This document shows positions 1-34,836 of a DNA stretch of 34,836 nt, in pieces. Numbering within the stretch: position 1 is the first letter of the stretch; every line of letters starts with the position of its first letter. The notes under the pieces are model-generated. The model saw only the letters and a list, made by a program, of their open reading frames with translations. It made no database searches and had not been told where the DNA came from. The position numbers and the translations under genes were made by a program. The DNA is from a virus. Location: positions 1 through 34,836 of IMG/VR virus record IMGVR_UViG_3300018083_000082; one strand, 5' to 3'.

Positions 1-202
1 CAACCTCGCGATTCGGATTGCGGCCCCGTTCGGACGGAAACTGGTGGACTACCCCGACGTGGTCGATCTGGCTCGGGAGTCGCTGGGTCTCATCAAACGG
101 GCGAACAACCGTCTGACGGATATTCCGACTGACGCGGCCGTGCTGACGAAGAATCTGCGAGGCCAATACAATATAAATTCTGGCGTCGGTGGGGGTAGCT
201 AA
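1..202 (+). CDS. Head-tail adaptor, P22 gp4-like, 3' end only
   Basis: This is the last 66 codons of a gene cut by the window edge, read from base 2 to the TAA at 200-202. The visible peptide starts NLAIRIAAPFG and continues through a helical stretch (DLARESLGLIKRANNR). It resembles the C-terminal helical part of the packaged-DNA-stabilisation gp4 family, which closes the portal after packaging and joins head to tail in P22-like phages. Its position directly upstream of tail genes fits that role. The stop codon overlaps the stop of the antisense HNH gene that follows. The family call rests on remembered motif similarity and gene order; the N-terminal part is not present to test it. Confidence 0.55.
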   Translation, partial: NLAIRIAAPFGRKLVDYPDVVDLARESLGLIKRANNRLTDIPTDAAVLTKNLRGQYNINSGVGGGS

Positions 203-702
203 AGCAGATGCTTCCACGTATTGCCCACGCAGATGTGCCAGACATTCGCGGGCTTGGTATTGAACCGAGTGGCTATCTCTGCGTAGGTCAATCCGTCCTT
301 ACGAAGGCGTCGGATCTGGATGACATCGTTGTCAGTGAGTTTGGCGAAGTGCGTTGTCTCGCCTCGATGTGGCGGCTTCCTTTTGAGTTCGCGCCACGAA
401 TGAGCATGGTTGTCCTTGCAAGTCAGATATTCCAAGTTGCTCGGCACATTGTTCGTGCGGCAACCATCGCGGTGATTGACCTGATAACCCTCCGGGCGAG
501 CGCCGATAAACATCATGGCGACGAGACGATGCACCATGAATTTACGCTGCACATGGTCGCGGGAGGACAACCTGACACGGTGATAACCGCCGCGGTCTGG
601 GTCCGGCTTCAGGATGTCATAGCGCAGACTGCGGACGCGGCCTTGGTCGCTGACTTCGTAAAGCCCTTCGTATCCGTCGATGGGTTTCCACGTCTCCTGC
701 AT
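199..702 (-). CDS. HNH homing endonuclease (NUMOD4 + HNH + HTH)
   Basis: This 167-residue freestanding homing endonuclease lies antisense to nearly everything else. Residues 4-50 match the NUMOD4 pattern (W-K-P-I-x-GYEGLYEVSDQGRVRS). Residues 56-94 carry the HNH core: H58, NHRDG at 76-80, and the SNLEYL segment. Residues 120-165 form a helix-turn-helix of the type ending IxxGxTWKHL, which would contact DNA. Such enzymes cut intron- or insert-free alleles and spread themselves by recombination. The gene sits exactly between the adaptor and tail genes, its stop overlapping the upstream gene's stop, so it disrupts neither. Its own Shine-Dalgarno is poor, and a 16-bp palindrome lies just upstream of its start. 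No intron boundary was seen. Confidence 0.9.
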   Translation of the reverse strand: MQETWKPIDGYEGLYEVSDQGRVRSLRYDILKPDPDRGGYHRVRLSSRDHVQRKFMVHRLVAMMFIGARPEGYQVNHRDGCRTNNVPSNLEYLTCKDNHAHSWRELKRKPPHRGETTHFAKLTDNDVIQIRRLRKDGLTYAEIATRFNTKPANVWHICVGNTWKHLL

Positions 703-709
703 GGAGACA

Positions 710-725
710 TTGTAACACCTTACAA
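710..725. repeat. Short palindrome upstream of the HNH gene
   Basis: TTGTAA and TTACAA are separated by four bases, a perfect 6-bp inverted repeat. It lies 7 bp upstream of the HNH start codon (minus strand) and 18 bp upstream of the next + gene at 744. It could be an operator, part of a divergent promoter or the mark of the endonuclease insertion. It is AT-rich in a GC-rich context. Function is not shown. Confidence 0.35.
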
Positions 726-743
726 CATGCGGGAGAGAACAGC

Positions 744-1103
744 ATGAGTCGAGTATCTCCGGGTGGGCCGATGCGAGTCGTCCTGCTGAACGCGCAGACC
801 GCCGATGAGACGCTCGGCACCTATGCCTACGTCGCCGGATGTCCCGGCATTGTGATCTATGTGATCGGCACCGGAACGACCAGTTCTGGCGTCATCACCA
901 TCGAAGAAGCCGAGTGGGGGCCAGAATCGAGCAACTACGGCGGAACGTGGTCACCGATTACGACGGTGAATGCGTCGGACGTGACGGGTGGACTCCAGAA
1001 GGCCATCCATCTGCCGCTGGGTGAGTATGCCTACGTGCGGACGCGGATCTCGACGGCTATCGGTGGTGGCGGGTCAGTCACCACTGTGTTGAGGGCATCG
1101 TGA
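744..1103 (+). CDS. Small structural protein, unknown
   Basis: This 119-residue protein is rich in Gly, Thr, Ser and Val with alternating hydrophobic residues, suggesting a beta-sandwich. It has no Cys-rich motif and no membrane segment. The ATG at 744 follows a GGGAGAG Shine-Dalgarno at good spacing. It is the first of three small genes between the adaptor and the tail hub, a place that holds head-completion, decoration or tail accessory proteins in P22-like phages. Its stop overlaps the GTG of the next gene (GTGA), so the two are probably translationally coupled. No specific family was recognised. An overlapping reading frame at 208-747 ends inside its start and is judged a shadow of the HNH gene. 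Confidence 0.75.
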   Translation: MSRVSPGGPMRVVLLNAQTADETLGTYAYVAGCPGIVIYVIGTGTTSSGVITIEEAEWGPESSNYGGTWSPITTVNASDVTGGLQKAIHLPLGEYAYVRTRISTAIGGGGSVTTVLRAS

Positions 1104-1558
1104 GTAACGCGGCGGTCTTTCTCGGCGGGACGTCGTCCTCCGTCGCGGCGGCCGGCGCGCTCGGCGGGGATGGCAGTATCGGGGAGCCGCTGACGGGTGA
1201 AGTGGACGGGTCTACGGTCAGTGTGAGCGGCGGGAATACGCTGCAGGCGCTGGGGGTCATCGCAGACCTCACGATGGTGACTGGGAAAGCGGTGCGAACC
1301 GACACGACGAACGCGCATACGGCGCTGCTGCAAGCCTACGACGTGGACGGAACAGCCTATAAGACGTTCGCCACGTTGACGAATGGCAACACGCCAGACC
1401 TGACCATTGGCCCACCAGCCGGCGGAACGGTCACGGTGCAGGCCAGCACGTTCAAGTCGTCCGATGGATCGTCTGGCGCGTCGTCCACGGGAGCCTATAC
1501 GGTGATCACCAGCATCACGGTGAAGAACGGCCTGATCACGGCCATTACGGGGTCATAG
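1100..1558 (+). CDS. Beta-rich structural protein, unknown
   Basis: This 152-residue protein starts at a GTG that overlaps the previous stop. It is Gly/Ser/Thr-rich with very few charged residues. Its end (TGAYTVITSITVKNGLITAI) has the beta-hairpin look of phage fibre or baseplate C-terminal domains. The first ~50 residues are low-complexity and Gly/Ala/Ser-rich. Its place in the structural operon suggests a virion component such as a small fibre or decoration protein. I cannot name a family. The start choice rests on the tight GTGA overlap, which is the usual junction throughout this genome. Confidence 0.75.
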   Translation: MSNAAVFLGGTSSSVAAAGALGGDGSIGEPLTGEVDGSTVSVSGGNTLQALGVIADLTMVTGKAVRTDTTNAHTALLQAYDVDGTAYKTFATLTNGNTPDLTIGPPAGGTVTVQASTFKSSDGSSGASSTGAYTVITSITVKNGLITAITGS

Positions 1559-1562
1559 GGCA

Positions 1563-2129
1563 ATGGCGACATTGACGACGATCACGGGCGGCGGGGCGTT
1601 CACGGCACAGAACATCCGCAACATCAACAGCAACTTCTCGGCGCTCAATACTGGGAGCAGTGGCGGTTCCATTCTCCATCAGGCGACGGTGACGCTGACG
1701 AATACGCAGATCCTCCATCTTCCGACGGTACCAGTCGAGATCCTCGCGGCTCCGGGCGCGAACAAAATAGTGCTGTTTCAATACGGCACGGCCTATTTCA
1801 ATTGGGCTGGAGACTATGGGAACAACGATGGTGGGTCTGCACTGGAACTGAAAATCCACGGCAACAAGATCGCGTCCACGCCCGGCATGAACGTCGTTCT
1901 GGCCGGGGGCGAGAATAGCATGTCCACGTTCGTTCCATTTACGTCCGTGGAGGCGAATCGCGTCATCGGTAATGCGGGCTACTACAATTCAGACATCGTG
2001 AACAAGGCGCTGGCGATCTCTGGAACGAGTTCAGATTCTGGTGACTATACGGACGGCAACGTCGACAACACGATGACCATCTCTGTCGCGTATCTCATTC
2101 TGAACACCAGCACAGGACTCTTCGAGTAG
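1563..2129 (+). CDS. Structural protein with N-terminal NxNF motif
   Basis: This 188-residue protein begins MATLTTITGGGAFTAQNI followed by RNINSNFSALN. That N-terminal pattern is common in phage virion proteins attached to tails. The remainder is a predicted beta-rich domain, with several aromatic residues around 75-85 and 135-145, and no charged coiled coil. It lies directly upstream of the gp10-like hub gene. It is probably a tail or fibre accessory protein, but no enzymatic motif is visible and the function is unknown. Confidence 0.72.
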   Translation: MATLTTITGGGAFTAQNIRNINSNFSALNTGSSGGSILHQATVTLTNTQILHLPTVPVEILAAPGANKIVLFQYGTAYFNWAGDYGNNDGGSALELKIHGNKIASTPGMNVVLAGGENSMSTFVPFTSVEANRVIGNAGYYNSDIVNKALAISGTSSDSGDYTDGNVDNTMTISVAYLILNTSTGLFE

Positions 2130-2131
2130 CC

Positions 2132-3262
2132 ATGTCGGTGTATCCCGGCTTCATCGGCCCCACAAATAACCTCGCCAGTCCCTCGGTGGACAGCGAGGAG
2201 ACGCGCAACTGGTTCCTCGAGATGTCGGCACCAGGGACCGGCAAAGCGCCGGCATGGCTGGCCCCTGCGCCGGGATACGAGCCGTTCGTGGTGCTGAACG
2301 ACGGCCCCGTGCGCGCCCTGTTCTCGCAGGATGGGCGCTGTTTCGCGGTGGGAGCCACAGGCTTCTACGAGATCAACTCGACGCATACCGCCTCCCTGCT
2401 CGGCACGGTGGCCCTCGACGGCAGACCCGCGACCATCTGCTCCAACGGCTCCGCAGGCCATCAGTTGTTCATCACGTCAGGTGGGCTGGGCTATACGTTC
2501 GACCTCATCACCAACCTGCTGACACCGATCACCGATCCGAACTTCCCGAACCCCTGCACGATGGGCTGTTTCATCGACGGCTATTTCCTCGCGCTGCTGG
2601 GACAGAGCAATACGTTCTACTGGAGTTCGCTGGAAGACGGGACGACGTGGAACGCGCTCGATGTCGCGCAACTCTCGCAGAGTTCCGACTACATCCTGTC
2701 CATGTTCCCGGTCTACGGCCAGCTGTGGCTCCTCGGCTCGAAAACTGGCGTCGTCTGGGCCGATATTGGTGGGGCGACTATCTTCGCGCCGATTCCTGGT
2801 TCGCTGATGCAAGTTGGGACGCGTGCCGCCTTCTCGTTCTGGGTGGGCGACAACGCCTCGTTCTGGCTGGGCGGGAACGATCAGGGCGACGGCATCGTAT
2901 ACCGCGGCACGGGTGTGGGTTCAGCACCGACGCGCATCTCGACGCACGCCATCGAATATCGCTTGAGCCAGTCGAACCGACTCGAGAACTGCCTCGGGTG
3001 GGGATACCAGGAGAATGGGCACACCTTCTACAGCCTCCTTGTGCCGGATCTCGATACGACCTATACCTACGACGCGGCCACGCAGCAGTGGCACTCCAGA
3101 GATTTCTGGGATCCGGTCACCCTCGAGAACATTCCCGACGTGGTGCGCTGCCACACGTTCTGTTTCGGGCAGCATCTGGTCGGAGACCGGGAGAGCGGAG
3201 CGGTCTACGTGCAGGACTACAACCTCGCGACGACGACGCTCGTCCAGATGGGCGCGGGCTAA
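2132..3262 (+). CDS. Tail hub, P22 gp10-like N-terminal part (C-terminus missing)
   Basis: This 376-residue protein resembles the packaged-DNA-stabilisation (gp10) family of P22-like phages, the hub that plugs the tail below gp4. The N-terminus (YPGFIGPTNNLASPSVDSEE then TRNWFLEM) and repeated beta-strand blocks ending in CFGQHLVGDRESGAVY fit the propeller-like body of that family. Family members normally continue for another ~110 residues into a domain carrying an R-S-x-DGG-x-TW motif. Here the frame ends at TAA 3260-3262 and a GTG start follows with no gap. That missing domain appears at the C-termini of the next two genes. The chain is therefore probably one part of a split hub. The family assignment is from memory of the motif pattern. 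Confidence 0.62.
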   Translation: MSVYPGFIGPTNNLASPSVDSEETRNWFLEMSAPGTGKAPAWLAPAPGYEPFVVLNDGPVRALFSQDGRCFAVGATGFYEINSTHTASLLGTVALDGRPATICSNGSAGHQLFITSGGLGYTFDLITNLLTPITDPNFPNPCTMGCFIDGYFLALLGQSNTFYWSSLEDGTTWNALDVAQLSQSSDYILSMFPVYGQLWLLGSKTGVVWADIGGATIFAPIPGSLMQVGTRAAFSFWVGDNASFWLGGNDQGDGIVYRGTGVGSAPTRISTHAIEYRLSQSNRLENCLGWGYQENGHTFYSLLVPDLDTTYTYDAATQQWHSRDFWDPVTLENIPDVVRCHTFCFGQHLVGDRESGAVYVQDYNLATTTLVQMGAG

Positions 3263-5362
3263 GTGGCGACCATCCTCGTCCACGCTGGCGACGATCTGCA
3301 GGCCGCAATCAACGCGGCGGCGGGCGGGGATATTCTGGAACTCGACGCCTCCGCGACGTTCACCGGCAACTACACCCTCCCGATTCATAGCGGGGCGGCT
3401 ATCGTCATCCGTTCTGCTGGGAGTCTGCCGTCCGTAGGCGTCCGTGTCACGCCGGCGACCGCCGCGGCCTTCGCGAAGATTCAGCCGGACACGGGCGGTG
3501 GGCCAGCGTTCGCGACGATTCCGGCCTGTCAGAACTGGACGCTGCTCGGCCTCGAGTTACTTGCGACTCCAACCGGCGACAACGACATCCTCGTGCTCGG
3601 TGATGGCTCGAGCGCCCAGAACACGCTCGCGGATGTGCCGTCGAATCTCATCGTGGATCGGTGCTACATCCACGGCGATGCGACCTACGGGCAAAAGCGC
3701 GGCATCTCGCTGCAGTCCGGCGAGACGACCATCAAGAACTGCTACATCTCCGACATCAAGTTCACGGGACAGGACACGCAGGCGATAGCGGGCTGGAACG
3801 GGCCTGGACCGTGGACGATTGACAACAACTACCTGGAAGCCACAACCGAGAACTTCCTCGTCGGCGGGGCCACGATCCAGATTCCGGACCTGTTGCCCAC
3901 GGACATCACGTTCACGAACAACACCGTGACGAAGCAGCTGGCGTGGCGCGGGGCGGGTTACAACATCAAGAACCTGCTGGAACTGAAGACCGGCGTCAAC
4001 GTCCTGATCGACGGGAACACGTTCACCTACAACTGGGGCGGGGAAGGTCAGAGCGGCTATGCGCTCGTCTTCACGGTGCGGAACGAAGAAGGCGACAACA
4101 ACTGGGCGACGATCCAGAACGTCACCTGCACCAACAACACCATCGCGCACAGCGGCTCGTTTATCAACATCCTCGGGAAAGATGACAGGCCCGTTGGGTC
4201 AGTCACGATGAACAACCTGTTGATTCGTGACAATGTCGCCTACGACATCGACGGCGGGACGTGGAATGGCGCGGGGCACGTCGCACAGATTCACAGCGGG
4301 AACGCGATCACGCTCGACCACAACACGGTCATTAACAGCGGTGGGTATGCGTCCATCTATTTCGTGGATGCGCCCTGCTCCAACTTCACGCTGACGAACA
4401 ACATCTTCAACAACAAGAGTGCGGGCATCTTCAGCGGCAGCGATGACCCAGCCACGAATGGACTCGTTGGCACGGCGGCACTCGACGTGTTCGCGGCCCC
4501 GTATTCGATGCTGAAGAACGTCCTGATCGCTGGGTCAGAGACGGGCTACCCAGTCGGCAACTTCTTCCCGGCGACCGAAGCCGATGTGGAGTTCACGGAC
4601 GCCGCCACGAACGACTACGAACTGCTGGTCTCCTCGCCGTATCACAATGCCGCGACGGACGGCGATGACATTGGTTGCCGGTTCGGGGCTGCGCCTCCGG
4701 TGACGCTTCCCGGCGCGCCGACCACGCCGAGTCCTGCGGATGGGGCCATCGATGTCGCGCTCGACACGGACATGACCTGGGTGACTGGCGGGAACACGGA
4801 CACCTACAACGTCGCGTTTGGCTTCACCGTCTCGCCGCCGACCGTCTCGCTCGGGCAGGTTGGGACCAGTTATACGTTCCCCTCGCTGCTGATTGCGGGA
4901 CGCACTTACTACTGGCGCATCACGGCGAACAACGACGACGGCTCGACTGCGGGACCGCTCTGGAGCTTCACCACGCTCGCCGCGCCTCCGACACCGTCGC
5001 CGGTCTATCACCTCCGCGATGTTGTCCGTAGACGGCTGCGACGAGCGCCCATCGTGTGGGCAGAGAAGCAGGGCATCCAGACCCGTGTGCGTGTCGATCT
5101 CTTTGCCGTGGACGTGCAGCCTGGGGTCGGCACCGCCGGCTCACCCAATCCCGTGGTGATGGTGCGCGCCTCTCGAGATGGCGGTCGGACGTGGGGCAGC
5201 GAGCGGCAACTCTCGGCGGGCCGTGTCGGTCGCTATGTGCAGCGGCTGAACGCGTGGCGATGGGGCAGCGGCAGACAGTGGGTGTTTGAAATTAGCTGCA
5301 CCGATCCGGTGCTGTGGAATGTCGTCGGGGCGTATCTGGACGCAGAGGGCGGCACGTCGTGA
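3263..5362 (+). CDS. Beta-helix tailspike with FnIII-like and hub C-terminal domains
   Basis: This 699-residue protein starts at GTG immediately after the hub's TAA. Residues ~1-470 look like a right-handed parallel beta-helix: repeated short strands with Asn ladders (TIDNNYLEA, TFTNNTVTK, CTNNTIAH, TLTNNIFNN), as in pectate-lyase-type tailspikes that bind or cleave surface polysaccharide. Residues ~489-578 form a fibronectin type III-like domain (PSPADGAIDVALDTDMTW, YYWRITANN, LWSFTT). Residues 583-699 are a domain about 70% identical to the end of the next protein. That domain matches the expected C-terminus of gp10-type hubs (DGGRTWGSER, NAWRWGSGRQWVFE, YLDAEGGTS). The likely role is receptor binding, with the C-terminal domain docking the spike to the tail hub. 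Catalytic residues were not identified. Confidence 0.7.
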   Translation: MATILVHAGDDLQAAINAAAGGDILELDASATFTGNYTLPIHSGAAIVIRSAGSLPSVGVRVTPATAAAFAKIQPDTGGGPAFATIPACQNWTLLGLELLATPTGDNDILVLGDGSSAQNTLADVPSNLIVDRCYIHGDATYGQKRGISLQSGETTIKNCYISDIKFTGQDTQAIAGWNGPGPWTIDNNYLEATTENFLVGGATIQIPDLLPTDITFTNNTVTKQLAWRGAGYNIKNLLELKTGVNVLIDGNTFTYNWGGEGQSGYALVFTVRNEEGDNNWATIQNVTCTNNTIAHSGSFINILGKDDRPVGSVTMNNLLIRDNVAYDIDGGTWNGAGHVAQIHSGNAITLDHNTVINSGGYASIYFVDAPCSNFTLTNNIFNNKSAGIFSGSDDPATNGLVGTAALDVFAAPYSMLKNVLIAGSETGYPVGNFFPATEADVEFTDAATNDYELLVSSPYHNAATDGDDIGCRFGAAPPVTLPGAPTTPSPADGAIDVALDTDMTWVTGGNTDTYNVAFGFTVSPPTVSLGQVGTSYTFPSLLIAGRTYYWRITANNDDGSTAGPLWSFTTLAAPPTPSPVYHLRDVVRRRLRRAPIVWAEKQGIQTRVRVDLFAVDVQPGVGTAGSPNPVVMVRASRDGGRTWGSERQLSAGRVGRYVQRLNAWRWGSGRQWVFEISCTDPVLWNVVGAYLDAEGGTS
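5009..5359 (+). repeat. First copy of the duplicated hub C-terminal domain
   Basis: This stretch encodes residues 583-699 of the beta-helix protein. By my residue-by-residue count, about 83 of 118 positions match the copy at 6598-6951. Shared blocks include VVRRRLRRAPIVW, DGG-x-TW, NAWRWGSGR and CTDPV. The nucleotide sequences have diverged more at third positions, so the duplication is not recent. Confidence 0.85.
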
Positions 5363-6954
5363 GAGTCTGCGTGATGACCTTTCAGCCTCCCGCCATTGGG
5401 GCACCGCAGACGCAGACAATTACCGGTGTGGCGGATGAAGACGGTCCCTTTGTTGGGACGTGGTTTGTGTTTCAAAGCGCCTACGCCGCGCTTGATACGG
5501 TCACGTCTGGGCTATTCCCGATCAACGCCTACATGGATGGGCGTGGACTGGCGTTCGGGGCACTCTTCGCGGGTGGTGCTGGTGTCGCGAATGTGACGGC
5601 CGATGTGTTTCTCGCTGGTGTTAAAGATTCTGCGAGTATGCATAGCGCGGCGTATTCGGTGACGGACTTTAACGCGCAACTCTCCTTTGGAGGGGCAGGC
5701 TGGCGGCAGGCGTATGTCTCCGCTGTGGCCTCCGGGACATTCGACATCACGTATGACCAGAATGATCGCACGGGGGATACGGTCCTCTGCACGGTCTTTG
5801 GTGGTGACGATCTACAGTTTACGGAGATCGTGACCCCTAGCACTGGTTCCCATGCGACCGTCGCGAAGCCACAAGGGGTGATCGCCTTCGGCGTTGCCGC
5901 GCTGGACACGACACGCGCCGCGCAGACTGGCACGGGCGGTGAGAGCGTCAACCGGGGCTGGGATACGCGCGAGGGGAACCGAGGCAGCAGTTATGTCGCG
6001 GTCCCGTTCGGGCAGAACAACAACGATACCGCGCAGTATACCGACACGATCTTTGGGCAAGGTGGAGCGGGGAGTGTCCAGGTCAGCGGGTGGGGCGATA
6101 CGGGTATCGTCATCACGAATACCGGCGGCGGCAGTCCGATGTTGGCTGTCTGTGGCGATGATATTCGCACGGCGGCGGGGATTCTGACGCAGCCGGTCTC
6201 GACTGGAGCGCAACCGTTCTCAACGGGGATCAACGCGCGATGGATCTGTTTTATCAGTAACGGCTATCCCGCCGATTCCGGCCTACAGACGGTCACCGCG
6301 GAGACCGCGGTTGGATGGGGCACGAACATCCTGACGCAAGTGGGCTTCTGGACCGCAGAGAATGGCAACGCCAACGCCGCACATGGGGCGCGCTATCTGA
6401 GCGATTCGACCGTGCTGCGGTTCGGTGTGCCGAATACGACCTCCACCACGTTCAATTCCGTGGCGAGTCTCACCGCGCTGAATGACGATGGCACCGCGGA
6501 AATTGATTGGAGCAGTGTCGATGGCACCCAGCGACAGATCCTCTGGTTTGCCATCGGCACGGGCACAGAACCGCCGCCGCCGCCTCCCGTTCCTGTGTTT
6601 CGGACGCGCGAGGTGGTGCGGCGTCGGCTCCGTCGCGCGCCGATTGTCTGGAGCGAGAAGAACGGACTCCAGACTCGCGTCCGCATCAACCTCTTCGCGG
6701 TGGATATGCAGCCGGGAGTTGGGACCGTCGATACGCCGAATCCCTTGGTTATGATCCGCGCGAGTAAGGACGGCGGCTTCACCTGGAGCAATGAACGTCG
6801 CGTCTCGGCAGGGCGCATCGGAGAGTATTTCGAGCGCATCAACGCGTGGCGGTGGGGAAGCGGGCGGGAGTGGGTTTTCGAGGTTGCCTGCACCGATCCG
6901 GTGACTTGGAACCTCGTAAATTGCTACTTAGACGCTGAGCCGGGCGAGTCATAG
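5359..6954 (+). CDS. Second tail protein carrying the hub C-terminal domain
   Basis: This protein is about 531 residues long. I place the start at GTG 5359, which overlaps the previous TGA and has AGAGGG nine bases upstream; ATG 5374 is the alternative. The first ~400 residues are beta-rich, Gly/Thr-rich and without a recognised family (for example GDTVLCTVFGGDD, GWDTREGNRGSSYVAVPFG). A polyproline linker (PPPPPPVPVF) then leads into a 118-residue C-terminal domain homologous to that of the upstream spike, with DGGFTWSNERR and WVFEVACTDPV. The N-terminal part is probably an alternative receptor-binding or tip module held by the shared anchor. Function beyond virion attachment is inferred. Confidence 0.72.
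   Translation: MRVCVMTFQPPAIGAPQTQTITGVADEDGPFVGTWFVFQSAYAALDTVTSGLFPINAYMDGRGLAFGALFAGGAGVANVTADVFLAGVKDSASMHSAAYSVTDFNAQLSFGGAGWRQAYVSAVASGTFDITYDQNDRTGDTVLCTVFGGDDLQFTEIVTPSTGSHATVAKPQGVIAFGVAALDTTRAAQTGTGGESVNRGWDTREGNRGSSYVAVPFGQNNNDTAQYTDTIFGQGGAGSVQVSGWGDTGIVITNTGGGSPMLAVCGDDIRTAAGILTQPVSTGAQPFSTGINARWICFISNGYPADSGLQTVTAETAVGWGTNILTQVGFWTAENGNANAAHGARYLSDSTVLRFGVPNTTSTTFNSVASLTALNDDGTAEIDWSSVDGTQRQILWFAIGTGTEPPPPPPVPVFRTREVVRRRLRRAPIVWSEKNGLQTRVRINLFAVDMQPGVGTVDTPNPLVMIRASKDGGFTWSNERRVSAGRIGEYFERINAWRWGSGREWVFEVACTDPVTWNLVNCYLDAEPGES
6598..6951 (+). repeat. Second copy of the duplicated hub C-terminal domain
   Basis: This stretch encodes the last 118 residues of the preceding protein, separated from its N-terminal part by a six-proline linker. 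It matches the 5009-5359 copy at about 70% of residues, including the DGG-x-TW and GSGR-x-WVFE motifs. See the first copy for the comparison. Confidence 0.85.
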
Positions 6955-7812
6955 ATGCCGACAAATTATCCGCCGCTGAACAACCTGCCACTGAACAAAG
7001 ACGGCTCGTGGACCGTGCCGTGGGTGATGTATTTCGCCGAGTTGTTCCAAGAAGGCAGCGGGACGGCGCCAGCGGATGCGGAATACCTCGTCGGAGTGGC
7101 GAACGGCGATCTGCCTAATGAGCGGGTTGTCACGAACAGCAACAGCAACGTCTGGAACCTCGCCGTAGCGGGGCAGGCGGCGGTCTCTCGAGCGGCCCTC
7201 TCTGGTGACATCACAGCGCCGTTCGATAGCAACGTCACGACGCTCTCCACGACGGGGGTGACCCCCGGCACCTACGGCGACAGCACCCATGTCGGGCGGT
7301 TTACGGTCGATGCGAAAGGGCGCTTGTCCTTCGCGGCGGATGTCGCGATTGCCGCCACTGGAACGGTGACGACAACTGGATCGCCGGTCAGCGGGAACCT
7401 GACGAAATTCTCTGGCGCGACGAGTATTACGAACGGAGATCTGACGGGTGATGTCACTACGTCAGGGACACTCGCCACGGCGCTCTCCACGACCGGCGTG
7501 GTGGCGGGTAGTTACACCAACACCGACCTCACGGTAGACGCCAAGGGGCGCATCACTGCGGCGTCAAACGGGACGAGTAGCAGCAGTGGCGGTGCGACCG
7601 TCATTGGCCTGCATCGTCTGGTCGGGGATGGGGCAACGATGACGTTTTATCTCCCCGATCTCGCCGAATACGTAGTGGATGTGAGCGACGCGGGGCTTAC
7701 AGTAGACCCAGCCATTTACAGCCTAGCGAGTGCGCGCGATTCCGTGATCTTTGCGACCGCGCCGACCGCTGCACATGTGTTGACGTTTGAATACGTCGAA
7801 GCGACAAGCTAA
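6955..7812 (+). CDS. Tail fibre protein with fibre repeats
   Basis: This 285-residue protein has an N-terminal segment (PPLNNLPLNKDGSWTVPW) of the type that anchors fibres to phage tails. Two fibre repeats follow at about residues 82-130 and 163-206, each with the pattern SGD(I/V)T...LSTTGV...Y...TVDAKGR(L/I)..A. The short C-terminal domain (~220-285) is beta-rich and may be a tip or trimerisation unit. The repeats recur in the next gene, which suggests that the two fibres share an ancestor or interact. ATG 6955 directly follows the preceding TAG, implying coupling. The protein probably forms a trimeric fibre. Confidence 0.75.
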   Translation: MPTNYPPLNNLPLNKDGSWTVPWVMYFAELFQEGSGTAPADAEYLVGVANGDLPNERVVTNSNSNVWNLAVAGQAAVSRAALSGDITAPFDSNVTTLSTTGVTPGTYGDSTHVGRFTVDAKGRLSFAADVAIAATGTVTTTGSPVSGNLTKFSGATSITNGDLTGDVTTSGTLATALSTTGVVAGSYTNTDLTVDAKGRITAASNGTSSSSGGATVIGLHRLVGDGATMTFYLPDLAEYVVDVSDAGLTVDPAIYSLASARDSVIFATAPTAAHVLTFEYVEATS

Positions 7813-8886
7813 ATGCCGAATACCGCCCTGAATCGCACGACGCAAGTCCTGATGACGAACAAGTCGGGCGGGAACCTCGCCTACGGCGATGTGGTCATCT
7901 GGGACAACACGAACGCGAGCAGTTTTACGACCACGACCACAGCTGGCCTCTCGACGCGCGGGCTAGGTGTGATTCTCGAGCCGGGCGGTATTGCGAACAA
8001 CGCGACGGGGATGATTGCCGTGGGGGGCTGGGTGCCACGGGTCAATCTGAACACGGCGTCCGCTGTGGGCCAGTTCATCAAGTCGCATACCGTCGCTGGG
8101 CAGGGCACGCCCCATGCCTCACCCCAGGTCGAGGGCGACTTCGCGGTGGCGATGGATGCGAGCACCACCCCGAGTGCGACGCTCTTTGGGAACCCGAACG
8201 CGCCCATTGGGGCTGGCACAGTCACGAATTCCGGCACGCTGACCTCGGGGCAATTGATTGCGGGCGCTGGGACGACCGTGGTGGCGGTCACGAATCTGAC
8301 GGGGGATGTCACCACGTCGGGCGGCGTGGCGACGACGCTGGCGAATACCGCCGTGACGCCTGCGTCTTATACCAACACGAATTTGACGGTGGACAGTAAA
8401 GGTCGGATCACATCGGCGTCGAACGGGTCTGGCGGATCCAGCACGGTGGTGCAGATCAAGAACACCCAGACTGGCGCCGTCGCGAGTGGGTCCACCGCGA
8501 TGCCGTTCGATGACACGATCCCCCAGAGCGGTGAGGGGGATGAATACATGACGCTGGCGATTACGCCGACGAGTTCCAGTAATAAACTGCGAATCACGGT
8601 CAACTATTTCGCGACGGCGACCGGCACGCCGTGGATTATGTGCGCGTTGTTTCAGGATTCAGGCAACAACGCCCTCGCGGCCACGGCGCGGTTCAACAAC
8701 ACCTCCACAGCCGGCGGTGAGACCACACTGATTCACACCATGACAGCCGGGACGACCTCGGCGACGACGTTCAAGGTGCGGCTTGGACCCGGATCGGGCA
8801 CGCTGACGTTCAATGGGCAGAGTGGTGGGCGTATCTTTGGCGGTGTGATGGCCTCGAGCATCACGATTGAGGAATACATCCCATGA
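7813..8886 (+). CDS. Tail fibre / receptor-binding protein
   Basis: In this 357-residue protein, residues 1-125 form a beta-rich domain (GDVVIWDNTNASSF, GLGVILEPGGIANNATGM) that often sits near the start of phage fibres. Residues 161-205 are a fibre repeat (LTGDVTTSGGVATTLANTA, then TVDSKGRITSASNG) like those in the preceding gene. Residues ~212-357 resemble a compact jelly-roll tip (AITPTSSSNKLRITVNYFA, VRLGPGSGTLTFNG), typical of fibre C-termini that bind the host surface. Its stop overlaps the start of a 19-codon ORF. The family class is clear but receptor and fold details are inferred. Confidence 0.75.
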   Translation: MPNTALNRTTQVLMTNKSGGNLAYGDVVIWDNTNASSFTTTTTAGLSTRGLGVILEPGGIANNATGMIAVGGWVPRVNLNTASAVGQFIKSHTVAGQGTPHASPQVEGDFAVAMDASTTPSATLFGNPNAPIGAGTVTNSGTLTSGQLIAGAGTTVVAVTNLTGDVTTSGGVATTLANTAVTPASYTNTNLTVDSKGRITSASNGSGGSSTVVQIKNTQTGAVASGSTAMPFDDTIPQSGEGDEYMTLAITPTSSSNKLRITVNYFATATGTPWIMCALFQDSGNNALAATARFNNTSTAGGETTLIHTMTAGTTSATTFKVRLGPGSGTLTFNGQSGGRIFGGVMASSITIEEYIP

Positions 8887-8942
8887 AGTTCCCGCGCTGG
8901 ACGTTTGCCTTCTGGATGGCCTTCTCCCACTGGTATCGGTAG
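8883..8942 (+). CDS. Possible 19-residue aromatic peptide
   Basis: The ORF starts in an ATGA overlap with the fibre stop and encodes MKFPRWTFAFWMAFSHWYR, unusually rich in Trp and Phe with basic ends. It fills the gap before the first ejection protein, leaving six bases. It could be a real membrane-active micropeptide or a coupling ORF that delivers ribosomes to 8949, which has no clear Shine-Dalgarno. There is no homology evidence. Confidence 0.3.
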   Translation: MKFPRWTFAFWMAFSHWYR

Positions 8943-8948
8943 AAACGT

Positions 8949-10061
8949 ATGGCTAAGCAATTCGATCCCTCGCAACTCTCCCCGGCTGACCAAGCGGCGT
9001 TTGCCCAATGGCAGCAGCAACTGCAGCAATATGTCGCGCAGAACGGTGGAGGCGTGCCTGCACCGGTCACCTATGCGCTTGCTAAGCCTGACTATGTCCA
9101 GAGCCATCCTGAACTCAAGGAAGGCTACGACATCGTATCTGGTGCGAATCTGCCGCCAACCGTGAAGGCTGCGCTGCAGGGCTATCACCCGACATGGGGC
9201 AAGGCGGGAGAACCCACCAGCGCGAACATGACGAAGGACAAGGGTCTCTTCGGCAACTGGGAGACGTGGCTGCAGTTGGGCCTCGGCGCTGGTGTCGCGT
9301 CCTACGTCGCGCCGGCCATAGCGGCATCGGCAGGAGGGACTGCGGCCACAGGTAGCGCCGCTGGTGGCGCGACGGCGGGAACCGCAGGGGCTGGAACGGC
9401 AGCAGGGGCCACGTCGGCCTACGGACCTCTGGCTGGCGGCTACGGCCTCGCCACAACAGAAGCTGCAGTTCCGGCCTCACTCGCGGCTGAAGGCGGCACC
9501 GCAGCGGCGGCTGCGGCCAATCCATCCATCTGGGATAAGATTTTCGGCAAGTCCACCGCCGACAAGGTGATGTCCGGTCTCGGCATGGCCGGCGGGCTGG
9601 CTGGCAGTCTCATCCAGTCGAACCAAGCCGATAAAGCCACGAAGGCGCAGCAGGAAGCCGCCGCGAAGGCGCTGGAACTCCAGAGCAACATCTACCAGCA
9701 GCAGCGGGCCGATCTCGCGCCCTACCGGCAGGCAGGAGCCTCGTCGTTGTCGGCGCTGACGTATGGCCTCGGGCTGGACCCATCGAAGACTGCGGATACC
9801 ACGACGCCGTATTTCAACCAGCAGGCGCAAGCGCAGAACAACGCCGTGCCGCAGAACGCGCAGCGGAATCCTGGCAGTCCGACGACACAGCCGATTCCGG
9901 CAGGGAACTACACCGGAGGGCAAGCCGTGCCGCGTGTCTCGTCGCTGGCTCCGACAGGGCAGGATGGCACCGTCGCGATGATGTCACCGGATGGACGGCA
10001 GGCTCGCGTGCCGCAGAACCAAGTGCAAGCCGCGCTCGCCGCGGGTGGAAGGTTGGCGTAG
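8949..10061 (+). CDS. DNA ejection / internal virion protein (Ala/Gly-rich)
   Basis: This 370-residue protein has a Gln-rich N-terminus (QWQQQLQQYVAQ). A long small-residue hydrophobic region follows at ~111-155 (LGLGAGVASYVAPAIAAS), then a helical region with NQADKATKAQQEAAAKALEL and the motif YQQQRADLAPYRQAGASSL. That last motif recurs in DNA-transfer proteins of short-tailed phages (the P22 gp7/gp16/gp20 type), which are packed in the head and help form a channel for DNA entry. It heads a block of four such genes. The start at ATG 8949 lacks a good Shine-Dalgarno; coupling through the 8883 ORF may help. Confidence 0.65.
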   Translation: MAKQFDPSQLSPADQAAFAQWQQQLQQYVAQNGGGVPAPVTYALAKPDYVQSHPELKEGYDIVSGANLPPTVKAALQGYHPTWGKAGEPTSANMTKDKGLFGNWETWLQLGLGAGVASYVAPAIAASAGGTAATGSAAGGATAGTAGAGTAAGATSAYGPLAGGYGLATTEAAVPASLAAEGGTAAAAAANPSIWDKIFGKSTADKVMSGLGMAGGLAGSLIQSNQADKATKAQQEAAAKALELQSNIYQQQRADLAPYRQAGASSLSALTYGLGLDPSKTADTTTPYFNQQAQAQNNAVPQNAQRNPGSPTTQPIPAGNYTGGQAVPRVSSLAPTGQDGTVAMMSPDGRQARVPQNQVQAALAAGGRLA

Positions 10062-11084
10062 ATGGCGATGATGAATCCCGATATGGTCTGGAATCAGGCT
10101 CCAGCGCAGACCGATCCGCAGACTGAGTCGTCTGGTGGCTTCAACTGGAACCAATACACCGGAGGCGTGACAGGCCAGCCGACCGGCAGCGTGGACGGTG
10201 GCACGCAGATCAATCCCGACTGGGCCGCTGGCGGCATCTGGAACCCGAACGCCCCTCGCTTGGACCCCAACACCGGCCTCTACTCAGACGGGTCGATTCC
10301 TGGTGTCGGCATGCCGGGTGGTGGCGCACAGATGCCGACCTCGGCATGGGACCAGAACTCCTTCCAGCAGCAGTTCGGCACTCCCGGCACCCCGCAGGAA
10401 CTGGAAGCGCTCGAGTCGAAACTGAACGCAGCCGGGATTAAGGTCTCGCGCAACGCCGCTGGTGTCGCTGGGAAGATCATCCTGCCGAACGGCCAATACG
10501 TCGATGTGATCAACTCCGCAGGAGCCGGTGGGAAGGGCTTCCAGTGGCTCACAGGCGACGGCGGCGCGCCAGGAGGGGCGCAGGGCGGTGGCGCAGCGGG
10601 TATGGGCTTCGGAAGCCTCCTGACCCCGTGGACGCAGAACTTCAGCGCCCCGACCGCCGAACAGGCGCTCGCCTCTCCCGGTCTCCAGTTCGCCCTCGAT
10701 GAAGCCAACCGGATCGGGCAGAGCAGTGCGGCCTCGCACGGCACCTTGCTGAATGGCCGTGTCCAGCAGGCGCTCGGCGCGAGCAACGTCCAGAACGCGC
10801 TACAGGGCTATGGCGACGTTTACAACCGTGCGCTGGGCGAATACGGTCTGCAGCGTGAGAACTTCTACAACAACCAGGACCGGCCCTACACGAAGCTCTC
10901 AGGCCTCGCTGGCATGGGCGCGAACGCCGCTAACCAGACTGGCGGCTACGGCTCGTCCTACGGCTCGGATGCCTCTGGGGCCATCTACGGGGCTGGGAAT
11001 GCGACCTCTGCGGGTTCGACGCGACAGGGCAACGTCTGGGGTGACTACGTGACGAATCTCGGCTCGACACTCGGAGGCCGCTGA
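10062..11084 (+). CDS. DNA ejection / internal virion protein
   Basis: This 340-residue protein starts directly after the previous TAG. The N-terminal half is Gly/Pro/Asn-rich and probably disordered. The C-terminal half has the pattern FSAPTAEQALASPGLQFALD, then a helix (EANRIGQSSAASHGTLLNG), then RPYTKLSGLAGMGANAANQ and a Gly/Ser/Ala tail. This pattern is common in internal proteins next to ejection genes of podoviruses. It probably enters the host with the genome. No enzymatic motif is seen. The stop overlaps the next ATG (TGATG). Confidence 0.62.
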   Translation: MAMMNPDMVWNQAPAQTDPQTESSGGFNWNQYTGGVTGQPTGSVDGGTQINPDWAAGGIWNPNAPRLDPNTGLYSDGSIPGVGMPGGGAQMPTSAWDQNSFQQQFGTPGTPQELEALESKLNAAGIKVSRNAAGVAGKIILPNGQYVDVINSAGAGGKGFQWLTGDGGAPGGAQGGGAAGMGFGSLLTPWTQNFSAPTAEQALASPGLQFALDEANRIGQSSAASHGTLLNGRVQQALGASNVQNALQGYGDVYNRALGEYGLQRENFYNNQDRPYTKLSGLAGMGANAANQTGGYGSSYGSDASGAIYGAGNATSAGSTRQGNVWGDYVTNLGSTLGGR

Positions 11085-12589
11085 TGCCGATGCAGTTGGA
11101 CCCCTCGATCATCCTCAACAGCGACCACGACCGCATCGTGCTGGGTCAGCGCGAGCTTGACCAGCGCAAGCGGGAAGGGGACGCACGGATTGCGGTCGAT
11201 CAGCAGGAAGCGGAACTACGCCGACAGGAGATCCTCGCACGGCGGGAGGAGATCATCCAGCGGGCGCTCGAGCGGAATCAGCCGAAGGAGTGGGATCCGA
11301 ACAAGGCGAATCAGGCGCTGACCTACCAGCAGAACGTTGGGAAAGAGGTCTACAAACATCTGGTGGCGGCGAAAGAGCAGCCCGAAGCATGGCGGCTGAT
11401 TCGCGCCGACATCGGGCGGCTCGCAGGGCCAGAAGCCATTGCGGATCTGCCAGAAGCGTGGGATGACCAGACTTCGGCGCTGGTGGACTCGCATATTGCG
11501 TCCTACAAGTCCTATGCGGATCAGGCGCAACAGCAGAAGGTTGGCGTCCATGTCATCAATGGGCGACTGGTTGATGACGCAGGGAAGGTGATTTACGAGT
11601 CGCCCGATAAGCCTGCCGGCGACGTGGACTTGAGCAAGAGCGGATTGGACGTGCAAGCTGCCGCGGCGCTCGCATCCGGTGACATGGACACCTACAACCG
11701 TCTCCTGAAAGTCAAGAAGGAGATGGGGCAGGCCGATGACAGGCCTCGCGTGACGATCAACGCTGGTGGTATTGGCGCGAACATTCCCGGTGACTTCGAC
11801 AAGACTGGCGAGGACTTCCTCAAGACCGTTCCGGCGCAGTGGCGGTCCACCGTGAAGAAGATCGCTAACTATGATGAAGACCCGACCAAGGTCGCATCGA
11901 TGCGTGGAGGTCTGCGCGAAACGCTGATGGCATGGGTCAATCAGGTCAATCCAGCGTATGACCAGTCACAGTTTGCGCTGCGGTCTCCCGCTCGGAAAGC
12001 CTTCACTATCGGCACGCAGGGCCAGCAGATTAACTCGATCAACACGGCTATCGGACACATCGACCAACTGACGACTCTCGCGGCTGATCTTCAGAACGGC
12101 GGGTTCGTGCCAGCCAATAAAGCGTGGAACACGATCCGGACAGCCTTCGGCTCCGACAAGGTGACGAACTTCGACACGTTGAAGGATGCATTAGCCGGGG
12201 AAGTCGATAGTGTTCTCAGTAAGAGTGGGGCGACGGTGTCAGGTATTGCTGCGGCAAAAGAGAAGATCCATGCTGCCAATTCACCGACGCAGCTTGCTGG
12301 CTATGTGAAGACACTGATCCCGGTGATGGGGTCCAAACTCGCGGAATTGAACTACCAATTCCATCAGGCGATGGGGGCAGATGATCCCTATTCGGCGCTG
12401 TCTCCACAGTCGAAGGCCATCCTGACAAAGCATGGGTTTGACCCGGAGAAGCCTGAGATCGGTGCTGGCGGTGCGCCTCGGCCAGCCGCGCCTGCTGCCG
12501 CAGGGCGCGTGAGGGTTGTTGGCCCAGAAGGGCAGACTGGAACGGTTCCGGCTGGCACGACATTGCCTCCAGGTTGGAGGAAACAGTAA
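11084..12589 (+). CDS. Internal virion protein with long N-terminal coiled coil
   Basis: In this 501-residue protein, residues ~20-65 are a highly charged helix (RELDQRKREGDARIAVDQQE and on) predicted to form a coiled coil. Residues ~260-430 form a second helical domain (VNPAYDQSQFALRSP, INTAIGHIDQLTTLAADLQ, LAELNYQFHQAMG) that I recall from ejection-type proteins of podoviruses. The end is Pro/Ala-rich. The gene lies third in the ejection block and is coupled to the second by TGATG. The start could also be ATG 11090. The likely role is as a structural part of the injected protein assembly; no lytic transglycosylase motif was found. Confidence 0.6.
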   Translation: MPMQLDPSIILNSDHDRIVLGQRELDQRKREGDARIAVDQQEAELRRQEILARREEIIQRALERNQPKEWDPNKANQALTYQQNVGKEVYKHLVAAKEQPEAWRLIRADIGRLAGPEAIADLPEAWDDQTSALVDSHIASYKSYADQAQQQKVGVHVINGRLVDDAGKVIYESPDKPAGDVDLSKSGLDVQAAAALASGDMDTYNRLLKVKKEMGQADDRPRVTINAGGIGANIPGDFDKTGEDFLKTVPAQWRSTVKKIANYDEDPTKVASMRGGLRETLMAWVNQVNPAYDQSQFALRSPARKAFTIGTQGQQINSINTAIGHIDQLTTLAADLQNGGFVPANKAWNTIRTAFGSDKVTNFDTLKDALAGEVDSVLSKSGATVSGIAAAKEKIHAANSPTQLAGYVKTLIPVMGSKLAELNYQFHQAMGADDPYSALSPQSKAILTKHGFDPEKPEIGAGGAPRPAAPAAAGRVRVVGPEGQTGTVPAGTTLPPGWRKQ

Positions 12590-14320
12590 ATGGCGCAGCA
12601 ACCCGCCGGATTCGTGCCTGATGGCTTCGAGCCGGATGGCTTTGAAGCGGAAGCCTCGCCGCAGATGAACTTCGCCACGGTGAACGGCCAGCGCGTGCCG
12701 GTCGATACCTGGTCGGAGAAGCTCGGTCTGCATACGCCTGATGCTTCGCCGGCGCTCGGATTCCTGAAGGGGTCAGCCGGGGCCATTGTGGATGCGGCTG
12801 AAGGGGCGAAGGCTGGACTCGCTAGCACGGTGTTCCACGGTGGCGACCTGATCCGCCGCGCAACTGGCATGGAGCGGGTCATTGATACGCCAGAAGCGCA
12901 GGCGGCGATGACTGCGCCCGATACCTTCGCCGGGACGGTCGGGAAGTATGGCGAGCAGGCTGCGGAGTTCGCGCTCCCGCTCTCCACCGTCTCCAAGGGC
13001 GCTGCGGCCCTTTCCTGGCTTCCCCGCATGGCCGTCGAAGGCGCGGCCAGCGCAGGCGTCACGGGTATCCAGACAGGCGGGGATGCGCCCTCAATGGCTG
13101 TGGGGGCACTTCTGCCAGCAGTAGGGTCTGTTGCCATCAAGGGTGGCAAGGCGGCGGTGAATGCCGCGACACGGGCCGCGGCAGGGGCAGAGGAAGGCGG
13201 TCTCGGAGGGGCTATCGCGTCGGCGTTCCTGAAGACTGCGCCGGCTGCGCCGAAGTCGATCATGATCCAGGCGCTACGGCCACGGAATACGCGCCTCGGA
13301 TTCGAGGCTGCGCTCGACCGTGCCCTGCCGGAACTGAAGGCGACCGAAGGCCAACTCGGGAAGCCTATCGCATCAGTGGACGACCTCTTGGCGGCGTCCA
13401 AGCTCGCCAAGCAGCGCATTCGTGGACAGATCGAGCAGATGATGGGTCCGGTGCGCCAGCACGGGTTGACCGCTGACACGTCGTCTGTGGCGACGGCGAT
13501 TGAGGACAGCATCCCACGCAAGGTGCAGATGCAGGATCCGGCCAAGGTCGAATCCATTAAGAAGATGGCCGACGTTTATCGCGGTCGGATGGACATCGAT
13601 GATGTCGATACGCTGATTCGTGAGACCAACGCGGAACTCGAGGCTTACTACAACAAGAACCCAGGCGCTCGAGCGCGGGCAACGGCCGCGAATCCTGACA
13701 CGGCGCAACTCGAGGCGGAAGTCTCGGCGCTGCGGAAGGTGCGGGACCAGATGCTGGACGCACCGGGAGGCGGGGCTGGCGCGAAGGAACTCTATCGCCG
13801 GTATGGCTCGCTGATGGAGATCGAGGACGCTGCGTGGCGGCGGTCGAATGTGGCGAAACGGGCCGCGCCCGAATCGCTCACGGAGCAGATGTCGAAGATC
13901 ATGGCGGCGAGGGACATTGCGCGAGCCGGTTTGCGAGGCGTGACCGGCGACTTTCTCGGGGCTGGCAAGGCGCTGATGGATCTGGCGCAAGCGCGGGCCG
14001 GGACGCAGGCGGCAAAGTTTCTCAAGGAGCAGCAGACATCGGATGCCTTAGTGCGGAGCGCGATGCGGATTTATCGCGGCGCACCGGGGGCGATTACGAT
14101 GCCGCCGCCAGTGGCGATTCGTGGGCTATTACCATCGGCCTCCGTGCGAGTCGGCGCACCGCAGGTGCCAGATCCATCATTCGTGCGTGGCGTGCCAGCA
14201 GAATATGGGCGACGACCACTCTCAGGCTTGCTCAATCCGCCAGCGGTGCCAATGGGTCCGTCGCCGGATCGGTCCTTCGTGCGTGGCGTGCGTGGCGAGT
14301 ATCCGCCGGTTGAGAAGTGA
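12590..14320 (+). CDS. Large internal virion protein
   Basis: This 576-residue protein begins with acidic repeats (FVPDGFEPDGFEAE), as in many phage internal or polyvalent proteins. Hydrophobic small-residue helices follow at ~60-200 (LGFLKGSAGAIVDAAEGAKA, ASAGVTGIQTGG, AVGALLPAVGSVAIKGGKAA), which could interact with membranes during DNA entry. A charged helical region occupies ~235-460. The C-terminus carries two copies of a short tag, PD-x-SFVRGV-x-x-EY, about 40 residues apart. It is the last and largest of the ejection block. No catalytic motif is recognised; it could carry a cryptic enzymatic domain. Confidence 0.6.
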   Translation: MAQQPAGFVPDGFEPDGFEAEASPQMNFATVNGQRVPVDTWSEKLGLHTPDASPALGFLKGSAGAIVDAAEGAKAGLASTVFHGGDLIRRATGMERVIDTPEAQAAMTAPDTFAGTVGKYGEQAAEFALPLSTVSKGAAALSWLPRMAVEGAASAGVTGIQTGGDAPSMAVGALLPAVGSVAIKGGKAAVNAATRAAAGAEEGGLGGAIASAFLKTAPAAPKSIMIQALRPRNTRLGFEAALDRALPELKATEGQLGKPIASVDDLLAASKLAKQRIRGQIEQMMGPVRQHGLTADTSSVATAIEDSIPRKVQMQDPAKVESIKKMADVYRGRMDIDDVDTLIRETNAELEAYYNKNPGARARATAANPDTAQLEAEVSALRKVRDQMLDAPGGGAGAKELYRRYGSLMEIEDAAWRRSNVAKRAAPESLTEQMSKIMAARDIARAGLRGVTGDFLGAGKALMDLAQARAGTQAAKFLKEQQTSDALVRSAMRIYRGAPGAITMPPPVAIRGLLPSASVRVGAPQVPDPSFVRGVPAEYGRRPLSGLLNPPAVPMGPSPDRSFVRGVRGEYPPVEK

Positions 14321-14360
14321 TGTCTATAGGCCAAGCCGTCGAAAAAGGAAGGCCATCGCG

Positions 14361-14489
14361 ATGAAGCCCGACACATACGGCAGGCCCAATCGGTCGATCA
14401 TGATCGCCGCCCAAATCAGCATGGACAGCGCGATGAGTGTCAGCCAGATCCGGTCTAGCACAGACGTGCAGTTTACCGTAGAAAGGTAG
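14361..14489 (+). CDS. Small ORF between ejection and spike genes
   Basis: This 42-residue ORF begins at ATG 14361 after a strong purine-rich Shine-Dalgarno (AAAAAGGAAGG, eight bases away) and ends three bases before the next gene. The peptide (MKPDTYGRPNRSIMIAAQIS and on) shows no domain. An opposite-strand ORF over the same bases (14324-14461) encodes a hydrophobic two-helix peptide that looks more protein-like but lacks a Shine-Dalgarno. One of the two is probably real. I prefer the + strand for its ribosome site and operon fit, with low confidence. Confidence 0.35.
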   Translation: MKPDTYGRPNRSIMIAAQISMDSAMSVSQIRSSTDVQFTVER

Positions 14490-14492
14490 TCG

Positions 14493-15122
14493 ATGGCTCT
14501 CTATCCAGGCGTTCCACTCCCAGACCCGAACATCCAGTTCTTCAATTCTTCGGGCCAGCCTTTAGCTGGTGGCTTCCTCCAGTTCTATTTGGCCGGGACC
14601 ACAACTCCTGTCGATACCTATAGCGACTCGGATTTGGACCCAATGACCCATGCCAACCCAAATCCGATAGAGCTGGATGCGGCTGGCCGGTCACCGACTC
14701 CGATCTTCATCGGTCCTGTGGGCATCAAGGTGGTGCTCATGGACGCAGACTCGGTGACTGTGTGGACCCGTGATGAGATCGAGGGCTGGAACGTCTTCCC
14801 CCAAACCTGGAGCACCCTCCTCACGGAAGGCGCATCAGACGTAACCACAGGCTACACCGTCCTCGACACGGACCGCCTCGTCACGGTGGACTCGAGCGGC
14901 GGGGCGACGACGATCAACCTCCTCGCCGCTGGCGATGCGACACAGCCGCTGACGATCAAGAATCTCGGGACGAACACGGTGACGGTGACACCGGATGGGA
15001 CCGACACCATCGACGGCCTCACCTCGTTTGTGATTGCGGCGGCGAGTTCTCCGACGTTTCCCTCGATCATGCTGGCGTCTGACGGCGTCTCGGCGTGGTG
15101 GATTTTAGCAAGTCACCCGTAA
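14493..15122 (+). CDS. Tailspike-like protein with N-terminal anchor domain
   Basis: In this 209-residue protein, residues ~8-95 follow the head/tail-binding domain pattern of many tailspikes: QFFNSSGQPLAGGFLQFYLA, GTTTPVDTYSDSD, NPIELDAAGRSPTPIFIG and VWTRDEIEGW. Residues ~110-209 form a small beta domain (VLDTDRLVTVDSSGGATTIN, NLGTNTVTVTPDGTDTIDG) often seen at the ends of short fibres. There is no beta-helix between them, so it would be a minimal spike or adaptor onto which other fibres dock. AGAAAGG precedes ATG 14493 at good spacing. Known spikes of this type are far longer, so this may be a reduced form. Confidence 0.65.
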   Translation: MALYPGVPLPDPNIQFFNSSGQPLAGGFLQFYLAGTTTPVDTYSDSDLDPMTHANPNPIELDAAGRSPTPIFIGPVGIKVVLMDADSVTVWTRDEIEGWNVFPQTWSTLLTEGASDVTTGYTVLDTDRLVTVDSSGGATTINLLAAGDATQPLTIKNLGTNTVTVTPDGTDTIDGLTSFVIAAASSPTFPSIMLASDGVSAWWILASHP

Positions 15123-15200
15123 GGTTGTATGAGCGGCGACCCCCGATGGGGAAGCAGGTAACACCATGATGATGTTCCCGATCCCCAGTGGAGGTCGTCC

Positions 15201-15539
15201 ATGTCACCCACTGACGGCCTAACCCGTGCAGAGTTTGAGGCTCGTATGGAGCAACTGCATCGAGCCACACGTATGGAACTCGCCGAAATCCGCGCCGAAA
15301 CGAAGCTGAGTCAGGATCACCAGGATGAGGAATGGAACAAAGGCATACGCGCGCTACGGGATGATTTACGCACGGGTAGTGAAAACCTACGCGACGACAT
15401 TCGCGAGATGTTCAAGGAATACGTTCGGCACGATGTGTTTGTCGCGCGGCTGACCCCCGTGCAGATGATCTCCTACAGCATCGTGGCGTTAATCGCGACC
15501 ATGCTCGTCGGGCTGTTGGGCCTCGCGTTGGCCCACTGA
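15201..15539 (+). CDS. Coiled-coil protein with C-terminal TM, holin-like
   Basis: In this 112-residue protein, residues ~8-75 are a highly charged helix (LRDDLRTGSENLRDDIREMF) likely to form a coiled coil. A short segment (YVRHDVFVARLTPVQMI) then leads into one membrane helix at ~90-110 (SIVALIATMLVGLLGLALA). Small phage proteins with this layout lie in lysis regions and are often annotated as holin-like or holin-associated. GGAGG precedes ATG 15201 at about ten bases. The gene follows the spike and precedes a late gene, which suits a lysis role, but no endolysin is next to it. Function is inferred from topology. Confidence 0.55.
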   Translation: MSPTDGLTRAEFEARMEQLHRATRMELAEIRAETKLSQDHQDEEWNKGIRALRDDLRTGSENLRDDIREMFKEYVRHDVFVARLTPVQMISYSIVALIATMLVGLLGLALAH

Positions 15540-15559
15540 CCAGAGCGTCGAGGTGTCTG

Positions 15560-15724
15560 ATGGTTCAGGGATGCAACTATCGCGACTGGCGGCGATGTCG
15601 CTGGCGCGTTGCCCCGGTCGGAACGCGAACGGATGGTTGCTCAGTTGCCGTTTGCGACGATCTACCCACGTCATACGTGGCGGATTCATACTCATGTATG
15701 GCTCCTTTAGCCGAGTTAGCGTAA
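15560..15724 (+). CDS. Small protein, unknown
   Basis: This 54-residue ORF starts at ATG 15560 with a strong GAGGTG Shine-Dalgarno five bases upstream and fills the gap between the holin-like gene and 15740. The first 17 residues are rich in Arg and Trp (NYRDWRRCRWRVAP), and the rest contains CDDLPTSYVADSY. No family is recognised. A longer overlapping frame (15553-15747) has a poorer start and runs into the next gene, so I prefer this one. Confidence 0.42.
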   Translation: MVQGCNYRDWRRCRWRVAPVGTRTDGCSVAVCDDLPTSYVADSYSCMAPLAELA

Positions 15725-15739
15725 CCTTCAGCAACGACC

Positions 15740-16966
15740 ATGCCTGAGAAGCCAAAGCCGCAGTATCTCTCGTTGGCGACCCTGGGCCAACTCAATGCGC
15801 CGGCCAATCCCGGCCCTGGTTGGGTGGGACCGGAGCGCCCTGCGTCCACATGGGGAGAGATTGCGGCAGACCCCTTGTCGGCGCTGTTCGACCTTGGACG
15901 TGGCGCGGTGACAGGCGACGCGCCGGTCGGGATGAACGTGCAGGGTCTTGGGGCGTTGCTGGGGGCGGCACTGCCTGTCGCTGGTGGCGCGAAGGCTCTG
16001 CGCGGAGCGACACGGGCGGCATCACTGGCGGAATTGGCCGACGCCGCGAAGCCGTTCAAGGGCATCGCGCTGAAGGGGCAGGCGTTCGGCTCCTTGGCTG
16101 ACACCATCGCAGAAGGTGGTGGTATCAACGGCGTCTACAACCTGAAGCCAGAGGCGCAGGAACGCATCCGAGACCTCTATCGCATCGGGACATCGTCGGG
16201 ATCGAACTGGACTGGCTCGCAGGGCGAAGAGTTACTCCATGCCTTCGGCGGTGACCACGCCGCGGCTCTGAAATGGGCGCGGATGTGGGGCGCAACATCA
16301 CCCAATACGTCCGTGCCGGTGAACACGCGCGAATCCATCAGTGCGCTGATTCATACGCTTGACAATCCAGGTGTGCCGTTCACCAACGAGATGGCCCGTG
16401 CGCTGCCGAACGCGAAGATCACGATGGCCGGATCGAAAGTGCCGAACCTGAATCGTGCGCTGGCCGGTGAACCGCTCTCGGGCGACAAGGTCGAAGCGAT
16501 GGCCGGATTCATGGCAGGAGATCCGCGCATTCCGCTCGACGTTCATGCTATCTACGGCGTTGGATCACAGGCCGACAAGTTGTCACCGGAACTGCCGGCG
16601 CTGCGGGCGCTGATGGCAAAGGCAGAGGGACGAGCGGCCCGTGGTGGGTTCACCGAGACCGAACTGTATACGCGCTACGAAGACGCGCTGCGACGGACAC
16701 TGGAGGAAATCGCCCCAGACAGGCACGTCAATGCGGTGTTCGCGGATTTCTGGGAAGGCGTGCGCCAGCACAAAGGTCTCGCACCACAGGGCGGTCCTAT
16801 CGACATCCTGCGGCAGAAGGGCCTACTGGAGTTCGGCGCGATGATGGACCCCGTCCGTCTCCGCGCAGCCCTTGCTCAACAGGGCTGGACGGCCAAAGCT
16901 ATCGCAGGCTTTATGACGGCCATCGGCGCAGTGACTGCTGCCAAAGCCCTTGAGGCGGAGCAGTGA
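15740..16966 (+). CDS. Late protein with DNA-glycosylase-like region
   Basis: In this 408-residue protein, the N-terminal ~110 residues are Pro/Gly/Ala-rich (LFDLGRGAVTGDAPVG, LGALLGAALPVAGGAKAL), similar in style to the ejection and polyvalent proteins upstream. Residues ~140-345 form a helical domain with LLHAFGGDHAAALKWARMWG, ATSPNTSVPVNTRESISAL, LNRALAGEPLSGDKVEAMAG and IPLDVHAIYG. The last two blocks recall the hairpin and catalytic-Asp segment of helix-hairpin-helix (HhH-GPD-like) DNA glycosylases and a related uncharacterised phage/actinobacterial family with an ATSP-x-TSV motif. D267 would be the catalytic candidate. A protein of this kind made late might be packaged and injected. The remote homology is inference. 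Confidence 0.55.
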   Translation: MPEKPKPQYLSLATLGQLNAPANPGPGWVGPERPASTWGEIAADPLSALFDLGRGAVTGDAPVGMNVQGLGALLGAALPVAGGAKALRGATRAASLAELADAAKPFKGIALKGQAFGSLADTIAEGGGINGVYNLKPEAQERIRDLYRIGTSSGSNWTGSQGEELLHAFGGDHAAALKWARMWGATSPNTSVPVNTRESISALIHTLDNPGVPFTNEMARALPNAKITMAGSKVPNLNRALAGEPLSGDKVEAMAGFMAGDPRIPLDVHAIYGVGSQADKLSPELPALRALMAKAEGRAARGGFTETELYTRYEDALRRTLEEIAPDRHVNAVFADFWEGVRQHKGLAPQGGPIDILRQKGLLEFGAMMDPVRLRAALAQQGWTAKAIAGFMTAIGAVTAAKALEAEQ

Positions 16967-17085
16967 GCTTCTGCAATGTGCAGTCGCATCAACTCGTCGC
17001 GGAAGCGCGGCGAGGCGGCGACAACCATCCAGCCGCAGTGTGGACAGCGCGCACGGGAGAGCGTAACCGTGAGTGGTTCGACCAT
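16876..17085 (-). CDS. Antisense small zinc-finger protein
   Basis: This 69-residue minus-strand ORF begins MVEPLTVTLSRARCPHCGW. It contains C-x2-C followed after 17 residues by H-x4-H (LMRLHIAEAH), a plausible zinc finger seen in many small phage proteins. The first ~40 residues lie in a region with no convincing + gene. The last ~30 residues overlap the end of the 15740 gene in antisense. A GGGGAG sequence lies 12 bases upstream of the start, a rather long spacing. It is convergent with its neighbour. If real, it is one of only two or three minus-strand genes here. Confidence 0.45.
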   Translation of the reverse strand: MVEPLTVTLSRARCPHCGWMVVAASPRFRDELMRLHIAEAHCSASRALAAVTAPMAVIKPAIALAVQPC

Positions 17086-17147
17086 GCGTCTATTCTACTC
17101 CCCTTTGGGTTCCATCCGCAATTAGGCTGATGCCGCCGGAGGATCGC

Positions 17148-17315
17148 GTGTCCAATGCGACCGACTATGAGGTCACCTACGGACGCCTCTGCCCGTTCTG
17201 TGGCAATTCAGACCTCCGGTTGATCGAGGCTATACGCGCGGGATTCGCATGTCACGTCTGCAGCCGTCTCTGGGCGGCGATTCCGAGTAAGTATCGCGGC
17301 GACTGGAGACCGTGA
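17148..17315 (+). CDS. Small zinc-ribbon protein
   Basis: This 55-residue protein starts at GTG 17148 with a perfect GGAGG five bases upstream; upstream in-frame starts have no such site. Two cysteine pairs, CPFCGN and CHVCSR, 19 residues apart, form a probable zinc ribbon. It is the first of a pair of zinc-ribbon genes and overlaps the second by TGATG. The likely role is binding nucleic acid or protein; the partner is unknown. Confidence 0.65.
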   Translation: MSNATDYEVTYGRLCPFCGNSDLRLIEAIRAGFACHVCSRLWAAIPSKYRGDWRP

Positions 17316-17512
17316 TGGCGAGTGTCATCCTTTACTGCCGGAAATGCGATAGCGGCTACGCCAGCGTGGGCGACCTTCCCGTCCATTGCCCCGCTTGCGG
17401 GCAGGAGACGCTCTGGTCAACCTTCCCGCCTCATGGGAACAAGGTAGACGGCTGGAATCCCACCCGCGACGACCTCAAGTTTCTCAAAGCCGCGCATATC
17501 GGACCCCTCTAA
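17315..17512 (+). CDS. Small zinc-ribbon protein
   Basis: This 65-residue protein has CRKC near the N-terminus and CPACG about 18 residues later, a zinc ribbon of the kind found in many phage accessory proteins. The C-terminal third is non-repetitive (WNPTRDDLKFLKAAHI). ATG 17315 is part of a TGATG overlap with the previous gene, with GGAG upstream. No specific family is recognised. A strong promoter follows this gene at 17522. Confidence 0.62.
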   Translation: MASVILYCRKCDSGYASVGDLPVHCPACGQETLWSTFPPHGNKVDGWNPTRDDLKFLKAAHIGPL

Positions 17513-17521
17513 ACATTCCGC

Positions 17522-17550
17522 TTGACAACCTAAACTGGCGCGGGTTTAAT
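17522..17550 (+). promoter_or_regulatory. Sigma70-like promoter
   Basis: TTGACA at 17522-17527 is followed after exactly 17 bases by TTTAAT at 17545-17550, a near-consensus pair. It lies between the end of the zinc-ribbon gene and ATG 17567. The predicted start point (~17557) leaves only about ten bases of leader, with GGAGG at its very 5' end. Related TTGACA...GGTTTA arrangements occur at 18386 and 20672. Confidence 0.7.
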
Positions 17551-17566
17551 GGCTGCTGGAGGTCGT

Positions 17567-17815
17567 ATGGCAACCATCGCAGTAGGACTCGCAGCTTCAC
17601 TGTTTCTCGTCAATGTGGCGCTCTGGGCGCTGGTGCTGAAGCAGCGGCAGGACATCCATCGCATGGTCGAAGCTCGGGCTGAGTGGTGGGACGCCTATCC
17701 TGCCGCGCTGGACGAAGCGGATCGGGCGCATCGCGTGATCATGGCCCAGCGGGACGCCCATGAGGAACTGCAGCGCGCGTTCCTCCAGATGGTGCGGACT
17801 GGACGTGCGGCATGA
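17567..17815 (+). CDS. N-terminal TM plus coiled-coil protein
   Basis: This 82-residue protein has a membrane helix at about residues 3-24 (IAVGLAASLFLVNVALWALV). A charged helix follows (LKQRQDIHRMVEARAEWW, DEADRAHRVIMAQRDAHEEL), probably a coiled coil outside or inside the membrane. I choose ATG 17567, which has GGAGG four bases upstream, over ATG 17549, which falls inside the promoter -10. The layout resembles an inner-membrane spanin subunit or a generic phage membrane accessory, but a lipoprotein partner was not found. The stop overlaps the next ATG. Confidence 0.6.
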   Translation: MATIAVGLAASLFLVNVALWALVLKQRQDIHRMVEARAEWWDAYPAALDEADRAHRVIMAQRDAHEELQRAFLQMVRTGRAA

Positions 17816-17883
17816 TCGGCCTCGTCATCGTCTTACTGTGCGCGTATACCGTGGGCCTCGGCTTCGCGTTGCTGAAGGCGTAA
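17812..17883 (+). CDS. Membrane micropeptide, 23 residues
   Basis: The ORF starts in an ATGA overlap and encodes a single hydrophobic helix, MIGLVIVLLCAYTVGLGFAL plus LKA. Small single-helix membrane proteins of this size are common in phage early and lysis regions. Coupling to the preceding membrane protein suggests they act together. The sequence after it contains a hairpin. Confidence 0.5.
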   Translation: MIGLVIVLLCAYTVGLGFALLKA

Positions 17884-17892
17884 ACGAACGAA

Positions 17893-17922
17893 CGGCCCAG
17901 ACGGGACCAGTCGTCTGAGCCG
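17893..17922 (+). other. RNA hairpin, no U-tract
   Basis: Bases 17893-17903 and 17912-17922 pair over 11 positions with one mismatch, closing an 8-base loop. No T-run follows, so it is not a standard intrinsic terminator. It lies between the micropeptide stop and the strong ribosome site of 17954, where it could slow RNA decay, modulate readthrough or act as a processing site. Confidence 0.5.
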
Positions 17923-17953
17923 CTCACACCTGCAACTGGCAAAGGAGTAGCAG

Positions 17954-18151
17954 ATGCCGAATGAGATCGTAGCACGTCCCATCCAGCGATACCGCGCCGG
18001 CGGATACGGGGCGATGGTGGAGTCGGAGACAGGCACATACGTCCGCGTGGACGACGTGAAGGAACTGCTGGACCTGCTGCACACGTTCGCGGTGCGCGAG
18101 GACAAGCCGCTCGTCAAGCACCTGATCGGATTATTGGGGGAGATTCGCTAA
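17954..18151 (+). CDS. Small protein, unknown
   Basis: This 65-residue protein has an excellent AAAGGAG site six bases before ATG 17954. The middle resembles a small beta-hairpin (GAMVESETGTYVRVDDVKE), followed by an amphipathic helix (LLDLLHTFAVRE). No Cys, no membrane segment and no family recognised. It is coupled to the next gene by TAATG. The placement among early accessory genes gives no specific job. Confidence 0.65.
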   Translation: MPNEIVARPIQRYRAGGYGAMVESETGTYVRVDDVKELLDLLHTFAVREDKPLVKHLIGLLGEIR

Positions 18152-18411
18152 TGCCGCCATTCTCCCTGTCAGCCTTCCTCGCCGCCGCGCTCGACTACCT
18201 GCTGGCGAATCAACTCGCATTCTGGCTGGTGGTCTTGACCGGCTTCATCCTGGCGTATGAGTGCTGGCTCCATGCCGTGAAGGATGCCGCCATCCGGCGG
18301 GTGCTGCGCGACACCACGGAGCGCGAGGCGAACACGGATCGGCTGCGGGAAGACCTGATGAAAGCCATCAACATGGCGAAGGGCGTTGACAACCCGCGCC
18401 GGTTTAGGTAA
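18151..18411 (+). CDS. Small membrane protein
   Basis: This 86-residue protein has a hydrophobic stretch at residues ~10-42 (ALDYLLANQLAFWLVVLTGF) forming one long or two short membrane helices. A basic and acidic C-terminal helix follows (RRVLRDTTEREANTDRLRED). The start overlaps the preceding stop (TAATG). The TTGACA of the next promoter lies inside its last codons. It could be a membrane-tethered coiled-coil accessory; function unknown. Confidence 0.62.
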   Translation: MPPFSLSAFLAAALDYLLANQLAFWLVVLTGFILAYECWLHAVKDAAIRRVLRDTTEREANTDRLREDLMKAINMAKGVDNPRRFR

Positions 18412-18414
18412 TCT
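18386..18414 (+). promoter_or_regulatory. Probable promoter for 18421, weak -10
   Basis: TTGACA at 18386-18391 is a perfect -35. With a 17-base spacer the -10 would be TAATCT (18409-18414); with 15 bases it would be GGTAAT. A GGTTTA block in the spacer matches those near the other two promoters. The predicted start falls on or next to the ATG at 18421, which has no Shine-Dalgarno, so a leaderless transcript is likely. Confidence 0.45.
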
Positions 18415-18420
18415 CCGCAC

Positions 18421-18618
18421 ATGGACACCAGAACGCACTACCTGCCAGCGATGACCCGCCGCGACGGTGACCGCCAGGAAGCCATCTGCGGGGCGTGGAC
18501 GACACCTGACAAGCACCGCACTGACCCTGCGGAGATTACCTGCTGGGGCTGCGAGATGTGGCTGTCCAATATCGACGTGATCGATCCGAAAGCGGCAGAA
18601 GAATTGAGGACCAGATGA
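18421..18618 (+). CDS. Small Cys-containing protein, probably leaderless
   Basis: This 65-residue protein has one CGAW and one CWGC motif about 20 residues apart, a possible minimal zinc site together with nearby His residues (TTPDKHRTDP). The bases before ATG 18421 (TCTCCGCAC) show no ribosome site. A TTGACA promoter sits 35 bases upstream, so translation probably begins at the mRNA's first codon. It is directly upstream of, and overlaps, the annealing protein gene, suggesting a role at the head of the recombination operon. Confidence 0.62.
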   Translation: MDTRTHYLPAMTRRDGDRQEAICGAWTTPDKHRTDPAEITCWGCEMWLSNIDVIDPKAAEELRTR

Positions 18619-19316
18619 AGACCAGCGAAGTGAAACAAGTAACCGGCTTGCAGTTGCTGCGGCAACCATTCCCGCCGCACCAGATCAGCAAGCTCCCCAA
18701 GCCACTGAAGAAAGACGCCCAGAAGGGCAAGTGCGATGTCTGCGGAGGCTACCACGGCCTGCCGGCGGTCCACCTGGATTACGTCGGCCATGCCGCCCTC
18801 ACGGATCGTCTACTCGACGCGGATCCTGCGTGGACGTGGGAACCGCTGGCGCTCGGAGCGGACGGCCTTCCAGCGTATGACCACTCGGGCGGTTTGTGGA
18901 TTCGTCTGACAGTCCTCGGCGTCTCACGTCTCGGCTACGGCAACGCCGAAGAGAAGGGCTACATGGACGTGGGCGCTCGCGAGAAGGAAGTGATAGGCGA
19001 TGCCCTGCGGAATGCGGCGATGCGCTTCGGGGCGGCGTTGGACTTGTGGCACAAAGGTCAGTTGCACGTCGATAGCGAGAACGCCGCGCCAGCGCCTGAC
19101 GCTGATTCGGAAGTCGATGAGACCATACCGCCGGCAGGCTTTGCCGAGTGGTGGAAGGCGATGGAGTCTGTCGCTGGCAACGGCCTCGCCGAACTGGAAG
19201 AGGCGTTCAGGAAGACGACCAACAAGAGCATCAAGAAGTTCGCCACGTCGCAGCGCCGGGAGCAGTGGAAGGCTCTGAAGGACAGCGCGACGAAGCCAGA
19301 TGCGGTGGCGCAGTGA
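18615..19316 (+). CDS. Rad52-like single-strand annealing protein
   Basis: This 233-residue protein is likely the phage recombinase that coats single-stranded DNA and anneals complementary strands, working with the exonuclease encoded next. Key segments are LTDRLLDADPAWTWEPL (~62-78), SGGLWIRLTVLGVSRLGYGN (~91-110) and EVIGDALRNAAMRFG (~125-139). The last is the signature helix of Rad52-type (Sak) annealing proteins, followed by LWHKG. An unusual CDVCGG pair at 40-45 suggests a bound zinc in the N-terminal region. The C-terminal ~70 residues are a flexible linker and a short charged helical tail. The start overlaps the preceding gene by ATGA. Function is inferred from motif and operon context. 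Confidence 0.72.
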   Translation: MKTSEVKQVTGLQLLRQPFPPHQISKLPKPLKKDAQKGKCDVCGGYHGLPAVHLDYVGHAALTDRLLDADPAWTWEPLALGADGLPAYDHSGGLWIRLTVLGVSRLGYGNAEEKGYMDVGAREKEVIGDALRNAAMRFGAALDLWHKGQLHVDSENAAPAPDADSEVDETIPPAGFAEWWKAMESVAGNGLAELEEAFRKTTNKSIKKFATSQRREQWKALKDSATKPDAVAQ

Positions 19317-19945
19317 CGGTCATCGACGTGCCACAGCGGTCGCCTGAGTGGTTCGCCGCTCGTCTGGGGCGGCTGACCGCCAGCGCGCTCGGAGATGCCT
19401 TCGCCACAACGAAATCAGGATACTCGACCAGTCGCCGGAATCTGCGCCTGCGTCTGGTGCTGGAGCGCCTCACCGGCAAGTCGCAGGAGAGCGGCTACAC
19501 CAACGCTGCGATGGAGCGAGGCGTCCTGCTCGAGCCGGAAGCCCGTGCCGCCTACGAGGCTGAATCCGGTCTACTAGTGGACGAAGTGGGATTCATCATC
19601 CACGACGAACTGCTGACCGGGGCCAGCCCTGACGGCCTGATCGGCGAGGACGGCGGTATTGAGATCAAGTGTCCTGGTGCCGCCGCGCATCTCGATTACC
19701 TGAAAGGGCAGGTTCCGCAGGATTACATCCTGCAGATCGCGCACAGCCTGTGGCTGACAGGACGTGCGTGGTGGGAATTTGCGAGCTGGAATCCAGACTT
19801 CCCAGAGCCGTTGCGGTTGAAGGTGCAGCGCCTCTACGCGAAGGACTTGGACTTGAAGGCGCATGAACTCAACGTCCGTCTCTTTCTCGATGAAGTGAGT
19901 AAGGAACTTGCGGAGGTGCAGGCGTTAATGGGAGCCGCGGTATGA
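19313..19945 (+). CDS. YqaJ-family exonuclease / recombinase
   Basis: This 210-residue protein starts at a GTG overlapping the annealing protein's stop. It matches the YqaJ (lambda Exo-like) nuclease family: RLTAS near residue 20, E75 in GVLLEPEAR, GASPDGLIG with D107, the IEIKCP core giving E117 and K119, and a later YILQIAH with Q141. This is the PD-(D/E)XK two-metal active site. It would resect double-stranded ends to load the annealing protein. Its length is normal for the family. Longer in-frame starts lie within the preceding gene and are not needed. A zinc-ribbon protein follows by overlap. Confidence 0.88.
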   Translation: MTVIDVPQRSPEWFAARLGRLTASALGDAFATTKSGYSTSRRNLRLRLVLERLTGKSQESGYTNAAMERGVLLEPEARAAYEAESGLLVDEVGFIIHDELLTGASPDGLIGEDGGIEIKCPGAAAHLDYLKGQVPQDYILQIAHSLWLTGRAWWEFASWNPDFPEPLRLKVQRLYAKDLDLKAHELNVRLFLDEVSKELAEVQALMGAAV

Positions 19946-20115
19946 CAAGTCGCAATAGGTGGACGCAAAACAAGCGCACACTGAGGCGAGCGCGCAGGGC
20001 AGAAGGACTCTGCGCGGACTGTGGACGGCTCTCAGGTGAGGCGTATCACTGTTGGGACTGCAAGCTCCGCGCAGCCGCGCAGGCGCGACAGGACCGCGAG
20101 CGGAGGGCTGCGTGA
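19942..20115 (+). CDS. Small basic zinc-ribbon protein
   Basis: This 57-residue protein starts in an ATGA overlap and ends in a TGATG overlap, so it is held firmly inside the operon. CADCGR and CWDCK are two cysteine pairs ~16 residues apart, flanked by very basic ends (TLRRARRAEG, RQDRERRAA). It could bind DNA or RNA during recombination. No named family. Confidence 0.65.
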   Translation: MTSRNRWTQNKRTLRRARRAEGLCADCGRLSGEAYHCWDCKLRAAAQARQDRERRAA

Positions 20116-20519
20116 TGGCCGTCCCGGTGTTCCATGCGACCGTGTCAGAGACCGGCAAGCTCACCATGCTGCCGGCGGTGCGTGGCTTCATGCAGCGTCA
20201 CTTGGACACCCTGAAAGGCAAGCCCGTGGTGCTGACCATCAAAGCGGCAACCAAGACTCGCACCGACCGGCAGTCGCGGTATTACTTCGGCGTCGTCGTC
20301 CCGCTCATCGCGGAGCATTGCGGCTACGAGAAGGACGAGATGCACGACTGCCTCGCGATGCGGTTCCTGCGGATCGAGGATGACCCGATCACCGGCTCGC
20401 CGCGACGGAAGCGGACCCCTGCGACCGACACGAAGGAATTTGCAGAATACGTCGATGCGTGTATCAGGCTCGCATCGGAATTAGGCGTTTACATCCCTGA
20501 CCCTGGAGAGACAGATTGA
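20115..20519 (+). CDS. NinB-like recombination protein
   Basis: This 134-residue protein resembles NinB, the lambda-type Orf protein that binds single-stranded DNA and aids RecA-independent recombination. Matching features include KPVVLTIKAATKTRTDRQSR, RYYFGVVVPLIAEHCGY and TPATDTKEFAEYVDACI, ending near IPDPGE. Family members are typically about 140 residues. The start at ATG 20115 overlaps the previous TGA. It completes a recombination cassette with the annealing protein and exonuclease. Confidence 0.75.
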   Translation: MAVPVFHATVSETGKLTMLPAVRGFMQRHLDTLKGKPVVLTIKAATKTRTDRQSRYYFGVVVPLIAEHCGYEKDEMHDCLAMRFLRIEDDPITGSPRRKRTPATDTKEFAEYVDACIRLASELGVYIPDPGETD

Positions 20520-20668
20520 CTACGACGAAGAATCCGCACGCGCAAGCTCTTGGCCGGCTCGGTGGCCTCGCCATGAAAGGCGTCACGACGCCGAAGAAGG
20601 CCCGCGCATCTCGTAAAAATGGCCGTCTCGGCGGCAGGCCCAAGAAAGTTGTGGGGAGTGCGAAATAG
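20516..20668 (+). CDS. Small basic protein (RLGG repeat type)
   Basis: This 50-residue ORF starts at TTG 20516, which overlaps the NinB stop and follows GGAGAG at five bases. It contains two RLGG motifs: ALGRLGGLAMKG and SRKNGRLGGRPKK. The second is a tail shared by many small bacterial and phage proteins of unknown role. Highly basic, so nucleic-acid binding is likely. The non-ATG start fits the coupling style of this genome. Confidence 0.58.
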   Translation: MTTTKNPHAQALGRLGGLAMKGVTTPKKARASRKNGRLGGRPKKVVGSAK

Positions 20669-20671
20669 TTG

Positions 20672-20699
20672 TTGACACCCAAGGCGGCGTAGGTTTAAG
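20672..20699 (+). promoter_or_regulatory. Promoter for 20709
   Basis: TTGACA at 20672-20677 is followed after 16 bases by TTTAAG at 20694-20699. The predicted start lies at about 20706-20708, directly before ATG 20709. No Shine-Dalgarno precedes that ATG, so a leaderless transcript is expected. The arrangement parallels the promoters at 17522 and 18386. Confidence 0.55.
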
Positions 20700-20708
20700 C
20701 TTCTGGAC

Positions 20709-20930
20709 ATGGCAAACACATTCTCGTGGCGGCAGGCACCGGAACTGATGGCTCGGCTGTTGGCAACACAGAACAGCCCCGCGCACGAACACCGCGACGT
20801 GATGACGTTCGCGGGCTTCTGCGACTCACGCGAGGCGCTCGAGCGCCATGTCGTCTCCTGCGAGCAGCAGGAGGCAGTCTGGGTGCCGCTTGCGGTGGCC
20901 GTTCGTCGTCAGCGGAAGGCGGCGCGGTGA
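20709..20930 (+). CDS. Small protein, probably leaderless
   Basis: This 73-residue protein contains FCDSREALERHVVSCEQQ, a Cys/His arrangement that might bind a metal, and a basic end (VRRQRKAAR). The ATG follows the promoter by only a few bases and has no ribosome site. It heads a long run of overlapping small genes from 20930 onward, so its promoter may drive the whole early operon. No family recognised. Confidence 0.62.
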   Translation: MANTFSWRQAPELMARLLATQNSPAHEHRDVMTFAGFCDSREALERHVVSCEQQEAVWVPLAVAVRRQRKAAR

Positions 20931-21184
20931 TGGAATACATCAACGACCAAGGCCGACACATCACGGTGCGCTGCGAGCGGTGCCGCGAAGCCGTCTGGAT
21001 GCCGCTCGCGGAGCGTCAGGCGAATCCCGGCCCCGTGACGTGTGGAACCTGCCAGATGTTCTTGGAGCAGCATCCTGACGTGGCGGAAGCCGAGTTCCAG
21101 ATGGCGATCAAGAGGTCGCAGCAGGACAGCGTCGATATGCGCCAGCGTTGGGCTAAGCAGGATTCGCAGAAAGGTGTGCGGTGA
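20930..21184 (+). CDS. Zinc-ribbon protein
   Basis: This 84-residue protein has CERCREAVW and CGTCQMF, two CxxC pairs ~20 residues apart near the N-terminus (a zinc ribbon). A charged helix follows (HPDVAEAEFQMAIKRSQQ). ATG 20930 overlaps the previous TGA. It probably binds nucleic acid or a host protein. The sequence before the first CxxC resembles other zinc ribbons in this window, suggesting a shared type rather than a recent copy. Confidence 0.65.
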   Translation: MEYINDQGRHITVRCERCREAVWMPLAERQANPGPVTCGTCQMFLEQHPDVAEAEFQMAIKRSQQDSVDMRQRWAKQDSQKGVR

Positions 21185-21402
21185 TGGCTGTTCGTATGGG
21201 AAGGACAGGATCGGTGCAGCGTCAGGTGTCAGAGCCGACCGCTCGCCGATATCGCGTCACCCTTTACGCCGACGTGCTACTCGAGGACGGCGAACCCCAA
21301 TACACCGCGAAGGAACTGGAGAAGCATCTGATGAAGGTGTTACGGAAGGCCGAACCGGAGTGCGACCTGGAAGTGATGGACTACGAGGACGTGGAGGCGT
21401 GA
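21184..21402 (+). CDS. Small alpha/beta protein, unknown
   Basis: This 72-residue protein starts at ATG 21184 in a TGATG overlap; GTG 21181 is possible. The pattern RYRVTLYADVLLEDGEPQYT, then a helix (KELEKHLMKVLRKAEPE), then CDLEVMDYEDVEA suggests a compact alpha/beta fold. The acidic C-terminus could mimic DNA or bind a basic partner, as in some phage anti-host proteins, but there is no specific evidence. It is coupled to neighbours on both sides. Confidence 0.6.
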   Translation: MAVRMGRTGSVQRQVSEPTARRYRVTLYADVLLEDGEPQYTAKELEKHLMKVLRKAEPECDLEVMDYEDVEA

Positions 21403-21599
21403 TGGCGACCATGCCGAATTGGATCAGAATCGAGCTAGCACGGAGAGCGCGTCCGACCTGTCCCGATTGTGGCGGCACGGGTGTCGTCACCTACACGGCG
21501 CGTAACATCCACGGCGAAGAGGAATGTGCCTGCGAGTGCGTTGAGAAGGCGATGGCGAACGTCGCCGCGCGAGACCTTCAGAAAGCGTTCACACTCTGA
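21402..21599 (+). CDS. DnaJ-type zinc-finger protein
   Basis: In this 65-residue protein, CPDCGGTGVV and CACEC form a DnaJ-like cysteine motif (CxxCxGxG, then CxC), likely a zinc site. The end is a helix (AMANVAARDLQKAF). It overlaps its neighbours by TGATG on both sides. The family seems to be the small phage DnaJ-zinc-finger type, without the J-domain. Function unknown; the partner may be a replication or transcription protein. Confidence 0.65.
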   Translation: MATMPNWIRIELARRARPTCPDCGGTGVVTYTARNIHGEEECACECVEKAMANVAARDLQKAFTL

Positions 21600-21904
21600 T
21601 GGCTATCGGCTACGGCGAACCAGCACCCAAGCCAGTCAGAGGCTCCAACCGTCGCAGCCGCCGGTCCACCAGGAACGCGCTGGCGAAGAAGATGCGGGAC
21701 CAAGTCTGGATCAGAGCCGCAGGGATGTGCGAGGAGTGCGGGAAGGGACCACTCCTGCGGACGCTCGACGCGTTAGACCCACGAGCGGGGCATGTATCTC
21801 ACGATAGGGGCCGAAGGGTTGCTCCGGCTGACCGATTCAATCCTGACGCGTGCAAGTTACTTTGCCGCGATCACCACCTTATTTTGCATGGTCAACGCTG
21901 GTGA
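21599..21904 (+). CDS. HNH-type nuclease-like protein
   Basis: In this 101-residue protein, C44 and C47 (CEECGKG), GHVSHDRGRR with H65/H68, then NPDACKLLCRDHH form a zinc-stabilised HNH-like fold. Phage proteins with this shape are HNH endonucleases or NinG-type recombination proteins. A basic N-terminus (NRRSRRSTRNALAKK) fits DNA binding. The stop overlaps the GTG of the next HNH gene, which is a separate homing-type enzyme. Whether it cuts DNA in packaging, recombination or homing cannot be told. Confidence 0.62.
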   Translation: MAIGYGEPAPKPVRGSNRRSRRSTRNALAKKMRDQVWIRAAGMCEECGKGPLLRTLDALDPRAGHVSHDRGRRVAPADRFNPDACKLLCRDHHLILHGQRW

Positions 21905-22350
21905 GAAAACAGCGCGTACGTCCAAAGACTAGACAACTACAAGCGGGCGAACCCATTCCGTCCGTGATTCCGTATCGCTGTCGTCGTAAATCCGATGGAT
22001 ATGTGCGTCTGCGATGGCCCGTGTCTGACTCCGAGATTGTTGAGGCTTACGAGCATCGCGTCGTCGCTGGTATGAACGCTGAGCATGTGCATCACATCAA
22101 CGGCATAAGGGACGACAATAGGCCGGAAAATCTCGTCTGCCTGACAGAACGACAACACAAAGACGAGCACGCAAAGGTCAGGTTGGCCGCTCTTGTTCTG
22201 CTCTATGAGTCAGGTGTCAGCACACATGTGATTGGTCACATGGTCGGCCTTCATTACACCACCGTTCTGAGGCGACTTCAGTTGTCAGGAATCAAGATGA
22301 GAACGCGAAGTGAAGCCCGTCGATTGCAGAACACAAGGGATCTTAAATGA
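21901..22350 (+). CDS. HNH homing endonuclease with HTH
   Basis: This 149-residue protein starts at GTG 21901, overlapping the preceding stop. EHRVVAGMNAEHVHHINGIR then DDNRPENL (51-78) is the HNH core, with H52, H65 and N78 as key residues. Residues ~98-135 form a helix-turn-helix (SGVSTHVIGHMVGLHYTTVL) for target recognition. The base composition looks more AT-rich than its neighbours, hinting at recent transfer. It sits neatly between two overlapping genes, so it may have been inserted without damage. It is a second homing-type gene in the window, unlike the one at 199-702 in its N-terminus. Confidence 0.85.
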   Translation: MRKQRVRPKTRQLQAGEPIPSVIPYRCRRKSDGYVRLRWPVSDSEIVEAYEHRVVAGMNAEHVHHINGIRDDNRPENLVCLTERQHKDEHAKVRLAALVLLYESGVSTHVIGHMVGLHYTTVLRRLQLSGIKMRTRSEARRLQNTRDLK

Positions 22351-22505
22351 CCAGATTAGACGCCTTCCGCGCCCTCTTGGCGCTCCCGCGAGAAACCGCG
22401 GACGACGAGAAGATTGGGCATGTGTATCGCTGGCCGACTCCCGATGAGACCGTGAAGTTGCTGTTGTGGCAGCCGTTGGTGCAGTTATTCCGGAGGGTCT
22501 CCTGA
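22347..22505 (+). CDS. Small protein, unknown
   Basis: This 52-residue ORF starts in an ATGA overlap and ends in a TGATG overlap. The peptide (LDAFRALLALPRETADDEKI and on, ending FRRVS) is mostly helical. It is held between the homing endonuclease and a winged-helix gene. It may be the former N-terminal neighbour of the gene disrupted by the endonuclease, but I cannot test this. No family recognised. Confidence 0.5.
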   Translation: MTRLDAFRALLALPRETADDEKIGHVYRWPTPDETVKLLLWQPLVQLFRRVS

Positions 22506-22765
22506 TGTTCCGACCAGGAGTTGACACCGAAGACACGCCACGATTGGACTCCCAGTGTGACCGTATGCTCGCGCGGCTCCAGAAAGGCCCCGCGACGAAC
22601 GTGGAACTGTCTGGCATCAGCCTGAAATACACGTCCCGCATCACGGATCTGCGGCAGTTGGGCTACAACATTCCAGCCCCGGAGAAGCGGGCGAACGGGG
22701 TGACGGTCTACCGGCTGATGCCGAAACGAGACACGCCAGCCACACAAATGGAGATGTTCGGCTGA
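22505..22765 (+). CDS. Winged-helix DNA-binding protein
   Basis: In this 86-residue protein, residues ~18-75 follow a common phage/prophage winged-helix pattern: CDRMLARLQKGPATNVELSG, SLKYTSRITDLRQLGYNI and VTVYRLMP. The recognition helix is around SLKYTSRITDLR. It lies upstream of the methyltransferase and overlaps it by one base pair of codons. It could be a transcription regulator of early genes. No dimerisation domain is visible. Confidence 0.65.
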   Translation: MFRPGVDTEDTPRLDSQCDRMLARLQKGPATNVELSGISLKYTSRITDLRQLGYNIPAPEKRANGVTVYRLMPKRDTPATQMEMFG

Positions 22766-23697
22766 TGCTGATTCTGGCCGACGCTCGTCGTATTCCACTG
22801 GCCGCTGGTTGCGTCCAGTGCGTCGTCACCTCGCCGCCTTACTTCGGACTGCGGGACTATGGGACCACTGGCCAGATCGGTCTGGAAGCCACGCCAGACG
22901 CCTACGTGGCGAGTATGGTGGAGGTGTTCCGAGAGGTGTGGCGAGTGCTGGGTGACGATGGGGTGCTGTGGCTAAATCTGGGTGACTCCTACGCTGGCGC
23001 GACAACGCCCGGCGCATGGCGAGAAGGCTCGGCGCGTGCGGACGGCGAAGTGCGCGGCGACGGTGCCACATCACGACGAAATCGGAACGGGAATGGCGCT
23101 GTTATCGGCGCGAAGCCGAAAGACCTCCTTGGCATCCCGTGGCGTGTCGCCTTCGCCCTACAGGCTGACGGCTGGTATCTCCGATCCGATGTGATCTGGA
23201 GCAAGCCGAACCCGATGCCAGAGAGCGTCACCGACCGGCCAACGAAGGCGCATGAATACCTGTTTCTGTTGACGAAGAACGAGCGGTATTACTACGACGC
23301 GCGAGCCATTGCGGAACCCGCTACGGAACCACACCGAGTGAGGCTTGACGTTGTTGGTGGTTCGTCGCACGTCGAGCGCGGTCAGCACTCCAAAGGCGGC
23401 GAGTTTACCGGCGCGGCGATGAAGAACAAGCGCAGCGTCTGGACCGTCAATACGATGCCCTACACAGGTGCCCACTTCGCCACAATGCCGGAAAAGCTCG
23501 TGGAACCCTGCATCCTGGCTGGCTCACGGCTCGGAGATCGCGTGTTCGATCCCTTCATCGGGTCAGGGACAGTCGGAGCCGTAGCGGAACGTCTTGGCCG
23601 GCGCTGGGTAGGCACGGATCTGAATCCGGCATATCACGCACTCGCGAAACGGCGCACGGCGCAGCGGGGAATTATTTTCGATGAAGGCGTCGCGTGA
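22765..23697 (+). CDS. DNA methyltransferase (N4-cytosine/N6-adenine type)
   Basis: In this 310-residue protein, TSPPYFGLRDYG (SPPY at 23-26) is the catalytic motif IV and VFDPFIGSGTVG (~260-271) is the SAM-binding motif I. This order, SPPY before the DPF-x-GSGT loop, is the beta class. The gap between them contains a variable, target-recognition-like region. SPPY leans toward N4-cytosine or certain adenine methylases, so the base is not fixed. No restriction gene is next to it. It probably protects phage DNA against host restriction or marks it for regulation. ATG 22765 overlaps the previous gene. Confidence 0.85.
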   Translation: MLILADARRIPLAAGCVQCVVTSPPYFGLRDYGTTGQIGLEATPDAYVASMVEVFREVWRVLGDDGVLWLNLGDSYAGATTPGAWREGSARADGEVRGDGATSRRNRNGNGAVIGAKPKDLLGIPWRVAFALQADGWYLRSDVIWSKPNPMPESVTDRPTKAHEYLFLLTKNERYYYDARAIAEPATEPHRVRLDVVGGSSHVERGQHSKGGEFTGAAMKNKRSVWTVNTMPYTGAHFATMPEKLVEPCILAGSRLGDRVFDPFIGSGTVGAVAERLGRRWVGTDLNPAYHALAKRRTAQRGIIFDEGVA

Positions 23698-23721
23698 CGG
23701 CGGGATTGTGGTAATGTCGGC

Positions 23722-23756
23722 GGGACGACTCAGCGTTCTAAGCGCTGGGCCGTCCC
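23722..23756 (+). other. RNA hairpin upstream of replication gene
   Basis: GGGACG at 722-727 pairs with CGTCCC at 751-756, and the inner arms extend the stem to 14 positions with one mismatch and one G-U pair, closing a 7-base loop. No T-run follows. It lies in the gap between the methyltransferase and a short ORF that leads into the replication-initiator-like gene, a place for attenuation, a protein-binding site or RNA processing. Confidence 0.5.
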
Positions 23757-23782
23757 ATGACCATCAAGCGAGGTGAAGTCGC

Positions 23783-23842
23783 ATGACAGTGTGCCTGCCG
23801 GAAGTATACCCCACAGTGCTCGTCGTCTCGGAGCGTGCCTAA
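23783..23842 (+). CDS. Short upstream ORF (possible leader peptide)
   Basis: This 19-codon ORF begins at ATG 23783 with GAGGTGAAG about seven bases upstream, the best ribosome site of this region, and ends in TAATG, overlapping the start of the next gene. The peptide is MTVCLPEVYPTVLVVSERA. It could couple translation of the replication gene. A fused longer reading frame begins at 23773 but lacks a good site. Confidence 0.42.
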   Translation: MTVCLPEVYPTVLVVSERA

Positions 23843-24597
23843 TGGCATGGGTCCGTATTCACGACGGGGCATTAACCCATCCGAAAATCGTCGGTCTATC
23901 TGATAGCGCCTTCCGGTTGTGGGTCTGGGGTCTGAGCTATTGCCAGCAACATCTCACGGACGGCTGGATTCCTCCCGCTGCGCTTCCCGCGAAGTCGAAG
24001 CCTGACGCGCTCGTTGATGCCCGCCTCTGGGTCTATGCCGCGCAGGGCGGGTTCGACGTGCATGGCTATCTCGACTGGAACGACAGCCGGGAATCCGTGC
24101 TGGCGAAACGCGCTGGTCTGAAGGCCCGCGTAACGCGTTTTAGAGAGTCAAGTGTAACGCGTTCTGTAACGCACCAAAACATGTCACCGACAAGTGGTGT
24201 GGGTAAGAGCACTGATCTAACAACTATCAAGACCTCGGAAGGGGAGTCTGAGGGGAAACCGCTGCCGACTCGCTTGGAGCGGCGTGTCAGCCCTCGGATT
24301 TTCCTGCATCGCTGGCAGTTTGATGCGCTCATCGCCACATTGGGGCCGCATTCCGATGATTTTCTGCTGGATGTCTGGCTGGACGACCTGAATCACCGCA
24401 TTGCGGGGCAAGCATTACCGCGCGATCCGTGGAAGTTCGTGCAGTCGGAACTCCATGCAGAGATCGCGCGGCGGGGGTTGTCGGTGGCCTCGGAGAGCGC
24501 CCCAGCGCCCCAAAACAAGCGGATTGCGGGTCTGAAAACAGGCGGGGAAGCGTTCCTGCGGCGGGTGGCGGCGGCGAAAGGGAGGGACCAGGAATGA
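23842..24597 (+). CDS. Replication initiator-like protein (N-terminal winged helix)
   Basis: This 251-residue protein begins MAWVRIHDGALTHPKIVGLS, continuing into DSAFRLWVWGLSYCQQH. This start is characteristic of phage replication or DnaD-like proteins with a winged-helix domain. The C-terminal half includes FLHRWQFDALIATLGPHSDD and a basic end (RIAGLKTGGEAFLRR). It probably binds the phage origin and recruits host helicase with the next gene's product. I choose ATG 23842 because the leader ORF couples to it. The family is inferred from the N-terminal pattern. Confidence 0.62.
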   Translation: MAWVRIHDGALTHPKIVGLSDSAFRLWVWGLSYCQQHLTDGWIPPAALPAKSKPDALVDARLWVYAAQGGFDVHGYLDWNDSRESVLAKRAGLKARVTRFRESSVTRSVTHQNMSPTSGVGKSTDLTTIKTSEGESEGKPLPTRLERRVSPRIFLHRWQFDALIATLGPHSDDFLLDVWLDDLNHRIAGQALPRDPWKFVQSELHAEIARRGLSVASESAPAPQNKRIAGLKTGGEAFLRRVAAAKGRDQE

Positions 24598-25067
24598 CCC
24601 AGAAGGCCATCGGCGTGGCCCCAAAACGGGCGACGGAGCAGGAGTTTCTCGCGGTGTTTTCCCGGCTCTGCGTGGCGCTTCGAGAGGCGCAGGATGAGAG
24701 TGGCATCACCCAGCAGGTCTACTGGGAAGCCCTCAAAGACATGCCGCTCAAGGCGCTGGAACTCGGCGCTGGAAACCTGATGTGCGAGAAGGGGCGGCGG
24801 TTCTTTCCGTCCACGGCAGAGTGGCGCACCGCGGCCCATGATGCGGCAGTTGAGCGCAGGAATGCGGACCTCCGCACGGAACCGTGGCATGACGAGTGCC
24901 GCGACTGTGAGGATACCGGATGGGTTCTGGGGCTGGAGTGCGACGGCGGGACGACCTGCGGACGGCCAAACACGCACCGTCCGCATAGCTACACGATTCC
25001 CTGCCCGTGTCGGGCGACGAACCGCACGTATCTGCGGCGACAGGCTCTCGGGTATGGTGCGCCATGA
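24594..25067 (+). CDS. Zinc-binding protein, possible replication accessory
   Basis: In this 157-residue protein, the N-terminal half is a helical domain (EFLAVFSRLCVALREAQDE, LGAGNLMCEKGRRFFPSTAE), which ends with a WRTAA motif common in phage replication genes. The C-terminal part has Cys-rich segments (CRDCEDTGWV, CDGGTTC, CPCRATN) that make a zinc site. It overlaps the initiator-like gene and probably acts with it, perhaps like a helicase loader or DnaT-type partner. No Walker motif is visible, so it is not an ATPase loader. Confidence 0.55.
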   Translation: MTQKAIGVAPKRATEQEFLAVFSRLCVALREAQDESGITQQVYWEALKDMPLKALELGAGNLMCEKGRRFFPSTAEWRTAAHDAAVERRNADLRTEPWHDECRDCEDTGWVLGLECDGGTTCGRPNTHRPHSYTIPCPCRATNRTYLRRQALGYGAP

Positions 25068-25345
25068 GTTGGACTCACGGGATCAGCGGCTACGTCAACC
25101 ATTGCCGGTGTGCGGTCTGCCGGACGGCCCATCGGGCGTATCACACCGCTCGTAACCAGGGACGCTACGACAAGGGCATCTGTCGGCACTGCAGTGAACT
25201 TCGAGAACCCGCCTTAGTGCTGTGCGCGGACTGCCTCTCAGACGCGCGAGACTACCAGCAGGCGCGGTCGGCGCGGTTGCGGCTGGCGCATGTGCGCGGG
25301 GAAACCCCGGTTCGTCGTCGGCGACAGAAGCAGGAGGCGGCATGA
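25064..25345 (+). CDS. Cys-rich zinc-binding protein
   Basis: In this 93-residue protein, HGISGYVNHCRCAVCRTAH in the N-terminus and CRHCSE...CADCLS in the middle form two Cys-rich clusters, most likely a zinc-bound fold. The C-terminus is very basic (RRRRQKQEAA). It overlaps both neighbours. The family is a common small phage type with an HG-x-x-GY-x-NH start and unknown role. Confidence 0.62.
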   Translation: MSWTHGISGYVNHCRCAVCRTAHRAYHTARNQGRYDKGICRHCSELREPALVLCADCLSDARDYQQARSARLRLAHVRGETPVRRRRQKQEAA

Positions 25346-25542
25346 GCCTACCCACTTTGCAGGAAGCCCGAAGCCGACAGACCGCGATGGAAGCCGAACG
25401 GCACTGGTGGACACAACGCCTTGAAGCTATTCGGCGCCGAGTGCAGCATCGTGCGAACAGCCTCAACAACGTGGACATCATTCGCGAACTTCAGGCCACG
25501 GCTGACCAGTTGCAGGAACTGATCGCGGAGCGCACACGCTAG
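25342..25542 (+). CDS. Small helical protein, unknown
   Basis: This 66-residue protein is entirely helical with heptad-like charge (LQEARSRQTAMEAERHWWTQ, then IRRRVQHRANSLNNVD, then ELQATADQLQELIAERTR), so a coiled-coil dimer is likely. It starts in an ATGA overlap and is followed directly by the nuclease gene at 25543. No family recognised. Confidence 0.6.
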   Translation: MSLPTLQEARSRQTAMEAERHWWTQRLEAIRRRVQHRANSLNNVDIIRELQATADQLQELIAERTR

Positions 25543-25896
25543 ATGGCAAGAAAGCGCGTCAGGCTGGCCCCAGTTCAACGAACGGCAGTTCGGACGGCCT
25601 CGGCGTCGTTCCCGTCCCTCTGTCTCGCCGTAGGCGTCCCTGTGCCGGTTCCTGAGTTCAAGTTTCACCCGACGCGGAAGTGGCGGATTGACTGGTGCTG
25701 GCCTGACCAGCGGATCGGGCTGGAAGTGGACGGTGGGATCTGGCACGCCGGCCGGCATACCAGGGGCGCGGGCTGGCTGAAGGATACCGAAAAACTGAAC
25801 GCCGCGGCAGTCCTCGGCTTTCGGATGCTCAGGGCCACACCGCAGCAGATGGCAACCGGCGAGATATTGACCACGTTGCAGGAGGTCTTTCGATGA
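25543..25896 (+). CDS. PD-(D/E)XK nuclease-like protein
   Basis: In this 117-residue protein, E38, the core D50 in TRKWRIDWCWP, and E61/D63 in GLEVDGGIWHAG are the likely metal-binding residues of a small restriction-endonuclease fold. The pattern FHPTRKWRIDW ... EVDGG-x-W ... GRHTRG is that of a common phage nuclease family related to DUF559/VSR proteins. In a phage without RusA it may act as the Holliday-junction or branch nuclease needed before packaging. The gene starts right after the previous TAG. The family call is from motif memory, and the junction-resolving role is inferred. Confidence 0.68.
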   Translation: MARKRVRLAPVQRTAVRTASASFPSLCLAVGVPVPVPEFKFHPTRKWRIDWCWPDQRIGLEVDGGIWHAGRHTRGAGWLKDTEKLNAAAVLGFRMLRATPQQMATGEILTTLQEVFR

Positions 25897-26186
25897 TGGC
25901 TGACTATGTGGAGAACCTGAAAGCCGAGTGGGAAAGTCTGTTGATCTACGACGTGACACGCACGTATGTGTCGCGGGACAGCGTCTATACCGCGTTTGCA
26001 GCCCTCCGTGCTGAGCAGACACGGCTGCGGGAGGCGCTGGAGAAGATCCAAGATGGTCATTCATCGGTCGCCTGTGAGTGCGACCACGACGGCGAGAACT
26101 GCTGCGCCAAGATCGGAGAATACTGCGCGATCTGCATTGCCGCCGTAGCGCTCTCCTCCACCCCGACACCGGAGCACAGCAAATGA
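25893..26186 (+). CDS. Small protein with coiled coil and Cys-rich end
   Basis: In this 97-residue protein, the N-terminal helix (FAALRAEQTRLREALEKIQD) leads into a Cys-rich segment (ACECDHDGENCCAKIGEYCA) with several possible metal ligands. The gene starts in an ATGATG run, so 25893 and 25896 are both possible. It overlaps both neighbours. No family recognised. Confidence 0.55.
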   Translation: MMADYVENLKAEWESLLIYDVTRTYVSRDSVYTAFAALRAEQTRLREALEKIQDGHSSVACECDHDGENCCAKIGEYCAICIAAVALSSTPTPEHSK

Positions 26187-26476
26187 GTCTGTTTCCGCTC
26201 GTATTCGGTGAACCGCCGACGAAGGCCGAGTCGAGTCGCGTTCGCCGTGAGGCTAGACCGGCGCGGATGCGGACCATCTACGGCATCGGTCCCGAAGGCG
26301 CGCGCTGTGGCGATTGCGTCCACCTGATCGGACGGCAGTTCGCGAAGACCTATTACAAATGCCGCTGGTTCGGGAACACCGGCGGTCCCGCAACGGACTG
26401 GTGCAAAAGTTATGCGGCGTGCGGGAAGTTCCAAGATGCTAATGCGGCCACCCCGACACCGGAGACGACCCCATGA
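26183..26476 (+). CDS. Cys-rich zinc-binding protein
   Basis: In this 97-residue protein, ARCGDCVHLIGRQF, YYKCRWFG, TDWCKSYAACGKF together carry five Cys and form a probable zinc-bound core, a recurring small phage family. The N-terminus (SLFPLVFGEPPTKAESSR) is non-repetitive and the C-terminus is Thr/Pro-rich and probably disordered. It overlaps its neighbours by ATGA. Function unknown. Confidence 0.6.
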   Translation: MSLFPLVFGEPPTKAESSRVRREARPARMRTIYGIGPEGARCGDCVHLIGRQFAKTYYKCRWFGNTGGPATDWCKSYAACGKFQDANAATPTPETTP

Positions 26477-26652
26477 AGGACCAGGTAGAGACACCCACGA
26501 TGTCTATTCTCGATGTGCCGATGGAATGTCCGCGCTGTGGTTATCGCGCCCGTCTCGCGGATTGCGAGCCTGATTGTGATGGCGATGGGTCGCTAGGGTG
26601 CCCCATCGCTGACTGTGGTGGAGTTATGAGGAGCCTCCCACACCATGAGTGA
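26473..26652 (+). CDS. Small zinc-ribbon protein
   Basis: In this 59-residue protein, CPRCGYRA and then CEPDC and CPIADC segments give a Cys-rich body. The N-terminus is acidic and Thr-rich (MKDQVETPTMSILDVPME). It overlaps the preceding gene by ATGA. The following gene starts six bases after its stop. It is one of several unrelated-looking zinc ribbons in the operon. Confidence 0.58.
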   Translation: MKDQVETPTMSILDVPMECPRCGYRARLADCEPDCDGDGSLGCPIADCGGVMRSLPHHE

Positions 26653-26658
26653 CCAGAC

Positions 26659-26847
26659 GTGAGCCGTCCCGTCCTCGTTCAACCGGAGACGCTCCGCGCC
26701 GTATGGGCGCGTGTCAAGCCAGACGTGGCTCAACTCGCCGTCCGCCTTCACGTGTCGGAGCGCACGGCGTATCGATACCTACGTAAACACAGTCAGCATG
26801 AGCGGAAATGTCCGCATTGCGACGGACGAGGAGTGGTATGGAAGTGA
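26659..26847 (+). CDS. Helix-turn-helix protein with CxxC end
   Basis: This 62-residue protein starts at GTG 26659. Residues ~18-45 (KPDVAQLAVRLHVSERTAYR, then YLRKHS) form a helix-turn-helix like those in small phage regulators, followed by CPHCDGRG, a half zinc-finger. It overlaps the next gene by ten bases. It could be a DNA-binding switch. No dimerisation segment is visible. Confidence 0.6.
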   Translation: MSRPVLVQPETLRAVWARVKPDVAQLAVRLHVSERTAYRYLRKHSQHERKCPHCDGRGVVWK

Positions 26848-27572
26848 TCTACCCCTGTGGCGCGTCTGCGGTTGGCCCGTCGCCACTCCCCAACGGTTGC
26901 CCGATTCACGGAACGGCGTGTGAACTTGTCGCCACCCTCACCGCACGGTGCGAGGCGCTGGAGACTGAAGCTGAAACAGAACGCATCAGGCTTGCGGCCT
27001 GCACCACGGCGGCACTTGGCAACACGCCGGAACGTGTCGCGGAGCGCATTGCGCCTGGGCATCCGTATTGGTCTGCATCATACGGCGACGTATGCGCGGC
27101 GGTAGACCGAGAAATGACCCTTCGTGGGCGGTGCGAGGCGCTAACAGAAGAAAACACTAAACTCCAACAGGAAAAGGCTGGCCTGCTCTCGACTTTGAAA
27201 GGCGCTGGCGATGCCACGATTGAAGCGTGGAAGGAACGCGACGATCTTCGTGCGCGGTGCGAGGCGCTCACCGCAGAGCGGGACAAGGGGAACAAGCACG
27301 AAGCTGACGCGTGGCTTCAGGTCGAAGAATGGCGCATCCGCTGCCAGCACCTAGAGCAGGCCATACTGGACGCCCGCCCGTTCGTTCAGGAATGGTTCGA
27401 CGCTGCGCCCCGCGATCAGCATATTTTCGAGGTGTTGAAGCGGATGGATGCCGCCCTCGCCTCCCTCCTCCCTCCCCAGGAAGAGACACCCGGAACGGAC
27501 GAGAATCGGGTATCATTCGCCGCAGGCTACTCGACGGCGTTGGATGATGTGCTGAAGGACCGGAAGCCATGA
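26838..27572 (+). CDS. Long coiled-coil protein with RCEAL repeats
   Basis: This 244-residue protein has its start, ATG 26838, inside the end of the previous gene. Three copies of RCEAL occur (ARCEALETEAE, GRCEALTEEN, ARCEALTAER) with a fourth weaker one (IRCQHLEQA), about 45-65 residues apart, in a charged helical background. It probably forms an extended coiled coil, perhaps with paired Cys residues crosslinking chains. The C-terminus (FAAGYSTALDDVLKD) is helical. A related repeat type is known from phage proteins of unknown role, so I do not assign a function. Confidence 0.6.
   Translation: MEVIYPCGASAVGPSPLPNGCPIHGTACELVATLTARCEALETEAETERIRLAACTTAALGNTPERVAERIAPGHPYWSASYGDVCAAVDREMTLRGRCEALTEENTKLQQEKAGLLSTLKGAGDATIEAWKERDDLRARCEALTAERDKGNKHEADAWLQVEEWRIRCQHLEQAILDARPFVQEWFDAAPRDQHIFEVLKRMDAALASLLPPQEETPGTDENRVSFAAGYSTALDDVLKDRKP
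26946..27268 (+). repeat. Three exact 14-bp repeats inside the coiled-coil gene
   Basis: The sequence CGGTGCGAGGCGCT occurs at 26946-26959, 27129-27142 and 27255-27268, each encoding the RCEAL motif in the same frame. The second and third copies share a longer 23-bp match with one mismatch. This indicates duplication of the coding unit rather than selection on protein alone. Confidence 0.75.
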
Positions 27573-27742
27573 TTGAACTGATATTCGGTCTCGCGGTGTT
27601 CGCTTTCATCGTGTGGCTCGTTATCACGTATATCCCGATGCCAGCCCCGTTTCCGCAAGTCATCATCGTGCTGGCGGTGATTTGTCTGATTCTATACCTC
27701 GTTAGACTCTTCGGCTTCGACCTTCCGGTGCCGCATCGGTGA
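27569..27742 (+). CDS. Two-TM small membrane protein, holin-like
   Basis: This 57-residue protein has two membrane helices, about residues 3-22 (ELIFGLAVFAFIVWLVITYI) and 30-48 (VIIVLAVICLILYLVRLFG), separated by MPAPFPQ. This is a widely seen small phage/prophage membrane protein, and the two-TM hairpin is one of the holin layouts. It starts in an ATGA overlap and its stop overlaps the GTG of the glycoside hydrolase gene, making a candidate membrane-plus-enzyme pair. The holin role is inferred from topology only. Confidence 0.62.
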   Translation: MIELIFGLAVFAFIVWLVITYIPMPAPFPQVIIVLAVICLILYLVRLFGFDLPVPHR

Positions 27743-28854
27743 TTCAAATCAACGGGAACTGTTCGGGCGCACCCAGCGCGCCGGTCGAACTGGTCATCGA
27801 CAACGGCCATCGCTATCCCTGTGACGTGCAGGGGAGCCGGTTCACTATCACCATCCCACCCTCTGAGCCATCACCCTTCGGGGCCGCGGTCGTCAGCGAG
27901 GGGCATCAACTCGCACGGCTCCTGGTCCCGCCTCCAGGTGCATGGGAAGCCGACCAGCCGCCCGTGGACATGCAGCCCTCGAGCCTCTCGTTTGCGCCTC
28001 CCACGCCGCCTGTGTCGAAACTGGGACGGTCAGGCCGGGACTTTACCCTCAACGGAGCCCGTTGGATCTGGAAGGGCAGCAGCGACTTTCGCGCCTATCA
28101 GTGGTTCCTCGACGGGCGAGACCTGACTCCGGTCTACCGCCAACGCCGCGAGGCTGGCGCAAATCTGATGCGTGTGTTCGGCATGTATGCCGGCGGTATC
28201 GGCTCCTTTACGCCGGGGCAATACGGGAATGCCTACTACGACGGCCTGATTCCGTTCCTGCGTGAAGCGGCGAGCGAGGGATTTCAGATCGAACTGACGG
28301 CCTTCGCGGACGCCCAGAACATCCCCGAACTGCGAGACACGAACCACCAGCAGGAGCATTGGCAGCGCCTCGCCCACGCCATTGAGGGTGAAGACAACAT
28401 CGTCGTTGAACTCGTCAACGAATACCCGCAGAACGGCGTGGACCCAAACCGATTCGGTCCCATTGCTGGCATCCTGTGCGCGAGAGGCTCGAGCCTGAGC
28501 GATTCTCCTCCAGCCCTCCCCGGCTGGGATTACCATACGTGGCATGGACGGAGAGACTGGCCCAAAGTCCTCTTCTCAGCGGAAGATATGTGGTATGTCG
28601 GTGAAGGCTGGGGGCCAGCGGGACCATATCAGTATCCCGTCATTCCCATCGTTCACGATGAACCCATCGGCTTCGCAGACGTAGACGTGCCTGGACGGCG
28701 CAGCAATGACCCCTACGTCGCCCGTGTCCTTGGGCAGACCGGCGCGGCTTACGGCGGAGGCTCCACGTTCCACTCCGATTACGGTATTCAGGCGGTCGTC
28801 TGGTCTGACCGTGTCGATCAGTGCGCCAGAGCCTTCTACGCAGCCCTGACATAA
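27739..28854 (+). CDS. Glycoside hydrolase, clan GH-A-like TIM barrel
   Basis: This 371-residue protein starts at GTG 27739, overlapping the membrane protein's stop. After an N-terminal beta segment, residues ~100-370 resemble GH5-like barrels: FTLNGARWIWKGSSDFRAYQ, ANLMRVFGMY, LIPFLREAASEGFQIELTAF, then VVELVNEYP. In VELVNEYP, E228 would be the acid/base. E308 in IPIVHDEPIG is a candidate nucleophile. No signal peptide is visible, so the enzyme would be intracellular or virion-bound. It could degrade host-surface or plant-type polysaccharide, act in lysis, or be an auxiliary gene. The substrate cannot be inferred. It lies directly upstream of the packaging genes. Confidence 0.65.
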   Translation: MIQINGNCSGAPSAPVELVIDNGHRYPCDVQGSRFTITIPPSEPSPFGAAVVSEGHQLARLLVPPPGAWEADQPPVDMQPSSLSFAPPTPPVSKLGRSGRDFTLNGARWIWKGSSDFRAYQWFLDGRDLTPVYRQRREAGANLMRVFGMYAGGIGSFTPGQYGNAYYDGLIPFLREAASEGFQIELTAFADAQNIPELRDTNHQQEHWQRLAHAIEGEDNIVVELVNEYPQNGVDPNRFGPIAGILCARGSSLSDSPPALPGWDYHTWHGRRDWPKVLFSAEDMWYVGEGWGPAGPYQYPVIPIVHDEPIGFADVDVPGRRSNDPYVARVLGQTGAAYGGGSTFHSDYGIQAVVWSDRVDQCARAFYAALT

Positions 28855-28861
28855 CTCAACC

Positions 28862-29272
28862 ATGAGCAAGCACGCCCCGATGGGACCAGTGAAAGCGAAG
28901 CCAGACCCCTCGCAAAGCCAGCAGGGCTTGCAAAGGCCGTTACTGGCTCCTGGCGCGGCTCGCTGCACCGCGAAGAGTAAACGCAGCCAGAAGCCTTGTA
29001 ACAACCCCGCCATCATGGGTGGCACTGTCTGCCGGATGCATGGCGGGAGCGCCCCGCAAGTGCAAGCCAGCGCACGGGAACGCCTGATGGCCCTGCAGCC
29101 CCTCGCGATTCAGACGATGCACAATCTGATGAACCGCGAGGAGTATCCGACCGTGCAATTGGGAGCCGCTCGAGACGTGCTAGACCGCACCGAAGGTAAG
29201 CCAGTGGAGTCGGTGAGCCTCACGGGGGCCAATCAGGGGCCGCTGGTCATCGAAATCCACAAACCGTGGTAA
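28862..29272 (+). CDS. Terminase small subunit candidate (HGG-motif protein)
   Basis: In this 136-residue protein, a Cys/His segment ARCTAKSKRSQKPCNNPAIM then CRMHGG, typical of the HGG-type proteins that precede phage terminase large subunits, is followed by SAPQVQASARERLMALQPLA and a helical body. It may bind the packaging signal. The C-terminus (LVIEIHKPW) resembles ends of other small terminase subunits. No ribosome site was recognised near ATG 28862. The next gene, the large subunit, starts 45 bases later. Confidence 0.58.
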   Translation: MSKHAPMGPVKAKPDPSQSQQGLQRPLLAPGAARCTAKSKRSQKPCNNPAIMGGTVCRMHGGSAPQVQASARERLMALQPLAIQTMHNLMNREEYPTVQLGAARDVLDRTEGKPVESVSLTGANQGPLVIEIHKPW

Positions 29273-29317
29273 CGCGGAATCCTTAGTAATTATGCGATTC
29301 GTCACAGGCGGGACACC

Positions 29318-30601
29318 GTGCCGGTAATCACGCTGGACTACGCGCCCAGACCGCTCCAAGCGTCCATCCACCGCGGCATGGATACGCACCGATTCGGGGC
29401 CGTCGTCTGTCATCGGCGGTTCGGGAAGACCGTGTGCGGCATCAATCATCTGCAAGTCGCCACGCTCGAGTGCCAGCGCGAGCGACCGCGGTTCGCCTTC
29501 ATCGCCCCGACCTATACGATGGCGAAGTCCATCGCATGGGATTACCTCGTTCACTTCAGCCGCCCGATTCCAGGCATCGAGCCGCGCGTGTCTGAGTTGA
29601 CGCTGAACTACCCGAACAGTGGACAGGTGAGACTCTTCGGCGCTGACAACCCAGACAGTCTGCGCGGTCAATATTTTGACGGGGTTGTGTTCGACGAGTT
29701 CGGCTTACAGCCTCCGAAGATCTTCTCGGAGGTCATACGGCCCGCGCTCTCAGACCGACAAGGCTGGGCGCTGTTCCTCGGCACGCCGGCGGGCAAGAAC
29801 CAGTTTTATGACGTGATCCAACAGGCGAAGGCAGACCCGTCCTGGTTCTACGCGCAATACAAAGCCTCGGAGACAGGCTACGTGTCGCCCGATGAACTCG
29901 CGGCTGCACGGAAGGACATGACAGAGGACGAATATGCCCAGGAATACGAGTGCAGCTTTGAGGCGGCGGTTAAAGGAGCGATCTATGCGGCGGAACTCGC
30001 TGCCGCTCGATCCGGTAGCCGCATATCCGCTGTTCCGGTTGATCCAGTTCTGCCCGTCGATACCACCTGGGACTTGGGTGTTGGTGACTCAACTGCCATT
30101 TGGTTCTCGCAGAGCCTACGTAGCGGAGAGATACGCATCGTAGACTTCTATGAAGCCAGCGGGGAAGGACTCCCGCACTATGCGCAAGTCCTCCGCGAGA
30201 AAGGTTACGTTTACGGTCGTCACTGGGCACCGTTCGACATCGAAGTGAAGGAACTCGGGTCTGGGCGCTCGAGGATTGAAGTGGCCCAGTCGTTGGGCAT
30301 CACGTTCCAGATCGCGCCGAAGGTCAGCATTGAGGACGGCATCCACGCCGCTAGGATGCTGCTCCCGCGGTGCTGGTTCGATGAGAAGCGCACGGCGAAG
30401 GGTGTCGAGGCGCTCCAGCACTACCGCCGGGATTACAACAGCCGGCTGAACGAGTTCAAAGCCACGCCTGTGCATGACTGGTCGAGCCATGCGGCGGATG
30501 CCTTCCGGTATCTAGCAGTCAGCCAGCAGGTTCCTCGAGACAAGATGCGGATGCGGACGCATGTGCCGCGGGCGACAGGGCCGAATGCGTGGATGTCTTG
30601 A
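29318..30601 (+). CDS. Terminase large subunit
   Basis: This 427-residue packaging motor starts at GTG 29318. The Walker A-like loop is CHRRFGKT (31-38) and Walker B is VVFDEF (123-128, with D126/E127), followed by LFLGTPAGK as the coupling segment. The nuclease domain shows TWDLGVGD with D252 and D257, a later APFDIE, and HDWSSHAADAFRY, the expected metal-binding acidic residues. It converts ATP hydrolysis into DNA translocation and cuts the concatemer. The length is normal. The preceding 45-bp gap holds no obvious promoter. Confidence 0.92.
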   Translation: MPVITLDYAPRPLQASIHRGMDTHRFGAVVCHRRFGKTVCGINHLQVATLECQRERPRFAFIAPTYTMAKSIAWDYLVHFSRPIPGIEPRVSELTLNYPNSGQVRLFGADNPDSLRGQYFDGVVFDEFGLQPPKIFSEVIRPALSDRQGWALFLGTPAGKNQFYDVIQQAKADPSWFYAQYKASETGYVSPDELAAARKDMTEDEYAQEYECSFEAAVKGAIYAAELAAARSGSRISAVPVDPVLPVDTTWDLGVGDSTAIWFSQSLRSGEIRIVDFYEASGEGLPHYAQVLREKGYVYGRHWAPFDIEVKELGSGRSRIEVAQSLGITFQIAPKVSIEDGIHAARMLLPRCWFDEKRTAKGVEALQHYRRDYNSRLNEFKATPVHDWSSHAADAFRYLAVSQQVPRDKMRMRTHVPRATGPNAWMS

Positions 30602-30648
30602 GCATTGACACTGACACCGCTTTGGCGCACACTCAGCCGCACACCCTG

Positions 30649-30924
30649 ATGAGCGCCACGGCTGCGAAAGCGACACGTCGGCAGTTACGACGGTCTGTGG
30701 GCGATACCGCCCTCGGCGCGATTGTCGAGCAAGGCCAGCAGGTCACGGACCTGAGCGCCCGCATCAACGGTCACACTGTCCATTTGACGCGCATCGATGA
30801 GCAACTGACCGCGCAGCGCATCACCTTGGCCGCGTGGACCCACACCGACCGTCTGGTCCGGTCCTTGACGTTCTACCAACGTCTCCGCTGGTTGTTCACC
30901 GGAATCATTCATGGCCTCTCGTAA
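30649..30924 (+). CDS. Small basic helical protein, unknown
   Basis: This protein has 91 residues if started at ATG 30649; a TTG at 30598 overlaps the terminase stop and would give 108. The sequence is helical (ARINGHTVHLTRIDEQLTAQ) with a C-terminal YQRLRWLFTGIIHGL that could be a membrane-associated anchor. It resembles small phage proteins placed between terminase and portal. Its end overlaps the portal start by 14 bases. The start is unsettled because neither option has a clear ribosome site. Confidence 0.5.
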   Translation: MSATAAKATRRQLRRSVGDTALGAIVEQGQQVTDLSARINGHTVHLTRIDEQLTAQRITLAAWTHTDRLVRSLTFYQRLRWLFTGIIHGLS

Positions 30925-33298
30925 AGACTTCCTCAAGCAGATCCGCGCCCGATTCAAGCAGGGGCAGGAAGCAGAGGAGCGCCAGCGCGAGTTGGAACTC
31001 GAGGATATTCGGTTCTACAACGGCGAGCAGTGGGACAAAGACCTACTGGACACCCGTAAAGGGCAGACCATCGGATCCGGCACCGGATCGCAGGTCGTTC
31101 CTGCTCGGCCTTCCCTGACCATCAACAAGACCCGCGAACCTGTCCGGCAGATTCTGAACCAAGAGCGTCAGTCTGAGATGGGCGTGGAGCTGGTGCCGGC
31201 GGATGACTGGGGCGGGATGACGGGCGAAGTCGATCACACCGAGATCGAACTCCGCGAGGGTCTCGTCAGGCGCATTCAGCGCGACTCGGAAGCTGCCGAT
31301 GCACGGACGTGGGCATTCGCGCGAGCGGTGCAGGGTGGCCGCGGTTACTGGGTCGTCAATACCCGCTACGTGCCGGGGAAGAGCAACGACCAGGAAGTCT
31401 ACGTGCTGCGGGTCTACAACCAAGCAGCGGTCATGCTCGATCCGGCCCATGAGCAGCCGGACGGCAGCGATGCGCGCTGGGGCTTCATCGGCACAGACAT
31501 CCCCTACGACCAATACAAGGCGGAATACCCCGAACGCAACGGCGCGAAGAACCGCATGTGTTCGATGTCGGACACCGAGTGGCGAGCGCTGGGCGACGAG
31601 GAACCGGACTGGTTCTCGACCGACAAGGATGACACGCGCTATATCAGGGTGGTCGATTACTACTACGAGGAACTGACGGGACGCACCCTCGTCACGCTGC
31701 AGAACGGGTCTGTTGAGTGGAAGGACGAACTGCCGGAAGGCTTCCCGTCTGACCAGATCACCGACTCGCGCAAGGTGGTCGAGCGGCACATTAAGTGGTG
31801 CAAGATCGACGGCTGCGATGATGACGTGCTGGAAGAGACCGACTGGCCGGGGCACTACGTCCCGATCATCAAGGTCGTTGGCGAAGAACTCCAGCCGACT
31901 GGGAAAGAGCGACGCTGTGAGGGTGTCGTCCGACCGATGAAAGACCCCTGCCGCGGCAACAACTACGTGGTGAGCAAGTTTGTCGAGCGGGTCGGGTTGA
32001 CGCCGATTCCGCCGTGGATGATGGCCGCTGGCCAGGATGAAGGCTTCGAGGACGAGTTCGACTCCGCGAATACCCGCGCCCTCTCGCGGCTGCACTACAA
32101 CCAGAAGGATCTGTTCGGGCAACCCGCACCGCCACCGTTCAAGCCGAACCAGAGCGCCGACATTCAGGATCTGGCGATGGGCGTCCAGATGTTCAACGAC
32201 GCCATCGTGTCCACTTCGAGAGTGCCAGAGACGGCCCTCGGGCATGTGGACCCCAGCGTTAAGAGTGGCAAGCTCGCCAACGCCCTCATCCAGCAAGCGG
32301 AGATGGGGTCGAGCAACTACCTTGACAATCTCAAGCGGTCTATTCGGCACGAAGCGCGCGTCGTCAACGACCTCCTGTTCCCCATCTATGGCCGTCCCGG
32401 TCGGCTCGCACGGATGATGAACCCCAGCGGGAAGATGTCGAGCGTGATCATTGGTCAGCCCTTCACGGTTCCGCCAGCGCAGCCAGGACCGCAAGGGCCG
32501 CAACCACAGAACGGTCAGCAGCAGGGCAAGCCGCAGCCGGTGAATATCCCCGGCTGGCAACCGGGACAACCGCTGCCGCCGAACGTGCAATACATCGGGT
32601 TGACGAAGGACGCCGAGTTCAACGTCGCGGTGAAGGTGACACGGTCGAACGATACCCGCCGGCAGCAGTTCGTGGAGACGGTCGGCAACATTGTCGGTGC
32701 GGACCCGTCGCAGATGCAGGTGATTGGCGACTTGCTCTGGAAGAACATGGACGCGCCGGACCATGAGGAGATCGCCAAACGGTATCGGGCCATCCTTGCG
32801 CCTCCGGTGCAGGCGGCGATCTCAGGTCAGCCGCAGATTCCACCGGAAGTGCAGCAGCAGCTGCAGCATGCGCAGCAAGCCATTCAGCAGCTGACGCAGT
32901 TGGCCGACAAGAACAAGACCGACCTCGCGAAGGCGCAGATGGCGGCACAGGCGGATCTCCAGTCGAAGCAGATGGAGATCGCGAGCCGCGAGAAGATCGC
33001 GCTGATCCAGGCGACGGCCTCGATGAACATCGCGCAGGGCAAGATCGACGCAGAGGACGCGCGCACGTTCGTGGACGCGCTCGAGAACAAGATGGCCTCC
33101 GCGCTCGAACTGCACATGGCGAAACTGGGGCAGATTCACGAATCCATCCAGCGGCAGCACGATACGGCGCACGATGTGGCGTTGACAGCGGTGCAGCATC
33201 AGCATGAGCGGGATATGGCGGATCAGGCGCAAGCCGCCGCCTCGGAGCAGATGGCGCAGCAGGCCGCGCTGACGCCGCCGAACGGAGATCAGGCATGA
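30911..33298 (+). CDS. Portal protein, P22 gp1-like
   Basis: This 795-residue protein is slightly longer than P22 portal (~725). The N-terminus (RFYNGEQWDKDL, PSLTINKTREPVRQILNQER) and the middle blocks (VLRVYNQAAVMLDP, QEVYVLRV, PIIKVVGEE) follow the P22-type portal pattern. The last ~180 residues are Gln/Ala-rich and helical (PPEVQQQLQHAQQAIQQLTQ), forming the internal barrel that P22-like portals carry. It makes the dodecameric ring through which DNA enters and leaves. It follows the terminase with a single small gene between. The reverse-strand frame over it is a GC-driven shadow. Confidence 0.85.
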   Translation: MASRKDFLKQIRARFKQGQEAEERQRELELEDIRFYNGEQWDKDLLDTRKGQTIGSGTGSQVVPARPSLTINKTREPVRQILNQERQSEMGVELVPADDWGGMTGEVDHTEIELREGLVRRIQRDSEAADARTWAFARAVQGGRGYWVVNTRYVPGKSNDQEVYVLRVYNQAAVMLDPAHEQPDGSDARWGFIGTDIPYDQYKAEYPERNGAKNRMCSMSDTEWRALGDEEPDWFSTDKDDTRYIRVVDYYYEELTGRTLVTLQNGSVEWKDELPEGFPSDQITDSRKVVERHIKWCKIDGCDDDVLEETDWPGHYVPIIKVVGEELQPTGKERRCEGVVRPMKDPCRGNNYVVSKFVERVGLTPIPPWMMAAGQDEGFEDEFDSANTRALSRLHYNQKDLFGQPAPPPFKPNQSADIQDLAMGVQMFNDAIVSTSRVPETALGHVDPSVKSGKLANALIQQAEMGSSNYLDNLKRSIRHEARVVNDLLFPIYGRPGRLARMMNPSGKMSSVIIGQPFTVPPAQPGPQGPQPQNGQQQGKPQPVNIPGWQPGQPLPPNVQYIGLTKDAEFNVAVKVTRSNDTRRQQFVETVGNIVGADPSQMQVIGDLLWKNMDAPDHEEIAKRYRAILAPPVQAAISGQPQIPPEVQQQLQHAQQAIQQLTQLADKNKTDLAKAQMAAQADLQSKQMEIASREKIALIQATASMNIAQGKIDAEDARTFVDALENKMASALELHMAKLGQIHESIQRQHDTAHDVALTAVQHQHERDMADQAQAAASEQMAQQAALTPPNGDQA

Positions 33299-33504
33299 CG
33301 GACGAGAAGCCGAAGATTACGGCGCGCATCGACTCGTATGTGATGCCGCACATCGACTTCCCCGATCCGAAGGTGCTTGGTCTGTTGGCAGAGATTAATT
33401 TCGCATTCAAGCAGTTGCGGTCAGGCTCTGGTCCCGGCCCTTACGGCACTATTGAGGACATCATGCGAGCCATTGACGAGTTCATTGAAGAGTGGAACGG
33501 ATGA
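33295..33504 (+). CDS. Small protein after portal, unknown
   Basis: This 69-residue protein starts in an ATGA overlap. It contains SYVMPHIDFPDPKVLGLLAE and a C-terminal acidic helix (IEDIMRAIDEFIEEWNG). It is the first of a series of overlapping small genes between the portal and the coat-like gene. Such genes may include scaffolding-like or chaperone proteins, though none here looks like a classical scaffold. No family recognised. Confidence 0.6.
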   Translation: MTDEKPKITARIDSYVMPHIDFPDPKVLGLLAEINFAFKQLRSGSGPGPYGTIEDIMRAIDEFIEEWNG

Positions 33505-33680
33505 CCCTCGAAGCGTTCGTAGCCGACCTCCGCGCGAATGCCCCTCGGCACATCAGCCCTGACTGGTTGGCCGAACAGCAAGCGCGCGCCGCGAGTTACG
33601 GGTTGGACTGGCAGGCCGTGACACTACTCATCGCGCAGCAGCAGTCAGCAGCGGTGCAGAAGGTGCTGGAGACGCCATGA
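33501..33680 (+). CDS. Small helical protein, unknown
   Basis: This 59-residue protein starts at ATG 33501 in an ATGA overlap with the previous gene. The protein is entirely helical (LEAFVADLRANAPR, LAEQQARAASYGLDWQ, IAQQQSAAVQKVLE). It overlaps the next gene by ATGA. No family recognised; its position hints at a head-assembly role. Confidence 0.58.
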   Translation: MTLEAFVADLRANAPRHISPDWLAEQQARAASYGLDWQAVTLLIAQQQSAAVQKVLETP

Positions 33681-33892
33681 GGATTCTTGATGCTGATGGC
33701 AAGCCTGTGCGCGGCAATATGCTCGTAACGCCCGAATGGCTGATGAGAGACTTGAGAGCCAAGATCGAGCGCGACAATTCGGATGCGCGCGTGCTGGCTA
33801 TCCGGGAGTCCGTGAAGGCGCTCATTGAGGTGGAAGGGCCGATCATCGGTGCAACCATTCGTGTCCGCACGCCGCGGCGGTATCGGCCATGA
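33677..33892 (+). CDS. Small protein, unknown
   Basis: This 71-residue protein begins MRILDADGKPVRGNMLVTPE, then has a helical body with a short beta end (GATIRVRTPRRYRP). The start overlaps the previous stop and the stop overlaps the next start. No motif recognised. Phage head regions often have such accessory proteins. Confidence 0.58.
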   Translation: MRILDADGKPVRGNMLVTPEWLMRDLRAKIERDNSDARVLAIRESVKALIEVEGPIIGATIRVRTPRRYRP

Positions 33893-34140
33893 GCCATCAA
33901 GACCGGCGCGAACCACTCCCGAAGGGCTACCAATACCCGACGCATGGCGTGGACTGCGACTGCCCGCCGTGTCGGAATAAATATTGGGGTGGTTACATGA
34001 ACGCCGAAGCCTATCGACAAGATCAGTTGATTCGCGCTGCTGCTGAATCCGCCGTGAAGCATTTTGGTGTCGATGGCGTGGACGCTCTGCTGGACGCCCT
34101 TGCAACGAGGACGCAGACCGCTTACGGCTGGGGCGTCTGA
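33889..34140 (+). CDS. Small protein with Cys pair
   Basis: This 83-residue protein has a Pro/Tyr-rich N-terminus (REPLPKGYQYPTHGVDCDCP), a CDCPPC metal-ligand-like motif, and a helical end (LIRAAAESAVKHFGVD, GVDALLDALATRTQ). It overlaps both neighbours. Role unknown. Confidence 0.58.
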   Translation: MSHQDRREPLPKGYQYPTHGVDCDCPPCRNKYWGGYMNAEAYRQDQLIRAAAESAVKHFGVDGVDALLDALATRTQTAYGWGV

Positions 34141-34328
34141 TGCCGGATATGGACCCGCGCCTCGCCGCGCTGATCGCGAAGTTCCCTGATCGCACGCCGG
34201 CGGAACTCTACGCCTATCTGCATGGCGAGCGGAAGACCGACATCGCCCTGCCGCCGCAGACGAGCCGCTTATCGGCGCTGGCGGGCTGGAATCCGTTCAA
34301 GAAGGTTACCGACGCGTTGAAGAAGTGA
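34140..34328 (+). CDS. Small protein, unknown
   Basis: This 62-residue protein starts in a TGATG overlap. The N-terminal part (DPRLAALIAKFPDRTPAELY) is helical, and the end (LAGWNPFKKVTDALKK) is amphipathic and basic. No known family. It is followed by a new ribosome site rather than an overlap. Confidence 0.55.
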   Translation: MPDMDPRLAALIAKFPDRTPAELYAYLHGERKTDIALPPQTSRLSALAGWNPFKKVTDALKK

Positions 34329-34335
34329 GGCACCG

Positions 34336-34533
34336 ATGCCCAAAGACCTCGAGAACAAGTTGAAGCGTGAGTATCCCGGCAACGACGCCGCAGTCTACGG
34401 GACGCTCAACAGCCTCGGACTGATGAAGGGCAACAAGGAAACGCCGAAGGGCCGACTGGTGCCGAAGGAGTCCGCGTTCAATCCGGCGGTTAATCTCGGC
34501 AAATTTCATCATCCTCCGAAGGGCAAGCGATGA
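34336..34533 (+). CDS. Small basic protein (GTLN/LMKGN type)
   Basis: This 65-residue protein has GAGG upstream of ATG 34336. The sequence LENKLKREYPGNDAAVYGTL then NSLGLMKGNKET is a recurring small phage protein pattern, with a basic His/Pro/Lys end (KFHHPPKGKR). It lies right before the coat-like gene and overlaps it. Possible roles in head assembly or DNA binding; unknown. Confidence 0.6.
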   Translation: MPKDLENKLKREYPGNDAAVYGTLNSLGLMKGNKETPKGRLVPKESAFNPAVNLGKFHHPPKGKR

Positions 34534-34836
34534 ATCGCCGCGACTTCGTCAAGGCGCTTGGACTTGGAGCAGCTGCTGTTGCGTTCGGTCCAGCCATCGC
34601 TTCCTCGGCGGTTGAGGCAGTCTCGACTGGATGGGCATCTACGGAACTGGCTATCGGTGACATTTTCACCATCGCTGGCGTCCATGCGGTGAACCCTGTC
34701 ACGCGGCAGACAACGGCCCATCTTCAGCAGTTTGTGATCACAGCTATCGTGGGTAGCGACATCTCGATCTCGCCGTCCGTGACCAGCGTCGGCCATGTCA
34801 TCTCTCCATCGCTCATTACGCCACTCGGCACTCACA
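34530..34836 (+). CDS. Coat-like protein with Tat-like N-terminus, 5' part only
   Basis: The first 102 codons lie in the window and the gene runs off its end. The N-terminus (MNRRDFVKALGLGAAAVAFG, then PAIASSA) looks like a twin-arginine signal: RRDFVK, a small-residue hydrophobic core, and an A-x-A-like cleavage region. From residue ~43 the sequence (GDIFTIAGVHAVNPVTRQTT, LQQFVITA, ISISP) resembles the insertion-domain region of P22-type coat proteins, which normally starts ~270 residues in. So this is either a reduced or rearranged coat, a coat-related accessory, or a chimera at a contig end. The order with the adaptor at base 1 supports a coat region here. Family and start are provisional. 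Confidence 0.45.
   Translation, partial: MNRRDFVKALGLGAAAVAFGPAIASSAVEAVSTGWASTELAIGDIFTIAGVHAVNPVTRQTTAHLQQFVITAIVGSDISISPSVTSVGHVISPSLITPLGTH

Follow-up and report, generated by a model that had tools for sequence, protein, structure and literature searches.

We found that a gp10-type tail hub is probably coded as two chains in the window, the whole 34,836-nucleotide stretch of DNA that was analysed, from an uncultured short-tailed phage, and that the putative receptor-binding proteins probably attach by supplying the hub platform in trans. In known short-tailed phages, spikes and fibres attach via N-terminal adapter domains to a one-chain hub. What appears to be new here, as read from the sequences, is that the hub was opened at the T7 fibre-dock position and its last domain was handed to exchangeable proteins. 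No description of such a two-gene hub arrangement was found in the open-licence literature. The features concerned are the following.

2132..3262, plus strand: hub body, 376 aa; comprises the beta-propeller and N-terminal platform strands of a gp10-type hub but lacks the C-terminal half of the platform
3260..3265, plus strand: hub stop and spike start; TAA (3260-3262), zero gap, GTG at 3263, same frame
3263..5008, plus strand: spike module; probable right-handed beta-helix, weak DUF5123 match
about 4712-4978, plus strand: probable fibronectin-III-like domain, read from sequence, after the beta-helix
5009..5362, plus strand: platform C-terminal half, copy 1, at the end of the spike gene; phrog_578 372-472, E 1e-10
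5359..6597, plus strand: second module, probable receptor-binding body; its GTG start overlaps the spike stop
6598..6954, plus strand: platform C-terminal half, copy 2, at the end of the 5359-6954 protein; phrog_578 382-473, E 7e-11

The hub gene stops before the C-terminal platform half

The hub open reading frame at 2132-3262 was matched by phrog_578, the profile of P22-gp10-type hubs (head closure Hc3, packaged-DNA stabilization protein), over positions 13-362 of 486 with an E value of 5e-62, and the hub body also matched PDB entries 7eeq and 9vyg in a sequence search. An alignment of 15 hubs showed that the window hub stops at the linker, whereas the intact hubs run on into the C-terminal domain. 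The first-pass annotation had claimed that the hub ends at the entry to the gp10-type C-terminal domain and that the GTG start of the spike follows the hub stop with zero gap; the end of the profile match, the 15-hub alignment and the in-frame TAA-GTG junction agree with both claims. The window hub does not have the C-terminal platform domain in the same chain, and two downstream proteins bear the platform half. The comparison with the gp10 family, which the first-pass annotation had proposed as a check, split phrog_578 among three proteins, namely the hub and the two downstream C-termini, and the hub did not turn out to be a complete family member, the remainder of phrog_578 being located downstream.

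In T7, the fibre dock is located on the outer surface, between propeller and platform (PMC6702177); in SU10, both connections of the chain to the platform are at blade 1 of the propeller, and the fibre-dock loop is on this blade as well (PMC9509320). The split point of the window hub therefore is where related tails hold their fibres. A fibre-dock domain of the T7 gp12 type was not found between propeller and platform in the window, where the hub chain stops at this place and a new gene begins.

The identical TAA-GTG junction was present in two related genomes, L003 and L004, and most relatives had other stop/start overlaps, such as TGATG. Since hub and spike share a frame with a single TAA between them in these three genomes, and since single-chain hubs with an insertion do exist, the hub stop could be read through at times to give a functional single hub-spike-platform chain, like the Gluconacetobacter hubs described below. 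We consider this very unlikely, as in most split relatives the next gene lies in another frame (TGATG-type overlap) or at least one gene further on, and the 5359-6954 protein cannot be joined in this way.

An HNH endonuclease gene (199-702, minus strand; phrog_59, E 6e-47) lies among the structural genes of the window. A similar minus-strand open reading frame lies between structural genes in the relative L005 (1635-2141).

Two downstream proteins terminate in the platform half of the hub

The two copies of the platform half were 70% identical over 105 aa (E 2e-51), and a scan of the whole record found exactly two copies. The earlier claim of a domain about 70% identical at the ends of the next two proteins thus held, both copies matching the end of phrog_578. 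An unrelated family, such as a fibre chaperone, had been named as the outcome that would count against a hub origin; the domain proved to be the hub's own phrog_578 C-terminus. In a profile comparison, the domain matched the C-terminal ends of the Pan3 and Pam1 hubs of known structure. Among GenBank phages, only the hub gene bore the domain; this gene was named stabilization protein, head closure Hc3 or tail tubular protein B, or was a hypothetical gene at the hub's place. A protein with a C-terminal platform domain is very likely a tail part, even if the rest of it matches nothing, which could aid annotation.

The DGGxTW motif of the platform domain has the Asp-box form, SxDxGxTW, common to sialidases. 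A sialidase-like origin of the domain was rejected, because sialidases match the short Asp-box stretch alone, whereas hubs match about 90 positions. Platform copies borne in trans nearly always terminate in Gly-x-Ser at the extreme C-terminus (5351-5359 and 6943-6951 in the window, and in aligned relatives). Only the last 66 of the 595 positions of phrog_19101, an unannotated phage family, matched the platform half; this family may be an insert hub or may likewise carry the platform in trans.

The spike module was seen only in the window, L003 and L004, and had no match among GenBank phages. Comparison of the spike with head-binding families gave no match at E values up to 1, and the chain starts directly with the module. 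Like the P22 gp9-type tailspikes, the spike would place a beta-helix module, here a probable one, on a short tail; P22 gp9, however, attaches via an N-terminal head-binding domain, whereas in the window spike the module comes first and attachment would be by the C-terminus. As judged by its attachment end, which was read from sequence, the spike is not a gp9-type tailspike.

The GTG start of the second protein at 5359 is plausible, since the residues after it align with relatives. Thirteen non-redundant relatives of the second module were found, spread over the clade of split hubs, and all 13 had the platform domain. A fold search with a model of the 5359-6954 protein matched its platform to P22 gp10 residues 374-472 (2.2 A over 96 residues), and weaker matches were to T7 gp12 672-790 (Z about 6) and SU10 901-1004 (Z about 7). 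This search gave platform matches only and nothing convincing for the module.

Comparison of the window with L003 and L004, among which synonymous sites are partly saturated, gave dN/dS values of 0.04-0.10 for the hub, 0.04-0.06 for platform copy 1, 0.04-0.12 for platform copy 2, 0.09-0.15 for the spike module and 0.39-0.56 for the fast-evolving second module. These values indicate that both platform copies are under purifying selection.

Six sockets cannot take six copies of each protein, and L005 has the second type only, both of which would fit a virion that uses just one downstream protein, the other being an outgoing recent duplicate or an alternative for another setting. Such single use appears quite unlikely, given that both domains are under purifying selection, that three diverged genomes retain both genes and that L041/L048 have a separate pair, from their own duplication of the platform domain.

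The platform domain is present either in the hub chain or downstream

IMG/VR was scanned twice, once with an alignment of the domain and once with an alignment of the hub body made without the domain. Classification by HMM yielded 126 non-redundant hubs, each more than 3% different. The domain was in cis in 73 of them and in a downstream chain in 45; one hub (L068) was cut inside the domain, and seven ran off the contig or locus. Thus, the domain was absent in none of the 119 hubs with enough sequence (73 fused and 46 in pieces), and no spare copy of it was seen at the loci of the 73 fused hubs. The non-redundant hubs represented in the body-based scan comprised 16 fused and 31 separate ones. 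Apparent loss of the domain in L118, L121 and L163 was counted as no data, because the genes after the hub run off the sequence. L050 and L054, in which the cut falls further upstream, at profile position 322 in the body, were left out of the support for the window's type of split.

Other arrangements were also observed. The hub of L033 consists of the body plus an insertion of ~700 aa, and its domain is a separate protein of 127 aa, and in L009 and L010, as in L068, the cut lies inside the domain. L131 (8023-9776) has a split hub locus with two platform-bearing open reading frames ~2 kb downstream of the hub. Six fused hubs (L091, L093, L095, L097, L215 and L217) contain an extra ~70-220 aa in the propeller after profile position ~125-140, insertions that possibly resemble the SU10 nozzle domains between blades.

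Some bacterial prophage hubs (L194, L200 and L201) are truly broken, and the split in the window might likewise be put down to a sequencing error or a decayed hub. This explanation was excluded by the recurrence of the same split point in ~40 contigs and, in view of the stop/start overlaps and the purifying selection as well, we give it almost no credence.

An old split, with the spike as the probable newcomer

In a tree of hub bodies, the window fell in a clade of 48 rows (SH-aLRT 94). Forty of these were separated hubs, seven had no data, and the fused hub L173 stood at the base on a long branch. Since the split is common to this clade of ~40 hubs, it did not originate in this phage. The tree required at least six changes between the fused and unfused states, of which four were imposed by branches with strong support, indicating that separation arose outside the window clade too. 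The clade of split-hub phages has no cultured member. One scan of bacterial genomes for relatives found none, and another found 43 hubs, nearly all fused, which stand outside the tree.

Modules ahead of the domain were mostly unrelated between lineages; one contained a lectin-like Laminin_G_3 domain, and others contained DUF11- or DUF5979-like pieces. Distances between hubs correlated with those between domains at r 0.71, a value due partly to shared ancestry, and with those between modules at 0.33; among distant pairs the correlations were 0.35 and 0.07, respectively. Within the split clade, modules have been exchanged, whereas the domain follows the hub.

The next relative, L005 (61% hub identity), has the hub followed by the 5359-6954 type alone. 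The spike, therefore, was probably the later arrival, together with a domain copy, an order also suggested by the 13 clade-wide members of the second type versus the spike in three genomes only. The 5359-6954 type is thus probably the older occupant and the beta-helix spike the newcomer, although horizontal exchange could blur the order of arrival. This reverses the order in the first-pass annotation, which had put the spike first and the second protein later. Its proposal that a module was inserted between the hub body and an anchor agrees with the split hub and with the domain on two downstream proteins, but the split proved to be old and clade-wide rather than an event in this lineage.

The joined chains model as one hub

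For modelling by AlphaFold2, the hub stop was replaced by Q so that hub and spike gave a single chain, and 46 fused hubs were included in the input alignment, in which body and domain align and the spike module forms a clean insertion. The pLDDT was about 90 for the body and about 80-90 for the domain, and the model did not resolve the spike module. Body and domain together superposed on the Pan3 hub (Z 37.7, 1.9 A, 427 residues) and on P22 gp10 (8eap; Z 36.2, 2.2 A, 446 residues), and the joined model also superposed on the Sf6 and Pam1 hubs. The propeller and platform fold of P22 gp10 was obtained only with the second chain joined. For the spike copy, then, the anticipated folding of the domain onto the hub body was seen, in an artificially joined chain; as the chain was joined and 46 fused homologues were in the alignment, the model tests compatibility, not binding in trans. 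In the model, the C-terminal domain of the spike is the hub platform and completes the fold of the hub body. Hence the window system is a gp10-type hub by sequence and, given both chains, by fold.

Because contact in trans rests on the joined-chain model, and because the sialidase-like Asp-box motif is also found in unrelated proteins, the platform domain might have been recruited for folding or attachment and bind at another site, for instance to the adaptor alone, with the short hub working without a platform. We regard this as unlikely: shortened hubs and a downstream domain are perfectly complementary, the domain tracks the hub and not the module, and the joined model rebuilds an intact hub. 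The term anchor, used for the domain in the first-pass annotation, is apt in that the domain is most likely the attachment module of both proteins, but the domain is a hub platform with its own structural role and not a dedicated anchor.

Proposed organization of a two-chain hub

In the favoured reading, that of a two-chain hub, the beta-propeller and the N-terminal strands would come from the hub gene, the C-terminal half of the platform domain would form the end of each downstream protein, and the two chains would combine into one complete hub protomer. By analogy with P22, T7 and SU10, the hub would be a hexamer seated on the adaptor ring and closing the DNA channel, with six sockets, each filled by either downstream protein. 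In T7, the platform binds the adaptor, and the first 45 residues of the chain contribute strands to the platform barrel (PMC6702177); the window platform would contact the adaptor ring in the manner of T7 and SU10. The modules would project outward where T7 has its fibre dock and would bind the host surface or cleave it, a role in receptor binding suggested by the variety of the modules only. New modules would arrive by recombination ahead of the conserved platform, and duplication of the platform in the window lineage would have allowed two modules to be carried.

For the split clade as a whole, we lean toward the view that receptor-binding proteins are hub halves giving the platform in trans to six sockets with interchangeable or mixed modules, and that the tail cannot be finished without one. 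The last point would follow because the hub is incomplete without the platform. If true, host recognition would be coupled directly to the DNA-retaining channel, the swapping of receptor-binding genes behind a constant plug would be explained, and sets of six receptor-binding proteins, possibly mixed, would be predicted rather than six trimers.

Comparison with known hubs and nozzles

The hubs of P22 (gp10), Sf6 (gp8), Pan3 and Pam1 resemble the window system in having a body and a C-terminal domain by profile, and the joined window chains share their fold over nearly the whole chain. In these hubs, however, propeller and platform follow each other directly in a single chain, whereas in the window other proteins bear the last domain. 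T7 gp12 and SU10 gp17 also consist of propeller and platform, and their fibres sit at the propeller-platform junction or at blade 1. They dock separate trimeric fibres, whereas in the window the putative receptor-binding chain itself contains the platform. The window system would thus work like a nozzle with fibres, but through a two-chain hub.

A large module between hub body and platform end was also found in prophages. In Gluconacetobacter prophages (L196-L199, L202 and L210; about 5995-9615), the hub is one chain of 1204-1209 aa whose platform is interrupted by an insertion of ~720 aa. The hub of an Acinetobacter halotolerans prophage (L219, 5974-8199) has 670 aa, and the second platform half is encoded after it by a 66-aa gene of its own; this is a split hub in a cultured strain. 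Unlike in the window, the insertion in these hubs lies inside the platform domain, and the Gluconacetobacter hubs are one polypeptide. As parallels, which do not imply ancestry to the window hub, they show that both insertion and separation occur. In G. liquefaciens (L200), the same insert-hub gene is broken into two open reading frames, and the prophage hubs of L194 (Dyella) and L201 (Rhodanobacter) are in pieces, probably in decaying prophages.
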